From positions 1,426,001 through 1,490,000 of the forward strand of contig NZ_BSDC01000001.1 in assembly GCF_030268045.1 (NCBI RefSeq): a DNA stretch of 64,000 nt, written 5' to 3'. Origin of the DNA: Geothrix edaphica. Its GTDB lineage: Bacteria > Acidobacteriota > Holophagae > Holophagales > Holophagaceae. Position numbers and translations under genes: made by a program. Shown in pieces: positions 1-64,000 of the stretch (its first letter is position 1; the number at the start of each line of letters is the position of its first letter). A model generated the notes under the pieces. The model was not told the origin of the DNA, searched no databases, and was given only the letters and a program-made list of their open reading frames with translations.

Positions 1-1173
1 ATCGCCGAGTCCCCAGGCTGGATCAGCCACCCTCGGGTCTCGCCCAGAGGTGACCGCATCGCCTATCTCGAGCATCCAGTGTCCGGAGACGACGCGGGTT
101 ACCCGGTCGTGGTGGACCGCCAGGGCGCCCGGCGCGTCCTGACCGGATCCTGGCCCAGCATCCAAGGGCTGGCCTGGAAGGGGGACGAGGTCTGGTTCAC
201 GGCCGCCGAACATGGCGTGGCCCGGGGCCTCTACGCGGTGGACCATGGCGCTCCGAGACTGGTCCTGAAGGTGCCCGCCCCCCTGACGCTGCAGGACATC
301 TCCCGGGACGGGAACCGGGTGCTCCTCACCAAGGAGGTCATGCGCACCGGCATCCAGAGCCTGCGGCCTGGCGCGGAGCGGGAGCGGGAGCTCTCCTGGC
401 TGGACTGGTCCCTGGTGCAGGACCTCTCGGCGGACGGCTCCACCCTGATCTTCAACGAGCAGGGCGAGGGATCCGGGGCCCACTACGACATCTACCTCCG
501 CCGGACGGACGGGAGCCCGGCCGTCCGCCTGGCCAAGGGCGCCTACCCCGCCCTCAGCCCCGATGGGCGCCATGTGGCGGCGCTGGCCGTGGGAACGCCC
601 CGCCGGATCCAGATCCTTCCCACCGGAACCGGCGACGTCCTCACCCTCCCCGACCCAGGCCTGGAGACCATCCACCGGCTGCGCTGGTTTCCGGATGGAC
701 GGCGGCTCCTGGTGCAGGCCAACCGCACCGGAGAGGGCACGCGGCTGCTCGCCGTGTCCCTCGATGGGAAGCCGGCCGAATTCCTGACCCCGGCCGGGTA
801 TCAGTTCTTCGGCCAGCCCATCAGCCCCGACGGGCATCGGCTCATCACCCGCATCGGGGAGCAGGAGGACAGGATCTTCACGCCGGAAGACGGCAGATCC
901 CAACCCATTCCGGGCCTGCGCCCCCAGGAGCGGGTGGTCCGCTGGACGCCCGATGGCAAGGGGCTCTGGGTGGTCGATCTGCATGACATGCCCTGCACCG
1001 TCCATCACCTGGACCTCGCCACGGGCACCCGGAGGAAGCTCCTGGAGATCGCCCCCGAGGATCTGGCCGGGCTGACGGTCAGCAACTTCCTCCTCACCCC
1101 CGACGCCAAGGGCTACGCCTACGCCTACCGCCGGGTGCTGTCCGAGCTGTACCTCTACGAGGGCCTGCGGTAG
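1..1173 (+). CDS. C-terminal beta-propeller part of a larger protein (5' end outside window)
   Basis: The reading frame is open from base 1, so the gene starts upstream of the window; the first Met in the window (base 79) is internal. About 390 residues are visible, made of repeated blades of the TolB/PD40 type, with S-P-x-G and D-G-x-x-L/I turn motifs such as LSPDGRHVAAL and ISPDGHRLIT. The closing stretch (YAYAYRRVLSELYLYEGLR) resembles the end of the propeller attached to membrane Ser/Thr protein kinases common in Acidobacteriota. From that resemblance I infer that the missing N-terminus is a kinase domain and a transmembrane helix, but neither is visible here. A plain TolB-like periplasmic protein is the alternative. 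Confidence 0.7.
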   Translation: MAESPGWISHPRVSPRGDRIAYLEHPVSGDDAGYPVVVDRQGARRVLTGSWPSIQGLAWKGDEVWFTAAEHGVARGLYAVDHGAPRLVLKVPAPLTLQDISRDGNRVLLTKEVMRTGIQSLRPGAERERELSWLDWSLVQDLSADGSTLIFNEQGEGSGAHYDIYLRRTDGSPAVRLAKGAYPALSPDGRHVAALAVGTPRRIQILPTGTGDVLTLPDPGLETIHRLRWFPDGRRLLVQANRTGEGTRLLAVSLDGKPAEFLTPAGYQFFGQPISPDGHRLITRIGEQEDRIFTPEDGRSQPIPGLRPQERVVRWTPDGKGLWVVDLHDMPCTVHHLDLATGTRRKLLEIAPEDLAGLTVSNFLLTPDAKGYAYAYRRVLSELYLYEGLR

Positions 1174-1185
1174 GCGAAGGGCGGT

Positions 1186-1290
1186 TCACTCCACTACGGG
1201 GCCTGAGGCCATGGCCAGGGGCGAATCGCCCGCACCCAGCAGTCGTTCGCGCCGGGCATGGAGGATACGGTCGCGCAATTCCGCGGCATC
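1186..1290 (-). pseudogene. uvrB: Stranded former 3' end of uvrB
   Basis: Read on the minus strand from 1290 to a TGA at 1186-1188, this segment encodes [19 protein letters not shown] followed by about 15 further residues. The first 17 residues match the present UvrB tail except His for Arg at one place. Of the eight base differences I count against the live copy over those codons, seven are synonymous, so the segment diverged while it was coding. It now lies beyond the uvrB stop codon at 1433. I read it as an older uvrB terminus displaced by the repeat units between 1291 and 1499. Confidence 0.7.
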
Positions 1291-1292
1291 CA

Positions 1293-1318
1293 CTCGGTAT
1301 GCCTGCGGCATACGCGAG
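1293..1318 (-). repeat. REP-like hairpin, copy 1
   Basis: Read on the minus strand, it has arms CTCGCGTATGCC and GGCATACCGAG around a GCA loop. The arms pair except for one bulged base. GGAG lies two bases before the 5' arm, as in classical REP sequences, which carry a GTAG/GGAG tetranucleotide beside an imperfect palindrome. It is identical to the copy at 1397-1422. Confidence 0.7.
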
Positions 1319-1396
1319 ACCTCCCGCGTCATATTGCCGCGGTCAACCGTTCGCGCCGGGCACGAAGAATCCGGTCGCGTAATTCCGCCGCATCCA

Positions 1397-1422
1397 CTCG
1401 GTATGCCTGCGGCATACGCGAG
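1397..1422 (-). repeat. REP-like hairpin, copy 2
   Basis: This copy is identical to the one 104 bp away at 1293-1318 and lies just beyond the present uvrB stop codon. It could act as a transcript-end hairpin for uvrB, although no T-run follows it on the minus strand. Confidence 0.7.
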
Positions 1423-1432
1423 ACCTCCCGCG

Positions 1433-3445
1433 TCATATTGCCGCGGTCAACCGTTCGCGCCGGGCACGAAGAATCCGGTCGCGTAATTCCGCCGCATCCT
1501 CAAACTTCATCTGGGAGGCCAGCTCCTTCATGCGCTTCTCGAGCTTGGCGACCTCGCGCTCGAAGGCCTTGTCCTCCAGGTAGAGCAGCGGCTCTTCGGC
1601 GGCCCGCTCTTCCTTGGTGACGTTGATGAACTCCCGGGCCAGGGCCTCGCCCATGACGTCATCCAGGTTGCGCTTCACGGTCTCCGGCGTGATGCCGTGC
1701 TCAAGGTTGTGGGCCAGCTGCTTGTTCCGGCGCCGTTCCGTCTCGCCGATGGCCTGCTTCATGGACCCCGTCATCACGTCGGCGTAGAGGATCGCCCGGC
1801 CGTTCACATGGCGGGCGGCGCGGCCAATGGTCTGGATGAGGCTGCGGTTGTTGCGGAGGAAGCCCTCCTTGTCCGCATCCAGGATGGCCACCAGGCTCAC
1901 TTCCGGCAGATCAAGGCCCTCCCGCAGCAGGTTGATGCCCACCAGCACGTCGAACACGCCCCGGCGGAGGTTCTTCAGCAGCTCCACCCGCTCCAGGGTG
2001 TCGATCTCGCTGTGCAGGTACTCGGCCTTGATGCCCAGCTCCTGGTAGTAGGCCGTGAGCTGCTCGGCCAGCTTCTTGGTGAGCACTGTCACCAGCACCC
2101 GCTCATCCCGGGCCACGGTCTTGCGGATCTCCTCCAGCAGGTCATCCACCTGGGTGCCCACGGGCCGCACCTCGACCATCGGATCAACCAGGCCCGTGGG
2201 CCGCACCACCTGCTCCACGAAGGCCCCGCCGCTCTGCTGCAGCTCGTAGTCGCCGGGGGTCGCGGAGACGTAGACCACTTGTTTCACCCGGCTTTCAAAT
2301 TCTTCGAATTTGAGAGGACGGTTATCCAGTGCGGATGGGAGGCGGAAGCCGTAATCGACGAGCGTGGTCTTGCGGGAGCGGTCGCCGTTGTACATGCCGT
2401 GGAGCTGGCCCGTGGCCACGTGGCTCTCGTCCATGAAGACGATGAAGTCCTCGGGGAAGTAGTCCAGCAGGGTGTGGGGTGGCTGCCCCGGCTGGCGGCC
2501 ATCCAGGAAGCGGCTGTAGTTCTCGATGCCGCTGCAGTGGCCCATCTCCTTCATCATCTCCACGTCGTAGATGACGCGCTGGTGGAGGCGCTGGAGCTCC
2601 ACGATCTTGCCCTCGGCCCGGAACGCGTTCTCCCGGTCCTCCAGCTCGACCTTGATGTCCCGGATGGCGGTCTTGAGCTTGTCCTCGGGCGTGACGTAGT
2701 GGGTCTTGGGCCAGATGGTGAGGTCGTCCAGTTTTTCGATGACCACCCCACGCAGCGGATCGATCTTCGAGAGTCGCTCCACCTCGTCACCCCAGAGCTC
2801 GATGCGGTAGGCCACGTCCTCATAGGCCGGATAGACCTCCACCACGTCGCCCCGCACCCGGAAGATGCCGGGTTCGAAACTCAGGTGGTTGCGCTGGTAC
2901 TGGATGGCCACCAGGTCCCGCAGCAGCATGGCCCGGTCGATGGTCTGGCCGGGCTTCAGGTTCACGGACAGGTTCAGATACGACGAGGGATCGCCCAGTC
3001 CGTAGATGCAGCTCACGGAAGCCACCACGATGGTGTCGCGCCGCTCCAGCAGGCAGCGGGTGGCGCTGAGGCGCAGCTTCTCCAGCTCCTCGTTGATCTT
3101 CGCGTCCTTGTCGATGAACAGGTCCCGCTCGGGCACGTAGGCCTCGGGCTGGTAGTAGTCGTAGTAGCTGACGAAGTACTCGACGGCGTTCTCGGGGAAG
3201 AACTGCTTGAACTCGCTGAACAGCTGCGCCGCCAGCGTCTTGTTGGGCGCGAAAATCAGCGCCGGCCGCCCCGCCCGGGCGATGGTCGAGGCCATGGTGT
3301 AGGTCTTCCCCGAGCCCGTCACCCCCAGCAGCGTCTGGGCACGGTCGCCCTGCTCCAGCCCCGCCACCAGCTGCGCGATGGCCTCCGGCTGATCCCCGGC
3401 GGGCTGGTAGGGCGACACGAGCTTGAAGGGGATTGCCTTGGCCAT
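1433..3445 (-). CDS. uvrB: Excinuclease ABC subunit UvrB
   Basis: UvrB is the damage-verifying ATPase of nucleotide excision repair; it is loaded on DNA by UvrA and recruits UvrC. The product is 670 residues, the normal family length. It shows the Walker A motif GVTGSGKT near residue 40, the beta-hairpin region with the [12 protein letters not shown] motif, the helicase motifs DESH and QTIGRAARH, and a C-terminal UVR motif ([13 protein letters not shown]). The frame stays open 47 codons upstream, but that stretch runs through an intergenic inverted repeat. I chose the ATG at 3445 because [20 protein letters not shown] is the usual N-terminus. The last residues (LTAAI) come from a 104-bp repeat unit, not from the older tail still present downstream. 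Confidence 0.97.
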
Positions 3446-3459
3446 AGATTCAAAAGCAA

Positions 3460-3526
3460 ACCACCAAGGCACCAAGACACCAAGAAAAGAAAAAAGCAGT
3501 TCTTGGTGCCTTGGTGTCTTGGTGGT
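3460..3526. repeat. Intergenic imperfect palindrome built of CACCAAG words
   Basis: Arms at 3460-3486 and 3500-3526 pair at 25 of 27 positions around an A-rich 13-nt loop. Each arm contains three direct copies of an ACCAAG word. It lies between fabF and uvrB on a shared strand. From memory, similar CACCAAGACACCAAG strings occur between genes in many unrelated bacteria. It may act as a terminator or processing site, but no T-run follows the stem. Confidence 0.85.
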
Positions 3527-3539
3527 GAATCGTTTTCCT

Positions 3540-4793
3540 TTAGACCTTCCGCAGCACCAGGCACCCGTTGGTGCCGCCGAAGCCAAAGCCGTTGTTCATC
3601 ACGTATTCGGAGTCCAGGGTGCCGGCCACGTTGGCGGTCACGTCCAGGTCGCACTCGGGGTCCTGGTGGTCCACGTTGATGGTGGGGGGGATCCGGCCCG
3701 TCTTCACGGCCATCACCGCCACGATGGTCTCCAGGCCGCCGGCGGCGCCCAGGAGGTGCCCGTGCATGGACTTGGTGCTGCTCACCTTGATCTGCTTCGC
3801 GTGGTCCCCGAAGACCTTCTGGATCGCCATGCACTCCAGCTTGTCGCCCACGGGCGTGCTGGTGCCGTGCATGTTCACGTAGCCCACCTCCTCGGGCGCG
3901 ATATCCGCGTCCTTGATGGCCGCGCGCATGACGCGCTGGCCGCCCTCGCCCTCGGGGGCGGGGGTGGTGATGTGGTTGGCATCGCCGCTCATTCCGTAGC
4001 CAGCAACTTCCGCATAGATCTTGGCGCCGCGGGCCTTGGCCAGCTCGTACTCCTCGAGGATCACGATGCCGGCACCCTCGCCCATGACGAAGCCATCCCG
4101 GTCCACGTCGAAGGGCCGGGAGGCGCGCTCGGGCTCGTCGTTGCGGGTGCTGAGGGCGCGCATGGAGGCGAACCCGCCCACGCCCAGCTGGTTCACCACA
4201 GAGTCGCTGCCGCCGGCCATCATGCGGTCTGCGTAGCCAAAGGCGATGAGGCGGGCCGCGTCGCCGATGGCGTGGGCACCCGTGGCGCAGGCGGTGGCCA
4301 CGGCGCTGTTGGGGCCCTGCAGGCCGTACTTGATGCTGGCCTGGCCGCTGGCCATGTTCACGATGAGACTGGGGATGAAGAAGGGGCTGGTGCGGCGGGG
4401 GCCGCGGTAGCCGTTGGCCTCGTCCCAGATGGTGCTGAGGCCGCCGATGCCGCTGCCGATGTAGGCCCCGAACACCTCCCGCTCAGCCTTGGTGAGCTCG
4501 ATCTGGTCGAAGCCCGCATCCACCCAGGCCTCATGGGCCGCGCCCAGGGCGTAGTGGATGAAGATGTCCATCTTCTTCTGTTCCTTCTTGTCGATGAACA
4601 GGTCGGGGTTGAAGCCCTTCACCTGCCCCGCGATCTTGCAGGCGAAGTCCGTGACGTCGAAGCGGTCGATGGTGCCGATGCCGCTCTTTCCCGCCAGCAG
4701 GTTGTTCCAGGTTTCGGGCACGGTGAGGCCGCAGGGGTTGATGGTCCCCATGCCGGTGATGACGACGCGGCGGCGCTGGACGGTCCTGGTCAT
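3540..4793 (-). CDS. fabF: Beta-ketoacyl-ACP synthase II (FabF)
   Basis: FabF condenses malonyl-ACP with a growing acyl-ACP in cytoplasmic type II fatty acid synthesis. The product is 417 residues, typical for FabF. The thiolase-fold Cys is in the motif [13 protein letters not shown]; the two active-site His lie in HGTSTPVGD and [13 protein letters not shown] chose the ATG at 4793 because RRVVITGMG follows within a few residues and AGGTG stands 6 bases upstream. It lies 77 bp after acpP on the same strand, so ACP and its condensing enzyme are probably one transcript, possibly continuing into uvrB. Confidence 0.97.
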
Positions 4794-4870
4794 GGATTCA
4801 CCTCGTAGAACGGAAAACAAACGTGCCGCAGGGCCGTGGGGGCGCTGCGGCACGTCACGATCGCGATGGG

Positions 4871-5110
4871 TCAGGCCTTCGCGTGCTTCTCGATGTAGGC
4901 GATGGCATCGCCCACCGTGCGGATCTTCTCCTGCTCGCTCTCGGGGATCTCGAGGCTGAAGGCCTCTTCGATCGCCATGATGATCTCGACGGTGTCGAGG
5001 CTGTCGGCGCCGAGGTCGTCCACAAAGTGGCTGGATTCGGAAATGGAATCTTCGGGCTTGGCCAGCTGCTCAGCAATGATCGCAATGACCTTCTTACGCA
5101 CATCAGCCAT
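4871..5110 (-). CDS. acpP: Acyl carrier protein
   Basis: AcpP carries acyl chains on a 4'-phosphopantetheine arm. The product is 79 residues and strongly acidic. The modified Ser is in the motif GADSLDTVE, and the usual helix II (EIIMAIEEAF) follows. The ATG at 5110 is preceded by GGAGGAG at good spacing; a TTG five codons earlier is in frame but less likely. fabF follows on the same strand, the common acpP-fabF order. Confidence 0.97.
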   Translation of the reverse strand: MADVRKKVIAIIAEQLAKPEDSISESSHFVDDLGADSLDTVEIIMAIEEAFSLEIPESEQEKIRTVGDAIAYIEKHAKA

Positions 5111-5245
5111 CGTGGGCTCCTCCAAACGAACCTGGAAACCCTAACACACCCCCGGCCCGATGTCCAAACCCTGGGTAAAGGTGCCCCGCCAGGATCCTGC
5201 GACACGAAGGATTGCGTCCTCGCCCCGCCCGTGGAGGATGGTCCC

Positions 5246-6181
5246 ATGCCCCGCCCAAGGACCCACGAGGAACCCGAACACGGCTGGCCCCTCGGATGGG
5301 GCGCCAGCCTCCGGGAATTCCGCACCTTCCTGTCCGTGGAGCGCGGTCTGTCGCCCCACACGGCATCGGGCTATCTGTCCGACCTGAACCACCTGGCGGT
5401 CTGGGCCTGCGGCCGCGAGCTCCCCGCCACGGAGCTCACGCGCGACCACCTCACGGCCTTCCTGGTGGCCCAGCAGTCCGAGGGCAAGGCCCCGCGCAGC
5501 CTGGCCCGGCTGAGCTCGAGCCTGCGCGCCTTCCTGTCCTTCCTGCGCATGGAGGGCGGCGAAGGGGCGGGCCCGGAGGCAGTGGTGAAGCCGCCGCGTC
5601 CGCCGCGCATCCTGCCCCGTACCCTGGGCGAGAGCCAGGTCGAGGCCCTGCTCAACGCTCCCGACACCGCCACGCCGCTGGGCGTGCGGGACCGCGCCTG
5701 GCTGGAGCTGCTCTATGCTTCGGGCCTACGGGTGTCGGAACTGGCGGAGCTTCCGGCCCTGTCCGTGTTCCTGGACGAGGGCTTCCTCAAGGTCATGGGC
5801 AAGGGGCGCAAGGAGCGCCTCATCCCCTTCGGCGCGGGGGCCGAGCGCTGGATCCGCGCCTGGCTGGCCCTCCGGCCCGGCTTCAAGCCGAAAGACAGCG
5901 CACTCTTCCTGGGCCAGCGCGGGGAAGGCCTCACGCGGCAGCACCTCTGGCGCCTGCTGAAGGGCTACGCACGGACCGCCGGTCTCCGCCCGGAGGCAGT
6001 CAGCCCCCACGTGTTGCGGCATGCGTTCGCCACGCACCTGCTGGACCACGGGGCCGACCTCCGCTCCGTCCAGGCCATGCTCGGCCACGCCGACATCAGC
6101 ACGACGCAGATCTATACGCATGTCCACCAGGCCAGGCTCCGCGCCCTCTACGATCAGATGCATCCGCGCAGCCAGAACTGA
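5246..6181 (+). CDS. Tyrosine recombinase of the XerC/XerD family
   Basis: XerC/D enzymes resolve chromosome dimers at dif sites. The product is 311 residues. An N-terminal SAM-like core-binding domain (about 20-110) precedes the catalytic domain. Catalytic residues are visible: Arg in ASGLRVSELAEL, Lys in GKGRKERLIP, HxxR in SPHVLRHAFATH, a second His in GHADISTT and the nucleophile Tyr in QIYTHV near the C-terminus. The ATG at 5246 has GGAGG eight bases upstream. It is divergent from acpP, with no phage genes beside it, so a housekeeping Xer role is more likely than an integrase. I cannot tell XerC from XerD. Confidence 0.9.
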   Translation: MPRPRTHEEPEHGWPLGWGASLREFRTFLSVERGLSPHTASGYLSDLNHLAVWACGRELPATELTRDHLTAFLVAQQSEGKAPRSLARLSSSLRAFLSFLRMEGGEGAGPEAVVKPPRPPRILPRTLGESQVEALLNAPDTATPLGVRDRAWLELLYASGLRVSELAELPALSVFLDEGFLKVMGKGRKERLIPFGAGAERWIRAWLALRPGFKPKDSALFLGQRGEGLTRQHLWRLLKGYARTAGLRPEAVSPHVLRHAFATHLLDHGADLRSVQAMLGHADISTTQIYTHVHQARLRALYDQMHPRSQN

Positions 6182-6248
6182 CGGCCGAGACCTGATAGCT
6201 GACAGCCGACAGCCGATCAGCCATGATGGGCCAGGAGCCAAAGAACCC

Positions 6249-7283
6249 ATGGCCGTGACCAAGACCCCCCGCAAGAAGCCCATCGCCACCGCCGTCGAGG
6301 TGGAGAAACCCGCCGCCAAGGCCAAGGCCGCCCCCACGAAGAAGGCGGCCCCCAAGAAGGCCGAGGCCCCGGCACCCAAGGCCAGGAAGACCGCCAAGGC
6401 CCCCGCGAAGGCCAAGGCTCCCGAGGTGGTCGAGCTAGCACCGGCTGTCGCGGAAACTCCCGCCCCCGCCATTCCGGCCCCGAAGCCGGCCGCAAAGAAG
6501 GCCACCGCCCCGTCTACCCTGCCAGCCCTGGTGGAGGCCATCCTCGCCGCCATCCGCGAAGGCCGCGCCGTGGAATTCATCTTCGCCGACGCAGAGGCCA
6601 ACGCGCCACGCACCTTCGAGCCCCGGCAGCTCACCTTCGACGCCCTCAGCCAGGCCTGGTACGCCTGGGGCTGGGACCGCCGCTACAACGCCGAGCGCCA
6701 TCACCGCGTGGACCTGCTGGCCGAGGTGAACGACGTGGAGGGCGTGGGCCGCGCAGCCCAGGGCCCCTATGCCGAGGGCACCGCCGCCAATCAGATCGGC
6801 GGCTGGCTGGGTGGCGAACCCATCGCCGTGAAGGCCACCCTGCTCAAGCAGTGGGTCTTCGCCGTGAAGCAGGCACCCCCGGCCTTCCCGCACTTCAAGC
6901 TCGAGGAGCAGGGCGACGGCCAGGCCCTCGTGACCTTCACCGCCACGGACCTCCGGGCCATCGCCCGCTGGGCCATGCAGTTCGGCGACGGCATCCAGGT
7001 GCTGGAGCCCGCCCGGCTGGTGGACCGCATCAAGCAGGTGGGCGCCGTGTGGGCCGGTCGGGACCGCCAGACCGCCGCACCGGCTCCCAAGCCCGCGCCC
7101 CGGCCCGAGCCCAGGCCCGAACAGGAGCCCCGCCGGCACGAGCCCAGGCACCACGCCGAGGCGAAGTCCGAGGCCCGCCCCGAGCCGAAGCCCCACCGCG
7201 AACCGCGCCCTGAGCGGGAACGGGACGACACCCCCAAGGGGAAGCCCGGCAAGGTCGAGGTCATCCACTTCGACCGGCTCTAA
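6249..7283 (+). CDS. WYL-domain protein with charged low-complexity tails and no visible HTH
   Basis: The product is 344 residues. Residues 1-95 are almost all Ala, Lys and Pro, like histone H1 or AlgP tails. Residues about 98-165 match a WYL domain (AVEFIFADAEAN, QAWYAWGWDRRYN), and 170-260 match the C-terminal extension usual in WYL regulators (VKATLLKQWVFAV, WAMQFGDGIQVLEP). The last 80 residues are rich in Pro, Glu, Arg and His. WYL domains bind nucleic acids or nucleotide ligands and normally follow a winged helix, which is missing here; the basic tail could bind DNA instead (inference). The start at 6249 is the first ATG that excludes a frame overlapping the recombinase gene. Confidence 0.75.
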   Translation: MAVTKTPRKKPIATAVEVEKPAAKAKAAPTKKAAPKKAEAPAPKARKTAKAPAKAKAPEVVELAPAVAETPAPAIPAPKPAAKKATAPSTLPALVEAILAAIREGRAVEFIFADAEANAPRTFEPRQLTFDALSQAWYAWGWDRRYNAERHHRVDLLAEVNDVEGVGRAAQGPYAEGTAANQIGGWLGGEPIAVKATLLKQWVFAVKQAPPAFPHFKLEEQGDGQALVTFTATDLRAIARWAMQFGDGIQVLEPARLVDRIKQVGAVWAGRDRQTAAPAPKPAPRPEPRPEQEPRRHEPRHHAEAKSEARPEPKPHREPRPERERDDTPKGKPGKVEVIHFDRL

Positions 7284-7292
7284 GGCGTTCGA

Positions 7293-8858
7293 CTACTCCA
7301 CCAGCTTCCAGCCCCGCTTGCCGGGCCAGAAGCCGTAGGCCTGCCCGAGGACGTTGAAGGAGACCCCCCGGAGCCGCGCGTCCGCCAGCACCCGCACCAG
7401 GATGTAGTTGAGCGGGATCACGGGCTTGTCCCGCCAGATGATCTCGGAGAGCTTCAGGTAGATCTTCCTGCGGGAGACCCGGTCCAGGGTGTAGCGCCCC
7501 TCCTCGAACAGGCGATCCACCTCCGGATTCAGGTAGCTGCTCACATTCGCCTTGGTGCGGTAGCCCTCGCTGGTGAACAGCGGGGCATCCACGTCGGGAT
7601 CCAGGGAGGTTGTCCACCCGTAGGACCAGATGTCCCCATCGTGGTTCATGGACTTCTCCGTGAGGGACTCGAAGGGCAGCCGCCGGACCTCGATGTGCAT
7701 GCCCACCTTCGCCGCCTCTTCCGACAGCAGCTGGGCCGTGCTGCGTCGGATGGAAGTGACCTGCTCGTAGGCCACCAAGGACAGGGGGCGCCCCCGGTCG
7801 TCATGCCGGAGCCCGTCTTTGCCCAGGCGCCACCCGGCGGCCTCCAGGATGGCCACAGCCCGCCCGCTCTGGGGCAGCGGCCGGGGTGTGTCATCGTGGG
7901 CCCAGTTCTCGGGCGGCCAGAAGGCCGAGGCCAGCCGGGCCGGGAAGAAGCGCCGGGCACGGGCCAGTTCCTGCCAGGGCACCAGCTCCGCCAGGGCGTG
8001 GCGCAGGGCTGGATCGCCCAGCAGGCTCAGCTTGGGGTCGCAGTTCAGGAAGAAGGCCCCGAAGGCCGCCTGGGGGACGGAGTAGGCCTGGAGCCGGCCC
8101 CCGGCTCGGGCCCCCTTCCGGACGAGGTAGTGCGGCAGGCCCCCCACCAGGGCGTAGTGGTACCGGTGGTCCAGGAGGGCCTGAGTCAGGTTCTTCTCGT
8201 TCGAGGAGTCCATGAACTCGAAGGCGGGCCACGTGCCCGGATGAGCCCCCTTGTAGCCGGGCCAGAGCTCCAGCCTCAGATGCGTGGTGGTGGCCCGGCC
8301 GACGATGCGGTACGGGCCCGATCCCACCGGCTGGAAGTTGACGGGGGCGGACTGGGGTTTGGCGCCCAGCTGGTAGTGGCGGCGGGGGACGGGAATGAAG
8401 TTGTAGAGGTCGGACAGCAGCGTTCCCCGCGCCCGGGACAGGTGGATCCGCACCCGGAGGGGCCCCTCGGCCACCAGGCTATCCAGGGAGGCCACGCCAC
8501 CTGCGGTGTCTGCGATGGCGCGTATTTGGGGCATCCGGAGGGACTTCCAGGTGAAGACCAGGTCCTCGGCCTCGATGGGGGTGCCATCCTGCCAGGTCAT
8601 GCCCGGCCGGAGATCCAGGACGACCTCCCGTCCGCCCTTGAGGACCGTCCAGCCCTGCAGCAGGCCGGGGATGAAGGTCCCTTCCGCATCCATGGTCACC
8701 AGGCGGTCGAACACCAGGTCCACAGCCTCGCCGTCAGTGTCCCGGGTCATGAGGAGGGGGTTCAGCGTGGTCCAGCCGTCCACCGCCACCCGGATGGGCT
8801 CGGCGGCGCCCAGGCCGCAGAAGAGGCAGGTGATCAGGAGGAGGGAGGGCCAGCGCAT
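7293..8858 (-). CDS. Extracellular solute-binding protein, family 5 (peptide/nickel type)
   Basis: The product is 521 residues with a signal peptide (MRWPSLLLITCLFCGLGAA). The fold markers of SBP_bac_5 are present: DLVFDRLVT, the domain I block LRPGMTWQDGTPIEAEDLVFTW and, near the end, YLNPEVDRLFEEGR and IIWRDKPVIPLNY. Such proteins capture peptides or metals in the periplasm for an ABC importer. No permease or ATPase genes are adjacent, so it may serve a transporter encoded elsewhere. It is convergent with the WYL gene, with 9 bases between stop codons. Confidence 0.88.
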   Translation of the reverse strand: MRWPSLLLITCLFCGLGAAEPIRVAVDGWTTLNPLLMTRDTDGEAVDLVFDRLVTMDAEGTFIPGLLQGWTVLKGGREVVLDLRPGMTWQDGTPIEAEDLVFTWKSLRMPQIRAIADTAGGVASLDSLVAEGPLRVRIHLSRARGTLLSDLYNFIPVPRRHYQLGAKPQSAPVNFQPVGSGPYRIVGRATTTHLRLELWPGYKGAHPGTWPAFEFMDSSNEKNLTQALLDHRYHYALVGGLPHYLVRKGARAGGRLQAYSVPQAAFGAFFLNCDPKLSLLGDPALRHALAELVPWQELARARRFFPARLASAFWPPENWAHDDTPRPLPQSGRAVAILEAAGWRLGKDGLRHDDRGRPLSLVAYEQVTSIRRSTAQLLSEEAAKVGMHIEVRRLPFESLTEKSMNHDGDIWSYGWTTSLDPDVDAPLFTSEGYRTKANVSSYLNPEVDRLFEEGRYTLDRVSRRKIYLKLSEIIWRDKPVIPLNYILVRVLADARLRGVSFNVLGQAYGFWPGKRGWKLVE

Positions 8859-8907
8859 CGTGCCCCCTCATCGGCGGTCTGGCCGGGGGCCTGAAATCCG
8901 GAGGACC

Positions 8908-9480
8908 TCAGAGCGGCCGGACAGCGGACTCCACCAGCTCCACCAGGGCCTCGGCCATGCGCTGGCCTGCCCGGGGCGGGTTCTCCACCACGGTCCCCAC
9001 CAGCTTCTGCGCGCCCCCCGGCTGGGTGGCGAACAGGTAGAAGGTCGGGACCCGCACCACCGCCTGGGGGGGGCACCCCTTGGGCCAGGCGGCCTCGGCG
9101 ACCTGCTTGTCCCGGTAGACGCCCAGGTAGTGGATCTCGATGAAGGGATTGGGGTCCGCCGCCAGGACCAGCAGGTCCGGCAGCTGGTACTGGCTGTCGC
9201 CGCACCAGGATCCGAAGACCGCCACCAGAGTCAGGGGCTGGCGCACGGCCTTCCACCGGGCCTTCAGCTCGGAGGGCAGCTGGGTGGCGGCGGCGGTGTC
9301 CCGGAAGACGGCCCGGTGGGCGAGGATCTCTTTGGCGGTAGCCGGCCCCAGCAGCAATGGCTGGTGGTCCTTGGCGTCGCTGGGCAGCCCCCCCGGCGTG
9401 GTGGCGGGGATCGGCGGCGGCACCGCCGGCGGTTCCGCCTGCAATCCCAGGGTTCCGAGGGCCAGGAGCACAGCTTTCAT
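8908..9480 (-). CDS. Exported thioredoxin-fold protein with an incomplete active site
   Basis: The product is 190 residues with a signal peptide of about 15 residues, so it is probably periplasmic. A thioredoxin-like strand-helix unit is visible at TLVAVFGSWCGDSQYQLP, but the motif is W-C-G-D-S (Cys93, Ser96) instead of CxxC. A later VRVPTFYLF carries the cis-Pro expected of the fold. A lone Cys suggests a monothiol role or loss of redox function. I chose the ATG at 9480 to begin directly with the signal peptide. It follows the solute-binding gene's strand, with 49 bases between them. Confidence 0.7.
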   Translation of the reverse strand: MKAVLLALGTLGLQAEPPAVPPPIPATTPGGLPSDAKDHQPLLLGPATAKEILAHRAVFRDTAAATQLPSELKARWKAVRQPLTLVAVFGSWCGDSQYQLPDLLVLAADPNPFIEIHYLGVYRDKQVAEAAWPKGCPPQAVVRVPTFYLFATQPGGAQKLVGTVVENPPRAGQRMAEALVELVESAVRPL

Positions 9481-9516
9481 GGGGATCTCCGGATTCCAGT
9501 CTAGCCCGGGCGATAA

Positions 9517-9542
9517 ACTTGACTCAATCACTCAGGAATACT
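9517..9542 (+). promoter_or_regulatory. Candidate Rrf2/IscR-type operator overlapping a promoter
   Basis: The sequence CTTGACT, six bases, then CTCAGGAATACT resembles the type 1 site bound by [2Fe-2S] IscR, in which TTGACT also serves as the -35. A weak -10 (TAGCCT) lies 17 bases downstream. It is 25 bases before the Rrf2 start codon, as expected for autoregulation. The match is by eye. Confidence 0.5.
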
Positions 9543-9566
9543 AGCCTGGAACCTGGAGAAGGTTTC

Positions 9567-10073
9567 GTGAAGATCTCGGCCCGAGGCAGGTACAGCATGC
9601 AGGCCCTGTTCGACCTGGCCCACCACAGCCATGGCCAGCCGGTGCCTTTGCATGTCATCGCCGAGCGCCAGAAGCTCTCCCTGCCCTTCCTCGAACAGAT
9701 CTTCAACAAGCTCAAGAAGGCCGGCGTAGTCGCCAGCGTACGCGGCCCCAAGGGCGGCTACATCCTCACGCGGCCCTGCAACCAGGTGAGTGTGGGCGAG
9801 GTGCTTCGCCTCACAGACAGCAGCTTCTATGCCGTGGCCAAGGAAGATCCCAGGGCCGCGAATCAGGCCCTCATGGCCGATGAGCGCATGAGCCTCATGC
9901 TCTGGAACCGCCTCTCCGACCACATCTCAGCGTTCATGGAGAAGGTGACCTTCGCGGACCTGTGCTCCGAGACCGCCAGCAACACCTGCCCCGACTGCAC
10001 CTGCCCCGAATACGTGAAGGATGTGCAAGGCCAGATCGTCCGGGGCGAGCGCAAAGCCTGCGGCGTGATGTAG
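9567..10073 (+). CDS. Rrf2 family transcriptional regulator (IscR-like)
   Basis: The product is 168 residues. An N-terminal winged helix (ISARGRYSMQALFDLA, LSLPFLEQIFNKLKKAGVVASVRGPKGGY) is followed by a Cys cluster: Cys133, 141, 144, 146 and 165. Rrf2 proteins such as IscR sense Fe-S status through three clustered Cys. The start is GTG at 9567 behind GGAGAAGG; the upstream open frame overlaps the promoter. It lies 5 bases before ttcA, whose product needs an Fe-S cluster, so the regulator probably controls itself and ttcA in response to Fe-S supply (inference). Confidence 0.88.
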   Translation: MKISARGRYSMQALFDLAHHSHGQPVPLHVIAERQKLSLPFLEQIFNKLKKAGVVASVRGPKGGYILTRPCNQVSVGEVLRLTDSSFYAVAKEDPRAANQALMADERMSLMLWNRLSDHISAFMEKVTFADLCSETASNTCPDCTCPEYVKDVQGQIVRGERKACGVM

Positions 10074-10078
10074 GGCCG

Positions 10079-10930
10079 ATGAGCAATCCCTGCGCCCTTC
10101 CCAGCCTGGCCCTGCCGCCCACCGATGCTGACCTCAAGACCCTGCCCCGGCTGGAGAAGAAGCTCGCCCGCCGGGTGGGGGAGACCAATGCGGCCTACAG
10201 GCTCATCGAGGACGGCGACCGCATCCTGGTGGCGGTGAGCGGCGGCAAGGACTCCTGGGCCCTCCTCGATATCCTGGAGCGGCTGCGCAGGCGGGCCCCC
10301 GTCACCTTCACGGTCGAGGCCGTCACCGTCGATCCCGGCTTTCCCCAGTTCAACCCCGATCCCATCGCCGAGACCTGCGAGCGCCTCGGCGTGCCGCACC
10401 ACATCATTCCCGCCCCCATCGACAAGATGGTGCGCAGCAAGCCCGAAGAACTGCCCTGCATCATCTGCTCCCGCCTGCGCCGAGGCGTGCTCTACTCCTT
10501 CGCCAAGCAGCACGGCTACACCAAGATCGCCCTGGGCCACCACCTGGACGACCTGCTGGAGACCCTGCTCATCAATCTCTTCTTCGAGGGCCGCCTCAGC
10601 ACCATGCCCCTGCGCCTGGTGAGCGACGACGGCGCCAACACGGTCATCCGCCCCCTGGGCACCTGCGAGGAGAAGGACCTGCAGCGCTACGCCTGGCTGC
10701 GCGGCTTCCCCATCGTGCCCTGCGGCTGCCCCCTCTGCGGCTGCTCCAGCCTGGAGAGCCGCCGCAAGCAGGCGAAGGAGCTCATCGCCTCCATGGAAAC
10801 CAGCATCCCCCGCCTCAAGGCGTCCATGCTCGGCGCCATGGGCAACGTGAAGCTGAGCCACCTGCTGGACCTGAACCTCGGTGCCCTGCATGCCACGGGC
10901 GTGGACGAGGCCGTGGAGCGGCTGGGGTAG
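10079..10930 (+). CDS. ttcA: tRNA 2-thiocytidine biosynthesis protein TtcA
   Basis: TtcA thiolates cytidine 32 of tRNAs using ATP and an Fe-S cluster. The product is 283 residues. The PP-loop SGGKDS is at residues 54-59; CIIC lies near residue 130 and CGCPLCGC near 220, which fits cluster binding by CxxC motifs. LGHHLDD is the typical later motif. The ATG at 10079 is 5 bases after the Rrf2 stop, so the two are one operon. Confidence 0.93.
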   Translation: MSNPCALPSLALPPTDADLKTLPRLEKKLARRVGETNAAYRLIEDGDRILVAVSGGKDSWALLDILERLRRRAPVTFTVEAVTVDPGFPQFNPDPIAETCERLGVPHHIIPAPIDKMVRSKPEELPCIICSRLRRGVLYSFAKQHGYTKIALGHHLDDLLETLLINLFFEGRLSTMPLRLVSDDGANTVIRPLGTCEEKDLQRYAWLRGFPIVPCGCPLCGCSSLESRRKQAKELIASMETSIPRLKASMLGAMGNVKLSHLLDLNLGALHATGVDEAVERLG

Positions 10931-10959
10931 CCTGCCCGTCGAAAAGGAATTGGGAAAGA

Positions 10960-11045
10960 AGCGGAGGAGAACGGAGGAAAGCGGAGAACTGAAACCAGAG
11001 TTTCTCTTTTCTCAGCTTTCCTCTGCCTTTCCGTTCTCCTCCGCT
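10960..11045. repeat. Intergenic palindrome between convergent genes
   Basis: Perfect 16-bp arms at 10960-10975 and 11030-11045 (AGCGGAGGAGAACGGA and its complement) enclose a further imperfect pairing of purine-rich and pyrimidine-rich runs. It fills the gap between the converging ttcA and methyltransferase genes and probably ends transcription from both sides. The purine-rich strand is conspicuous in this GC-rich sequence. Confidence 0.8.
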
Positions 11046-11058
11046 TATCTCATTCCGT

Positions 11059-12249
11059 TCACGACAAACTCAGCCACAGGCCCTTGAGGTAGAACCCTTC
11101 GGGGTGGTTCAGCGAATAGGGGTGGTCGGCAGGCTGACCGAGGTGCGCCAGCACCCGCGCCTCGCGTCCCGCTTCGAGCAGGGCGGTCCACACGGCCTCC
11201 TGGAAGCGGGTGCGGTCCAGGTGCTGGCTGCAGGAGAAGACCCAGAGCATGCCACCGGGCGCGGTGGCGCGGGCGCCGAGGCGGAAGACATCCTTGTAGG
11301 CCTTGAAGGCCTTGTCCACGTCCTTGCGCTGCTTGGCGAAGGCGGGCGGGTCCACGATGACGCGGTCCCAGCCGCCGGGCTCCAGCTGGCGCATCAGCTC
11401 GAAGGCATCACCCTCCATCCGCAGGTGGGCCGCGGGATCCAGGCCGTTGGCGGCCCAGTCGCGCTCCGCCTGGTCCAGGGCCGGGGCACTGATGTCGAGG
11501 GTCGCCACCTCCGTGGCGCCGCCCAGACCCGCGTGGATGCTGAAGCCACCCGTGTAACCGAAGGTGTTGAGCACGCGGCAGCCTGCCGCGTGGGCGCCCA
11601 CCTGGAGGCGATGCGCCCGCTGGTCCAGGAAGAAGCCCGTCTTCTGGCCCCGCAGCAGATCCACGCCGAGCCGCGCGGCCCCCTCCTGCACGGTCACCGG
11701 CCCGGCGAGGCTGCCCTTGAGCAGGCGGTTCACGGGGTCGAGCCCCTCCTCCCGGCGGCCCGACTGGCTGCGCTCCACGAAGGCCGTGATGCCCTCGCGC
11801 TTGCCGATCTCGAAGAGGATGGGCCACCACAGCTCCCGCAGGAGCTCCAGGCCCGCCGTGCCCACCTGGAGCACCAGGGCCTGGGAGTAGCGGTCCACCA
11901 CCAGGCCCGGCAGGCCGTCGCCCTCACCGAAGATCCAGCGGCAGCCGCCTTCGGGATCCCACAGGCCCAGGCTCTTGCGCAAGGCCAGGGCGGACTCGAA
12001 GCGCGCCCGGAAGAAGGCCTCGTCCAGGGGCGCGTCCTCGAACCGGAAGATCCGGGCCGCCAGGGGATTCGTGGGGCTGGCCGTCCCCACGCCCAGCACC
12101 TGGCCGGAGTCATCGGCCAGCCGCACCAGGTGGGCTTCCGAAGGCCGCGCCAGGGCCCCGGAGAACACCCAGGGGTGGCGCTTGGAGAGCATCACCTCCT
12201 TGCCGGGCTTCAGGCGGAGCAGGGGGTAGGGCCAGCGGGGCGTGTTCAT
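11059..12249 (-). CDS. Class I rRNA methyltransferase, RlmI/RlmK type
   Basis: The product is 396 residues. An N-terminal PUA-like domain (LKPGKEVMLSKRHPWVFSGAL) precedes a central segment (GLPGLVVDRYSQALVLQVGTAG) and a Rossmann methyltransferase domain with NTFGYTGGFSIHA, the catalytic-loop motif DPPAF and SCSQHL. This architecture is that of E. coli RlmI, which makes m5C1962 in 23S rRNA. RlmI itself lies outside the RsmB family but uses a Cys similarly; which base is modified here is inferred. It is convergent with ttcA and divergent from the next gene. Confidence 0.88.
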   Translation of the reverse strand: MNTPRWPYPLLRLKPGKEVMLSKRHPWVFSGALARPSEAHLVRLADDSGQVLGVGTASPTNPLAARIFRFEDAPLDEAFFRARFESALALRKSLGLWDPEGGCRWIFGEGDGLPGLVVDRYSQALVLQVGTAGLELLRELWWPILFEIGKREGITAFVERSQSGRREEGLDPVNRLLKGSLAGPVTVQEGAARLGVDLLRGQKTGFFLDQRAHRLQVGAHAAGCRVLNTFGYTGGFSIHAGLGGATEVATLDISAPALDQAERDWAANGLDPAAHLRMEGDAFELMRQLEPGGWDRVIVDPPAFAKQRKDVDKAFKAYKDVFRLGARATAPGGMLWVFSCSQHLDRTRFQEAVWTALLEAGREARVLAHLGQPADHPYSLNHPEGFYLKGLWLSLS

Positions 12250-12279
12250 GGCTTCAGATTAGCTTGATAGGCTGGAAGG

Positions 12280-13452
12280 ATGCGCCGCTCCGCCCTGCTC
12301 GCCCTCCTGCTCGCCTTCTTCCCTGTCCGGGCCGGCGATTCCCCGGCCGCCGCGGGCCCCGTGCTGCTCATCAGTGAGGACGGCCTGGGCGCCGACCAGT
12401 TCCGCCCGGACACCATGCCCGGGCTCTGGGCCCTGGCGGAGCGGGGCCGCCGCGCCGCGGTGCGCCCCCCCTTCCCCGCCACCACCTTCAATGGGCACGT
12501 GACGCTGGCCACGGGCTGCTGGCCCGAGCATCACGGCGTCGTGGCCAACGGCTACCTCCGCCCGGAGGACCGGCAGCGCGTCCCGGCCGCCAACCGGGTG
12601 GAGGACATCCAGCGCGAACCGCTCTGGGTGGCCGCCACCCGCAGCGGCGTCCGCACCGCCGTCTTCCATTGGGTGGGCTCCAACGGCCCCTGGGAAGGCG
12701 TGACCCCCTGGCGCATGGAGGCCTTCCGGCCCGGCGTCCCCGACGCGGAAGGCCTGGCCTTCTGCGAGTCGGCCCTGGCCGACGGAGCCCGCCTGGTCAT
12801 GGCCTACCTGTCAGGCACCGACGAGGAAGGCCATCTCAAGGGGCCCCGCAGCCCCGAGGCCCTGGCCAAGCTGCGCGCCCTCGATGCCGAGCTCGCCCCC
12901 TGGCTGCTCCGCATGCAGGCGGCCCATCCGGGCCTCCGGGTGATCCTCACGGCCGATCACGGCATGGTCCCCATGAAGCGCCGGGTCCACCTCCCCACGG
13001 TCCTCGACGGCATCCCTGTGGACCTCATCACCCACGGTGGCAGTGCCTATGTCTATCTGAAACAGCCGGAAGACCTGGCGCGCGCCCTGGCGCGGCTCCG
13101 GAAGGCGGGCCTGCAAGCCTGGCCCCGGAAGCAGGTGCCCGTCCGCTACCACCTGGGCGGCAGCCCGCGGGTGGGGGACATCGTGGTCCTGGCGCCCCTC
13201 GGCACCTGGCTCTCCCAGGCCCGCAGCAGCCGGGAGGATGAATCCGAGCGCCATGGCCGCGCCGGAGCCCACGCCTACGCCCCTGAGTCCGCCCCCATGC
13301 GGTCCTGGCTGGTGGTGCTGGGCGCGGGCCGGGGCCCCCTGGCGGATGTCCCCGCCTGGGACATCGCCCCCACGGCCGCCTCGTGGCTGGGCATCCAGTG
13401 GGCCCAGGCTCCGGATGGGGAGCCCGTACCCGCGCTGATGTCCGCCCATTGA
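12280..13452 (+). CDS. Exported alkaline phosphatase-fold phosphodiesterase (ENPP-like)
   Basis: The product is 390 residues with a signal peptide ending near VRAG. It has the nucleotide pyrophosphatase/phosphodiesterase pattern: an early metal-binding Asp (LLISEDGLGADQ), the nucleophile Thr in PPFPATTFNGHVTLATG, the metal site SGTDEEGHLKGP and TADHGM later. Such enzymes hydrolyse phosphodiester or pyrophosphate bonds outside the cytoplasm; the substrate cannot be told. It is divergent from the rRNA methylase (30 bases between start codons) and convergent with the antiporter, whose stop is 1 base away. Confidence 0.85.
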   Translation: MRRSALLALLLAFFPVRAGDSPAAAGPVLLISEDGLGADQFRPDTMPGLWALAERGRRAAVRPPFPATTFNGHVTLATGCWPEHHGVVANGYLRPEDRQRVPAANRVEDIQREPLWVAATRSGVRTAVFHWVGSNGPWEGVTPWRMEAFRPGVPDAEGLAFCESALADGARLVMAYLSGTDEEGHLKGPRSPEALAKLRALDAELAPWLLRMQAAHPGLRVILTADHGMVPMKRRVHLPTVLDGIPVDLITHGGSAYVYLKQPEDLARALARLRKAGLQAWPRKQVPVRYHLGGSPRVGDIVVLAPLGTWLSQARSSREDESERHGRAGAHAYAPESAPMRSWLVVLGAGRGPLADVPAWDIAPTAASWLGIQWAQAPDGEPVPALMSAH

Positions 13453-13453
13453 G

Positions 13454-15136
13454 CTATCGGATCAGCGCCAGCAGCACCTGGGCCAGGACGATCTTGAGGA
13501 TGGTCGCCAGAGGGTAGACCGTGGCGAAGCCCATGTTGGGCAGCTCGTTGCCGGTGTGGTGGCTGGCGTAGCCCAGCACCACGGGCTGGGTGTGGGTGCC
13601 CGCCAGGATGCCAAACATGATGTTGAGCGGGATGCCGAACAGCTTATGGCCCAGCAGCATGGTCAGGGAATCCGCCACGAAGCAGACGAGGAGCGCCGCC
13701 CCGAGGAAGAGGGGCAGGACCCCGGCGTTCTGGGACACGATGGCCCGGAAGCCCTCGCCGGAGATCACGCCGATGCCCGCGGCGAACAGCACTAGGCCGA
13801 ACTGGCGGACCGTATGGTTGGCGCTGTAGGGGAAGTTCCAGACCAGCGGCCCGATGCGGTGGAACCGGCCGAGGATCAGCGCCACGGCCAGGGGCCCGCC
13901 CGCAAAGCCCAGCTTGAAGACGATGCCGTGCCCCAGCGGGATCGGCAGCTGCCCGAGCGCCAGGCCCGCGGCCAGGCCCATGGCGAAGGTGAGGAAGCTC
14001 ACCTCGCTGATGGCGCGGTAGCTGTCCCCGAAGAAGGCCTCGACGGCCTCGATGTTGTCGCGGCGCGTGGTCACCCGCACCCGGTCGCCCAGCTCCAGCA
14101 CCGTGTCGCCGGATGGGACGAACCAGAGGTCCCCGCGGCGGACGCGGGTGATGATGGCCTGGTGCTTGTTCACCAGGTCCAGCTTGCCGAGGGGCACGCC
14201 CACCACCTCCCAGTTGGAGACGAAGATCCGAGTGGCATCCAGGGCGCTCTGGTCCCGGTCCAGCTCCACGTGGCTGCGCTCGCCGACGAGGGCTGCCACC
14301 TGGACGAGATCGTCCGGCGATCCCACCACCGTCACCAGGTCGTCCAGCTTCAGTCTGAAGTCAGGCCCCGGCAGGAGCAGCTCCGCCTTGCGTAGCACCC
14401 GCCCGAAGACCACCTGGAAGCGGCCGGCGGCGCGGATCTCCCGCTTCGTCAGGGACTCCGCTTCGGACCTCGTCACCCGCATGGTCCAGACTTCCAGCTT
14501 GTGGTGGCCCACCTGGTAGTCCTTGAGGCCGTCCGCCTCTTCTCGCAGGTTCACGCGAAAGACTTTCGAACTGACCAGGATGACCAGCATGGGCACCAGC
14601 ACACCGATGGGATAGGCGATGGCGGAAGCCACGGTGGGCTGGGCCAGCTCCACGGGTCCGGCGCCCATGGACTTCACGCGCTCGATGACGCCCGCCAGGG
14701 CCGGCATGTTGGTGAAGCTGCCCGTCAAAAGGCCCGCCGCATAGCGGGCGTTGAAGCCCATGACCCGCGCCAGCAGCACCACGAAGCACGTGGAGGCGAG
14801 CATCACCAGGAAGACCACGGCGTTCTTCTTCATGCCCTCCCGGCTGAAGGCGGCCCAGAAGCTGTGGGAGATGGAGAGGCCCATGGCGTAGACGAACACC
14901 GCCAGGCCCAGCTCGTAGACCAGCTTCATCTCCTTGGAGATATCCTTCTTGAGACCGGCGTCCAGGCCCGGCGCCATGACCAGCGCGCCCAGGGCGATGC
15001 CCGCGAAGAGGATGCTGGCGATGCCGAAGGAGGCGCCGGCGATGCGGAGCTTGCTGATGGGGTAGCCCAGGGCCACCACGGCGAAGAGCATCAGGAGCGG
15101 GTTCTGCGCGAAGAAGAAGAGGGTCTGCTCGATCAT
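13454..15136 (-). CDS. AspT/YidE-family antiporter with paired RCK_C domains
   Basis: The product is 560 residues. About five hydrophobic helices (1-190) precede a cytoplasmic middle (about 200-370), then five or six more helices. The middle carries two TrkA_C-like modules (RAAGRFQVVFGRVLRKAELLLPGPDFRLKLDDLVTV in outline, and VPSGDTVLELGDRVRVT). The motifs GLLTGSFTNMPAL and GILAGTHTQP are the paired re-entrant repeats of the aspartate:alanine exchanger family. The substrate is probably an amino acid or organic anion, but cannot be read from the sequence. Confidence 0.88.
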   Translation of the reverse strand: MIEQTLFFFAQNPLLMLFAVVALGYPISKLRIAGASFGIASILFAGIALGALVMAPGLDAGLKKDISKEMKLVYELGLAVFVYAMGLSISHSFWAAFSREGMKKNAVVFLVMLASTCFVVLLARVMGFNARYAAGLLTGSFTNMPALAGVIERVKSMGAGPVELAQPTVASAIAYPIGVLVPMLVILVSSKVFRVNLREEADGLKDYQVGHHKLEVWTMRVTRSEAESLTKREIRAAGRFQVVFGRVLRKAELLLPGPDFRLKLDDLVTVVGSPDDLVQVAALVGERSHVELDRDQSALDATRIFVSNWEVVGVPLGKLDLVNKHQAIITRVRRGDLWFVPSGDTVLELGDRVRVTTRRDNIEAVEAFFGDSYRAISEVSFLTFAMGLAAGLALGQLPIPLGHGIVFKLGFAGGPLAVALILGRFHRIGPLVWNFPYSANHTVRQFGLVLFAAGIGVISGEGFRAIVSQNAGVLPLFLGAALLVCFVADSLTMLLGHKLFGIPLNIMFGILAGTHTQPVVLGYASHHTGNELPNMGFATVYPLATILKIVLAQVLLALIR

Positions 15137-15167
15137 GCTCGCTCCGCCAGAGGGCCTTCCCAGGGGC

Positions 15168-16202
15168 TCATGTCAACCGCCGGATGGCCGCCGCCAGGGC
15201 CTCCACCTCGTCGGGCCGCGCGTCCGGGAGCATCGAGAAGCGAAGCACCGACCGCGCGTCGTCCGAACTATACCCCAAGGTCAAGATTGCATGACTGGGC
15301 TTCACCGCCCCGCTGTGGCAGGCGCTGCCCGTGCTCACGGCAAAGCCGGCGAGGTCCAGGGCCACCTGCAGGGCCTCGCCGTTGCGGCCCCGGAACAGCA
15401 CACAGCTTGTATTCGGCAGACGGGTCGACTCTTGGCCGATGATCTCGATGTCTCGTCCCCAGGAGGTGATTTCCGCCTCGAAGGCATCGCGAACCGAGGC
15501 CAATGCGGCATTCATGGCTTGACGCTCCGTCAAGTGCCGCGCCGCCGCCGCCAGACCGAGGATGGCCGGGAGGTCCTCCGTGCCGCCCCGGCGGCGGCGC
15601 TCCTGGGGGCCTTCCATGACGGGCTCCCAGGGCAGGCCTGGCCGCAACCACAGCAGGGCCGCGCCCCGGGGACCCCCCATCTTGTGGCCGCTGAACACCG
15701 CGGCATCGCAGTCCGACAGGTCTACGGGTACCTTGCCCCAGGCCTGGCAGCAGTCCTTGATGCGAACGGCATCCAGGGCGGAGGGCATGGCGTAGAGGAT
15801 GCCCGTCTCGTTGCTGGCGGCCAGCTGCACCACCGTGGCGCAGTCCATCGGGATCTCCGGTAGCCAGCTCACGCGCGACCAGTCCCGCAGGGGATTCAGG
15901 CAGGCGCTGTGCTCCCCGGGGAACACCGCCGCCGGCCGGTCCCCCAGGGCCGCGTGGAGGCCGCGAATGAGCAGGTGCAGGGCCTCCGTGGCGCTGGCAC
16001 AGAACACCAGCTCCCCCGCCGCCACCTCCAGTGAGGCCGCCAGCTCCCGCCGGGCCTCCTCGAGGCGGAACCGCGCCCGCTGCCCCTCCCGGTGGGTGCT
16101 GGTGGGGTTGGCCCAGTCCTCGGCCATGGCCCGCCGCACCGCCTCCATGACCTCGGGATGGGGCGGCGTGGTGGCGTTGGCGTCGAAGTAGAGCCTGGAC
16201 AT
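15168..16202 (-). CDS. Class V aminotransferase, cysteine desulfurase-like (NifS/IscS group)
   Basis: Cysteine desulfurases use PLP to move sulfur from cysteine to an enzyme Cys. The product is 344 residues, shorter than IscS (about 400). It has the N-terminal FDANATTPPHPEV, the PLP-binding Lys in FSGHKMGGPRG and the catalytic Cys in VSTGSACHSG. I chose the ATG at 16202 because MSRLYFDANAT is the usual beginning. It is divergent from the nucleotidase, with only 22 bases between start codons, and no iscU or suf genes are near. It may serve tRNA thiolation or general sulfur supply. Confidence 0.85.
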   Translation of the reverse strand: MSRLYFDANATTPPHPEVMEAVRRAMAEDWANPTSTHREGQRARFRLEEARRELAASLEVAAGELVFCASATEALHLLIRGLHAALGDRPAAVFPGEHSACLNPLRDWSRVSWLPEIPMDCATVVQLAASNETGILYAMPSALDAVRIKDCCQAWGKVPVDLSDCDAAVFSGHKMGGPRGAALLWLRPGLPWEPVMEGPQERRRRGGTEDLPAILGLAAAARHLTERQAMNAALASVRDAFEAEITSWGRDIEIIGQESTRLPNTSCVLFRGRNGEALQVALDLAGFAVSTGSACHSGAVKPSHAILTLGYSSDDARSVLRFSMLPDARPDEVEALAAAIRRLT

Positions 16203-16224
16203 GACATCAATGTACCCTGGGCCC

Positions 16225-17136
16225 ATGCCCAAATCCCTGGAAGGCAAGCTCGTCGTCGCCATCTCCTCCCGCGCTCTGTTCGATTTCGAAGAGGAGAACC
16301 GGGTCTTCGAGGAGTCGGATGACCGGGCCTACATGGAGCTCCAGCTCTCGCGGCTGGACGTGCCCGCCCAGCCCGGCGTGGCTTACCCGCTGGTGAAGAA
16401 GCTGCTGGCCTTCAACTCGGGAGACGAAAACCGCGTCGCTGTGGTGATCCTTTCCCGCAATGACCCCGTGAGCGGCTTGCGGGTCTTCCGCAGCGCCCAG
16501 GAATCGAACCTCCAGCTGGAGCGCGGCGTCTTCACCCGGGGCCGGAATCCCTATCCGTACCTCACGTCCCTGGGGGCGAACCTGTTCCTGTCCGCCAAGG
16601 AAGAGGACGTGCGCGCAGCCCTGAACGCTGGCTTTGCGGCGGCGCGGGTCTACCCGGACAGCGCCATGGCCGCGGACCGCCACCCGGACGAGATCCGCAT
16701 CGCCTTCGACGGCGACGCCGTGCTGTTCAGCGACGAGGCGGAGCGCGTCTACGCCCAGGGTGGCCTGGCCGCCTTCCAGGCCCACGAGATCGAGCGGGCC
16801 GCCGTCCCCCTGCCCCCCGGGCCGTTCAAGCCCCTGCTCCAGGCCCTGCAGCCGCTCCAGGACATGGGCACGGACGCCCCCATGCGCATCCGCACCGCCC
16901 TCGTCACGGCCCGCAGCGCCCCCGCCCATGAGCGCGCCATCCGCACGCTCATGGCCTGGAACATCCAGGTGGACGAGGCCATGTTCCTGGGGGGCCTGGA
17001 GAAGGCTGACTTCCTCCGCGAATTCGAACCCGACTTCTTCTTCGATGACCAGACCGGCTACTGCGACACCGCCGCCAAGGTGGGGCCGACCGGGCATGTG
17101 GTGAGCGGCGTGAAGAACGAGGCCGCCAAGGGCTGA
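16225..17136 (+). CDS. 5'-nucleotidase related to cytosolic cN-I
   Basis: The product is 303 residues and resembles animal cytosolic 5'-nucleotidase I and its bacterial relatives: LVVAISSRALFDFEEEN, VAVVILSRNDPVSGLRVF, the HAD-like metal motif AFDGDAVLFSDEAE and FFDDQTGYCD near the end. The predicted activity is dephosphorylation of nucleoside monophosphates such as AMP. The ATG at 16225 gives the conserved start MPKSLEGKLVVAISSR. It ends 7 bases before the stop of a convergent lipoprotein gene. Confidence 0.85.
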   Translation: MPKSLEGKLVVAISSRALFDFEEENRVFEESDDRAYMELQLSRLDVPAQPGVAYPLVKKLLAFNSGDENRVAVVILSRNDPVSGLRVFRSAQESNLQLERGVFTRGRNPYPYLTSLGANLFLSAKEEDVRAALNAGFAAARVYPDSAMAADRHPDEIRIAFDGDAVLFSDEAERVYAQGGLAAFQAHEIERAAVPLPPGPFKPLLQALQPLQDMGTDAPMRIRTALVTARSAPAHERAIRTLMAWNIQVDEAMFLGGLEKADFLREFEPDFFFDDQTGYCDTAAKVGPTGHVVSGVKNEAAKG

Positions 17137-17143
17137 CGCGGGT

Positions 17144-17752
17144 TCAGGCGCCTTCCGCCGCCTTGGCGAGGGCCGCGTGGAACTCCGCCTTGCCCATGAG
17201 CTTCCGGACGGCGCCCGGCAGGGCCTGCTCGTAGGCCTGCTTCACGTTGCCGCCTCCGAATACCCCAGCCGAATGCTGGAAGGTGTCCATGAAGGTGTCC
17301 GTGTACAGCTCCTTCCCCTGGGCATCCTTGACGCGCACCACGAGGCTCACCTCGGCTTTGCTGTCGCCGGAGAAGAACCCGGAGTTGTAGCGGTGGACGA
17401 AGGCCAACAGCTCGATCCGGAGAGGCACCTTCCCGCCCTCGAGGCCGTAGCCCCGGGCCCGCAGCTCGGCCTCGATCGCGCGCTTCACCAGGGCCGGAAT
17501 GTCCTCATCGTTGAGGATGGGGGCCATCTCGGACCCGAACCCGTTGATCTTCCGGGCCACCTCCCGGCCCTGGCTCGACCTCAGGTCCCGGACCTCCACC
17601 TTCACCTGGATGGCTTCGGCCCCCTTGATCTTCTCGACCGCAGCGGGCGCCGGGTAGTCGATGTGGATGGTCTCCGTGGTGAGGGCGCATCCGGACGCGG
17701 CCAGCAGGCAGGCAGCCGCCACACCACCCGTGAACTTCAAGAGCGAAGGCAT
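17144..17752 (-). CDS. YajG-like outer-membrane lipoprotein
   Basis: The product is 202 residues with a lipoprotein signal (LLAASGC). The mature part resembles the YajG family (IKGAEAIQVKVEVRDLRSSQGREVARKINGFGSEMAPIL), with a later VSLVVRVKDAQGKELY. Function is unknown; membrane anchorage on the periplasmic side is inferred from the lipobox. The ATG at 17752 is preceded by AAGGAGGAG. It is divergent from ftcD. Confidence 0.75.
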   Translation of the reverse strand: MPSLLKFTGGVAAACLLAASGCALTTETIHIDYPAPAAVEKIKGAEAIQVKVEVRDLRSSQGREVARKINGFGSEMAPILNDEDIPALVKRAIEAELRARGYGLEGGKVPLRIELLAFVHRYNSGFFSGDSKAEVSLVVRVKDAQGKELYTDTFMDTFQHSAGVFGGGNVKQAYEQALPGAVRKLMGKAEFHAALAKAAEGA

Positions 17753-17861
17753 GACTCCTCCTTGTGGGAAACCTGCCCGGATTATATATCTACGGGTCAA
17801 TAAACCTGCCACCCCGCATCAAAGGCGCGCCACTGCTAGACTTGGAGGTTCCGGAGGAATC
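17753..17861. promoter_or_regulatory. Divergent promoter region between lipoprotein gene and ftcD
   Basis: An AT-rich island (TTATATATCTA at about 17782) is the only such run nearby. For ftcD, TTGTGG and TATATC lie 17 bases apart, a fair sigma-70 pair about 60 bases before the start codon. No convincing pair was found for the lipoprotein gene on the other strand. Confidence 0.4.
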
Positions 17862-19709
17862 ATGTCCCGCAGGCTGGTGGAGTGCGTGCCGAACATCTCG
17901 GAAGGCCGGGATGCCATGAAGATCAAGCAGGTGGTGGACGCCATCAGCGCCGTCTCCGGGGTGCAGGTATTGGATGTGGATCCCGGCGCGGACACGAACC
18001 GCACGGTCATCACCTTCGTGGGCGAGCCCGAGGCCGTGCTGGCGGGCGCCTTCGCGTGCATCGCCGAGGCCGCCAAGGTCATCGACATGCGCCAGCACCA
18101 CGGAGCCCACCCCCGCATGGGCGCCACGGACGTGACGCCCTTCGTGCCCGTGGAGGGCGTGACCATGGAAGACTGCGCGGAGCTGGCCCGCCGCCTGGGC
18201 GCCCGTGTCGCCGCGGAGCTGGCCATCCCCGTCTACCTCTACGAAGCCGCCGCCTCCCGCCCCGAGCGCCGCAACCTGGCCGAAGTTCGACGGGGCGAGT
18301 ACGAGGGCCTGGGGAAGAAGCTCCAGGATCCCGCCTGGCAACCCGATTTCGCCGCCCCCTACCATGCTCAAGCCGGAGCCTGCATCATCGGCGCCCGGGA
18401 GTTCCTGGTGGCTTACAACGTCACGCTGAACTCCAACGACAAGGCCCACGCCACGGACATCGCCTTCGAGCTGCGCGAGAAGGGCCGCGTGGCCCGGCGC
18501 GGCCGCGTGAAACCCTACTACCAGGCCGGCGAGCTGATCTACTACGCCGAAGGATCCTTCCCCTGCGGCAACTGCGACTTCACGGGCGTCACCTTCCAGG
18601 AGACGGTGGATCACTGCGCCTCCGTGCACGGCTACGACCTGCCGGCCCTCATGCGCCTGAACGATGTCGATCCCTCGAAGCCTGTGGGCGAGAAGGTCCG
18701 CCGCCGGGGTACCTTCAATCACTGCAAGGCCATCGGCTGGTACGTGGACACCTACCGCCGCGCCCAGATCAGCGTGAACCTCACGGACTACAAGCAGACC
18801 GCCCCCCACACGGTGCTGGAGGAGGCCCGTCGCCTGGCCGCCGAGCGCGGCCTGGTGGTCACGGGCAGCGAGATCGTGGGCCTGGTGCCCTTCCAGTGCC
18901 TGCTCGCCTCGGGCCGGCACTACCTGAAGGCCATGGGCAAGTCCACGGGCGTGCCCACCGCCGACATCCTCCAGACCGCCGTGTTCTCCATGGGCCTCGG
19001 CGATGTGGCGCCCTTCGAGGTGGAGAAGAAGGTGCTGGGCCTGCCCACTTACGATCCGAAGGCCCTGGTCGCCATGCCGGTCCACGCCTTCACGGACGAG
19101 GTCAGTCGCGACACGCCCGCCCCCGGCGGCGGCTCCATCGCGGCCCTGGCGGGCAGCCAGGGCGCGGCCCTGGCCAGCATGGTGGCCAACCTGGCCCAGG
19201 GCGGCCCGGATGCGGAGAAGGACGCCAAGCTTATCGCCCTGGCGGAGAAGGCCCAAGTCCTCAAGGACCGCCTCATGGTGGCCGTGGACGCGGACACCAA
19301 CGCCTTCAACGCCTTCATGGATGCCCGCCGCCTGCCGGACGCCACCCCTGAGCAGAAGACCGCCCGCCAGGCCGCCATGCAGGCCGGCCTGAAGGTGGCC
19401 ATCGACGTGCCCCTGGACACGGCGAAGACCAGCTTCGAGGCCCTGGAGCTGGCCGGCGAGGCCGCCCGCCTGGGCAAGGTGGCCTCCATCACGGATGCGG
19501 CCGTGGGCGCCCAGATGGCCTACGCCGGCGTGCGCGGCGGCATCTGGAACGTGGTCATCAACCTCAAGGACATCACGGACGCCGCGTACGTCGCCGACAT
19601 GCAGGCGGAGTGCGCCAGCTTGCTGGCGCAAGCTGGCGCGGCATTGAAAGAAGTGACGGATCACGTGGATCAGAAGCTTTTGGACCGACTGAACAAGGCG
19701 AAAAAGTAA
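17862..19709 (+). CDS. ftcD: Fused glutamate formimidoyltransferase / formiminotetrahydrofolate cyclodeaminase
   Basis: The N-terminal part moves the formimino group between N-formiminoglutamate (from histidine breakdown) and tetrahydrofolate; the C-terminal part releases ammonia to give methenyl-THF. The product is 615 residues. The first domain has the start MSRRLVECVPNISEGRD and GAHPRMGATDVTPFVPV with the catalytic His; the cyclodeaminase begins near residue 410 with TPAPGGGSIAALAGSQGAAL. Between them is an insert with Cys235, Cys238, His251 and His256, spaced as in a C2H2 zinc finger. GGAGG stands before the ATG. No hut genes are adjacent. Confidence 0.93.
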   Translation: MSRRLVECVPNISEGRDAMKIKQVVDAISAVSGVQVLDVDPGADTNRTVITFVGEPEAVLAGAFACIAEAAKVIDMRQHHGAHPRMGATDVTPFVPVEGVTMEDCAELARRLGARVAAELAIPVYLYEAAASRPERRNLAEVRRGEYEGLGKKLQDPAWQPDFAAPYHAQAGACIIGAREFLVAYNVTLNSNDKAHATDIAFELREKGRVARRGRVKPYYQAGELIYYAEGSFPCGNCDFTGVTFQETVDHCASVHGYDLPALMRLNDVDPSKPVGEKVRRRGTFNHCKAIGWYVDTYRRAQISVNLTDYKQTAPHTVLEEARRLAAERGLVVTGSEIVGLVPFQCLLASGRHYLKAMGKSTGVPTADILQTAVFSMGLGDVAPFEVEKKVLGLPTYDPKALVAMPVHAFTDEVSRDTPAPGGGSIAALAGSQGAALASMVANLAQGGPDAEKDAKLIALAEKAQVLKDRLMVAVDADTNAFNAFMDARRLPDATPEQKTARQAAMQAGLKVAIDVPLDTAKTSFEALELAGEAARLGKVASITDAAVGAQMAYAGVRGGIWNVVINLKDITDAAYVADMQAECASLLAQAGAALKEVTDHVDQKLLDRLNKAKK

Positions 19710-19757
19710 CCGTCTCTCTCATCCGAGTAGGACATCCCTGGCGAAGCCGGGGGTGTT

Positions 19758-20441
19758 CTACTCCGCCATCCAGAAGAACAGCGCCGTCATGCGTTTGGTG
19801 GCCAGGTCGTGGCCGAAGTAGCTGGTGGCGGAGTGCACCAGGTCGGCGCGGTAGAGCAGCAGGCGGTTGAAGACGTTGGGCACGGACACATCCGGGTGCC
19901 AGGCCTGCAGCGGCAGCCCCGTGACGCCCAGGGCCTCGCGCAGGTTGGCGTGGGGTGGTGGGCAGAGGTTCCCGCTGCGGGTCCCGTTGGGGTAGCGCAG
20001 CCGGTAGAAGGTCGTGCCCGCGTTTGCGGGGGCCCGTGGCGTGAGGTAGATCACGGCGGCGTAGCGGCAGAGCTTCCGGGAGTCCGTGTGGGGGCGGGGG
20101 CCGGATTCCCTGGCGCCCACCACCTGCACCACATTGTGGTTGAGGTAGGCGCCATCGGGCGCGGTCTCCGACCACAGCCGCTTCGCCCCCGTCAGCTCGC
20201 ACACCCGGGTCTCGATGGGGGCCAATTCCTCGGGTGTCAGAGCCTGTCGTGAGCGCATGCCCGGCCAGGTTTCCCGGGTATGCGGAAAGCCCAGTTCCCA
20301 GACCTCCAAGGCCCGGAAGCGCGCCACCACGGCCTCCGCGTCCGGCAGGATCCCGTCGATGATCCAGTAGTCCCGTCCTTCAGTGGGCTTCCGGTACGGG
20401 AGCGACGGGAGGCGCGGGCTGGCCGGCGGGGGCATGGACAT
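19758..20441 (-). CDS. Putative 2-oxoglutarate/Fe(II) dioxygenase-like protein (DUF6445-like)
   Basis: The product is 227 residues. The iron-binding pattern is visible: HTD in RPHTDSRKLCRYAAVIYL, then GTTFYRLRYPNGT, and a distal His in YRADLVHSATSYFG followed by ATKRMTALFFW. This matches the HxD...H triad of the double-stranded beta-helix dioxygenases; the DUF assignment is from memory. The substrate is unknown. It converges on ftcD, and a strong minus-strand terminator lies 44 bases upstream of its start, which may limit read-through into it. Confidence 0.7.
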   Translation of the reverse strand: MSMPPPASPRLPSLPYRKPTEGRDYWIIDGILPDAEAVVARFRALEVWELGFPHTRETWPGMRSRQALTPEELAPIETRVCELTGAKRLWSETAPDGAYLNHNVVQVVGARESGPRPHTDSRKLCRYAAVIYLTPRAPANAGTTFYRLRYPNGTRSGNLCPPPHANLREALGVTGLPLQAWHPDVSVPNVFNRLLLYRADLVHSATSYFGHDLATKRMTALFFWMAE

Positions 20442-20484
20442 GGAGCTGACTCCGGAGGGGAAGCACCCAGCCTACCCTGGACAC

Positions 20485-20510
20485 AAAAAAGGGGGGCCTT
20501 GCGACCCCCC
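20485..20510 (-). terminator. Intrinsic terminator with GCAA tetraloop
   Basis: On the minus strand GGGGGGTC and GGCCCCCC pair (one T-G wobble) around a GCAA loop and are followed by six T. It lies upstream of the dioxygenase start on the same strand, so it would stop a leader or a small RNA instead of ending a known gene. Confidence 0.75.
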
Positions 20511-20649
20511 CACTCCCCCCCCCCGGGGAGAGTATGTGTGAACATCTACCATGTAGCCCGCTGCCGGGCACCGTGTCCACCCCTTCGGTTCTCGAATGCC
20601 GAAACTTGAGGAGTGGTGCCAGAAAAATAATGGATTGATTTTGTCAATA

Positions 20650-20685
20650 TTCCCCGGCCCTGCTCTGACGGCCAGGGCCGGGGAA
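20650..20685. repeat. Perfect 13-bp inverted repeat before the RluA-like gene
   Basis: The arms TTCCCCGGCCCTG and CAGGGCCGGGGAA are separated by 10 bases. A GATAAT hexamer, a possible -10 for the following gene, lies 7 bases after the second arm. The repeat could be an operator or an RNA hairpin; no T-run follows on either strand. Confidence 0.65.
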
Positions 20686-20733
20686 CTCCGGGGATAATGA
20701 AAGCCCGGTGGATCCGGAAGGGACGGCGACCGC

Positions 20734-21633
20734 ATGGGGATCAACCAGGGCTATGTCCACCGGGAACAGGTCGGGATCGAGGGGTTTGGCTGCACCCTGC
20801 TGGCCCACCTGGCCGCCCGGCATCCCCTGGCAAGCCAGGACTTGTGGCGGGCCCGGATCCTGGACGGCCAGGTGCGCCTCGACGAGGCCCCCGCCGTTCC
20901 TGAAGCACCTCTGCGCCTGGGCCAATGGATCACCTGGGCCCGCCCTCCCTGGATCGAGCCGGAGGTTCCCCTTGCCACGGCCGTGCTGTATGAAGACGAG
21001 GACCTGCTGGCCGTGGCCAAGCCCAGCGGCCTGCCCACCCTCCCGGGAGGCGGGGAATTCCTGGAGCACACCCTCCTCGCCCTGGTGCGGCGCCGGGCCC
21101 CGGAAGCCAGCCCCATGCACCGCCTGGGCCGGGGCACCTCAGGCCTGGTGCTGTTCGCCCGCACGACCGCCGCGCGGAAGCCTCTCCAGGCCGTGTTCCA
21201 GGAGCGCCAAACCCGCAAGGTCTACCGCACCTTGTGCCAGGGCCACCCGACCGGGGATGCCTTCGAGGTCACGGCGCCCATCGGGGAGGTGCCCTACGGG
21301 CCCCTGGGATCGCTCCATGCCGCCACTCCCGGGGGACGCCCGTCCCTGAGTCGCGTCACCGTTCTGGAGCGGAGGGAGAAGGCCTCCCTGCTGGAGGTGG
21401 AGATCCTCACGGGCCGCCCCCACCAGATCCGCATCCATCTGGCGTACGCGGGACACCCCCTGGCGGGCGACCCGCTCTACGGGCCAGGTGGAATCCCGAT
21501 GCCCGGAACCTGCGCGGTGCCCGGGGACCCAGGTTATCTGCTGCATGCTCATAGGTTGGAACTGAGCCACCCGCGCAGCGGGGCCTGGCTCACCCTCACC
21601 TGCCAGCCACCACCGGCGCTGCGCCCAACTTAG
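20734..21633 (+). CDS. RluA-family pseudouridine synthase-like protein lacking the usual catalytic Asp
   Basis: The product is 299 residues. An N-terminal S4-like part (LAARHPLASQDLWRARI...GQVRLD) is followed by a pseudouridine synthase core: VLYEDEDLLAVAKPSGLPT, MHRLGRGTSGLVLFART and RPHQIRIHLAYAGHPLAGDPLYG. Family members have HRLDR at the active site; here residue 132 is Gly instead of Asp. From memory, some plant and bacterial relatives share HRLGRGTSG, so this is probably a subfamily trait and not decay. The last 3 bases overlap the stop codon of the convergent ABC-F gene. Confidence 0.85.
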   Translation: MGINQGYVHREQVGIEGFGCTLLAHLAARHPLASQDLWRARILDGQVRLDEAPAVPEAPLRLGQWITWARPPWIEPEVPLATAVLYEDEDLLAVAKPSGLPTLPGGGEFLEHTLLALVRRRAPEASPMHRLGRGTSGLVLFARTTAARKPLQAVFQERQTRKVYRTLCQGHPTGDAFEVTAPIGEVPYGPLGSLHAATPGGRPSLSRVTVLERREKASLLEVEILTGRPHQIRIHLAYAGHPLAGDPLYGPGGIPMPGTCAVPGDPGYLLHAHRLELSHPRSGAWLTLTCQPPPALRPT

Positions 21634-23261
21634 TTGTGCACGCCCGGGGCCTCGCGGCCCATGCGCTCGACGTATTCGAGGTAGGAGCCGCCGAAGGCCA
21701 TGGGGCCGTCGTGTTCCTCGCCACCCAGCTCCAGCACCCGGTTGGCCAGGCCGCGCAGGAAGGTGCGGTCGTGGGACACGAAGAGCATGGTGCCCTCGAA
21801 GTCCTTCAGGGCGTCGATGAGCATCTCCTTGGTGGCCAGGTCCAGGTGGTTCGTGGGCTCGTCCAGCACCAGGAAGTTGGGCGGATCGAAGAGCATGCGG
21901 GCCATCACCAGCCGGGATTTCTCGCCGCCCGAGAGCGCGCGGATGCGCTTGTCCACGTCGTCGCCGGAGAACTGGAAGGCGCCCAGGAGGTTGCGCAGGA
22001 CGCCCAGGCCCTCCATGGGGAAGTCCTGCTGCATCTGCTCGATCACGGTCAGGTCGGGATCCAGGAGGTCCAGGGCCTGCTGGGAGAAGTAGCCCAGCTT
22101 GAGGCTGGCGCCCAGCTTCACGTTCCCCGAATCCGGCTGGATGGCGCCGGAGATCATCTTCAGCAGGGTGGACTTGCCGGCGCCGTTCTTGCCCATGACG
22201 CACCACCGCTCGCCGCGGCGGATGTGCAGGGCGAACTGGTCGTACAGCTTCCGCTTGCCGTAGGCCTTGCAGACCCCCTCCAGCATGGCCACGTCATCGC
22301 CGGACCGGCCCGGGATGCGGAAGTCCCACTTCACCACGCGCCGCTTCTTGGGCGGCTCGATGCGTTCGATCTTGTCCAGGGCCTTGACGCGGCTCTGCAC
22401 CTGGGCGGCCTTGGCGGCATGGGCGGAGAACCGCTCGATGAAGCGCTGCTCCTTGGCCAGCTTGGCCTGCTGGCGGGCGTAGGCGGCTTCCTGGTTGGCC
22501 TCCCGCTGCTCGCGTTCCTTCACGTAGAAATCGTAGTTGCCCGAGTAGGTGACAATGTCTCCCCCATCGATCTCCAGCACCTTGGTCACCACCCGATTCA
22601 TGAAGTCCCGGTCGTGGCTGGTCATCAGGAGGGTCGCGGGCACGGCCTTGAGGAAGGCCTCCAGCCAGAGGATGGACTCGATGTCCAGGTGGTTGGTGGG
22701 CTCGTCCATGAGCAGGACGTCGAAGTTCCCCAGCAGCACCTTGGCCATGGAGACGCGCATCTTCCAGCCGCCGGAGAGGGCGCCCACATCGCCGTCGATC
22801 TGCTCATCCTCGAAGCCGAGGCCGTGCAGGCAGGCCCGTGCCCGGGCCTCCAGCTCATAGCCGCCCAGGTGCTGGTATTCCTCCTGGACATGGCCGAAGC
22901 GCTCCAGGATGGCCTCCAGCTCGTCGCCGCGGTCGGGATCGGACATGGCGTGTTCCAGGTCCAGCAGCTCGTGGTGCAGGTCGCCCAGGCGGCCGCTGCC
23001 GGCGATGGCCTCGTCCAGCACGGGCCGGCCCGCCATCTCGTCCACCTCCTGGCGGAAGTAGCCCAGGGTGAGCTTCTTCGGCAGGGTGACGGAGCCCTCG
23101 TCCGGCGATTCCTCGCCCATGATCATGCGGAAGAGCGTGGACTTGCCGGCCCCGTTCGGGCCCACCAGGCCCACCTTCTCGCCGGGATTGAGCTGGAAAT
23201 CCGCCTCGATGAACAGGACCTGCTTGCCGTACTGCTTGCTGACGTTCGAGAACGAGATCAT
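21630..23261 (-). CDS. ABC-F family ATPase (YbiT-like)
   Basis: ABC-F proteins are soluble twin ATPases that act at the ribosomal E site in translation control. The product is 543 residues with two Walker A motifs (GPNGAGKST and GKNGAGKST), two signature motifs (LSGGWKMRV and LSGGEKSRL) and two Walker B motifs ending in DEPTNHLD. Between them lies the charged P-site tRNA-interacting linker (about 245-320). No membrane segment is present. It resembles the YbiT group; assignment to a subgroup is uncertain. The stop overlaps the stop of the convergent RluA-like gene by 3 bases. Confidence 0.92.
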   Translation of the reverse strand: MISFSNVSKQYGKQVLFIEADFQLNPGEKVGLVGPNGAGKSTLFRMIMGEESPDEGSVTLPKKLTLGYFRQEVDEMAGRPVLDEAIAGSGRLGDLHHELLDLEHAMSDPDRGDELEAILERFGHVQEEYQHLGGYELEARARACLHGLGFEDEQIDGDVGALSGGWKMRVSMAKVLLGNFDVLLMDEPTNHLDIESILWLEAFLKAVPATLLMTSHDRDFMNRVVTKVLEIDGGDIVTYSGNYDFYVKEREQREANQEAAYARQQAKLAKEQRFIERFSAHAAKAAQVQSRVKALDKIERIEPPKKRRVVKWDFRIPGRSGDDVAMLEGVCKAYGKRKLYDQFALHIRRGERWCVMGKNGAGKSTLLKMISGAIQPDSGNVKLGASLKLGYFSQQALDLLDPDLTVIEQMQQDFPMEGLGVLRNLLGAFQFSGDDVDKRIRALSGGEKSRLVMARMLFDPPNFLVLDEPTNHLDLATKEMLIDALKDFEGTMLFVSHDRTFLRGLANRVLELGGEEHDGPMAFGGSYLEYVERMGREAPGVHN

Positions 23262-23417
23262 GGGAATCCGATGCGCAGAGTGGGGCGCCCGGCGAGCCTG
23301 GGCGGCGGAAGATCCAGAGACAGGGGATCGAGGTCGCGAAAAGCAGGATCCTCAAGCCTACGGTGCCTCCAGGGTACCACAGGGGCCCGGTCGCGCCCGG
23401 AGGCTCTGCCCGGCGGG

Positions 23418-25268
23418 TCAGGCCGGGGCGCCCCCCCGTGGACCGTGCATCAGCTCGACCACCGCCTGGTTCAGCCGGAGCCGCGTCTCGTGGCGCTCGA
23501 AGGCCCGGGTGATGTAGCGGGCCCGGATCTCCACGCCGTTCATGGTGGGCACCACATTCAGGCCCGGGGCGGCGGAGAAAGCCTGCACGCGGTAGCGTGC
23601 CGTAGCGCGCTTCCACTCCTGTTCCGCCAGGCGGGCGTTGGCCTCGGTCTGCTGCTCCACCAGCTTCTGGACGCCATCAATGATGGGATAGGGGTCCTGG
23701 CCGGGCGGAATCATGACTCGCAGCTCGTCCCACATCCACTGGCCCGAGGTGGAGAAGTTGAAGAAGTGCCCCTCGATGGCGAAGTTGTTCACGAAGGCCA
23801 CGCGGCGTCCCGTGGGGTGGCCCGCGTCGCTCCAGCTGCCCGTCTCCAGCACCACCGTGCGCAGCAGGCCGATCTCCACCACCTCGCCGCCCACGCCGCG
23901 GATCTCCACCCAGTCGCCCACGCGGATGCCGTTGCGGCCCATGAGGATGAACCAGCCGAAGAAGGCCACGATGAAGTCCTTGAGCGCCACGGTGAGGCCC
24001 GCGCCCGCCAGGCCCAGCACGGTCGTGATCTGCCCAGGCATGCCGAAGATCACGAAGCCGATGGCCAGGGCGCACAGCACCTGGACGCCGAGCTTCACCA
24101 CGGTCCGCAGGGTTCCAGAACCCTTCTTGTCGCCCGCAGCCGCTCGGTGGAAGAGATGATCGATGGCCAGGCCCGCCAGATAGGCCGCCGCCACCAGGCC
24201 CAGCACCCACAGGAGGCGCGAGAGCAGAGTATGGAGGGCGGTGTTCCGCTGGACATCGGCGATGCCCATCCAGGTGGCGTACACCTCTGCCAGTTCCTGC
24301 TGGTCGAGGATGCGCCGGTTCATGCTGGCGAGCCGCTGCTGCACATCGCCATAGCGCTTCAGATAGGAGACAGCATCCTTCGCCTGCTCCCGTCCGGCGT
24401 CCGCACCTCCTCCTGCGGCCCCTTTCACCAGGCTGGAAGCCCAGAATCTGGCGGCTTCCCGGTCTTCTTTCTCCTTGTTGGCCTGGGCCTCGATGGTGGC
24501 TCGCCGTTGCGACAGAGCCTGGACTTTGACCTGGGCGGCCTGACGGGCCTGGACCAGACGGGCCAGCTTGCCCCGCTGCCCCCGCCATTCACTGAGGCGG
24601 GCCAGGAGGCTCCCGGCCGGGAAGGCGGAAGCGGGACGCCCCGATGCGATGATCTGGGCAGATTCCTTGTCGCCGGCCTCGAAGGCCTCCTTCAATCTGC
24701 GGATCCGGGCCTGGGGATCGCCTCCGGCCCGAGCCAGGTCGTCAGAGGCCGCCTCCAGTTCATCGCGATCCAGTTCCAGCTGGGCCTTTGCGACGTCCAG
24801 CTGATCCTCCAGTGGCGCCTTCTGGGACTCCCGCGCGGCCGCGAGCTGCTTGGCCAGGCGATCGATGGTCTGCTGATCGGCCTCGAAGGTGGCCAGGGCC
24901 TTGGCCTTCAGATCGGCCAGCTCTTTAAGTTCGGGCGTCTGCTGAACCTGGGCGCTGGCCACCCGCCGAAGCGCGGCGGCGAAGGCCAGGTCCACTTCAT
25001 GGTTGGCCAGACGCTCGGCCTGCCGGGCGAGCTGCTGTTCCTCCGGCGTCGTGGCCAGGGTCAGGAGCGTTCTCGCGGTGAGGAGGGGGCTCTGGTCCAC
25101 CACCCACTCGCGCACAGGGGCCGCGCGGCGCGGCCCCTTCTTCTTCGCGGCGGTCCCCTCCTCGGACTGCACCACCGCGGGCTGTTCGCGGGTCAACATC
25201 CAGCCGGCGACGGCCGCCCCACAGAGGAGCAGCAGGATGACCGCAGGGATGAATGGACGGAGTTTCAT
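23418..25268 (-). CDS. MscS-family mechanosensitive channel with long periplasmic coiled coil
   Basis: The product is 616 residues. A signal-anchor (LRPFIPAVILLLLCGAAVAGW) is followed by about 270 residues predicted as coiled coil and rich in Ala, Glu, Gln and Lys. Then come about three hydrophobic helices (320-440) and the MscS core: ITTVLGLAGAGLTVALKDFI as pore helix, and the beta-domain GIRVGDWVEIRGVGGEVVEIGLLRTVVLE. It probably opens under membrane tension to release solutes. I chose the ATG at 25268, where the signal-anchor begins. It is the larger MscK/YnaI-like architecture, not the small MscS. Confidence 0.88.
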   Translation of the reverse strand: MKLRPFIPAVILLLLCGAAVAGWMLTREQPAVVQSEEGTAAKKKGPRRAAPVREWVVDQSPLLTARTLLTLATTPEEQQLARQAERLANHEVDLAFAAALRRVASAQVQQTPELKELADLKAKALATFEADQQTIDRLAKQLAAARESQKAPLEDQLDVAKAQLELDRDELEAASDDLARAGGDPQARIRRLKEAFEAGDKESAQIIASGRPASAFPAGSLLARLSEWRGQRGKLARLVQARQAAQVKVQALSQRRATIEAQANKEKEDREAARFWASSLVKGAAGGGADAGREQAKDAVSYLKRYGDVQQRLASMNRRILDQQELAEVYATWMGIADVQRNTALHTLLSRLLWVLGLVAAAYLAGLAIDHLFHRAAAGDKKGSGTLRTVVKLGVQVLCALAIGFVIFGMPGQITTVLGLAGAGLTVALKDFIVAFFGWFILMGRNGIRVGDWVEIRGVGGEVVEIGLLRTVVLETGSWSDAGHPTGRRVAFVNNFAIEGHFFNFSTSGQWMWDELRVMIPPGQDPYPIIDGVQKLVEQQTEANARLAEQEWKRATARYRVQAFSAAPGLNVVPTMNGVEIRARYITRAFERHETRLRLNQAVVELMHGPRGGAPA

Positions 25269-25303
25269 CCCGTCCAGACAACCATGAACCGGGCCGGAAC
25301 GCA

Positions 25304-25332
25304 AAAACCCCGGGACCAGGTCCCGGGGTTTT
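25304..25332. terminator. Bidirectional intrinsic terminator
   Basis: The stem AAAACCCCGGGACC pairs perfectly with GGTCCCGGGGTTTT, leaving almost no loop base beyond A. T-runs are present on both strands. On the minus strand it separates the Cys-rich small gene from the MscS gene, so these two are separate transcripts. Confidence 0.9.
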
Positions 25333-25368
25333 CACTGTCCGGCCGGAAATGGCGCCGGGAATGGGCCT

Positions 25369-25554
25369 TCAGCTCTTCTTGGGGGCGGTGTCCTTCTTCT
25401 TGCTGCAGTCAGCGCAATCCTTGCAGGAAGCGGCCTTGTTCTTTTCGCAGCAGGCCATCCCGCAGCCCTTCTTGGGCTCGGCCTTCTTCTCCTCGGCGGC
25501 GAAGCCCACCAGGGCGAAGGAGCTCACCAGAGCCAGCGCCAGCATCTTCTTCAT
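25369..25554 (-). CDS. Small exported cysteine- and lysine-rich protein
   Basis: The product is 61 residues with a signal peptide (MKKMLALALVSSFALVGFAA) and a mature part of about 40 residues with six Cys (31, 35, 36, 44, 47, 50) among many Lys. The Cys spacing includes CxxxCC and CxxCxxC. I recognise no family; metal binding in the periplasm is a possible role (inference). GGAG stands before the ATG at 25554, and a terminator follows the stop. It is a complete, separately terminated unit, which supports it as real. Confidence 0.7.
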   Translation of the reverse strand: MKKMLALALVSSFALVGFAAEEKKAEPKKGCGMACCEKNKAASCKDCADCSKKKDTAPKKS

Positions 25555-25636
25555 GAAAGTCTCCGACATCGGGGGACACGGCCCCACGGGAAGCACCTTA
25601 GCCTCCCCCGGGGCCCTCCCGAAACACTTTATTTGG

Positions 25637-26533
25637 TCAATGGCCGAACAGGTTCTTCAGCACCATGGCGGCCATGGCGGGATTGGCCCCCAGGCGGCGT
25701 TTCATGTAGGCCACGGCGTACTTCCAGTTCTCGGCGAAGGGGACGTAGAGGCGCATGATCTGGCCGCGCTTGACGATCTCCTGCTGGAGGTCCGCCCGGG
25801 GCACGCCCATCAGCATCTGGAATTCGTAGGCGTCCTTCGCCACGCCCTTCTTGTCCAGGTGATCGATGCAGCGCCGGATGAGGGGCTCGTCGTGGGTGGC
25901 GATCTCGGGATAGTGGCCGTGGTCCAGCAGCAGCTGCACGTACTCGAACAGCTTCTCCTTCATGTCGCGCTTGTCCTGCAGCGCCACTTCCGCGGGCTCC
26001 CGGTAGATGCCGATGCAGATGCGGACCTTGCAGGGCTTGAGGTGGAGGGCCTTGATGTCCTCGGCGGTCCGGAAGAGGCGGCTCTGCAGCACGATCCCGA
26101 AGTTGTCGAACTCGTTCCGGATGGCCTTGAACATGCGCAGGGTGACATCCGTGAAGTGCCGGTCCTCCATGTCCAGCGTGATGTGGACCCCGTGGACGGC
26201 GGCCGCGGCCACGATGCGGCGGAGGTTGTCCTGGCAGTAGGTCTCGCTCTCGTTGATGCCCAGCTGCGTGGGCTTGAGGCTGATGCTGGCGTGGGGACGT
26301 TCCTTCACCGCCTCGATCATCCGGAAGTAGACCTGGACCGTGGCCTCCACGTCCTCCCGCTTGAAGACCTCCTCGCCCAGCAGGTCCAGCGTCGAGTAGA
26401 GCCCGCTCTTGGCGTGGATCTCGTCCACCTTGGCCACGCCGCTGGCGATGCCCTTGCCCGCGCAGTACGGCGCGGCGAAGGTCCGGACGAGTGCGTCCGG
26501 CATGAGGTCGAGAACAATGCGTTTCAGATCCAC
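25637..26533 (-). CDS. Proline dehydrogenase (monofunctional PRODH)
   Basis: PRODH oxidises proline to pyrroline-5-carboxylate with FAD and passes electrons to the quinone pool. The product is 298 residues, the length of monofunctional bacterial enzymes such as that of Thermus. It has the barrel motifs SLKPTQLGI, HITLDMEDRHFTD and, at the end, DAYEFQMLMGVPRADLQ with RLYVPFAENWKYA. The start is GTG at 26533 behind GGGAGGAAC; frames open further upstream lack a ribosome binding site. The partner P5C dehydrogenase is not in the window. Confidence 0.92.
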   Translation of the reverse strand: MDLKRIVLDLMPDALVRTFAAPYCAGKGIASGVAKVDEIHAKSGLYSTLDLLGEEVFKREDVEATVQVYFRMIEAVKERPHASISLKPTQLGINESETYCQDNLRRIVAAAAVHGVHITLDMEDRHFTDVTLRMFKAIRNEFDNFGIVLQSRLFRTAEDIKALHLKPCKVRICIGIYREPAEVALQDKRDMKEKLFEYVQLLLDHGHYPEIATHDEPLIRRCIDHLDKKGVAKDAYEFQMLMGVPRADLQQEIVKRGQIMRLYVPFAENWKYAVAYMKRRLGANPAMAAMVLKNLFGH

Positions 26534-26660
26534 GGTGTTCCTCCCGTCGTTCCTGCGTTTCCCGGCCCATCCGCGGGGATTGGGCGGCCCTTCAAATATA
26601 GCGGTCCTGGCCTGTCCTGAAGCCGGGCGGGTGCGGAGATGTGACCGGGGAGACACAACG

Positions 26661-26691
26661 AAAAAGCCCGCAGACTTTGGATCTGCGGGCT
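26661..26691 (-). terminator. Intrinsic terminator after tRNA-Lys
   Basis: On the minus strand AGCCCGCAGA and TCTGCGGGCT form a perfect 10-bp stem with a 7-nt loop, and a run of five T follows. It begins 8 bases beyond the encoded CCA of the tRNA. Confidence 0.92.
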
Positions 26692-26698
26692 TCTGGTC

Positions 26699-26775
26699 TG
26701 GTGGTCCCTCCCGGACTCGAACCGGGGACCCTCTGATTAAGAGTCAGATGCTCTAACCAACTGAGCTAAGGGACC
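26699..26775 (-). tRNA. tRNA-Lys (anticodon CUU)
   Basis: On the minus strand the 7-bp acceptor stem GGTCCCT/AGGGACC, D arm TAGCTCAGTTGGTTAGAGC, anticodon loop CTCTTAA and T arm with GGTTCGAGTCC are all present. The discriminator base is A and CCA is encoded at 26701-26699. Anticodon CTT reads AAG, the main Lys codon in a GC-rich genome. A terminator follows at once, so the gene is transcribed alone or last. Confidence 0.97.
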
Positions 26776-26837
26776 ACGAGCAAAAGAAAGTCTACCAGGA
26801 CTGCATGGGAACGCAAGAGCCGGTTCCCCACCCGTTC

Positions 26838-27827
26838 CTAGAGGGCGGGCATCTTCATGGCCCGCCGGACGTCCACCATGGTTTCCGCGGCCACGGCCCG
26901 TGCCCGGGCGCTGCCATCCTGCAGCACCGCCTCGATGGCCGCGGGGTGGGCCAGGTGGGCCTCGATCTTCTCCCGCAGGGGCTCGATCCGCTGGATCATG
27001 GCCTGCGCCACGCGCTTCTTGCAGTCGAAGCAGCCGATGCCGGCGCGCCGGCACTCGGTGTCCACCAGCTGCACCGTGGCGTCATCGCTGAAGAGCTTGT
27101 GGAAGTCCATGACCGGGCAGATGTCCGGGTTGCCGGGATCGGTCTTGCGGACCCGGGCGGGGTCTGAGGCCATCTGGCGCGTGCACTTCTCGAGGATCAC
27201 GTCGTTGGTGTCCCGCAGGTAGATGCAGTTCCCGTAGCTCTTGGACATCTTGCGCCCGTCGAGCCCAGGCACCTTGGGCGTCTTGGTGAGCACGGCCTCG
27301 GGCTCCGGGAAGACCTCCTCCTTGTAGAGGAAGTTGAAGCGGCGGAGCACCTCGCGGGCGAGCTCTATGTGGAAGAGCTGGTCTTCGCCCACAGGCACCT
27401 TGTGGGCCTTGTAGAGGATGATGTCCGCGGTCATCAGCAGGGGGTAGCCCAGGAATCCGTAGCTGCCGAGGTCGGCCACGGCGTTCTGCAGCTTCTCCTT
27501 GTACGTGGGCACCCGCTCCAGCCAGGTCAGCGGCGTCACCATGGACAGCAGCAGGTGCAGCTCCGCGTGCTCCTTCACCAGGCTCTGCACGAAGATGGTC
27601 GCCTTCTCCGGATCGAGGCCCGCCGCCAGATAGGTGGCGGTGAGCTCCAGCGTGGCCGGCCAGATCTCCTCGACGGACTCGTACTTCGAGGTGAGGGCGT
27701 GCCAGTCCGCGATCATGTAGAAGGCCTCGCCCTGCCCCTGCAGCCGCGTGAAGTTGTCCAGGGCTCCCACCAGGTGGCCGATGTGCTGGGAGCCCGAGGG
27801 CTGGATGCCGGAAAGGATGCGTTGCAT
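26838..27827 (-). CDS. trpS: Tryptophanyl-tRNA synthetase
   Basis: TrpRS charges tRNA-Trp. The product is 329 residues, normal for the bacterial enzyme. The class I motifs are QHIGH at residues 14-18 and GRKMSKSYGN in the second half. A CFDCKK motif near residue 275 follows an earlier Cys-rich spot (TECRRAG), a pattern found in one TrpRS subgroup. The site-2 protease gene is upstream on the same strand, 24 bases away, and tRNA-Lys lies downstream. Confidence 0.96.
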   Translation of the reverse strand: MQRILSGIQPSGSQHIGHLVGALDNFTRLQGQGEAFYMIADWHALTSKYESVEEIWPATLELTATYLAAGLDPEKATIFVQSLVKEHAELHLLLSMVTPLTWLERVPTYKEKLQNAVADLGSYGFLGYPLLMTADIILYKAHKVPVGEDQLFHIELAREVLRRFNFLYKEEVFPEPEAVLTKTPKVPGLDGRKMSKSYGNCIYLRDTNDVILEKCTRQMASDPARVRKTDPGNPDICPVMDFHKLFSDDATVQLVDTECRRAGIGCFDCKKRVAQAMIQRIEPLREKIEAHLAHPAAIEAVLQDGSARARAVAAETMVDVRRAMKMPAL

Positions 27828-27851
27828 GGAAACTCCGATGGGGCGCGGGGA

Positions 27852-28601
27852 TCAGAAGTGGAGGACGAGGCGGGCGATGAGCTCAATGCCGTAGAACAGC
27901 AGGCCGAACACCGGCCCCAGGACGTAGCCCAGGAGGCCCGTGAGGGCCAGCACGATGAGGATGCCGCCCATCCAGGGCTGGACCCGGTCGAACTTCGGCA
28001 GCCAGCGCCAGGGCAGGAAGCCCCTCAGGATGCCGGCCCCATCGAGAGGCCCCATGGGCAGCAGGTTGAAGAGGGCGAGGCCCAGGTTGATCAGTACCAG
28101 ACGGCCCAGGAGCGCCAGGAACAGCGTGGCGGTGGTGCCGAGCTGGAGGACCTGCAGGCTCTCCACCTTCGCGGCCAAGAGGGCCCGGGCGAAGACCCGG
28201 AACTCCATGTCGGGGACAGGGACCACGGCCTTCACAACCAGGAACATGATCCCGAGGAAGATCAGGGCCTGGATCAGGTTCGAGAGGGGGCCCGCGCTGG
28301 CCACGAAGGCGTAGCCCACCCGCTGGGTGAACCGGCGGGTCAGCTTGCGGGGATCCACCGGCACGGGCTTGGCCCAGCCGATGAAGGGGAAACCCGTGGC
28401 CATACCCAGGATGGGAAATATGAAGGTGCCCAGCAGATCCATATGGGCGAGCGGGTTCAGGGTCATCCGGCCCAGCCGTGCCGCCGTGTCGTCTTCGAGC
28501 CAGTAGGCCATGGAAGCATGGCTGGCCTCATGCACGCTCAGGCTGAACAAGAGGGCCACGTAGCTGACGAGGATGGTGGGGATGGAGATGCTGTCGAACA
28601 C
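27852..28601 (-). CDS. Site-2 protease-like membrane metallopeptidase (M50)
   Basis: The product is 249 residues with about six hydrophobic segments. The zinc site HEASH is at residues 24-28, and the second motif NLLPMGPLDGAG supplies the third metal ligand, Asp. These are the marks of M50B proteases that cut inside membranes. Its substrate is unknown. The start is GTG at 28601. tlyA ends 37 bases upstream on the same strand, and trpS follows. Confidence 0.9.
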   Translation of the reverse strand: MFDSISIPTILVSYVALLFSLSVHEASHASMAYWLEDDTAARLGRMTLNPLAHMDLLGTFIFPILGMATGFPFIGWAKPVPVDPRKLTRRFTQRVGYAFVASAGPLSNLIQALIFLGIMFLVVKAVVPVPDMEFRVFARALLAAKVESLQVLQLGTTATLFLALLGRLVLINLGLALFNLLPMGPLDGAGILRGFLPWRWLPKFDRVQPWMGGILIVLALTGLLGYVLGPVFGLLFYGIELIARLVLHF

Positions 28602-28638
28602 CCGGGCTCCGGTAATCCCCCAGTGTACAGGCTGGGGC

Positions 28639-29418
28639 TCAGAGCCCCAAAGCCGCGAGGGCGGGCCCCAGGGTTCCGCTCGAAGCCCCCAGGCCCAGCC
28701 GCAGCAGGAACTCGACGTTGCCTTCGCCGCCCTTGATGGGGCTCTCCGCCAGATCCAGGGGGCGCAGGTCCGTGCCTGCGAAGAAGGTCCAGGCCTCCAC
28801 CAGCACGCGGCGGTGCACGGCCGGGTCGCGCACGATGCCGCCGGGGCCCACGTCGTCGCGGCCCGCCTCGAACTGGGGCTTCACCAGCAGCACCGCCTCC
28901 GCGCCGGGCTCCAGGCTCGGTAGCACTGGCGGGATGGCCAGGCGGAGGGAGATGAAGCTGAGGTCGGCCACCAGCAGGCTGCAGCGCTCGGGAATGGCGG
29001 CCGGATCCCAGGTGCGGAGGTTCACCTGCTCCATGGAGACTACCCGGGCGTCTGTCCGCAGTTTCCAGTGCAGCTGGTTGGTGCCCACATCCACGGCATA
29101 GACCCTGGCCGCGCCCCGCTGGAGCAGGCAGTCGGTGAAGCCGCCGGTGCTGGAGCCCGCGTCGAAGCAGGTCCGCCCTGTGGGATCGATGCCCCAGCGG
29201 TCCAGGGCCCCGGCCAGCTTCAGGCCGCCCCGGCTCACGAAGGGCAGCGCCTCCCCCCGCAGGCGGATGGGGGCCGCCTCGTCCACGGCCGTGCCCGCCT
29301 TGGTGACCGGGCGATCGTTCACCAGCACGTCCCCCGCCAGGATGCGCGCCTGGGCGCGGGCGCGGGTCTCGCACAGCCCGCGCTGCACGAGGAGCTGATC
29401 CAGCCGGACCTTAGCCAC
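28639..29418 (-). CDS. tlyA: TlyA-family rRNA methyltransferase
   Basis: TlyA makes 2'-O-methylcytidines in 16S and/or 23S rRNA. The product is 259 residues: an S4 domain at 1-60 (VRLDQLLVQRGLCETRARAQ) and a FtsJ-type methyltransferase domain with SRGGLKLAGAL, DAGSSTGGFTDCLL and VLLVKPQFE. The start is GTG at 29418, which overlaps the end of mltG by 8 bases, so the genes are translationally coupled. Confidence 0.9.
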   Translation of the reverse strand: MAKVRLDQLLVQRGLCETRARAQARILAGDVLVNDRPVTKAGTAVDEAAPIRLRGEALPFVSRGGLKLAGALDRWGIDPTGRTCFDAGSSTGGFTDCLLQRGAARVYAVDVGTNQLHWKLRTDARVVSMEQVNLRTWDPAAIPERCSLLVADLSFISLRLAIPPVLPSLEPGAEAVLLVKPQFEAGRDDVGPGGIVRDPAVHRRVLVEAWTFFAGTDLRPLDLAESPIKGGEGNVEFLLRLGLGASSGTLGPALAALGL

Positions 29419-30427
29419 GGGCCGACTTCCGCTGCCGGGCGAGCTCCTTGCGGTAGAGCCCCACGTTCCGGTTGTGGTCCCGCAGGCTGGGGGCGAAGTT
29501 GTGGCCGCCCTGGCCCGTGGCCACGAAGTAGAGGTCCTTGCCGGAGAGGGGCGCCTTCGCCGCTTCGATGGCCGAGGGGCTGGGAACGGCGATGGGCGTG
29601 GGTGGCAGTCCCTTCACCGCGTAGGTGTTGAAGCGACTGGACCGGCGGATGTCCTCCGGCGTGGGCGCCGTGAACCGCAGGTCGCCGGCGATCCAGCGGG
29701 CGTAGAGGCTGGTGGGGTCGCACTGGAGGCGCATGCCGATCTTCAGGCGCTTCAGATAGACGCCCGCCACCCGCGGCTGCTCCTCCGGCAGCTTCGTCTC
29801 CTTCTCCACCAGGCTGGCCAGGACCAGAGTCTCGTAGGGTGGCAGCGCACCCCCCTCGAGCTTGGGCCGGACCTGGTTCCGGAAGGCCTCCACCAGCATG
29901 AGCATGATCTCCTCGGGCTCCAGGGCCCGGTGCAGCTTGTAGGTGGCCGGGGCCACGAGGCCCTCCAGGCTTTCTGCATCCTCGAAGCCGGCAGTCCGGG
30001 CCAGGCGCGGACTCTTCCAGAGGGTCCAGAAGACCTCCTCGGGCACGAAGTCCTTCAGGCGCTTCTGCACGGCCCAGGCGTGGGCCCCCTCGGGAATGGA
30101 CACGGCGGTGTAGTGGATCTCCGCGCGCCGCAGCTTGCCGGCCACGTCCGACAGGCTGGCCCGGGACGTGAAGGTGTACTCGCCCCGGATGAGCTGGAGC
30201 TTCCGGGCCCGGGCCCAGAGCTTGAACAGTGAAGCCGATCGGATCACGCCATCCCGCTCCAGCTGATCGGCCATCTGGTTGATGCTGGTCCCCCGCTTCA
30301 CGAGCACGGTGGCGTCCTGCCGGAGGGGCCCCTGCCCCTTCCAGGCCCACCAGCCACCCGCAGCCGGAGCCGCGGCCAGGATGAGGGTGGCCAGGAAGAA
30401 CCTGAGGGAGATGGAAGATCGCGCCAT
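29411..30427 (-). CDS. mltG: Endolytic peptidoglycan transglycosylase MltG
   Basis: MltG cuts nascent glycan strands at the membrane. The product is 338 residues: one N-terminal anchor (about 6-27), a LysM-like part (VKRGTSINQMADQLERDGVI) and the YceG core with LEGLVAPATYKL, the catalytic Glu in VLASLVEKETKLPEEQP, LQCDPTSLYAR and FNTYAVKGLPPTPIAVPSP. The ATG at 30427 starts just before the anchor. It is divergent from the permease gene (47 bases) and overlaps tlyA. Confidence 0.93.
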   Translation of the reverse strand: MARSSISLRFFLATLILAAAPAAGGWWAWKGQGPLRQDATVLVKRGTSINQMADQLERDGVIRSASLFKLWARARKLQLIRGEYTFTSRASLSDVAGKLRRAEIHYTAVSIPEGAHAWAVQKRLKDFVPEEVFWTLWKSPRLARTAGFEDAESLEGLVAPATYKLHRALEPEEIMLMLVEAFRNQVRPKLEGGALPPYETLVLASLVEKETKLPEEQPRVAGVYLKRLKIGMRLQCDPTSLYARWIAGDLRFTAPTPEDIRRSSRFNTYAVKGLPPTPIAVPSPSAIEAAKAPLSGKDLYFVATGQGGHNFAPSLRDHNRNVGLYRKELARQRKSARG

Positions 30428-30474
30428 GCCTCCAGGATGCCGTGATAGCGTGGATCCATCCACCCAAGGAACCT

Positions 30475-31905
30475 ATGAGCGCACCTGGTTACCGCCGGCA
30501 TGTCGGCCTGTTCTCCGCCACCATGCTCATCGCCGGTTCCATGATCGGCAGCGGCGTGTTTATCGTGGCCGCCGACATGATCCGCACGGGCGGCTCCGGA
30601 GGCTTCCTGCTGGCGGCCTGGGGCCTCACGGCGATCCTCACCCTCTTCGCGGCCCTGAGCTATGGCGAACTGGCCGGGATGTTCCCCCAGGCCGGGGGCC
30701 AGTACACCTACCTCCGCGAGACCTACGGCCCCGCCGTGGGCTTCCTCTATGGCTGGACCTTCTTCGTGGTGATCGAGTGCGGCACCATCGCCGCCGTGGC
30801 CGTGGGCTTCGGGAAGTACCTGGGCAGCTTCCTGCCGGCGGTCACGGATGCGGCCTGGATCGGGCCCCACCTGGACGTGCCGCTCATGAAGGTCACCCAT
30901 GCCATCGGCGTCGGTCCCTACCACCTGGGGCTCACGCCCTCCCGGCTGTCCGGCATCGCGGTGGTGGTCCTGCTGAGCGCCGTGAACCTCTACGGCGTGC
31001 GGCTGGGTTCCCGCATCCAGGACCTCTTCACCGTGGCCAAGATCGGCGGCCTGGCGGCCCTGATCCTGCTGGGCCTGCTGCTGAAGCCCGCCGTCGCGCC
31101 CTCCCAGGCCCCCTTCATCGCCACAGACGGCGCCGCCCTGCCCTTCCTCACGGCCCTGCTGGTGGTGCAGACCGGGAGCCTGTTCTCGGCGGATGCCTGG
31201 AACGCCATCACCTTCATCGCCGGGGAGGTGAAGGAGCCGAAGCGGACCATCCCCTTCGCCCTGCTCATCGGCACGACCATGGTCTGCGGTCTCTACGTGC
31301 TGGCCAACGCGGCCTATCTGAAGGTGCTGGGGCCCTCGGGCATCGCCCACGCCCCCCAGGACCGCGTCGGCAGCGCCGCCCTCCAGGCCCTCCTGGGCAG
31401 CGGCGGCGGGCTCATCATGGCGGGCAGCATCCTGGTGTCCATGTTCGGCTGCCTCAACGGCCTGGTGCTGTCGGGCGCCCGGGTCTACCAGCGCATGGCG
31501 GAAGATGGCCTCTTCTACCCCCGCGCCGCCCTCCTCAACGAGCACGGCGTTCCGGGCTTCGGGCTCTGGATCCAGGCCCTGTGGACATGCCTCCTCACCC
31601 TCACGGGCACCTACGGGCAGCTGCTGGACTTCGTAATGCTGCCCACGATCCTTTTCTACGTCCTGGCCGTCGGCGGGATCTTCCTCCTCCGCTGGCGGCG
31701 GCCCGACCTGGAACGCCCCGTGAAGGTCTGGGGCTACCCCTTCGTTCCGGGGCTCTACCTCATCGGCGCCCTCGCCATCATCGGCGCCCTCTTCATCCAC
31801 CGGCCCAGCTATTCCTGGCCCGGCCTGGCCCTGGTGGCCCTCGGCTGGCCCGTCTACCTCGCCGTGAAGCCCCGCGCCGCGGCCTCTGAAGGGAGTCTCC
31901 CATGA
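30475..31905 (+). CDS. APC-family amino acid permease
   Basis: The product is 476 residues with about twelve hydrophobic segments. The first helix carries the APC substrate motif AGSMIGSGVFI, and later segments carry AGMFPQAGGQYTYLRE and AFNAITF-like NAITFIAGEVKEPKRTIP. AAGGA precedes the ATG at 30475. Its stop overlaps the start of a lysine-dehydrogenase-like gene (ATGA), so it probably imports the amino acid used by that enzyme, perhaps lysine (inference). Confidence 0.9.
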   Translation: MSAPGYRRHVGLFSATMLIAGSMIGSGVFIVAADMIRTGGSGGFLLAAWGLTAILTLFAALSYGELAGMFPQAGGQYTYLRETYGPAVGFLYGWTFFVVIECGTIAAVAVGFGKYLGSFLPAVTDAAWIGPHLDVPLMKVTHAIGVGPYHLGLTPSRLSGIAVVVLLSAVNLYGVRLGSRIQDLFTVAKIGGLAALILLGLLLKPAVAPSQAPFIATDGAALPFLTALLVVQTGSLFSADAWNAITFIAGEVKEPKRTIPFALLIGTTMVCGLYVLANAAYLKVLGPSGIAHAPQDRVGSAALQALLGSGGGLIMAGSILVSMFGCLNGLVLSGARVYQRMAEDGLFYPRAALLNEHGVPGFGLWIQALWTCLLTLTGTYGQLLDFVMLPTILFYVLAVGGIFLLRWRRPDLERPVKVWGYPFVPGLYLIGALAIIGALFIHRPSYSWPGLALVALGWPVYLAVKPRAAASEGSLP

Positions 31906-33023
31906 CCCACGTCGTTGTTCTCGGAGCCGGCCGCGTCGGCGGCGCCATGGCCAAGGATCTGGCTCCGGACTTCAAGGTCACGGTGGCCGATCGTTCGGAG
32001 GATGCCCTGGCCCGCATGCGCGGCGCGGGACTGGCCACCCGGCCCGCCGACCTGGCTTCCCCCGATGGTGTGAAGGCCGCCGTGGCGGACGCGGACCTGG
32101 TCGTGGGCGCCGTGCCGGGCTTCATGGGCTTCGCCACCGCCAAGGCCGTGCTGGAGGCCGGGAAGGCCCTGGTGGACATCTCCTTCTTCGACGAGGACTG
32201 CTTCGAGCTGGATGCCCTGGCGAAGGCCCAACAGCTCACGGCCATCGTGGACTGCGGCATCGCTCCCGGCTGCGGGAACATCATCCTCGGCGACACCCTG
32301 CGGCAGTGGGACCACGTGGATTCCTTCGAGTGCCTGGTGGGTGGCCTGCCCGCCGTGCGAACCTGGCCCTACGAGTACAAGGCCGGCTTCAGCCCCATCG
32401 ATGTCATCGAGGAGTACACCCGGCCCGCCCGCTACGTGAAGGATGGCCGCACGATCACAATGCCCGCCCTTTCCGAGCCGGAGCTGCTGAATTTCGAGGG
32501 TCTGGGCACCCTGGAGTCCTTCAACACAGACGGCCTCCGCAGCCTCATCCACACCTTCCCCCAGGTGCCGGACATGAAGGAGAAGACGCTCCGCTACCCC
32601 GGCCACATCGAGAAGATGCGGATGCTGCGGGAATCCGGGTTCTTCCGGAAGGAGAAGCTCCAGGTGGCTGGCGTGGAGATCAGCCCCCTGGACCTCACCA
32701 CCGCCCTGCTCTTCCCCATGTGGTTCATGCAGGAGGGCGACGAGGACTTCACGGTCATGCGCGTCACCGTGACCGGCCTGAAGGATGGCCAGCGGGTGCG
32801 CCGGGAGCTGGATCTGCTCGATCGCTACGACCGTGCCACGAAGACCACCTCCATGGCGAGGACCACCGGCTACACCTGCACGGCCGCCGTGCGGCTGATG
32901 GCCAAGGGCGGCTACGCCCGCCAGGGCGTCAATCCGCCGGAATTCCTGGGCCAGGAGCCCGGAGCCTGGAGCTTCATCCGCGCGGAACTGGCGAAGCGCG
33001 GCGTGATCTTCACCGGGGAATGA
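31902..33023 (+). CDS. Saccharopine dehydrogenase-family protein, likely lysine 6-dehydrogenase-like
   Basis: The product is 373 residues with an N-terminal NAD(P)-binding motif (VVVLGAGRVGGAMAKDL). Later blocks, DCGIAPGCGNIILGD, VGGLPAVRTWPYEYKAGFS, LSEPELLNFEGLGTLESFNTDG and TLRYPGHIEKMRML, follow the pattern I recall for Geobacillus L-lysine 6-dehydrogenase, which oxidatively deaminates lysine to a cyclic semialdehyde product. A spermidine/saccharopine-type dehydrogenase remains possible. The start overlaps the permease stop by four bases. Confidence 0.8.
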   Translation: MTHVVVLGAGRVGGAMAKDLAPDFKVTVADRSEDALARMRGAGLATRPADLASPDGVKAAVADADLVVGAVPGFMGFATAKAVLEAGKALVDISFFDEDCFELDALAKAQQLTAIVDCGIAPGCGNIILGDTLRQWDHVDSFECLVGGLPAVRTWPYEYKAGFSPIDVIEEYTRPARYVKDGRTITMPALSEPELLNFEGLGTLESFNTDGLRSLIHTFPQVPDMKEKTLRYPGHIEKMRMLRESGFFRKEKLQVAGVEISPLDLTTALLFPMWFMQEGDEDFTVMRVTVTGLKDGQRVRRELDLLDRYDRATKTTSMARTTGYTCTAAVRLMAKGGYARQGVNPPEFLGQEPGAWSFIRAELAKRGVIFTGE

Positions 33024-33875
33024 TCACCCGTTCAGCTCCCGGTGCCGCACGGTGAGGGCGGCCACATCGTGCCGGATCCGGTGGGCGAGCAACTCCACCA
33101 GGGCCACGGAGCGGTGCTGGCCGCCGGTGCACCCGATGGCGAGGGTGTGGTAGGCGCGGCCTTCCTGGCGCACCAGGGGCAGGGACCAGCGCAGCCAGGA
33201 CTCCGCCCGCTCGAGGAACTCGCGGAACTCCGGGGACTCGAGCAGGTATTCCTGCACCGCCGAATCGCATCCCGTCAGCGGCTTCAGGGCCTCCACGTAG
33301 TAGGGGTTGGGCAGGAACCGGGCGTCCAGCACCACGTCCGCATCGGCCGGCACGCCCCGCTTGAACCCGAAGCTGAGCAGCCGCACGGCCGTGCTGCGCG
33401 TCGGCAGCTGAGGCACCAGGGCGGCGACGCGCTGGCGCAGGTCCGCCAGGCTCAGATCCGTTGTGTCGAGGATGGAGGTGGCCAGGGCCCGGATCGGGGC
33501 CAGCAGCTCCCGCTCCCGCTGGATGCCCTCCCCGGCGGAACCGAGCAGGGCGAAATGGTGGGGCCGCCGCGTCTCCGAGTAACGGCGCAACAGCGCGCTA
33601 TCGTCTGCCTCCACGAAGACCACCTGCACCGGCACGTTACCGGCGCTGAGGCGCTCCAGCAGGGGGCCGAACTCGTGGGCGAAGTCCGCCTGGCGGCTGT
33701 CCATCCCCACCACCAAGCGCTCCCGGCCCGGCCGGAGCTTGGACTCCAGCTCGATCAGGGGCTCCAGGAGCCGGGGCGGAACGTTATCCAGGGCCGTGCA
33801 GCCGCTGTCTTCCAGCGCGCCCAGCACCGAGTGGCGGCCGGCGCCGGAGAGTCCCGTGACGACGATGAGTTCCAT
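33024..33875 (-). CDS. rapZ: RNase adapter / nucleotide-binding protein RapZ
   Basis: RapZ-family proteins bind nucleotides and, in enteric bacteria, guide RNase E to the sRNA GlmZ. The product is 283 residues. The P-loop is GLSGAGRHS (residues 8-16), with Arg where Lys is usual, as in actinobacterial relatives. TALDNVPPRLL, the Walker B-like VVFVEADDSALLRRYSETRRPH and, at the C-terminus, IGCTGGQHRSVALVE are conserved marks. No HPr or PTS genes are adjacent. It converges with the dehydrogenase gene, stop beside stop. Confidence 0.9.
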   Translation of the reverse strand: MELIVVTGLSGAGRHSVLGALEDSGCTALDNVPPRLLEPLIELESKLRPGRERLVVGMDSRQADFAHEFGPLLERLSAGNVPVQVVFVEADDSALLRRYSETRRPHHFALLGSAGEGIQRERELLAPIRALATSILDTTDLSLADLRQRVAALVPQLPTRSTAVRLLSFGFKRGVPADADVVLDARFLPNPYYVEALKPLTGCDSAVQEYLLESPEFREFLERAESWLRWSLPLVRQEGRAYHTLAIGCTGGQHRSVALVELLAHRIRHDVAALTVRHRELNG

Positions 33876-33911
33876 ATCCAGAAACCGTAGCAGGGCCAGA
33901 GGGCCTGCCCA

Positions 33912-33951
33912 AGAAAATCGCAGGGGGCCGGCTGGCCCCCTGCGATTTTCT
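33912..33951. terminator. Bidirectional terminator after secA
   Basis: Perfect 18-bp arms, AGAAAATCGCAGGGGGCC and its complement, surround a GGCT loop. On the minus strand the stem is followed by T-rich sequence within its own end. It ends the secA transcript 22 bases after the stop codon and separates it from rapZ. Confidence 0.9.
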
Positions 33952-33973
33952 CAAGTCAAAGAGGTCGGAAAAA

Positions 33974-36592
<2,619 letters not shown>

Positions 36593-36731
36593 GGATCCGT
36601 CCAGTCGCGTAAACCGTTGATTGTAGCGTGATGAAGGACCAATTCCCAGTGGGGGTGCGGTCTCCCAAGCCTTCGTGGTTGCCCGACTTATCTATCCAGG
36701 GCACACTGATTGTTTGGATTCCGGAGAAACC

Positions 36732-37151
36732 ATGACCCTTGAGCGCACCTTTGCCATCGTCAAGCCCGACGCCGTCAAGGACGGCCACATGGGAGAGATT
36801 CTCACCGCCATCGAGCAGAGCGGTCTCAAGATCGTCGGCCTGAAGCTGACCCGCCTCACCCCCGCCATCTGCCAGGGCTTCTACCACGAGCACGTGGGCA
36901 AGGGCTTCTACGCCGAACTGGAGGCCTTCATGACCGAGGGCCCCGTGGCCATCATGGTGCTGGAGGGCGAGAACGCCATCCTGCGCTGGCGCGACCTCAT
37001 GGGCGCGACCAACCCCGCCAATGCCGCCGAAGGCACCCTCCGCAAGCGCTTTGGCGCCAGCATCGGCCGCAATGCCACGCACGGCAGCGACAAGCCCGAG
37101 AGCGCCAGGTTCGAAGTGGGCTACTTCTTCAACGCGTTCGAGCAGTTCTGA
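36732..37151 (+). CDS. ndk: Nucleoside diphosphate kinase
   Basis: Ndk transfers a phosphate between nucleoside triphosphates and diphosphates through a phospho-His. The product is 139 residues. ERTFAIVKPDAVKDGHMGEI begins the fold, and the active His is in GRNATHGSDKPESA. GGAG precedes the ATG at 36732. It is divergent from secA, and a hairpin terminator follows its stop. Confidence 0.97.
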   Translation: MTLERTFAIVKPDAVKDGHMGEILTAIEQSGLKIVGLKLTRLTPAICQGFYHEHVGKGFYAELEAFMTEGPVAIMVLEGENAILRWRDLMGATNPANAAEGTLRKRFGASIGRNATHGSDKPESARFEVGYFFNAFEQF

Positions 37152-37172
37152 CTCAGGGCGTAGTCCCCATGG

Positions 37173-37199
37173 AAATCGGCGCCGAACGGCGCCGATTTT
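37173..37199. terminator. Intrinsic terminator after ndk
   Basis: The arms AAATCGGCGCC and GGCGCCGATTTT enclose a GAAC loop, 21 bases after the ndk stop. The A/T ends would allow use from both strands, serving also the convergent gene that ends at 37226. Confidence 0.9.
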
Positions 37200-37225
37200 C
37201 GTTTGAACGGACGATGGATGGAATC

Positions 37226-37699
37226 TCACCCTTCGGCCACCGCCTGCAGGGCGGCCTGGCAGAGCCGGCGCACGCCGGGCAGCAGGTCGGCGTTCTGCAG
37301 GCCCTTCTCATGGAGCCATTGGCCGCCGGTGGGGGGGGGCGGCAACAGGTCCTCCGGGGCCTTGGTGCGGAGCAGGTGGCTGAGGTAGAGGCGCTGCTGG
37401 CCTTCAAGCCCCTCCAGCCTCAGCAGCCAGGGGGTGGGCAGGCGGCTGGTGCGCTCGTCGAAGACCACGGGCAGAGTGGACTTGTCCACGAACCGGTAGG
37501 GCATGCCCCACCCCGCCTCGATCTGCGCGTTCAGCAGGGCGGTGGGCAGAAAGCCGGGCGACCAGGGGATCTGGGCGGGCATGAGCAGGCCGCGGTGGGG
37601 CGTATGGGGCGAGGGCACGAGCAGCACGAAGGGCGTCTGCTGGCCATGGACCAGCACGCCTTCGATGAAGGTCGTGAGGTGGATCCGGCCCTCGGCCAT
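37226..37699 (-). CDS. Protein of unknown function
   Basis: The product is 157 residues, with no signal peptide or membrane segment. It is rich in Leu and Pro, and has a Pro-rich stretch (LLPPPPTGG) near residue 120. I recognise no family. The frame has the same third-position GC bias as its neighbours and lies between two strong boundaries, the ndk terminator and an inverted-repeat block whose first base coincides with this start codon. Its upstream region, and probably its promoter, must therefore lie in or beyond that block. Confidence 0.6.
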   Translation of the reverse strand: MAEGRIHLTTFIEGVLVHGQQTPFVLLVPSPHTPHRGLLMPAQIPWSPGFLPTALLNAQIEAGWGMPYRFVDKSTLPVVFDERTSRLPTPWLLRLEGLEGQQRLYLSHLLRTKAPEDLLPPPPTGGQWLHEKGLQNADLLPGVRRLCQAALQAVAEG

Positions 37700-38015
37700 T
37701 AGGGCCTCCCTTCACATTGGATGGGAGCCGCGACGTCGGCCAGCCGCGCCTCTGGCAGATGTCTGTACGCCTCGCGTATCGCCTCCGGCGATACCGAGAA
37801 GGCGCCGGCCGCAGGGCGATGCGGGACATCGTTCAAGGCCGGCAACGCCGCCAGAGGTGCGGCTGGCCACGTCCCGGAGGGCAAGGGGCGGCGCCCGGCG
37901 CGATACTGCGTCGAACGCCTCGCCGATAGTGCCGCTATCGCCATCGTCGTTCTCCTTGTCTCGCTTGGGCGGCGCCCCTTGCGCGGCCGCACCCCAAGGT
38001 GAAGGGAGGCCCTAA
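37699..38015. repeat. 317-bp block with 22-bp terminal and nested internal inverted repeats
   Basis: The ends, 37699-37720 and 37994-38015, are inverted copies matching at 21 of 22 positions (TTAGGGCCTCCCTTCAC and onward). Inside are a second pair (37738-37756 with 37850-37868, 18 of 19), a third (37881-37896 with 37967-37982, 15 of 16), a REP-like hairpin (37771-37798) and a small hairpin (CGATAG/CTATCG at 37924-37940). The left end touches the start codon of the unknown gene; the right end contains the proS stop codon. No gene is seen inside. It looks like a MITE or a compound REP element. Confidence 0.8.
37771..37798 (+). repeat. REP-like hairpin, third copy of the family
   Basis: The arms CTCGCGTATCGCC and GGCGATACCGAG surround TCC. 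The outer parts CTCGCGTAT and ATACCGAG, with the same bulged base, are identical to the hairpins in the uvrB repeat, although the inner pairs differ (CGCC for GCC). Compensated inner changes suggest the fold is conserved. Confidence 0.65.
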
Positions 38016-39853
38016 CGCCCTCCTGCGGTTTCCAGCTCCTGCATGATGCGGTCACGGGCCACGGAGACCTCGGCCACGGCGGCCTCGGGCTTGAGCTTGA
38101 CGACCTCCTTGGTGCGGCGGTCGCGCAGCTCCACGATGCCGTCCTTCAGGCCCTTGGCGCCGACGGTCAGGCGCAGGGGGAAGCCCAGCAGGTCAGCATC
38201 CTTGAACTTGGCGCCGGGGCTCATGCCCTCGCGGTCGTCGTGCAGCACCTCGAAGCCGGCCTGCTCCAGGTCCTTCTCGACCTGCGCTGCCACGCCAGCC
38301 ACCTCGGGGTTGGCCGGGTCGAGGCAGACGATGTGGATCTGGTAGGGCGCGATGGGCCAGGGCCAGATGATCCCGTCGGCGTCGTAGTTCTGCTCGACGG
38401 CGGCGGCCACGGTGCGGGTGATGCCGATGCCGTAGCAGCCCATCACCATGGGGTTCTCCTTGCCCTGCTCGTCGAGGAAGGTGCAGCCCATGCTCTTGGA
38501 ATACTTCAGGCCCAGCTTGAAGACCTGGCCCACCTCGATGCCGCGGAAGGCCTGGTAGGTCCCCTTCCCGCAGCGCGTGCAGCTGTCACCCTCGGCCGCC
38601 ATGCGGAGATCCGCATAGGTGCAGCCCGGAAGGTCACGGACCGGGTCCAGGCCGAAGTGGTGGTAGTCCGTGCGGTTCGCGCCGCAGGTGAGATTCACCG
38701 CGCCCTCGAGACTGCGGTCCACGAGGAAGGTCACATCCTTCAGCCCCACAGGGCCCATGAAGCCGCTCTTGGCGCCGGTGAAGGCCTCGGCCTCCTCCAA
38801 GGGCATCAGCTCCAGCTCGGCGGCACCCACGAAGTTCTTCACCTTGACCGGGTTCACCTCGTGGTCTCCGCGCAGAACGGCGCCCACCAGCTTCGTCGCC
38901 CCGTCCGCGAACGTGACGCGGTAGAGGAAGAACTTGCTGGTCTGCGTGATGGGCATGCCCTGGGGGTGGTCCGCGTCGATCATGCCCGCGGCCTGCTCGA
39001 CCTGGCCGACGACACCCGGCGTACGGAAGTGGTCCCTCTTCAGCTCGAAGGCCTTCCCGTGATCTCCGGCAGGCAGCGCCGGCGCTTCCGTCTTCTCGAT
39101 GTTGGAGGTGTAATCACACGCGTCACAGCTGAGGATGGCGTCCTCGCCGCTGCCGGCCAGCACATGGAACTCGTGGGTGAAGCTGCCGCCGATGGCGCCA
39201 CTGTCGGCTTCCACCGGGCGGAACTTCACGCCCAGGCGGCTGAAGATCCGCTTGTAGGCGTTGAACATGGCCCAGTACTCGCGGTCGGCGCAGGCGTCAT
39301 CCACATGGAAGGAGTAGCCGTCCTTCATGGTGAACTCGCGACCGCGCATGAGGCCGAAGCGGGGGCGGCGCTCGTCGCGGAACTTGTTCTGGATCTGGAA
39401 GAGGTTCATGGGCAGCTGCTTGTAGCTGCGCACATTCTTGCGGACGATGTCCGTGATCACCTCTTCGTGCGTGGGGCCCAGGCAGAAGTTGTAGAACTCC
39501 CGCTCGTCGGGCTTCTCCCCGCGGGCCCGGCGCTCGGCGACCTCGGCCTTGGCCTTGCGGTCGCAGAACCGGAGCAGCTCATCGCCGTAGAACTTCCAGC
39601 GGCCACTCTCCTGCCACAGCTCCGCCGGCAGCACCGCGGGCATCAGCAGCTCCTGACAGCCGTCCTTGGCCAGCTCCTCGCGGACAATCTCCTCGAACTT
39701 GCGGATGCTCCGGAAGGCCAGCGGCAGGTAGCTGTAGATGCCCGCGGCCACTTTCTGGATCATGCCGGCACGCATCATGAGCTGCTGGCTCACCACGTCG
39801 GCATCGCGCGGCGTTTCGCGCAGGGTCTGGATCAGGAGCTTCGACTGCTTCAT
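38012..39853 (-). CDS. proS: Prolyl-tRNA synthetase
   Basis: ProRS charges tRNA-Pro. The product is 613 residues, the length of the bacterial form with an editing insert. The N-terminus MKQSKLLIQTLRETPRDAD, motif 2 (GLMRGREFTMKDGYSFHVD), the editing domain between about 225 and 400 and motif 3 (MGCYGIGITRTVAA) are all present. Its stop codon lies inside the right terminal repeat of the 317-bp block. A double hairpin upstream separates it from yqeY. Confidence 0.97.
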   Translation of the reverse strand: MKQSKLLIQTLRETPRDADVVSQQLMMRAGMIQKVAAGIYSYLPLAFRSIRKFEEIVREELAKDGCQELLMPAVLPAELWQESGRWKFYGDELLRFCDRKAKAEVAERRARGEKPDEREFYNFCLGPTHEEVITDIVRKNVRSYKQLPMNLFQIQNKFRDERRPRFGLMRGREFTMKDGYSFHVDDACADREYWAMFNAYKRIFSRLGVKFRPVEADSGAIGGSFTHEFHVLAGSGEDAILSCDACDYTSNIEKTEAPALPAGDHGKAFELKRDHFRTPGVVGQVEQAAGMIDADHPQGMPITQTSKFFLYRVTFADGATKLVGAVLRGDHEVNPVKVKNFVGAAELELMPLEEAEAFTGAKSGFMGPVGLKDVTFLVDRSLEGAVNLTCGANRTDYHHFGLDPVRDLPGCTYADLRMAAEGDSCTRCGKGTYQAFRGIEVGQVFKLGLKYSKSMGCTFLDEQGKENPMVMGCYGIGITRTVAAAVEQNYDADGIIWPWPIAPYQIHIVCLDPANPEVAGVAAQVEKDLEQAGFEVLHDDREGMSPGAKFKDADLLGFPLRLTVGAKGLKDGIVELRDRRTKEVVKLKPEAAVAEVSVARDRIMQELETAGGR

Positions 39854-39883
39854 GGGGGCCTCGAACCTTCGAGTCTATCTCAG

Positions 39884-39968
39884 GAAGGGGGGACCGCCTG
39901 CTCGCTTCGCTCGCGAAGTCCCCCCTTCGCCCCCCACGCGCAGCCCAGGCCAAGCCTGGTCTGCGCGT
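39884..39968. repeat. Two adjacent inverted repeats upstream of proS
   Basis: The first has arms GAAGGGGGGAC (39884-39894) and GTCCCCCCTTC (39918-39928). The second has arms ACGCGCAG (39936-39943) and CTGCGCGT (39961-39968), with an inner CCAGG/CCTGG pair. They fill the gap after yqeY and probably end that transcript; neither has a long T-run. Confidence 0.7.
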
Positions 39969-39983
39969 CCGTGGCTACCGGCG

Positions 39984-40433
39984 TCACCCCAGCAGGCTCT
40001 GCACCAGTGCGCTGGCGGCCTTGCCGTCGAAGGCGCCGCCGTGGGCGGCCTGCAGGGCCTTCATGACCAGGCCCATGTCCTTCTTCGTGGTTGCCCCGCT
40101 CTCGGCGATGGCCGCCTTCACGGCCGCCTCCAGAGCCGGCCCCTCGATCATCGCCGGCAGGTAGGGCTTCAGCAGCTCGATCTCCGCCCGCTCCTGGGCC
40201 GCCCGGTCCACCTGGCCCACCTTCTCGAACTGGGTGATGCTGTCCTCCCGGGACTTCACCAGGCGCTTCAGCACGGCGAGGGCGTCCGCCTCGGCAAGCG
40301 TCCCCTGGGGACCGAGGCCCTTGGCCACCGCCTCGTTCTTGTAGGCGGCCAGGGCCATGCGGAGCACCTGGGTCCGGCCCGCGTCCCGAGCCAGCATGGC
40401 GGTTTTCAGATCGGCCTGCAGACGGTTGAGCAT
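39984..40433 (-). CDS. GatB/YqeY domain protein
   Basis: The product is 149 residues and matches the YqeY family in outline: MLNRLQADLKTAMLARDAGRTQVLRMALAAYKNEAV, a middle helix, and the C-terminal LVMKALQAAHGGAFDGKAASALVQSLL resembling the GatB tail domain that contacts tRNA. Function is unproven, possibly linked to tRNA amidation. I chose the ATG at 40433 over one 8 codons upstream because the family begins at this Met. Confidence 0.85.
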   Translation of the reverse strand: MLNRLQADLKTAMLARDAGRTQVLRMALAAYKNEAVAKGLGPQGTLAEADALAVLKRLVKSREDSITQFEKVGQVDRAAQERAEIELLKPYLPAMIEGPALEAAVKAAIAESGATTKKDMGLVMKALQAAHGGAFDGKAASALVQSLLG

Positions 40434-40484
40434 CGGGACCTCCGGTAGGACTTCCATGGTGACGCAGTTGGGGCAGTCTCCGGT

Positions 40485-40555
40485 CCTCAGTCTTCAGTAA
40501 ACACACGAAGCGGGCGCCTTGCGCCCGCTTCGCTGCAGAGGACTGAAGACTGAGG
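40485..40555. repeat. Nested perfect hairpins between ferredoxin and yqeY genes
   Basis: The outer arms CCTCAGTCTTCAGT (40485-40498) and ACTGAAGACTGAGG (40542-40555) are perfect. An inner 11-bp stem GAAGCGGGCGC/GCGCCCGCTTC (40507-40517 and 40521-40531) has a CTT loop. It lies between two minus-strand genes and likely ends the ferredoxin transcript. Confidence 0.85.
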
Positions 40556-40568
40556 GCTGACCCCTGTC

Positions 40569-40823
40569 TCAGGCCTTCTCGAACTTGATGACTTCCACGG
40601 GGCAGCCGGCGGCGGCGGCCTCGATGCTGGCTTCCAGGTCGGTGCCGAAGCTGCCGGCGAGGGGGCTTTGCTCGTCGCGGTTCTCGGAATCGACGCCGTC
40701 CTCGCGCACGGAGCCGTTGATGTTGCAGCTGGTGTCGGTGACATGGAACACGTCGGGGCACTCGGCTTCGCAGGCATTGCACACGATGCAGCCTTCTTCG
40801 ATCCACACTTTGGTGATGGCCAT
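40569..40823 (-). CDS. Ferredoxin, 4Fe-4S type
   Basis: The product is an acidic 84-residue electron carrier. The Cys pattern is GCIVCNACEAECP near the N-terminus (CxxCxxCxxxCP) and a single GCP near residue 75, which fits one 4Fe-4S cluster ligated by the first three Cys and the distal one. The middle 35 residues form an insert between them. GGAG precedes the ATG. It is divergent from thiL, and its redox partner cannot be inferred. Confidence 0.88.
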   Translation of the reverse strand: MAITKVWIEEGCIVCNACEAECPDVFHVTDTSCNINGSVREDGVDSENRDEQSPLAGSFGTDLEASIEAAAAGCPVEVIKFEKA

Positions 40824-40958
40824 GGTCGTCTCCTAAAGGTTCAATTGGGGCCCTGGCGAGGGGCGAACCCAACCAAACTAGCATCGCCGCAGCCCCGGAC
40901 CAAGCTTCGCCTCGCCATCAGAGGCGTGGGAGACTGGACTTGTGACGGAGGTCCGCCC

Positions 40959-41876
40959 ATGAGCCTGCAGGAGACGGGAATTCTTGCCCGGATCCGGGAG
41001 CTGCTGCCCGGAGGCGGCCAGCTTACGGACGACTGCGGCGCCCTGCCCGCGACGCCGACCGGACAGACCCTCCTGGTGACCACGGATCTCATGGAGTCCG
41101 GCCAGCACTTCAGCCTCGACTGGCACCCGCCGGACCTGCTGGCCCGGAAGCTGCTGATGGTGAACCTCTCGGATCTGGATGCCTCCGGCGCACGGCCTTT
41201 CGGCTACACCCTCACCCTGGCCCTGGGCCCGGAGGTCGATGCCCCCTGGCTCGACAGATTTCTGGCGGGCCTGGCGGCGGCCTCCCGCGAGGCCGGAGTC
41301 GTGGTCCTGGGCGGGGACACCGTGGGGCGTCCCTCCGGCCTGGGTCTGGGCCTCACGGCCTTCGGCTTCGCCACCCGCTGGCTGCGGCGGGACGGTCTGC
41401 GGCCCGGCGACCGGCTCTTCGTGGACCAGCGTCCCGGCGCCAGCCTGCGGGGCTTGCGGAAGCTCCAGACCGGCCTCAGGTGGGATCCCGCGAGACCTGA
41501 TGCGGAGCTGGAGGCCCACCTGGCCCCCCGCCCCCGGCTGGGCCTGGGCCTGCTGCTGGCCGGAATCCCCGACATCCACGCCTGCCTCGACCTGTCCGAC
41601 GGACTCAGCCGGGACCTGCGCAACCTGGCGGAGGCCTCGGGCCTCAGCATCGCGGTGGACCCCGCCCTGGATGAGGATGCCCTGCGCGGAGGCGAGGACT
41701 ATGCCCGCTGCTTCGGCAGTTCAATGCCCCAGGCCGAGCTGGAGGCCCGGCTCGGCCTGCCCCTCATTCCTGTCGGCGAAGCCCTGCCCCGCGGGGAATC
41801 GCCGCTGCTGGCCTATGATGGAAGGTCGCTCCACCCCATGCCCGACCTCAGCTTCGACCACTTCGGATCTTCATGA
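40959..41876 (+). CDS. thiL: Thiamine-monophosphate kinase
   Basis: ThiL phosphorylates thiamine monophosphate to the active diphosphate. The product is 305 residues. Conserved blocks are TDDCGALP near residue 25, LLVTTDLMESGQHF, LARKLLMVNLSDLDASGARPFG, VVLGGDTVGRPSG and CLDLSDGLSRDLRNLAEASG. GGAGGT stands before the ATG at 40959. Its stop overlaps the next start (ATGA). It heads a run of four same-strand genes. Confidence 0.93.
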   Translation: MSLQETGILARIRELLPGGGQLTDDCGALPATPTGQTLLVTTDLMESGQHFSLDWHPPDLLARKLLMVNLSDLDASGARPFGYTLTLALGPEVDAPWLDRFLAGLAAASREAGVVVLGGDTVGRPSGLGLGLTAFGFATRWLRRDGLRPGDRLFVDQRPGASLRGLRKLQTGLRWDPARPDAELEAHLAPRPRLGLGLLLAGIPDIHACLDLSDGLSRDLRNLAEASGLSIAVDPALDEDALRGGEDYARCFGSSMPQAELEARLGLPLIPVGEALPRGESPLLAYDGRSLHPMPDLSFDHFGSS

Positions 41877-42385
41877 CGCATCATGACAAGACGCACATCT
41901 GGGCCCGCACCAAGCGGTTCCTGGCTGATCCGGACCTGGAGCCGCACCACTTGGCCTGGAGCTTCGCCTTGGGCTTCGCCATCGCCTGGAACCCCCTGCT
42001 GGGCACCCACACGGGGCTGGTGGTGCTCATCTGCGCCCTGGCGAAGAAGCTGCACCGGCCCCTCACCTTCCTCGGCGCCTTCACCAACAATCCCTGGACC
42101 ATGGTGCCCATGGCCACGGGCTCCGCCCTGCTCGGCAACATCCTGCTGGGGCGGGGCCTGCACCTGGACCTGAGCGGCGTGGTCTGGAAGAGCATCGGAT
42201 GGCACAGCGTCAGCACCCGCGCAGGCTTCGAGGCCGCGGCCGCCATGCTCAAGCCCATCCTCGCGCCCTATCTGTTGGGCGGCTTCGTGATGAGTGCCAT
42301 CGCCCTTCCTGTGGGATATTTTCTGATGTTGCGGCTGGCGCACCGGATGCGCAGCCCGAAGATCCAACCCCCTTCCGGAGACTGA
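41873..42385 (+). CDS. DUF2062 membrane protein
   Basis: The product is 170 residues with two or three hydrophobic segments. The DUF2062 signature is visible: FALGFAIAWNPLLGTHTGL and GAFTNNPWTMVPMATGSALLG. The function of the family is not established. The start overlaps the thiL stop by 4 bases, and ybaB follows one base after its stop, so all three are probably co-translated. Confidence 0.85.
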   Translation: MTHHDKTHIWARTKRFLADPDLEPHHLAWSFALGFAIAWNPLLGTHTGLVVLICALAKKLHRPLTFLGAFTNNPWTMVPMATGSALLGNILLGRGLHLDLSGVVWKSIGWHSVSTRAGFEAAAAMLKPILAPYLLGGFVMSAIALPVGYFLMLRLAHRMRSPKIQPPSGD

Positions 42386-42386
42386 C

Positions 42387-42689
42387 ATGGACATGCGCTT
42401 CCTCATGAAACAGGCCCAGCAGATGCAGGCGAAGCTGGCGGAAACCCAGGCCAACCTGCGGGTCGAAGGCACCGCCGGTGGCGAGCTGGTGAAGGTCACC
42501 CTCAACGGTTCCAAAGAACTGATGGGCATCTCCATCGGCAAGGACGCCATGGATCCCGAGGATCCCTCCATGCTCGAAGACCTGCTGATGGCGGCCTTCC
42601 GCGACGCCACCACCAAGGTCGACGAAGCCATGAAGAAGCAGATGGGCGGCATGGGTGCAGGTCTCAACCTGCCTGGCCTCGGGTTGTAG
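42387..42689 (+). CDS. ybaB: Nucleoid-associated protein, YbaB/EbfC family
   Basis: The product is a 100-residue DNA-binding dimer. It has the family helix LMKQAQQMQAKLAETQANL and the strand segment GGELVKVTLNGSKELMGISI, and ends in a Gly-, Met-rich tail. It precedes recR, the arrangement found in most bacteria (ybaB-recR). Confidence 0.94.
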   Translation: MDMRFLMKQAQQMQAKLAETQANLRVEGTAGGELVKVTLNGSKELMGISIGKDAMDPEDPSMLEDLLMAAFRDATTKVDEAMKKQMGGMGAGLNLPGLGL

Positions 42690-42748
42690 ATGACTGCCAG
42701 GTGTCAGCTGTGGGCGATCGGCCGTAACGCTGGAGCCGGAGGCCTGCT

Positions 42749-43348
42749 GTGAAGCTGCCGCCGCCCCTCGAGGCCGTGGTGGAGAGCCTCCAGAAGCTCC
42801 CGGGGGTGGGCGCCAAGTCCGCCCAGCGCATGGCCCTGCACTTGCTGAAAGAAGGCCCCGAGGCCATGGCCCACCTGGCCCACCAGCTGCAGCAGGCCGC
42901 CGAGAAGGTGGGCTTCTGCCAGGTCTGCGGCGCCTTCACGGACCAGCCCACCTGCCCCATCTGCCTGGATCCGCGGCGGGACCCCGCCAGCCTCGTCATC
43001 GTGGCCGAGGCTTCCAACGTGCTCAGCTTCGAGCGCAGCGGCCACTTCCGGGGCCGCTACCACGTGCTGGGCGGCCTCATCTCGCCCCTGCGCGGCGTGG
43101 GGCCCGACCAGCTGCGCGTGCGGGAGCTGCTGAAGCGCCTGGAGGACGGCGCCATCCAGGAGATCATCCTGGCCACCAACCCCACCGTCGACGGCGAGGC
43201 CACCGCCAGCTGGCTGGCCCGCATCCTCGAGCCCATCGGCGTCCGCACCACCCGCATCGGGCTGGGCCTCCCGATCGGCAGCGACCTCGAATACGCCGAC
43301 GAGCTCACGCTGGACCGCGCCATGGAAGGGCGGCGGCCAGTCGGTTGA
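42749..43348 (+). CDS. recR: Recombination mediator RecR
   Basis: RecR works with RecO/RecF to load RecA on gapped DNA. The product is 199 residues: helix-hairpin-helix LQKLPGVGAKSAQRMALHLL, zinc motif CQVCGAFTDQPTCPIC, and a Toprim domain (LVIVAEASNVLSFERSG, HVLGGLISPLRGVGPD). The start is GTG at 42749 behind GGAGG. It ends 4 bases before a convergent ferredoxin gene. Confidence 0.96.
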   Translation: MKLPPPLEAVVESLQKLPGVGAKSAQRMALHLLKEGPEAMAHLAHQLQQAAEKVGFCQVCGAFTDQPTCPICLDPRRDPASLVIVAEASNVLSFERSGHFRGRYHVLGGLISPLRGVGPDQLRVRELLKRLEDGAIQEIILATNPTVDGEATASWLARILEPIGVRTTRIGLGLPIGSDLEYADELTLDRAMEGRRPVG

Positions 43349-43352
43349 GCGG

Positions 43353-43634
43353 CTAGTACCGCACGCTCACGTCGCCCCGGGCCCAGGTCTGGCAGGCCAG
43401 GCGCTGATCGGGCTTGGCCTTGAGCACGTCCAGCACGCGGGTCTCGCTGATGCCCTTCTCGCTCAGGTGCTCGGCGCCCTCGACCACGGTGATGAGGCAG
43501 GTGCCGCAGCGGGCGTGCCCCCCGCAGCGGTGCGGCAGCGGCACTCCCGCCCGGGTGCTGGCGGCCAGCAGGGCCGTCTCCTGCTCGCACTCGGCGGTTC
43601 CGGGTTTCTTGCCGTCGAATCGGATGGTGTGCAT
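43353..43634 (-). CDS. Ferredoxin, 2Fe-2S plant type
   Basis: The product is 93 residues with the Cys pattern CGGHARCGTCL and a distal ACQTW, i.e. C-x5-C-x2-C and a fourth Cys, as in plant-type 2Fe-2S ferredoxins. It starts MHTIRFDGKK. No partner oxygenase or reductase is adjacent. Confidence 0.9.
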   Translation of the reverse strand: MHTIRFDGKKPGTAECEQETALLAASTRAGVPLPHRCGGHARCGTCLITVVEGAEHLSEKGISETRVLDVLKAKPDQRLACQTWARGDVSVRY

Positions 43635-43706
43635 GCGCTACCCATAAGTCAATAAAGCAAGGGAGATACAGACCGGCTGGCCTGTCCCACTCTATCAGGG
43701 AGCGCC

Positions 43707-44048
43707 TCAGATGGCCTGGCCGCCCCGCTCGCCGGTGCGGATGCGGATGCACTCCTTCAGGTCCTGGACGAAGATCTTCCCATCGCCCACCTCACCGGCG
43801 CCGTGGCGCGCCGTGCGGATGATGGTGTCCACGGTGATGTCCTCGAACGCGTCGTTGCAGGCGATGGTGATCTGGATCTTGGGGATCAGGTTGGGCACGA
43901 TCTTCTTGCCGCGCTGCACCATGATCTCCTGCTGGCGCCCGTGGCCACTGACCCGGCACACGGTGATGCGCTCGATCTCCGCTTCGATCAGGGCTTCGCG
44001 GACTTCGTCGAGCTTCTCCTCGGGGATGATGGCGGTGATGAGCTTCAT
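43707..44048 (-). CDS. glnK: PII nitrogen regulatory protein (GlnK/GlnB) with atypical T-loop
   Basis: PII senses ATP/ADP and 2-oxoglutarate and, as GlnK, plugs the ammonium channel AmtB. The product is 113 residues. KLITAIIPEEKLDEVREAL, GHGRQ and the C-terminal GEVGDGKIFVQDLKECIRIRTGERG are typical. The T-loop runs EIMVQRGKKIVPN, one residue shorter than in E. coli, with no Tyr at the uridylylation position (Ile50 there). It follows amtB by 19 bases. Confidence 0.93.
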   Translation of the reverse strand: MKLITAIIPEEKLDEVREALIEAEIERITVCRVSGHGRQQEIMVQRGKKIVPNLIPKIQITIACNDAFEDITVDTIIRTARHGAGEVGDGKIFVQDLKECIRIRTGERGGQAI

Positions 44049-44067
44049 CGGAGCCTCCTGGTTCAGG

Positions 44068-45390
44068 CTAGTTGAGGTTGTTCAGGCCGTAGGCCCGTTC
44101 GCCGTGGATCTCGTGGTCGAGCCCGGTCTTCTCCACCGCCTCCGCCACGCGGAAGCCCACGAGCTTCTCCACCAGGAAGGCGATGAGCAGCGTCATGGCC
44201 ACGGAGAACGCGATGGTCGCCCCCACCGCGAAGGCCTGGACCTTCAGCTGGGCGAGCAGGCCCCAGCCGGGAACCTTGGCCGCGGCCTCGGCCCACCAGG
44301 AGTCCCGGATGAAGAACGTGAGACCGAGCGCCCCGACGATGCCGCCGGTGCCGTGGATGCCGAAGGCGTCCAGGGAGTCGTCATAGCCCAGGCGGTTCTT
44401 CAGCATGATCATGCCATAGCAGATGCAGGAGGCGATGGCCCCGAGCACGATGGCCCCGCCCACCTGGACCACGCCGGCCGCGGGCGTGATGACCACCAGG
44501 CCCGCCAGGATGCCCGAGGCCATGCCCAGACTGGTGGGCTTGTCCTCGCGGATGATCTCGATGAGCACCCAGGTGAGGGCGCCGGCGGCCGCGGCCACCT
44601 GCGTGACCGTGAGGGCCCGGGCCGTCTCCAGGTTCGAGGCGATGGAGGACCCGGCGTTGAAGCCGAACCAGCCCACCCACAGCAGGCCCGCGCCGACGAG
44701 CGTGAAGGTCAGGTTGTTGGGGGCCATGGCGGTCTTGGGGTAGCCGTGGCGCGCCCCCAGGAACAGGGCCAGGGCCAGACCCGCCACGCCCGAGGAGATG
44801 TGCACCACGGTGCCGCCGGCGAAGTCGATGGCCCCCTTGGCGCCGAGGTTGAAGAAGTAGCCGTCGGAGGCCCACACCCAGTGGCAGAGCGGGCAGTAGA
44901 CGAAGAGCACCCAGAGCGTGATGAAGGCCACCCAGCCCCGGAAGGAGATCCGCTCGGCCACGGCCCCAGCGATCAACGCCGGCGTGATGATGGCGAACTT
45001 GCCCTGGAACATGGCGAAGGCGTACTCGGGCACGCCGGCCGGAAGGATCGTGTGGTCGATGCTGCGCAGGAGCACGAGCCCACGGCTCCAGCCGATGAGG
45101 CCCCCCAGGGCGTTGGGCCCGAAGCTGAGGGCGTAGCCCACCACCGTCCAGAGCACGCCCACCACGGCCATGGCCGAGAACGAATGCATCATCGTGCCCA
45201 GCACGTTCTTGGTGCGGACCAGGCCGCCATAGAACATGGCCAGCCCCGGCACCATGAGCAGCACCAGCGTGGTGGAGGTCAGCATCCAGGCCGTGGTCCC
45301 CGTGTCGTTCACCGGGGCGCTGCCCGCCGCGGCCAGGGGGAGCCCCGCCCCCAGGATGGCGGCGAGACGGACGGGTCGCGACCAGGTCAT
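44068..45390 (-). CDS. amtB: Ammonium transporter
   Basis: Amt proteins conduct ammonium as trimers. The product is 440 residues with a cleavable-looking N-terminal signal and eleven hydrophobic segments. Pore marks are MLTSTTLVLLMVPGLAMFYGGLVRTKN, DFAGGTVVHISSGVAGL with one pore His, and FGIHGTGGIVGALG with the other. glnK follows, the conserved amtB-glnK order, so nitrogen control of both is expected. Confidence 0.96.
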   Translation of the reverse strand: MTWSRPVRLAAILGAGLPLAAAGSAPVNDTGTTAWMLTSTTLVLLMVPGLAMFYGGLVRTKNVLGTMMHSFSAMAVVGVLWTVVGYALSFGPNALGGLIGWSRGLVLLRSIDHTILPAGVPEYAFAMFQGKFAIITPALIAGAVAERISFRGWVAFITLWVLFVYCPLCHWVWASDGYFFNLGAKGAIDFAGGTVVHISSGVAGLALALFLGARHGYPKTAMAPNNLTFTLVGAGLLWVGWFGFNAGSSIASNLETARALTVTQVAAAAGALTWVLIEIIREDKPTSLGMASGILAGLVVITPAAGVVQVGGAIVLGAIASCICYGMIMLKNRLGYDDSLDAFGIHGTGGIVGALGLTFFIRDSWWAEAAAKVPGWGLLAQLKVQAFAVGATIAFSVAMTLLIAFLVEKLVGFRVAEAVEKTGLDHEIHGERAYGLNNLN

Positions 45391-45517
45391 CGGTTCCTCC
45401 GGAGAACGGCGTGGCTTCAGGCTACCCGGCAGTGAACCCGTTTAATGGATCATCCCATTTGTATAAAAATTTCTGATGCCGATATAACGCGCCCTTCAGG
45501 CGGAACCCGCGTCCAGC
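45391..45517 (-). promoter_or_regulatory. AT-rich upstream region of amtB
   Basis: This gap has the lowest GC content nearby, with a run containing TTTTTATACAAAT on the minus strand about 70 bases before the amtB start; TATACA is a plausible -10 but no good -35 was found at 17 bases. I looked for a sigma-54 GG-N10-GC signature in the same run and did not find a convincing one. Confidence 0.35.
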
Positions 45518-46030
45518 TCACCCGCTGGTCCCGCTGCCCAGGGCCACCTGCCACAGGCCCGTGGGATTGGGGTGCATCAGCCACTCGGAGACCAGGGGCC
45601 GCCGGGTCCAGGCTCCGACCTCCATCTCCTGGTCCAGCTGGCCGGGGCTCCAGCCCGCGTAGCCCAGGAAGAGCCGGTAGCGGGCGGAAGGGTCCGCCAG
45701 CAGGGCCTCCAGGAGGTCCTTGCGGTGGCTCACGAAGTGGGTGAGGTCCACCACGGTGTCCTCCTCTTCCGGCAGACCGCCCTGCACCAGGAGGATGCCC
45801 CGCTGGGGATCCACGGGGCCGCCGCGCCAGGCGGTCGCCTCCTCGGAGCCCTGATAGGCCAGGCCACCTTCCTCGCTGACCTGGGTCAGCGGCAGCGGCA
45901 GCGGCCGGTTGAGGATCAGCCCCAGGGCCCCCTCCTCGTCGTGTTCGACGATCAGCACCACCGCGTGGAGGAAGTTGGGGTCCAGGAGCGAGGGGCTGGC
46001 CACCAGGAGGCAGGGGGCTTCGGGCGTCAT
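45518..46030 (-). CDS. YqgE/AlgH family protein
   Basis: The product is 170 residues. The family pattern is present: LLVASPSLLDPNFLHAVVLIVEHDEEGALGLILNRP, AWRGGPVDPQ and LFLGYAGWSPGQLDQEM. The function is not known. I chose the Met at 46030, since the family begins a few residues before LLVASPSL; an ATG 10 codons upstream is possible. Neither has a clear ribosome binding site. Confidence 0.85.
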   Translation of the reverse strand: MTPEAPCLLVASPSLLDPNFLHAVVLIVEHDEEGALGLILNRPLPLPLTQVSEEGGLAYQGSEEATAWRGGPVDPQRGILLVQGGLPEEEDTVVDLTHFVSHRKDLLEALLADPSARYRLFLGYAGWSPGQLDQEMEVGAWTRRPLVSEWLMHPNPTGLWQVALGSGTSG

Positions 46031-46091
46031 GATGCCGATGATGATAGCCCAGCGGTCCATGCGGAGAGGGCGCTCAGGCTAGGCTGGAGGG

Positions 46092-46832
46092 ATGCGTACG
46101 CCACTGCCTTCCCACCTGGGCGCCCTCCGCGAGGGGCTCGCCTTCCTGCGCTGCCATCCCCTGCTCAGCTTCGGGCTGGCCCTGCTGGCCATGGTCCTGG
46201 CCCAGCTGGGACCGGCCCTGGAGCTGGCGGCGAAGGTGGGCCCCAGCCTCCTGATCCAGCCCATCTTCGGCTTCGCGGGCCTGCTGCCGCTGGAGATGTA
46301 CTTCATCCCCAGGCTGCAGGCACAGCTGGACGCGGAGCTGCGCGACGCTCCGGCCAATCCCACGGCGTCCTGGCCCGCGGTCTTCGATGGCCGCTGGCTG
46401 AAGGCCTTCCTCCTCCGCCTGGGCCTCAGCGTCGCCATCGGCCTGGGCCTGTTCTGCTTCCTGGTCCCTGGGATCCTGCTCCTCACCCTCTTCGGGTGGG
46501 CGCCCATGCGGATGCTGCTCCGGGGGGACTCCGCGCTCGACTCCCTGCGCTGGAGCCAGGCCGCCATGGCCCGCCACTGGCCCCGGATCGTCCAGGCGGT
46601 GCTGGCCATGCTGCTGGTGGCCCTGGTCTACCAGATCGCCGCGGGCTGGGCCCTGGACCGCCTCCTCCCCGCCACCGACCCCGATCTCGGCCCCAGCGCC
46701 CTGCTCCGCCTGAAGCACCCCGCCCTCTGGGTCTTCAACCTGCTGGGCGGCGCCATGAACCTGTGGCTCAGCTGCTCCCTGCTGGCGCTGTACCACCGGC
46801 TGGAGGCCGCCCTCCAGCAGCCTGTGGCCTGA
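46092..46832 (+). CDS. Membrane protein of unknown function
   Basis: The product is 246 residues with about five hydrophobic segments (20-45, 55-70, 110-140, 170-190, 205-230). The architecture resembles YciC-type or glycerophosphodiester phosphodiesterase-associated membrane domains, but I cannot assign a family. It is divergent from yqgE and ends exactly one base before the convergent cysteine synthase stop. Confidence 0.65.
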   Translation: MRTPLPSHLGALREGLAFLRCHPLLSFGLALLAMVLAQLGPALELAAKVGPSLLIQPIFGFAGLLPLEMYFIPRLQAQLDAELRDAPANPTASWPAVFDGRWLKAFLLRLGLSVAIGLGLFCFLVPGILLLTLFGWAPMRMLLRGDSALDSLRWSQAAMARHWPRIVQAVLAMLLVALVYQIAAGWALDRLLPATDPDLGPSALLRLKHPALWVFNLLGGAMNLWLSCSLLALYHRLEAALQQPVA

Positions 46833-47894
46833 TCAGCAGCCGCAGTCCCGGACCTTTCCCCCGGCCTGGATGCAGATCCCGCAGACCCGGATGGCCTGCC
46901 CGATCCCGACCAGCTCCACCTCGGGGCTGAGGAAGCCCGCCTTGGCCGGCTCCTCCCGCATCAGGTCGGTGGAGAGGTACTTCTTGTTGCTGTCGCTGAA
47001 GACCGTCACCACCACCGCATCGCTCCCGAGCCGGTCCTGGGCCTGGAGGGCCGCCAGGAAGTTCGCCCCGCTGCTGATGCCCACGCCCAGGCCCCGGTCC
47101 GCCAGCTTCTGGGCCATGAGGATGGCGTCGCCATCATCCACGGAGAGGATGTCATCCAGCTGGTCGAGCTTCACGATGGCGGGGATGAACTCGTCGGAGA
47201 TGCCCTGGATGCGGTGCTTTCCGACCTTGTGGCCCGTGTGCAGGGTGGGCGAATTGGACGGCTCCACGGGATGGACCCGGATGCCCGGATCCACGCCCTT
47301 GAGGAAGCTCCCGACGCCCATCACCGTGCCGCCGGTGCCCACGCCCGCCACGAAGGCGCCGGGCTTCAGGCCCACGGAGGCCAGCTGGGCCAGGATCTCC
47401 GGACCGGTGGTGGTGGCATGGGCCTCCACGTTGGCCTCGTTGGCGAACTGGCAGGGCAGGAAGGCGCCCGGCGTCTCCCTGGCCCAGGCCTCGCTGAGGC
47501 GGATGGAGCCCAGGAAGCCGCCCTCGGCCGCGCTCACCAGGCGGATCCGGGCGCCGAAGGAGCGGATCAGGTCCTTGCGCTCCTGGCTCATCCAGTCGGG
47601 CATGAAGATGGTCACGGGATGGCCCAGCGCGCGCCCCAGGGCCGCGAAGGAGATGCCCGTGTTGCCGCTGGTGGCCTCGGCGATGGGCGCTCCGGGCTTG
47701 AGCAGGCCCGTGTCGTGGGCCTTCCGGAGGATGTGCAGGGCCATGCGGTCCTTGATGCTGCCCGTGAAGTTGAAGTTCTCCGCCTTGGCGTAGATCCGCC
47801 GGGCCTCACCCCGGAACCGGACGTCCAGCGCCAGGAGGGGCGTGCAGCCCACCAGGCGGCCCAGGGTGTGGAGAGACTGCTGGAGCTCGGTCAT
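46833..47894 (-). CDS. Cysteine synthase-like PLP enzyme with Cys-rich C-terminal tail
   Basis: Cysteine synthases replace the acetyl group of O-acetylserine with sulfide. The product is 353 residues; CysK is usually about 310-325. The PLP Lys48 is in [10 protein letters not shown], the substrate loop is [11 protein letters not shown], and the phosphate-binding loop is [12 protein letters not shown]. Beyond the normal fold is an extra segment ending CGIC...CGC (Cys338, 341, 351, 353). Cystathionine beta-synthase activity is an alternative. Confidence 0.88.
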
Positions 47895-47981
47895 GCCGGA
47901 GGCCTCGTCAGGAAAGCAGCTTCAACCATCGCATGACGAGGGCCCTGCCCGCCCAAAAGCGTGACCCAGCGCAAAGGGTCC

Positions 47982-48197
47982 TTACGCTTCGTCAATGAAG
48001 TAGCCCGGGTCCTCCACCTCCACCAGGTCGCCCGCTTCGAGGCCCCGCCGCTGCTCGGCGCTGAGGACCACCTCCTGCCAGCGGGGATCCGTGCGGGCAT
48101 GGAGGAAGTGGGCCGAGGGCTCGGCCGCTTCGAAGTCCTCGCGCCGGCGCCAGAGGTGCACCCAGCCCACGTGGTTGATGCGGGCCCAGACCTTCAC
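47982..48197 (-). CDS. Small protein translationally coupled to mogA
   Basis: The product is 71 residues starting at GTG 48197. Its start overlaps the mogA stop (GTGA), and its sequence (KVWARINHVGWVHLWRRRED, SAHFLHARTDPRWQEVVLS, GDLVEVEDPGYFIDEA) is rich in Trp and acidic residues with normal codon use. I recognise no family. A longer open frame running back through mogA has a nonsense-like Gly/Arg/Pro composition and is not the gene. Function unknown. Confidence 0.6.
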   Translation of the reverse strand: MKVWARINHVGWVHLWRRREDFEAAEPSAHFLHARTDPRWQEVVLSAEQRRGLEAGDLVEVEDPGYFIDEA

Positions 48198-48679
48198 GTG
48201 CAGGGCCCTCCGGCCGCGCCTTCCTTCCGCAGCACGGAGACGGCGTGCTGAAGCAGGGGCCAGGCCAGCTGGATCTGCTCCAGGGCCGCCGCGGGCCGTC
48301 CCGACAGGTTCAGGATCACCGTCCGCCCCGCGATGCCGCAGACGGCCCGGCTGGCGAAGGCCAGGGGATGGCCGCCCTTGGCGCGGATCAGCTCGCAGAT
48401 GCCCGGCGCCTCGCGCTCCATGATGCGGCGCGTGGCCTCCGGCGTGGTGTCCCGGGGGCCGAAGCCCGTGCCGCCGCAGGTCAGCACCAGGGGCGCATCC
48501 GAGGCCACGGCGGCCCTCATATCCGCCTCCAGGGCCGCCGGGTCGTCCGGCATCAGCGAGGCCGTCACGACCTTCACCCCCTGCCCCTTGAGCCACGAGG
48601 TCAGCAGCGGCGTGGACTGGTCCTGGTACTCGCCCCGGGAGGCGCGGTCGGACAGGGTGATGAGGTGGACGCGGTCCAT
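48194..48679 (-). CDS. Molybdopterin adenylyltransferase (MogA/MoaB family)
   Basis: The product is 161 residues. It activates molybdopterin by adenylation before molybdate insertion. The family motifs TLSDRASRGEYQDQSTP and LTCGGTGFGPRDTTPEAT are both clear, as is NLSGRPAAALEQ near the end. It starts 2 bases after the purE stop, and its own stop overlaps the next gene. No other molybdenum cofactor genes are nearby. Confidence 0.9.
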   Translation of the reverse strand: MDRVHLITLSDRASRGEYQDQSTPLLTSWLKGQGVKVVTASLMPDDPAALEADMRAAVASDAPLVLTCGGTGFGPRDTTPEATRRIMEREAPGICELIRAKGGHPLAFASRAVCGIAGRTVILNLSGRPAAALEQIQLAWPLLQHAVSVLRKEGAAGGPCT

Positions 48680-48681
48680 GG

Positions 48682-49179
48682 TCAGGGCATCACGAGATCA
48701 TCATCGGCCAGGGCCTTTTCCGTCTGCGCCTGGCGGTAGGCCAGGTAGCGCTCGCGGATGCCGGCATCCGTGAGCGAGAGGATCGACGTGGCCAGCAGCG
48801 CCGCATTGATGGCGCCGGCCTTGCCGATGGCGAGGGTGCCCACGGGAATGCCCGACGGCATCTGCACCGTGGAGAGCAGCGCGTCCATGCCCTCCGTGGC
48901 CCAGCCCTTCATGGGCACACCCAGCACCGGCAGGTGCGTCTTGCTGGCGCAGACGCCCGCCAGGTGCGCAGCCCCGCCCGCCGCCGCGATGATCACCCTC
49001 AGGCCCCGGCCCTCGGCCTCCTTGCAGAACGCCACCACCTTCTCCGGCGTGCGGTGCGCGCTGGCCACATGGGCCTCAAAGGGAACGCCCAGGCTCTTCA
49101 GGGTGAGGGCCGTGTGTTGCATGGTCTCCCAGTCGTTCTTGGAGCCCATCAGGATGCCCACCAGGGGAGTCGTCGTCAT
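48682..49179 (-). CDS. purE: N5-carboxyaminoimidazole ribonucleotide mutase (PurE)
   Basis: PurE converts N5-CAIR to CAIR in purine synthesis. The product is 165 residues, class I length. Signature blocks are VGILMGSKNDWETMQHTA, VASAHRTPEKV, VIIAAAGGAAHLAGVCA and MPSGIPVGTLAIGKAGAINAALLA. purK is not adjacent. Confidence 0.95.
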   Translation of the reverse strand: MTTTPLVGILMGSKNDWETMQHTALTLKSLGVPFEAHVASAHRTPEKVVAFCKEAEGRGLRVIIAAAGGAAHLAGVCASKTHLPVLGVPMKGWATEGMDALLSTVQMPSGIPVGTLAIGKAGAINAALLATSILSLTDAGIRERYLAYRQAQTEKALADDDLVMP

Positions 49180-49254
49180 GGATGCCTCTCAATCGCCGGG
49201 GGCCAAGGGGGCCGCCTCGGGAAGGGCCATTCTAGCGGAGGTCGCTGGTGCCTC

Positions 49255-49668
49255 CTACCACCGCGTCCATCCCAGCACCCACAGGACGCCCAGCACGGCC
49301 AGGGCGTCGCGGTCATCGGGGTCCATGCGCTGGTTGCGGTCGCGGAGCTCTTCGGGGCCGGGCCCGCGCATGACGACGCGGTGGGTGTCCTGAGCAGGAT
49401 CCTCCAGCAGCACCCAGTCGGGGGCTGTGCGACCCACGACGGCGGCGCCGATCCTGGGCGCGCCGGACTTCCAGCGGACCTCCAGGGGCTCCCACTGCCC
49501 GGCGTTCATCACCCGCCATGGCCCCTCGGCCGGTAGCGCGGCCAGGTCCAGCACCGCATCCCGGTCCAGGTAGCGCACGATGAGCCGCGCCTGGGGCGGA
49601 ACCGTGGCTTCCGGCTTCCGGCAGCCAAACCCGATGAGCAGGACCAGCGCCACCAGCAGCAGTCGCAT
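49255..49668 (-). CDS. Small lipoprotein of unknown function
   Basis: The product is 137 residues with a lipoprotein signal (LLLVALVLLIGFGC). The mature part has strands and a cluster of acidic residues but no family I recognise. It lies on the same strand as the amidase, 71 bases downstream of it. The start at 49668 gives a short, clean signal; an ATG six codons upstream is possible. Confidence 0.6.
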   Translation of the reverse strand: MRLLLVALVLLIGFGCRKPEATVPPQARLIVRYLDRDAVLDLAALPAEGPWRVMNAGQWEPLEVRWKSGAPRIGAAVVGRTAPDWVLLEDPAQDTHRVVMRGPGPEELRDRNQRMDPDDRDALAVLGVLWVLGWTRW

Positions 49669-49739
49669 CCGACCCTCCGCTTCCATTCTCACCCTTTTCC
49701 CGACGGCACCAAGGGCACCTTTGCGCCGCCGTACGGACC

Positions 49740-51419
49740 CTATCGCCGGTAGTACGCCCGGATCGCGTTCACCACCGCCACGGCGTAGCGCTCGCGGAAG
49801 TCGGGATCGCGCAGGTTGGCGGCGTCGTTCTCGTTGGTGAGGTTGGCCACTTCGATGAGGGCCTTGGTGGCGCCGGTGCTGTAGCGGATGACCGCGGGAA
49901 CCCACTTCCCATGGCCGCGGTAGATGACGTTGCGGATGGGGCGGTTGGCGTGGACGGGGATGTTGTCCTTCTGGAGGGCCTTCAGCAGGGCCTCGGAGAA
50001 CTGGCGGCTGCGGGCCTCGCCCTGCAGCTTCTCCCGGCCCGTGAAGGCCACCCGGCTGGAGCGCTTCGCCTCGGTCACATGGCCGGTCTTGGCTCCGCCC
50101 AGGGCGAAGGTCGAGGGCACCAGGGCCGCCCCGGGCACGTAGACCATCGAGCCCCGCGCGGAGGGGTGCAGGCTGTCGGCATGGAAGCTGAGGAAGAGTG
50201 TTTTCTGGGCATCCCCGCGGGTCTTCCGGAAGGCTGCGAAGAGGTCGTTGGCCAGCACCCAGCGCAGGTGGACGCTCACGGCCGACGGGCTCTCGCCATC
50301 CACGGCGAAGGGCGGGCTGGTGAGGATCTCCGCGGCGCGGCTGGGCGTCCGGATGGCCTCGCGGCTCTGGAAGCCCAGCGCGGGGTAGCGGATGGTGCTG
50401 CTCACCTGGGCGTCGGTCTCCTGCTCGAGGAGGCGGCGCACGCGCATGGTGATGTCGTAGACGAAGTCGGATTCCCAGAGGCCGTTGGCCCGGGCGCCGG
50501 GGTCCACGCCGCCATGACCGGCGTCCAGGATGATCCGCACGCCCTTCAGCTTCGGCCCTGCCTCCACCCGCGTCGTGCGGCGCACTTCGGCCCGGACCTC
50601 GCGCTCCTCGGCCAGGCCCGTGCTGCCCTCGGACTGGAAGGGATCCGCCAGGAAGGCCACGGGGATCTTGACGAGCTGGCCCGGCTGGATGCCGCGCACA
50701 TCGGCGATGCCGCTGCGCTGGGCGATGAGTTCCGCCAGCTCGTTCACGCCCTTGGGATCCACCCGGTCGGTGTAGCGGATGACCACGCTCGAGTACAGCG
50801 CCTCACCCTTGCGCATGCGATAGGCGGCGAACTTGCCCTGGGCGTCCTCGCCGAAGGAGAGCAGCCCGCGATAGGCCGCCACGCGGGCCTCGTCGTCCAG
50901 CTCGTCCTCGGGCTGGGAGCGGTCGGGCCCCTTGCCGAGGCCGCCGAGATCCGCCGAGAGCAGGCTGCGGGGGATCCGCCAGACGTCGCCCTCGCGCAGT
51001 TTCTCGGGCAGCTCCGGGTTCTCGGCCATGAGGCGGTCGTAGTTCTGCCCGTGGCCGGTGAACAGCGCGGCCAGCGTCCACACGGATTCCACCTCGGGAT
51101 GGCTGATCCGGTGGCGGACCTCCTCCTGGCGCCACTGGTCCTCGGGGAACAGGGCCGCGAGAGCCCAGCGCTTGCCCTGGGGGCTGAGGCCCTCGAAGGG
51201 AACCCAGCCGCTGGCATCGGCGCCCTTGGCCAGGAAGGCCTTCGGCAGCGCCTTCCCTTCGGTGCTGAGTCCCTTCCGGAACTGGAGCCGGAGGAGGATG
51301 GCCCGGCCTTCGGGCGTGCGGGCCTGGGCCAGCACGGGGGCGGGTTCCTGCGCCACGGCGATCACCGCGGGCAGCAGGACGGCGGCGTGTCTCAGGCCTG
51401 CCGACCAGCGGAGGCTCAC
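49740..51419 (-). CDS. N-acetylmuramoyl-L-alanine amidase (Amidase_3)
   Basis: This enzyme cuts the bond between peptide and glycan in the cell wall. The product is 559 residues, with a signal peptide and a 290-residue N-terminal part of unclear fold (with LysM-like GQLVKIP at about 245). The amidase domain has the zinc ligands in ILDAGHGGVDPG, GLWESDFVYDI and LSFHADSLHP, and the catalytic Glu in ALIEVANLTNEND. The GTG at 51419 overlaps the stop of the gene before it (GTGA); a GTG three codons earlier is also possible. Confidence 0.9.
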   Translation of the reverse strand: MSLRWSAGLRHAAVLLPAVIAVAQEPAPVLAQARTPEGRAILLRLQFRKGLSTEGKALPKAFLAKGADASGWVPFEGLSPQGKRWALAALFPEDQWRQEEVRHRISHPEVESVWTLAALFTGHGQNYDRLMAENPELPEKLREGDVWRIPRSLLSADLGGLGKGPDRSQPEDELDDEARVAAYRGLLSFGEDAQGKFAAYRMRKGEALYSSVVIRYTDRVDPKGVNELAELIAQRSGIADVRGIQPGQLVKIPVAFLADPFQSEGSTGLAEEREVRAEVRRTTRVEAGPKLKGVRIILDAGHGGVDPGARANGLWESDFVYDITMRVRRLLEQETDAQVSSTIRYPALGFQSREAIRTPSRAAEILTSPPFAVDGESPSAVSVHLRWVLANDLFAAFRKTRGDAQKTLFLSFHADSLHPSARGSMVYVPGAALVPSTFALGGAKTGHVTEAKRSSRVAFTGREKLQGEARSRQFSEALLKALQKDNIPVHANRPIRNVIYRGHGKWVPAVIRYSTGATKALIEVANLTNENDAANLRDPDFRERYAVAVVNAIRAYYRR

Positions 51420-51964
51420 GCCTCCCACGGCGCCTCGCCCGCGGGCAGCGCCTCACCCGTACGCCCCGCCCGGACCCATGCGCGCATGGATTCCTCGAGG
51501 CCGCCGGGATCTTCAGAGCGGGCCTGCAGGAAGACCTTCAGGCGCCGCTCCAGGTGGCCCGCGCCCTCCTCCAGCAGGAAGAGCCGGTCGTGGAGGCGTT
51601 CGTGGGGCGCCTTGCCGGTGCTGGGCGGCAGCTTGAGCGTGCCCATGTCCAGGGTGGCGGCGTTGAGGGTGAACACCCATTCCAGGTCGCCAGAGAGGAT
51701 GCGGAGCTTCATCTTCGCGGGTCGCATGCCGCGGCCGAGGGACTCGAAGGCCTCGCGGCTCTCCGCGGGGTTGCCCTTGCGGAGGCTGATCTCCTTCACC
51801 TCGCCGCGCTCGGAGGCCAGCTGGATGGCGTCGTCCACGAAGCAGCCGGACCCGTCGCCCTCCTCGCCGCTGGCGCCCCCTTCCGTCATGCTGCGCATCC
51901 AGAGCCAGAGAAGGAACTCCTCGCCGAGGAAGCGGCCCTGCTCCATGAGTTCAAGCGGCTTCAC
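51416..51964 (-). CDS. C-terminal half of a split RdgC-like protein
   Basis: The product is 182 residues. Motifs FLGEEFLLWLWMRS, a central GEVKEISLRKGNP and the C-terminal LHDRLFLLEEG resemble the C-terminal half of the RdgC-like proteins of Geobacter relatives as I recall them. The GTG start directly follows the TAG of the N-terminal half in the same frame, with GAGGAGG five bases before it, so the halves are one broken or split gene with a working re-start. See the N-terminal half at 51965. Confidence 0.75.
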   Translation of the reverse strand: MKPLELMEQGRFLGEEFLLWLWMRSMTEGGASGEEGDGSGCFVDDAIQLASERGEVKEISLRKGNPAESREAFESLGRGMRPAKMKLRILSGDLEWVFTLNAATLDMGTLKLPPSTGKAPHERLHDRLFLLEEGAGHLERRLKVFLQARSEDPGGLEESMRAWVRAGRTGEALPAGEAPWEA

Positions 51965-52576
51965 CTAGGCCTCCTCGAGTTCGAGATCCAGCGGATCCAG
52001 GGCCATCAGGCCCTCCACGGACAATCCGGGATTGAGCCGGCCCGCCAGCACCAGGGGCGCCAGGGGATGGATCTCGCAGCCGAAGGACTTGATGAACAGG
52101 GTCGAGAGCGCACCCTGGGCCTTGCTGGAGGAAGCCGTGGTCCAGAGGATGCCGCCCTTGAGATCCCAGGCCACCTCCACCACCCGCGGCGTCGGCAGCA
52201 CTTTGCGCAAGAGCTCCAGCTTCACTTCGTCCTGAAGGGAAATGCGGGCCTCCTTGCCGATGAAGGCCAGGTCCTTCTCCTTGAGCAGGCTCTGCAGCCG
52301 CAGGTCCATGTGGGCCTTGAGCAGGGCCGGCGGCACGCGGCGCGTGTCGATGCGGAGGCCGAAGACGGCGAAGCGCTCCTGCCCGACCCAGTCCTCGTCG
52401 GGCGGCGTGATGAGCGGGTTGCGCCAGTCGCACCAGCCCATGCGCTCCTCCTCCATCCCGTCCTGGAAGGGGCGGAACTGGTCCTGCTCCAGGCCGGCCT
52501 GGAGGTCCTTGGGATCCGGCACAGGGCCGAGCACCAGGAAGCGTTTGAGGGACACGGTCCCCTGAAGGATGCTCAT
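51965..52576 (-). CDS. N-terminal half of a split RdgC-like recombination protein
   Basis: RdgC binds DNA as a ring dimer and modulates RecA. The product is 203 residues. It begins SILQGTVSLKRFLVLGPVPD, with EERMGWCDWRNPL and RFAVFGLRIDTRRVPPALLKAH, as in RdgC-like proteins of about 390-400 residues, and ends at a TAG after ELEEA. The next codon in frame is the GTG of the C-terminal half. Its own start overlaps the phosphatase stop (ATGA). A single base change at the TAG would join the halves. Confidence 0.8.
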   Translation of the reverse strand: MSILQGTVSLKRFLVLGPVPDPKDLQAGLEQDQFRPFQDGMEEERMGWCDWRNPLITPPDEDWVGQERFAVFGLRIDTRRVPPALLKAHMDLRLQSLLKEKDLAFIGKEARISLQDEVKLELLRKVLPTPRVVEVAWDLKGGILWTTASSSKAQGALSTLFIKSFGCEIHPLAPLVLAGRLNPGLSVEGLMALDPLDLELEEA

Positions 52577-53493
52577 GAGGCGGTGCCTCCGAAAAGTCCC
52601 CGCAGCCGGCCCCAGAAGCCGCGGCCAGGGCCCCGGGAATCCGGGTGCAGGAGGTCCAGAGGTTCTCCTGGGGTGGGCAGGGGCAGGGCGGGATCGTTGA
52701 GAACCAGGACCACGCCGGTGACGTTGTCCCGGGCGCCCCGGACGATGGCCTCGTCCAGCAGCAGCTCCAGGCTGCGCCGGGGGCTGAGGTTCTGCTTCAG
52801 CACGTCCTGGATGTGGCCGTCCCCCACTTCGCCGTGGAGGCCGTCGGAACAGCACAGGAGGCGGTCCCCCCGGCGCAGGGCCAGGCGGGAGAGCGCCACC
52901 TTCAGCGGCTGGGGCGAACCGAGCGCCTGGGTGATCATGTTGCGCTGGGGATGGGTGCGCGCCTGTTCCCGGGTGAGCGAGCCCTGGGCCACCAGATCGT
53001 TCACCAGCGTCTGGTCCTCGGTGAGCTGATGCAGGGCGCCCTGGCGCAGCAGGTAGGCCCGGGAATCGCCAATCTGGGCCACATAGGCATGGCCGTTCCA
53101 GATGACCGCCGCCGTCAGGGTCGATCCCATGCCCCGGGCCGTGCGGTCGTCGTCGGAATAGCGCAGCACGGCGTCGCTGGCCTCCCGCACGGCGGCTTCC
53201 AGCGCCTTGATGAGGTCAGCCTCGCGGCCCTTGCCCGGTGCCAGGCGCCCCCAGTGGCCGAAGAGGTACAGGGCGACGGCGGCCAGGCCCTCGCGGCTGG
53301 CCACCTCCCCCGCGGCGGCCCCGCCCATGCCATCGGCCACCGCCACGAGCAGACCCGGCTCGCCCACCTTCAGCGAGCTGGCCGGGGCGTTGATGATGGG
53401 CTCTTCGCCGTCCAGCACGCTCAGCAGGTAGGCATCTTCGTTGTTCCTCCGGACTTTGCCCGGATGGGTGATCGCGGCGAAATCGATGAGCAT
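52573..53493 (-). CDS. PP2C-family Ser/Thr protein phosphatase
   Basis: The product is 306 residues. PP2C motifs are clear: VRRNNEDAYLLS, VAVADGMGGAAAGEVAS, AQIGDSRAYLLR, CCSDGLHGEVGD and GARDNVTGVVLV. These Mn/Mg phosphatases reverse Ser/Thr phosphorylation by bacterial kinases. About 60 residues after the catalytic domain end in a basic tail. Met at 53493 begins the conserved start; an upstream ATG at 53556 is possible. It heads the operon with the rdgC halves and the amidase. Confidence 0.9.
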   Translation of the reverse strand: MLIDFAAITHPGKVRRNNEDAYLLSVLDGEEPIINAPASSLKVGEPGLLVAVADGMGGAAAGEVASREGLAAVALYLFGHWGRLAPGKGREADLIKALEAAVREASDAVLRYSDDDRTARGMGSTLTAAVIWNGHAYVAQIGDSRAYLLRQGALHQLTEDQTLVNDLVAQGSLTREQARTHPQRNMITQALGSPQPLKVALSRLALRRGDRLLCCSDGLHGEVGDGHIQDVLKQNLSPRRSLELLLDEAIVRGARDNVTGVVLVLNDPALPLPTPGEPLDLLHPDSRGPGRGFWGRLRGLFGGTAS

Positions 53494-53580
53494 GAGGAAG
53501 TGGCGACCCTGGCGGGCTGTGGGTTCGGGAAGGTACGAATGGCCCTTTCCGTTCATCATAGCGGGTGGAGGGGCGAAACA

Positions 53581-54603
53581 ATGGCCGAAGCAGCTGGAGA
53601 CCCGGATCTTCTGGACCTGTTGATCGTGGGGGCGGGACCGGCGGGGATCGCCACGGCCGTGGAGGCCCGCCGGGCGGGCATCCGGCGCATCCTGCTGCTG
53701 GAAAAGGGGCCCAGCCACAGTTTCTCCATCGAGAAGCTCTACACGCCCGGCAAGCGGGTGGACAAGGTCTACCTGGGCCAGCAGGTGGAATGCGAAGGCT
53801 CGGTCTGCATCGTCGATGGCAACCGGGAGACCGTGCTGGCGACCCTCGATGGGTTCGTGCGGGAGTATGGCCTGGAGATCCGCAGCCACACCGAGGTCAG
53901 CCGCATCACGCCCCTGGAGGGGGGCGGCTTCGAGGCCATGGACGCCCAGGGAACCTCCTATCACGCGCGAACGGTGGTGATCGCCATCGGGGTGTTCGGG
54001 CGACCCAACAAGCCCGACTATCCCCTGCCCGCCACCCTCAAGGGCCATGTCCGCTTCGATCTCACCGAGGACGTCCCTGCTGGCGAGAGCGTGCTCGTGG
54101 TCGGCGGGGGCAACACGGCTCTGGAATACGTGGAATACCTCTACCCGGGACGCGCCGTCACCCTGGCCTACCGCGGCGCCGAGTTCGCCAAGGCCAACGA
54201 GGTGAACCGCCGGATCCTCCAGGATCTGGAAGCCTCCGGCCAGGCCACGGTCTGGCGCAACGCGGATATCGCCTCGCTCCGGGACGCCGGGGAGGCCCCG
54301 CGGATCGAGGCCGTCTTCAAGGACGGCCGGACGGCGCGCTTCGATCACGTGGTGTACGCCCTGGGCGGCGCCACCCCGGAGGGCTTCCTGCGCCAGGCGG
54401 GCGTGGAGCTGGACGGCAAGCATCCCCGGGTGGACCACCGGTTCCACTCCACCGTGCCGGGCCTCTTCCTGGCCGGTGATCTGGTGGCGGGCGGCAAGGG
54501 CTCCATCGTCAAGGCGTTCAACACGGGGCGGGCCGTGGTGTGGGAGGGGCTGTGCCAGGACCACCTGGAATGCCGGATCCCGGATGCCGGGGACCAGCCT
54601 TGA
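53581..54603 (+). CDS. FAD-dependent reductase of the YpdA/thioredoxin reductase type
   Basis: The product is 340 residues with two Rossmann motifs: FAD site LLIVGAGPAGIATAVEA (about 13-29) and NAD(P) site VLVVGGGNTALEYVEYL. It has the YpdA-like sequence FSIEKLYTPGKRVDKVYLGQ and the closing GLFLAGDLVAGGKGSIVKAFNTGR, but no CxxC active site. In Firmicutes YpdA is linked to bacillithiol disulfide reduction; the role here is unknown. It is divergent from the phosphatase gene. Confidence 0.85.
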   Translation: MAEAAGDPDLLDLLIVGAGPAGIATAVEARRAGIRRILLLEKGPSHSFSIEKLYTPGKRVDKVYLGQQVECEGSVCIVDGNRETVLATLDGFVREYGLEIRSHTEVSRITPLEGGGFEAMDAQGTSYHARTVVIAIGVFGRPNKPDYPLPATLKGHVRFDLTEDVPAGESVLVVGGGNTALEYVEYLYPGRAVTLAYRGAEFAKANEVNRRILQDLEASGQATVWRNADIASLRDAGEAPRIEAVFKDGRTARFDHVVYALGGATPEGFLRQAGVELDGKHPRVDHRFHSTVPGLFLAGDLVAGGKGSIVKAFNTGRAVVWEGLCQDHLECRIPDAGDQP

Positions 54604-55469
54604 CCGGCGCCCTGGCCATCCTGGGCCCCGGCAGCCTCGGCCTCTCGGCCGCCCAGTGGGCCGCGGAATGCGGGCTGGAGGTGCGCCTGCTCGGCCGCGA
54701 TCCGGACCACGCCCGGCAGGGGCTCCGGGAAGTGGAACGGCGCTGGGAGACCGCTCAGCAGAAGGGCGATCTGGCTCCCGAGGCCCGCGAGCGGGCCCTC
54801 CGGAGGCTCCGGCCACACGGCTTCGGTCCCGAGGCCCTGGAGGGCGTATCCCTCCTCCTGGAGGCCCTTCCGGAGGATCCGGGCCTGAAGGCCGATGCCC
54901 TGGCTGCCGCCGCAGGCTGGGGCGGGAGGGAACTCCTGCTGCTTTCGGGCACGTCAGCCCTGCCCATCTCCGGCCTGGCCGAGGCCGCCGGGCTCCGGCA
55001 GCGCCTCCTGGGGTTCCACCTCTTCGTGCCGGTGCCCCGGATGGCGGTGGTGGAGGTCGCCGTCCCCACTGGCACTCCGGAGGCCTGGACCGATCGGGCC
55101 CGGGCCTTCGGGGCGGCCCTGCGCAAGCGGGTGGTGGTCGTGAAGGACCAGCCCGGTTTCGCCGCGGCCCGCATGGCCCTGGCCCAGGGCCTCGAGGCCA
55201 TGCGGCTGCTGGAAGCGGGTGGCCCCTCGGCGGAGGACCTGGACGCCCTCATGACCCTTGGCTATGGCCACCCCGTGGGCCCCCTGGAGCTGTCGGACCG
55301 CGTCGGCCTCGACCTTCGCCTGCGCATCGCCGAGGGCCTCTTCCGGGCCACCGGGGATTCCCACTTCGAGCCCCCGGCCCTGCTCCGGGACCTGGTGGCC
55401 CGGGGGGACACGGGGAGGAAGGCCCGGAGGGGTTTCTACTGCTGGGACTCAGACGGGAGGCGCCTGTGA
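54600..55469 (+). CDS. 3-hydroxyacyl-CoA dehydrogenase family protein
   Basis: The product is 289 residues. It has an NAD motif AILGPGSLGLSAAQ near the N-terminus, the substrate-site His in LLGFHLFVPVPRMAVVEVAV, and LGYGHPVGPLELSDRVGLDL typical of the C-terminal domain. The Asn after the catalytic His in HFFNP-type relatives is replaced. I place the start at TTG 54600, which overlaps the reductase stop (TTGA); ATG at 54570 is also possible. Confidence 0.8.
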   Translation: MTGALAILGPGSLGLSAAQWAAECGLEVRLLGRDPDHARQGLREVERRWETAQQKGDLAPEARERALRRLRPHGFGPEALEGVSLLLEALPEDPGLKADALAAAAGWGGRELLLLSGTSALPISGLAEAAGLRQRLLGFHLFVPVPRMAVVEVAVPTGTPEAWTDRARAFGAALRKRVVVVKDQPGFAAARMALAQGLEAMRLLEAGGPSAEDLDALMTLGYGHPVGPLELSDRVGLDLRLRIAEGLFRATGDSHFEPPALLRDLVARGDTGRKARRGFYCWDSDGRRL

Positions 55470-55618
55470 GCACCACCATCCTCGTGGCCGGAGGCCTCGC
55501 CCTCCTGTTCGTGATCTACGTCGCATATCGGATCGGCAAGGTGCTGCTGCGGGTCTTCGTGGGTCTCGCGGTGCTGGCTCTGGTAAGCTGGGGGCTCTGG
55601 AAACTGTTCCATTCCTGA
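55466..55618 (+). CDS. Small membrane protein
   Basis: The product is 50 residues, nearly all hydrophobic, with two short or one long membrane segment split by the basic bit AYRIGKVLLRV. The GTG start overlaps the stop of the 3-hydroxyacyl-CoA dehydrogenase gene (GTGA), so it is translationally coupled. No family is recognised. Its position at a coupled junction supports it as real. Confidence 0.6.
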   Translation: MSTTILVAGGLALLFVIYVAYRIGKVLLRVFVGLAVLALVSWGLWKLFHS

Positions 55619-55643
55619 CTCTCTAGCCTCCCGAGGAGCAAGC

Positions 55644-55844
55644 ATGGCCGCCATCTCCTGCACCCACTGCGGCGCCGATCTGACCGCCCCCCAAAGCGTA
55701 CGCATCGCCGAATACCAGTTCGGCCACCTGGAGAAGGTCTCCGAGGATCCCGGCTTCAAGTACCACTTCGAGCAGGCGGACAACTTCACGATCCTCTGCA
55801 ACAGCTGCAAGCGCCTCGTCCGCACCCTCCCCATCGCCAAGTAG
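55644..55844 (+). CDS. Small zinc-ribbon-like protein
   Basis: The product is 66 residues with CTHC near the N-terminus and CNSC near residue 54, a paired-CxxC pattern suited to zinc. The middle is mixed and lacks a membrane segment. GAGGAGC stands before the ATG. A strong terminator follows its stop. Role unknown. Confidence 0.75.
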   Translation: MAAISCTHCGADLTAPQSVRIAEYQFGHLEKVSEDPGFKYHFEQADNFTILCNSCKRLVRTLPIAK

Positions 55845-55856
55845 TTTTTCTCCTGC

Positions 55857-55892
55857 AAAAGGAAACGGCCCCGAACGGGGCCGTTTCCTTTT
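55857..55892. terminator. Bidirectional intrinsic terminator
   Basis: Perfect 16-bp arms, AAAAGGAAACGGCCCC and its complement, enclose a GAAC loop, the same loop as in the ndk terminator. It serves the small zinc-ribbon gene and pilQ, which converge on it. Confidence 0.95.
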
Positions 55893-55905
55893 GGGCAGCG
55901 CCGGA

Positions 55906-57942
55906 CTACTGGCGCAGCACCCGCGGCGTGATGAAGATCAGCAGTTCGCTGTTCGACTCGGCCTTGGTGTCCCGGCGGAAGAGGAAGCCCAGGAGGGGGA
56001 TCTTCGACAGGAAGGGGACGCCCGACCGGCCTGTGCTGTGATTCGTCACATAGACACCGCCGAGGACCGCCGTGCCGCCATCCCGCACGAGCATTTGGGT
56101 CTCCAGCGCCTTGCGGAGGATGGTGGGGGTGCCCTGCACCGTGCGGCTGAAATCGGCCTCGGCCTTCTCCAGCTTGATGTCCATGATGATGGTGCCCTCG
56201 TTGGTGATCTGGGGCGTGACATCGAGCTGCAGGTTGGCATCCACGAAGGCCACGGTGATCGCACCGCCCTGGGCCCCGCCCTGCTGGGTGGGATAGGGGA
56301 TCTTCTCACCGCTGAGGATGGTCGCCTTCTTGTTGTTCTGGGTGACCACCTTCGGGGAGGACACGATCTTCACGGTGCCGTCCGTTTCCAGGGCCTGCAG
56401 GACCGCATTGATGCTGAGGCGGTTGCTGAGGAAGGAGAGCCAGAGCTCACCCGCCGGGGCCGCGATGGAAGTCACGCCGGAAGTGCCGGGGGACCAAGCC
56501 ACGGCCGCGGACTGGCCCGAGGGGGCCCTGTTAAATCCCTGGATGCCATTCCAGAAGGGGGCCTGTGAACCTACCCAAGGCGTACTGGAAGATCCCGTAC
56601 CACCCGTGATGGCAGCAGTGCCACTATTGGCCTGGGGCCACTTGACGCCGAACTGGCGCTGCCAGTCCTTGTTGGCTTCCACTACGCGGGCCTCGATCTG
56701 CACCTGCTGGATCTGGACATCCAGGGTGTCCAGCAGCTCGGCGATGACGGGAATGCGCGAAGGCAGGTCCGTGATGATGAGGGTGTTGGTGCGGTCGTCC
56801 AGGATGGCCGAGCCGCGCTTGGTCATCATCTCCTTGAGGATGCGCTGGACGTCGCTGACCTTGGCATAGGAGAGGGGACGCGTGATGGTCTGGAGTTCTC
56901 CGGCCAGGGCCTTGGTCTCCTCCAGCTTCTTGCGCTCCTCCTCTTCCTTCTGGAGCTTCTCCACTTTGGCGACCCGCAGGACGCCATTCTGGATCTCCTT
57001 GCCCAGGCTCGCGTTCTTCAGCACCACATCCAGGACCTGGTCCCAGGGGGTCTCGTTGAACTTGAATCCGTAGTTGCCCTGCACGTCGGGGTCCATGACC
57101 AGGTTCAGCTTCCCGGTATCCGCGAGGATGCGCAGGAAGTCACGGATATCCGTGTTCTGGAGGTCGATGGTGATCTTGGCGCCGGTGTACCGGGTGGAGC
57201 TCTCACCGAGGGTGCGACCCGTGTACCGGTTGTGGGCGGGAGCCGGAGCCTTCTCGGCCTCGGGCAGCTGTACCGCCTCGGGGGTGGCCACCGGAAGGGC
57301 CGTGGAGGCCGCCAGCTGGGGCAGCAGCTGGAAGGAGCTGCCCAGCGCCGGCAGGGTGGCCAGCGGCTTGGCCGAGGCCTGGACGGTCGCGGGAGCGGGC
57401 GCAGTGGCAGCGGGGGCCGAGGCGGGTGCGGAGGCCTGGACCGCCGGCAGCGGTAGCGCCCCGGGGTGGTAGACCCCCTCGATCCGTGCCTGGACGCGGC
57501 CCTCGCCGGGGTTCAGCATCAGCTGGACGCCGTCAGGGCTGGTTCCCACCACCACCTGGGTGCCGGGGGCCACTTCGAGCACCAGCCGGGTCACCGGCTT
57601 GGGCGCGGTCGAGAACTGGCCGAGCCGAGCCTTCTGGACCAGCGGATGGGTCAGCTGGGCCAGATCCTTCTTGGTGACGGCGGTTCCCCGGTCGACACCC
57701 GGCAGGTCCAGTACCACCCGAAGGGGGCTGGAAAGGACCTGGATGGCCGGCTGCCCCAGCATGCCCGGGATCCGGAGCGACACCCGGGCGCCCGCACCCG
57801 CGGGCTCGAGGGTCGCGGCAGCCAGGGTGGAGGCCTTCGCGACGGCGGTTTCCGTGGACGGCGAGGCAAGGAGGGACCCCGTGTGGATCCCCGCCAGGAC
57901 CACGCCCCCTGCGACCAGCAAGGAACTCAGGCGAGCATTCAT
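55906..57942 (-). CDS. pilQ: Type IV pilus secretin PilQ
   Basis: PilQ forms the outer-membrane channel of the type IV pilus. The product is 678 residues with a signal peptide, an AMIN domain (about 45-150), an Ala-, Pro-rich linker, a secretin N0/STN segment (KITIDLQNTDIRDFLRILADTGKLNLVMDPDVQG in outline), a N1 domain and the secretin barrel with VEARVVEANKDWQRQFG, GEKIPYPTQQGG and VPFLSKIPLLGFLF. The start overlaps pilP by four bases (ATGA). Confidence 0.95.
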   Translation of the reverse strand: MNARLSSLLVAGGVVLAGIHTGSLLASPSTETAVAKASTLAAATLEPAGAGARVSLRIPGMLGQPAIQVLSSPLRVVLDLPGVDRGTAVTKKDLAQLTHPLVQKARLGQFSTAPKPVTRLVLEVAPGTQVVVGTSPDGVQLMLNPGEGRVQARIEGVYHPGALPLPAVQASAPASAPAATAPAPATVQASAKPLATLPALGSSFQLLPQLAASTALPVATPEAVQLPEAEKAPAPAHNRYTGRTLGESSTRYTGAKITIDLQNTDIRDFLRILADTGKLNLVMDPDVQGNYGFKFNETPWDQVLDVVLKNASLGKEIQNGVLRVAKVEKLQKEEEERKKLEETKALAGELQTITRPLSYAKVSDVQRILKEMMTKRGSAILDDRTNTLIITDLPSRIPVIAELLDTLDVQIQQVQIEARVVEANKDWQRQFGVKWPQANSGTAAITGGTGSSSTPWVGSQAPFWNGIQGFNRAPSGQSAAVAWSPGTSGVTSIAAPAGELWLSFLSNRLSINAVLQALETDGTVKIVSSPKVVTQNNKKATILSGEKIPYPTQQGGAQGGAITVAFVDANLQLDVTPQITNEGTIIMDIKLEKAEADFSRTVQGTPTILRKALETQMLVRDGGTAVLGGVYVTNHSTGRSGVPFLSKIPLLGFLFRRDTKAESNSELLIFITPRVLRQ

Positions 57943-58394
57943 CGTTTACCCTCCTCACGCTTGAACGTCTTCGTGATGGTGCGGAATACAGAACGGTTGG
58001 TGGTACTCACATCCCATTGGTGGAACGTCACTGCCTTGTCGGTGATGCTGGTGATCTCGCCATCCTTGAACCGATGGCCCGCAGGGAGCCAGCGGACATT
58101 CCCGCGGCTATCGGAGACGATGGCAAAATTCTTGCCGTCTTTCCGGATCATCCCCTTGACGGCAATGTCATCGATGAGATCGAGGGCATCCGTGGGACGG
58201 TCATCCCGGGGCGTGGCGAAGGGGTCCCGCTGGATGGTGGGCTTGTAGGGCGTGATCTTGATGATGGCCACGTCCTGGGCCGGAGCCTCCGGCGCCGCGG
58301 CGGCAGGTGCCTCGGCGGGCTTGACCGCCGGGCCGGTCTGGGCGACCAGGGCTATTCCGGTGAGGAGGGGGAGATGCAGGAGTCGATGGATCAT
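57939..58394 (-). CDS. pilP: Type IV pilus assembly lipoprotein-like PilP
   Basis: PilP links the inner-membrane PilMNO complex with the secretin. The product is 151 residues: a signal sequence, an Ala-, Pro-rich linker and a small beta domain (QRDPFATP, DDIAVKGMIRKDGKNFAIVSD). No lipobox Cys is visible, unlike many PilP. Its place between pilO and pilQ supports the call. Confidence 0.85.
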   Translation of the reverse strand: MIHRLLHLPLLTGIALVAQTGPAVKPAEAPAAAAPEAPAQDVAIIKITPYKPTIQRDPFATPRDDRPTDALDLIDDIAVKGMIRKDGKNFAIVSDSRGNVRWLPAGHRFKDGEITSITDKAVTFHQWDVSTTNRSVFRTITKTFKREEGKR

Positions 58395-58404
58395 GGCGGG
58401 TTCC

Positions 58405-59016
58405 TCAATCCTCCTTGGCGCCGCCCTTGGGGGCCGGTGCCGGGGCGGGTTTCGTGGCGGGCGCCGCCGGGGGAGGTTCGGGATTGTAGATGAAGGCGCT
58501 GACGGTGCACTTCACGGTGGCCGGATAGACACTGCCCTTGTCGGTCTTGCGGGTGAACTCGATGCCGGAGACGTTGATGATCTTGTCGTAGCCGGACACC
58601 AGCGAGGCGAACTGGCCGAAGGTGTGGTATCCCACCCTGAATTCGAACTCCACGGGCTTTTCCGTGTAGTAGGTGTCCTTCCGCTCGGGCTTGAGGGCGA
58701 AGGAGACCTGGTCGATGCCTGCATCATCCGCGAGCTTCTTGATGCGGTAGGGGATCTCGCCGTAGTCGGCCTCGGAGGGCATGATCTTGATCAACTCCTC
58801 GATGCGCTTGTCCTGCTTCGCGACCTCATCGCGCAGCTTTTCGTAGCTGGCCTTGAGCAGGCGGCCCTTGTCCACTTCGATCTGGAGGTTCTTCACATCG
58901 GCCCGGACGGTTTCCAACTCGCCCCGCTTCCCGCCGAGCAGGAAGTAGACCAAGCCGGCCAGGACGAGACCCGCCACCGCGCCGACGCCGATCTGTTTCT
59001 GAAGCTGGGGATTCAT
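58405..59016 (-). CDS. pilO: Type IV pilus assembly protein PilO
   Basis: The product is 203 residues: a membrane helix (about 10-27), a coiled coil (30-80) and a ferredoxin-like periplasmic domain (YGEIPYRIKKLADDAGI, YHTFGQFASLVSGYDKIINV), ending in an Ala-, Pro-rich tail. It pairs with PilN. pilP follows after 10 bases. Confidence 0.9.
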   Translation of the reverse strand: MNPQLQKQIGVGAVAGLVLAGLVYFLLGGKRGELETVRADVKNLQIEVDKGRLLKASYEKLRDEVAKQDKRIEELIKIMPSEADYGEIPYRIKKLADDAGIDQVSFALKPERKDTYYTEKPVEFEFRVGYHTFGQFASLVSGYDKIINVSGIEFTRKTDKGSVYPATVKCTVSAFIYNPEPPPAAPATKPAPAPAPKGGAKED

Positions 59017-59024
59017 GGCCTACC

Positions 59025-59624
59025 TCAGACAGCGTTCTGGAGTTCGAAGGAGATCGTGAAGTCGAAGGAACCGGTGGTCCCCCGCTTCGCGCTCGGATAG
59101 TTGATCTTCTTGAACCATCGGGTACGGGACTGGAGGTTGCCGTAGAAGGCGTTGATGGACTCGAAATTCCGGCCCTCGCCTTCGATGGTGATGAGCGAAC
59201 CCTTCTGGGAGATCTTCTTGAACCACACGTCGTCGGGCAGGCTGTTGGCGAGTTCCTCCAGGAGGTGCACCGGAAGCGACTGCTGCCGCTTGAGGGCCGT
59301 CATCACCTCTTCCTTCTTCTGGAGGGCGGCCTTCTTCTCCCGGAAGGTCTTCTCCAGGGCGATGTAGGGTTCATACTGCTTCTTGTCGCGCTCGAGGTCG
59401 ACTTTCTGCTTTTCGGCCTTGGTGAGCTCGCTGTTCAGCCAGACGTAATAGATGCCGCCGCAGGCCGCGAAGGCCAGGCCCACCACCACGCCGGCGATGG
59501 GCAGGGTCGAGCGGCTTCCCCCTTCCCCCGTATAGACCTGGACGGGCTCGGCGGCGGCCTTGTTGGCCCCCTTCTTCGCACCGCCCTGGGTCAGGGCATC
59601 ACCCAGCAGGTTGATCTTGATCAT
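59025..59624 (-). CDS. pilN: Type IV pilus assembly protein PilN
   Basis: The product is 199 residues. The cytoplasmic N-terminus MIKINLLGD is the PilM-binding motif of PilN. A membrane helix (about 40-60) and a coiled coil (65-110) precede the periplasmic domain. The start overlaps the pilM stop by four bases (ATGA). Confidence 0.92.
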   Translation of the reverse strand: MIKINLLGDALTQGGAKKGANKAAAEPVQVYTGEGGSRSTLPIAGVVVGLAFAACGGIYYVWLNSELTKAEKQKVDLERDKKQYEPYIALEKTFREKKAALQKKEEVMTALKRQQSLPVHLLEELANSLPDDVWFKKISQKGSLITIEGEGRNFESINAFYGNLQSRTRWFKKINYPSAKRGTTGSFDFTISFELQNAV

Positions 59625-60703
59625 CGGTCCCCCACTTGGCGCAAGGCCAGCCCGACCGCGACGGTGGCGCCGCCGCCGATCTCACGAACCGTCATGGGAT
59701 CCTCGGTCCGGCCATCGATGTCCACGAGCTGGAAGGGATTGAACCGGTCCACCGAAACCCGGAGCCGGTCGCTCAGTACGTCCATCAATCCGTGGACCAT
59801 GGAGCCCCCGCCGCTGACGAGCACGCGGTCGAGGCGATCCACCTTGAAACTGCTCTTGAAGAAATCGAGGGTGCGGCTGAGCTCATCGGCGAAGGCATCG
59901 GACACGGCGTTGATCGACGGGTGGACCTCATCCGCCTCGTGGCCCTCCGAAGCCTGGTTCCGCTTGAGGCGCTCCGCACCTTCGCGGGTGACCCCCCAAT
60001 CTTCCATGAGCTTCTCGGAATACCGGCTGCTGCCCCAGGCCATGTCGCGCCAGAACACCGACTTGCCGCCCACCATCATGGTGAGGTTGGTGAAGGTGGC
60101 GCCCATGTTCACCAGGGCCACGACCTCGTCCCGACCGCCCCCCATGGTGTTCGCCTCGTAGGCGTTCTGCAGGGCGAAGACATCCACGTCCACCACCTTG
60201 GGGCTGCAGCCCGCCTGGGCGACGCAGCTCACGTAGGCCTCGAGCTTGTCTTTCCGGCAGGCCACAAGGACCACATCCATGTTGCCGTCGGCGGCCCGCT
60301 CTTCGATCAGGTAGTAATCCAGGGCGTACGAGTCCAACCCCTGGCCTGCCGGGAAGAAGCTCTCGGCCTCCCACCGGACGGACTCGGCCAGCTCGGCCTG
60401 GCTCATCAGGGGGAATGTCACTTTTTTGACCATCACCTGCTGACCGGACACGGAGATGGCCACATCCTTGGCCTTGATTTTCTGTTCCGCCATGACCTGC
60501 CGGATAGCTGACGCCACAGCGTTGCTATCCATGATGTCGCCATCCACGATGGCATCGGGCGGCAGGGCCACCCGGCCCAGTTTCTGGAGGCGATAGCGGG
60601 TCTGGCCGCTCTTTCCAATCTGCTGGAGTTCGCAGACTTTCACCGAGCTGGATCCGATATCCAAGCCAACAAGACTTTTGGGTTTGCTTCCGAAGAGACC
60701 CAC
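59621..60703 (-). CDS. pilM: Type IV pilus assembly ATPase-fold protein PilM
   Basis: PilM is a cytoplasmic actin-like protein that binds PilN. The product is 360 residues with actin-type phosphate motifs VGLDIGSSSVKVCEL and VLVSGGGSMVHGL, and a SHS2-like insert. I prefer the GTG at 60703 because GAGG stands six bases before it; a GTG four codons earlier is in frame. It heads pilMNOPQ; the PP2C gene ends 80 bases upstream on the same strand. Confidence 0.93.
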   Translation of the reverse strand: MGLFGSKPKSLVGLDIGSSSVKVCELQQIGKSGQTRYRLQKLGRVALPPDAIVDGDIMDSNAVASAIRQVMAEQKIKAKDVAISVSGQQVMVKKVTFPLMSQAELAESVRWEAESFFPAGQGLDSYALDYYLIEERAADGNMDVVLVACRKDKLEAYVSCVAQAGCSPKVVDVDVFALQNAYEANTMGGGRDEVVALVNMGATFTNLTMMVGGKSVFWRDMAWGSSRYSEKLMEDWGVTREGAERLKRNQASEGHEADEVHPSINAVSDAFADELSRTLDFFKSSFKVDRLDRVLVSGGGSMVHGLMDVLSDRLRVSVDRFNPFQLVDIDGRTEDPMTVREIGGGATVAVGLALRQVGDR

Positions 60704-60782
60704 CGGATGCCTCACTTGGAGAATTTAGGTATTGGAGATGGTACCGCTGGAATGGATTAGGTCAAGGCTAACTAATTTTGCG

Positions 60783-61550
60783 TCAGGGTAGTTCGGGTTC
60801 CAAACCAACCAGGACGGCCGTGATATTGTCCTCGCCGCCATGTTCCCGCGCGGCCAGAACCAGTGATTCCACAGCCCTTTGAAGGTCGCCGGACTGTGTC
60901 ACGATGTCCCAGATCTGTCTATCGCCGATCATTCCTGACAGGCCGTCGGAGCAAAGCAAAAGTCGCTCCGTTTTGTCGAGCTCCAGGTTTTGGACCTCAA
61001 TATCCAGGTCTCCCCCGTTACCCAGGGCCTGGGTGATGACGTTCCGGAAGGGGTGCACCCGGGCTTCCGAGGGGGTCAGAATGCCGTTCGCCACCTGTTC
61101 GGCCACCCAACTGTGGTCCCGGGTCACCTGCCGGATGCCTTCGGGCCCCAGCAGGTAGGCCCGGCTGTCGCCCACATGGGCCAGGGTCACTTTCGAGCCG
61201 TGGACCAGGCCAGCTACGACAGTGGACCCCATGGTCTCCCGTTCGGGATTGCGGCGGATGTCCTCGGCGATGGCCCGGTCCGACAGCAGCAGCGCCACCT
61301 TGAGCCGGTTCCCGTCATAGGAGAGGCTGGGATCGTACTCCATGGGCCACGTCCGGTCCTTCTCCCGGGTGTCGCCCACGAACTTGGCCACCGTCTCCAC
61401 GACGATCTGGCTGGCCACCTCGCCGGCGGCGTGGCCGCCGAGCCCATCGGCCACGACGAAGAGGCCCAGGTCCGCATCGGCCAGGTAGCTGTCCTCGTTG
61501 TGCTTCCGGACACAACCGACATCGGTCTTGCCTGCGGTGCGGATCCTCAT
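60783..61550 (-). CDS. PP2C-family Ser/Thr protein phosphatase
   Basis: The product is 255 residues, nearly only a catalytic domain: CVRKHNEDSYLADAD, FVVADGLGGHAAGEVAS, AHVGDSRAYLLG, LLCSDGLSGMIGD and GGEDNITAVLVG. It differs from the PP2C at 52.6 kb by lacking a C-terminal tail. It lies between a DnaJ-TPR gene and pilM on one strand, so it may act in control of pili (inference). The ATG at 61550 is 2 bases downstream of the preceding TGA. Confidence 0.92.
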   Translation of the reverse strand: MRIRTAGKTDVGCVRKHNEDSYLADADLGLFVVADGLGGHAAGEVASQIVVETVAKFVGDTREKDRTWPMEYDPSLSYDGNRLKVALLLSDRAIAEDIRRNPERETMGSTVVAGLVHGSKVTLAHVGDSRAYLLGPEGIRQVTRDHSWVAEQVANGILTPSEARVHPFRNVITQALGNGGDLDIEVQNLELDKTERLLLCSDGLSGMIGDRQIWDIVTQSGDLQRAVESLVLAAREHGGEDNITAVLVGLEPELP

Positions 61551-61552
61551 GA

Positions 61553-62308
61553 TCAACCCTTTCCCGTCAGTCGGCCCCAGAGGTCCTTCAGTTGATCCAT
61601 GAGGCCCGCCTGGCCCGCAGGTCCGGCCGGGGACTGCCCTTTCTTGTCGGGCGTCGGGGCCGTCTTGGCCCCCTTGCCACCCTTCGGGGCTGCCTGGCGC
61701 AGCTTCGGGTGGTTGGGTGAGATCTCCCGGGCGGTCTGGAGGTGCCGCTGCGCGCGGGCAGCCATGCCCAGGGTCTGGAAGTGGGCCGCGAGACGGAGGT
61801 GGCAGTCCACATCCCTGGGGGCCAGCCTGACCGCGGTCTCGAGCGCTTTCACCACCGCGCGGAGGTCGCCCCCGCCCTGTTCCAGGTACGTGGCCAGCAG
61901 GGCGTGATATTGGGGTTTCTTCTCGTCCAGGCGGATCGCGTAGTGGATGAGCGCCTGGGCCTGCTCCACCCGGCCCTCCTCAAACGCCTCCTTGGCCATG
62001 TTCACCCAGTCCTCGGCGGTCCGCTCCTGCGGGGAGTCAGGATCTTTCTCCTTCTCCTTCTCCCTCGGCGGCGCGGGGGCGGGGGCGGGGGCGGACCTGG
62101 GCATCTGCTGCACCAGCGCGAGCCGCTTGCCGGGATCTTTCAAGGTGCTGAACGCCTCCGCCAGCTCCCGGAACTTCCCTTCCGCCTCCTCCTTCGCCGC
62201 TCCCGTATACCGGTCCGGGTGCCATTGCTTGGCCAGCCGGTGGTACGCGGCCTTGATGTCCTCGGGCGAGGCATCGGTGGGGATTTCCAGCACATCGAAA
62301 GGATTCAT
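61553..62308 (-). CDS. DnaJ-domain protein with TPR repeats
   Basis: The product is 251 residues. A J domain (residues 1-65) has HPD at 30-32, enough to stimulate a DnaK ATPase. A Pro-, Ala-, Lys-rich linker (70-95) and three TPR-like units (98-205) follow, then a charged tail. No Gly/Phe-rich or zinc region is present, so it is a specialised J protein. It leads the PP2C and pil genes on the minus strand. Confidence 0.88.
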   Translation of the reverse strand: MNPFDVLEIPTDASPEDIKAAYHRLAKQWHPDRYTGAAKEEAEGKFRELAEAFSTLKDPGKRLALVQQMPRSAPAPAPAPPREKEKEKDPDSPQERTAEDWVNMAKEAFEEGRVEQAQALIHYAIRLDEKKPQYHALLATYLEQGGGDLRAVVKALETAVRLAPRDVDCHLRLAAHFQTLGMAARAQRHLQTAREISPNHPKLRQAAPKGGKGAKTAPTPDKKGQSPAGPAGQAGLMDQLKDLWGRLTGKG

Positions 62309-62519
62309 GGGAGTCCATGGAGCACCCTGCGCCAGCGCATCGCATGGGGATGGAAGAACAGGGCTTGAGCAGAGGATGGTAGCCTATTTCCATCCCGAGT
62401 GCAGGCCCAGAGCAACGAAACGTGGCGGAATCTCACCAGGAGAAGATGGTGGCCCCGCCGGTCCAGGCTGGAAGACACTCCGGCGTGGTGGCAAAGTAGA
62501 AGGTTCCACGGGAGCGGGC

Positions 62520-63980
62520 ATGGCGTTGGGCACGGCGATGGACTGGCGCGAAGGCCTGGATGCCGGTGACCTGTCCTCCGAGTCCCTGGTGCGAGGTGCC
62601 TTCGACCGCATCCGTACCCTCGACGGGACCCTCCATGCTGTCCTGGCCACCGACGAGGCCCGCAGCCTCGACCTGGCCCGGAAGGCCGATCGGCGCCTGC
62701 GGGCCGGGGAGCGCACGCCGGTGCTCGGCCTCCCCATCGTCCTGAAGGACAACCTCCACTGGTCCGGCCTGCCGATGACCTGCGGCTCCCGCGTGCTCGA
62801 CGGCTATGTGGCCCCCTACGACGCCACCGTGGTGCGTCGCCTGCTCGAGGCGGGCGCCATCCCCATCGCCAAGGCCAACCTCGACGAGTTCGCCATGGGC
62901 TCCAGCGGTGAGTACAGCGCCTTCGATCCCGCCCGGAATCCCTGGGACCCGACCCGGGTTCCCGGCGGCAGCAGCAGCGGCTCCGTGGTGGCCGTCGCCG
63001 CGGGCTATGCGCCCCTGGCCCTGGGCAGCGACACCGGCGGCTCCGTGCGCCTGCCCGCCAGCTTCTGCAACGTGACGGCCCTGCGGCCAACCTACGGCGT
63101 CCTCAGCCGGTACGGCCTCACGGCCATGGCCTCCAGCCTCGATCAGGTGGGACCCATCGCCGCCACGGCCACGGACCTGGCCCTGGCCTTCGGGGTCATG
63201 GCCGGCGTCGACCCCATGGACAGCACTTCCGTGGAGCTGCCGCACCGGGAGCGCCTGGCGGATCTTCGGCCCCTGGATCTGAATGGTCTTCGCGTCGGCC
63301 TCCCCGAGGAGTACTTTGCCGACGGCCTGGAGCCCGGCGTCCGTGGCCTCCTCGACGCCGCCCTCCGGGTGTTCGAGGGCCAGGGCGCGCGGCTGGTCCC
63401 CGTGAGCCTGCCCCACACTCGCTACGCCATCGACACCTACTACCTGCTGTGCACCAGCGAGGTGTCCAGCAACCTCAGCCGCTTCGACGGGGTGCGTTAC
63501 GGCCTGAGGTCGAACTCGGCAGCCTCCACCCTGGCCGGGATGATCTCCGAAACCAGGGATGAGGGCCTGGGCCCCGAGGTCAAACGCCGGATCCTCCTGG
63601 GGACCTTCTGTCTGTCCAGGGGGTACTACGATGCCTTCTACCTGAAGGCCCTGAAGGCCCGGACGCTCATCGCCGCCGATTTCCACGCGGCCTTCGCCCA
63701 GGCCGATATCCTGGCTTCCCCCGTCAGCCCCGGCACGGCCTTCCCCTTCGGCGCCAAGACGGATGACCCCCTCGCCATGTACCTCGCCGACGTCTTCACC
63801 GTCCCCACCGCCCTGGCGGGGCTCCCCTGCCTGTCCATGCCGGCAGGGTTCACCGGCGGCCTGCCGGCCGGCATCCAACTCATCGGGCCGGCCCTTTCGG
63901 ATGTCCGCCTGCTGGAGGTCGCCCGCGCCTTCCAGTCCCTCACCCGCCACCACCTCGAAACCCCGACCCTGTCCGCATAG
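62520..63980 (+). CDS. gatA: Aspartyl/glutamyl-tRNA amidotransferase subunit A
   Basis: GatA releases ammonia from glutamine for the amidation of Glu-tRNA-Gln or Asp-tRNA-Asn. The product is 486 residues. The Ser-cisSer-Lys triad is visible: Lys76 in LPIVLKDN, Ser151 in PGGSSSGS and the nucleophile Ser175 in GSDTGGSVRLP. GGAG precedes the ATG at 62520. Most of the family-wide blocks, such as AKANLDEFAMGSSGE, are intact. gatC is not upstream. Confidence 0.95.
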   Translation: MALGTAMDWREGLDAGDLSSESLVRGAFDRIRTLDGTLHAVLATDEARSLDLARKADRRLRAGERTPVLGLPIVLKDNLHWSGLPMTCGSRVLDGYVAPYDATVVRRLLEAGAIPIAKANLDEFAMGSSGEYSAFDPARNPWDPTRVPGGSSSGSVVAVAAGYAPLALGSDTGGSVRLPASFCNVTALRPTYGVLSRYGLTAMASSLDQVGPIAATATDLALAFGVMAGVDPMDSTSVELPHRERLADLRPLDLNGLRVGLPEEYFADGLEPGVRGLLDAALRVFEGQGARLVPVSLPHTRYAIDTYYLLCTSEVSSNLSRFDGVRYGLRSNSAASTLAGMISETRDEGLGPEVKRRILLGTFCLSRGYYDAFYLKALKARTLIAADFHAAFAQADILASPVSPGTAFPFGAKTDDPLAMYLADVFTVPTALAGLPCLSMPAGFTGGLPAGIQLIGPALSDVRLLEVARAFQSLTRHHLETPTLSA

Positions 63981-63989
63981 GAGCGAACC

Positions 63990-64000
63990 ATGGCCTTTGA
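63990..64000 (+). CDS. Start of the next gene, possibly gatB (runs out of window)
   Basis: AGGAG stands six bases before ATG GCC TTT GA at the window end, nine bases after the gatA stop. The first residues MAF and then Asp or Glu fit the usual start of GatB (MxFE-), the partner of GatA, but three residues are too few to be sure. Confidence 0.4.

Follow-up and report, generated by a model that had tools for sequence, protein, structure and literature searches.

A central question raised by this locus is what it means when one amber codon is all that separates two consecutive open reading frames. Is it a mark of one interrupted gene, or the ordinary boundary between two? The window analyzed here is a 64,000-nucleotide stretch of the Geothrix edaphica genome (NZ_BSDC01000001.1, positions 1,426,001 to 1,490,000). 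On its minus strand, an upstream gene of 203 codons (51965..52576), termed N here, starts with an ATG at 52576 and ends with a TAG (51965..51967), and a downstream gene of 182 codons (51416..51964), termed C, starts with a GTG at 51964 that directly abuts the TAG and ends with a TGA at 51418-51416. The two frames share one phase, the TAG is their sole separator, and a Shine-Dalgarno-like GAGGAGG (51970..51976) within the final codons of the N gene ends five bases ahead of the GTG, all as a first-pass annotation had described them. The proteins total 385 amino acids, and the pair occurs once in the 3.16 Mb genome. We consider it very likely that the locus encodes a single RdgC-like protein as two halves, in two genes with coupled translation, the halves probably assembling into a heteromeric ring that encircles DNA. 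Within this reading, the two-gene structure is near certain and the heteromeric ring is inferred.

One possibility, raised by the first-pass annotation, is programmed amber read-through, in which the TAG would sometimes be read to give a 386-residue chain beside the short product. Consistent with this idea, the in-phase, TAG-only junction is found in the window and in six named Geothrix relatives, and single-chain homologs exist in another phylum. A comparison of the junction in related genomes, which that annotation had proposed, found no sense codon and a stop in every readable relative. N and C are adjacent at the main locus and lie on separate frames in all 35 same-genus genomes with a readable junction (those without one are G020, where the contig ends after the N gene, and G026, which has no match). 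Against read-through, the halves are out of phase in most of these genomes, the majority form being TGA plus one base (+1 phase), with an ATGA overlap (+2 phase) in others, and the in-phase forms include TAA|TTG and TGA|GTG as well as TAG|GTG, which G. fermentans DSM 14018 shares with the window. Moreover, the start codon of the second gene is kept at the Geothrix junctions, mostly together with a Shine-Dalgarno-like site. We therefore regard programmed read-through as very improbable, since neither the stop codon nor the frame is conserved.

A wider sample gave the same picture. Scanning 84,980 species genomes independently yielded 79 loci, which included Myxococcota and deltaproteobacterial/Thermodesulfobacteriota assemblies besides Holophagae; all 79 are split onto separate frames and none is fused, relative frames 0, +1 and +2 are all represented, and N and C adjoin except where, in a few cases, the assembly is gapped or frameshifted. 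The stop between the halves may be TAG, TAA or TGA. The in-phase arrangement that had seemed special occurs at just 8 of the 59 Holophagaceae-type loci, the others having TGA plus one base (25 loci), an ATGA- or GTGA-type overlap (18), a one-base overlap (5) or gapped or frameshifted assemblies (3), and another family of the class has two frames that overlap by about 11 bases. Judged by these junctions, the amber codon is incidental and marks a normal gene boundary. Rather than a single gene interrupted by an amber codon, the locus thus comprises two genes that abut in phase by chance in one Geothrix clade. Of the options that the first-pass annotation had listed, the truly split protein is the one that held, as the split persists from genus to genus, between families and between phyla, each half has its own start codon and the phase varies.

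A junction that resembles a continuous frame broken by one stop codon could also have arisen from a recent nonsense mutation, or a sequencing error, in a gene that was once single, in which case the locus would be a pseudogene or an artefact. We find this hardly credible, since the stop is present in every readable relative, in differing codons and frames, and both halves are under strong purifying selection, with median pN/pS values of 0.16 for N and 0.13 for C among 23 close relatives. The variation in stop and frame, together with selection on both halves, excludes conserved read-through and recent nonsense mutation for the clade. As a separate observation, one metagenome-assembled genome, G010, has an ordinary pair of adjacent genes (L016) plus a diverged second copy (L068/L116, on G010:C129) in which the N frame is interrupted, with a gap of about 430-490 bases (428 at L068), and the C half is intact; this second copy may reflect contamination or decay.

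What, then, do the two genes encode? The first-pass annotation held that the frames jointly match an RdgC-like protein of about 390 residues, and at the level of sequence families this held for the N protein and not for the C protein. The N protein matches the Pfam family PF04381 (RdgC) with an E-value of 1.2e-8 and 35.1 bits, above the curated cut-off of 25, over profile positions 18-157 of 298, and a profile of N matches the solved Escherichia coli RdgC structure 2owl (E 6.5e-11). It falls short of the NCBIfam RdgC subfamily level, scoring 26-27 bits where the cut-offs are 227-330. The C protein has no family match in Pfam or NCBIfam, a scan of the C half across 34 relatives gave weak single-member matches only, the C profile found no match among solved structures by sequence, and an hhalign comparison of the C half with E. 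coli RdgC was not significant. The C half does align (E 4.6e-7) with an RdgC-like protein from the same genus that is a single chain. Because the direct sequence match to E. coli RdgC is not significant, the homology of the C half is argued through its fold and through single-chain intermediates. The predicted length, in turn, agrees with the single-chain relatives from Thermodesulfobacteriota described below and exceeds the 303 residues of E. coli RdgC. In 13 genomes with the split form, PF04381 matches never number more than one per genome. Centre, tip and base domains are not found in one chain in the window or its relatives, where two separate genes encode them, and the locus is an RdgC-like two-gene variant rather than a classical RdgC.

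Structure prediction connects the C half to RdgC. The pair was folded by AF2 as a concatenation, that is, as a covalent fusion, with in-phase relatives anchoring the alignment of N-only and C-only rows. The resulting model has a pLDDT of 87 and a pTM of 0.82; confidence drops only at residues 206-211, which closely follow the chain junction, and in the C-terminal tail. In a Foldseek search of this model against solved structures, RdgC alone fell below an E-value of 0.001 (2owy once, 2owl twice); the match to 2owy has an E-value of 5e-16 and covers 359 columns at a TM-score of 0.76 on the target, and for 2owy and 2owl together the probability is 1.00 with TM-scores of 0.72-0.76 on the target, so the predicted model has the RdgC fold. 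Weak matches after RdgC include chains of the kinetochore proteins CENP-N/Chl4. The C gene modeled alone (pLDDT 86) likewise has RdgC 2owy as its top solved match (Foldseek probability 1.00, E 1.5e-3, TM 0.48 on the query). In the published description, RdgC comprises centre and tip domains together with a base domain responsible for dimerisation (PMC11077077), and the secondary structure and topology of the model suggest that N corresponds to the centre plus tip domains and C to the base domain.

The single-chain relatives bear on the same point. All 17 candidates of Thermodesulfobacteriota (L258-L274), which were picked for their long frames, carry N and C in one chain of 356-396 amino acids, and the pair model superimposes on a single-chain phage protein, A0A8S5P9L8, with TM-scores of 0.79/0.81. 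The existence of single-chain versions is strong evidence that the N and C genes act as one unit. The split form is nonetheless widespread. N-profile matches occur in 164 of 284 genomes from the phylum of a Polyangiaceae locus and in 144 of 297 from the phylum of a Thermodesulfobacteriota locus. Among the best 30 loci of the former phylum, 28 have a downstream C half on a separate frame, one runs off the contig and one is doubtful; among the best 30 of the latter, 27 are split and three lack a C half in the stretch that was fetched. The 17 single-chain proteins were placed in a tree with 92 rows, where they fall within a mixed clade among split ones; at least three changes of state are needed, of which the starred branches force only one, and from this unrooted tree we claim no direction, fission or fusion. 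Rooting with E. coli RdgC and same-genus single-chain proteins failed, as the outgroups did not group together and sat on long branches.

Some Geothrix-type genomes also encode, besides the split pair, a second RdgC-like protein that is a single chain of 315-333 amino acids (minus strand, L077 3757-4755 and L078 3118-4062; also L079). Relatives of this protein occur on viral contigs (L181/L182), and it may be prophage-borne.

Mobile elements carry the two-gene form as well. On a 60.9 kb IMG/VR contig (IMGVR_UViG_3300024349_000290), both halves are intact and lie about 2.6 kb apart. The viral N half (L282 10716-11321; 57% identical) comes just after RecE-like (L282 12842-14347) and RecT-like (L282 11599-12831) genes, and the C half (L183 2998-3549; 66% identical) is further downstream on the same contig. 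The halves are separated by an SMC/SbcC-like ATPase (L282 9039-10376; phrog_1499, a family of unknown function) and small genes, within a recombination module of the phage type. That both halves are kept within such a module though non-adjacent fits a two-subunit recombination protein. A tblastn search for the C half in named-phage records found no match. In one public record, a plasmid of Nitratidesulfovibrio vulgaris, N is annotated as "RdgC" and C as "hypothetical protein", with 30 bases between them. In this stretch of the plasmid (L283, NZ_CP116247.1 42535-53020), the pair sits between a DNA cytosine methyltransferase gene and CBASS-like genes (SAVED, ThiF, Mov34 and nucleotidyltransferase).

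An alternative explanation is that the two genes share an operon while their products do not form one RdgC-like protein, C being an independent partner of N. In its favor, the C gene has neither a Pfam family nor a sequence match to E. coli RdgC, and the pair was modeled as a covalent fusion rather than as free chains. Weighing against it, single-chain homologs carry both parts in the same order, the C half alone is predicted to fold like the base half of RdgC, and the viral contig keeps both halves though they are not adjacent. We consider an independent partner unlikely, although clearly less so than read-through or a nonsense mutation.

If the pair encodes the halves of one protein, ribosomes would end the N gene at the TAG and restart at the adjacent GTG, helped by the GAGGAGG within the N gene. 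Such translational coupling is suggested by the abutting or overlapping start codons and by the Shine-Dalgarno-like site, which lies within the last part of N, and it would supply N and C chains in about equal amounts. The centre and tip domains would come from the N chain and the base domain from the C chain, and the assembly would probably comprise two N and two C chains, with base contacts made through C and tip contacts through N. By analogy with homodimeric single-chain RdgC, the ring may encircle DNA. E. coli RdgC encircles DNA and limits RecA (PMC9713433, PMC11077077), and the two-chain protein may similarly target recombination intermediates, with limitation of RecA as the probable means. 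Several points count against this reading: the N and C proteins have pI values of 5.1-5.2 and neither is basic overall, the C half does not significantly match E. coli RdgC by sequence, the interface was modeled as a covalent fusion, and the genes that flank the pair differ from phylum to phylum.

In the window, the pair is part of a tight run of four genes (49740-53472), PP2C-N-C-amidase, with ATGA, TAG|GTG and GTGA junctions, and this run is kept in most Holophagaceae-type loci. The upstream gene (52573..53472, minus strand, start approximate) encodes a PP2C-type protein phosphatase (PF13672, E 1.3e-14) whose TGA overlaps the ATG of the N gene, and it precedes the pair in nearly all Holophagaceae loci. 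The downstream gene (49740..51419, minus strand) encodes an N-acetylmuramoyl-L-alanine amidase (Amidase_3; PF01520, E 3.1e-21); its likely GTG start at 51419 overlaps the TGA of the C gene, the mechanical open reading frame beginning at 51428, and it is conserved in Holophagaceae and the f2 family. Between phyla there is no conserved neighbor except the partner gene, PP2C being confined to Holophagaceae-type loci and the amidase to Holophagae, and this restriction led us to drop the operon neighbors as a clue to function.

How does the pair compare with known systems? RdgC (PF04381; E. coli 2OWL, Pseudomonas aeruginosa 2OWY) forms a dimeric ring whose DNA binding is non-specific, and it limits RecA (PMC11077077, PMC9713433). 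The likeness lies in the N half, which scores above the PF04381 cut-off, and in the predicted fold of the pair, which spans the whole of RdgC. RdgC differs in being encoded by one gene rather than two, in having 303 rather than 385 amino acids, and in forming a homodimer where the pair would form a heteromeric ring of two N and two C chains, the C half being unrecognized by sequence. The L258-L274 proteins and phage A0A8S5P9L8 match the pair in the order and the size of their two parts, but they are one chain of 356-396 amino acids. The "RdgC histone" operon protein of Halobacteria and Bacillus shares the RdgC fold outside Proteobacteria, but as described it consists of one chain that also bears additional small domains, and its operon includes a histone and a membrane protein (PMC11390915). 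Lambda RexA and yeast Iml3-Chl4 (CENP-N/CENP-L type) have a base-plus-globular scaffold like that of the pair. Iml3-Chl4 contacts DNA as a heterodimer of two chains with RdgC-like folds (PMC11077077), but each of its chains carries both domains, whereas each chain of the window pair would carry one half.

RdgC has been regarded as a single-chain homodimer of Proteobacteria (PMC11390915, PMC11077077), and an RdgC-like protein, likewise a single chain, is also reported from Halobacteria and Bacillus (PMC11390915). Our literature search, which covered part of the literature, found no description of a two-gene form. Such a form is nevertheless present in a large share of the sampled Myxococcota and Thermodesulfobacteriota genomes, and its second subunit has no Pfam family. 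We suggest tentatively, and with somewhat less than even confidence, that two-gene RdgC is old and common in Holophagae, Myxococcota and Thermodesulfobacteriota, that it forms a heteromeric ring with a base subunit of an unnamed family, and that the single-chain forms of Thermodesulfobacteriota arose by later fusion. Where the first half is labeled "RdgC" and the second "hypothetical protein", as in the one plasmid record, a function may have been attributed to what is one half of a machine. As the halves are naturally separated at a domain boundary, the pair offers a test of which part binds DNA, which dimerises and which touches RecA. If this reading is true, a ring made of two kinds of chain could be opened, exchanged or regulated in ways that are closed to a homodimer.
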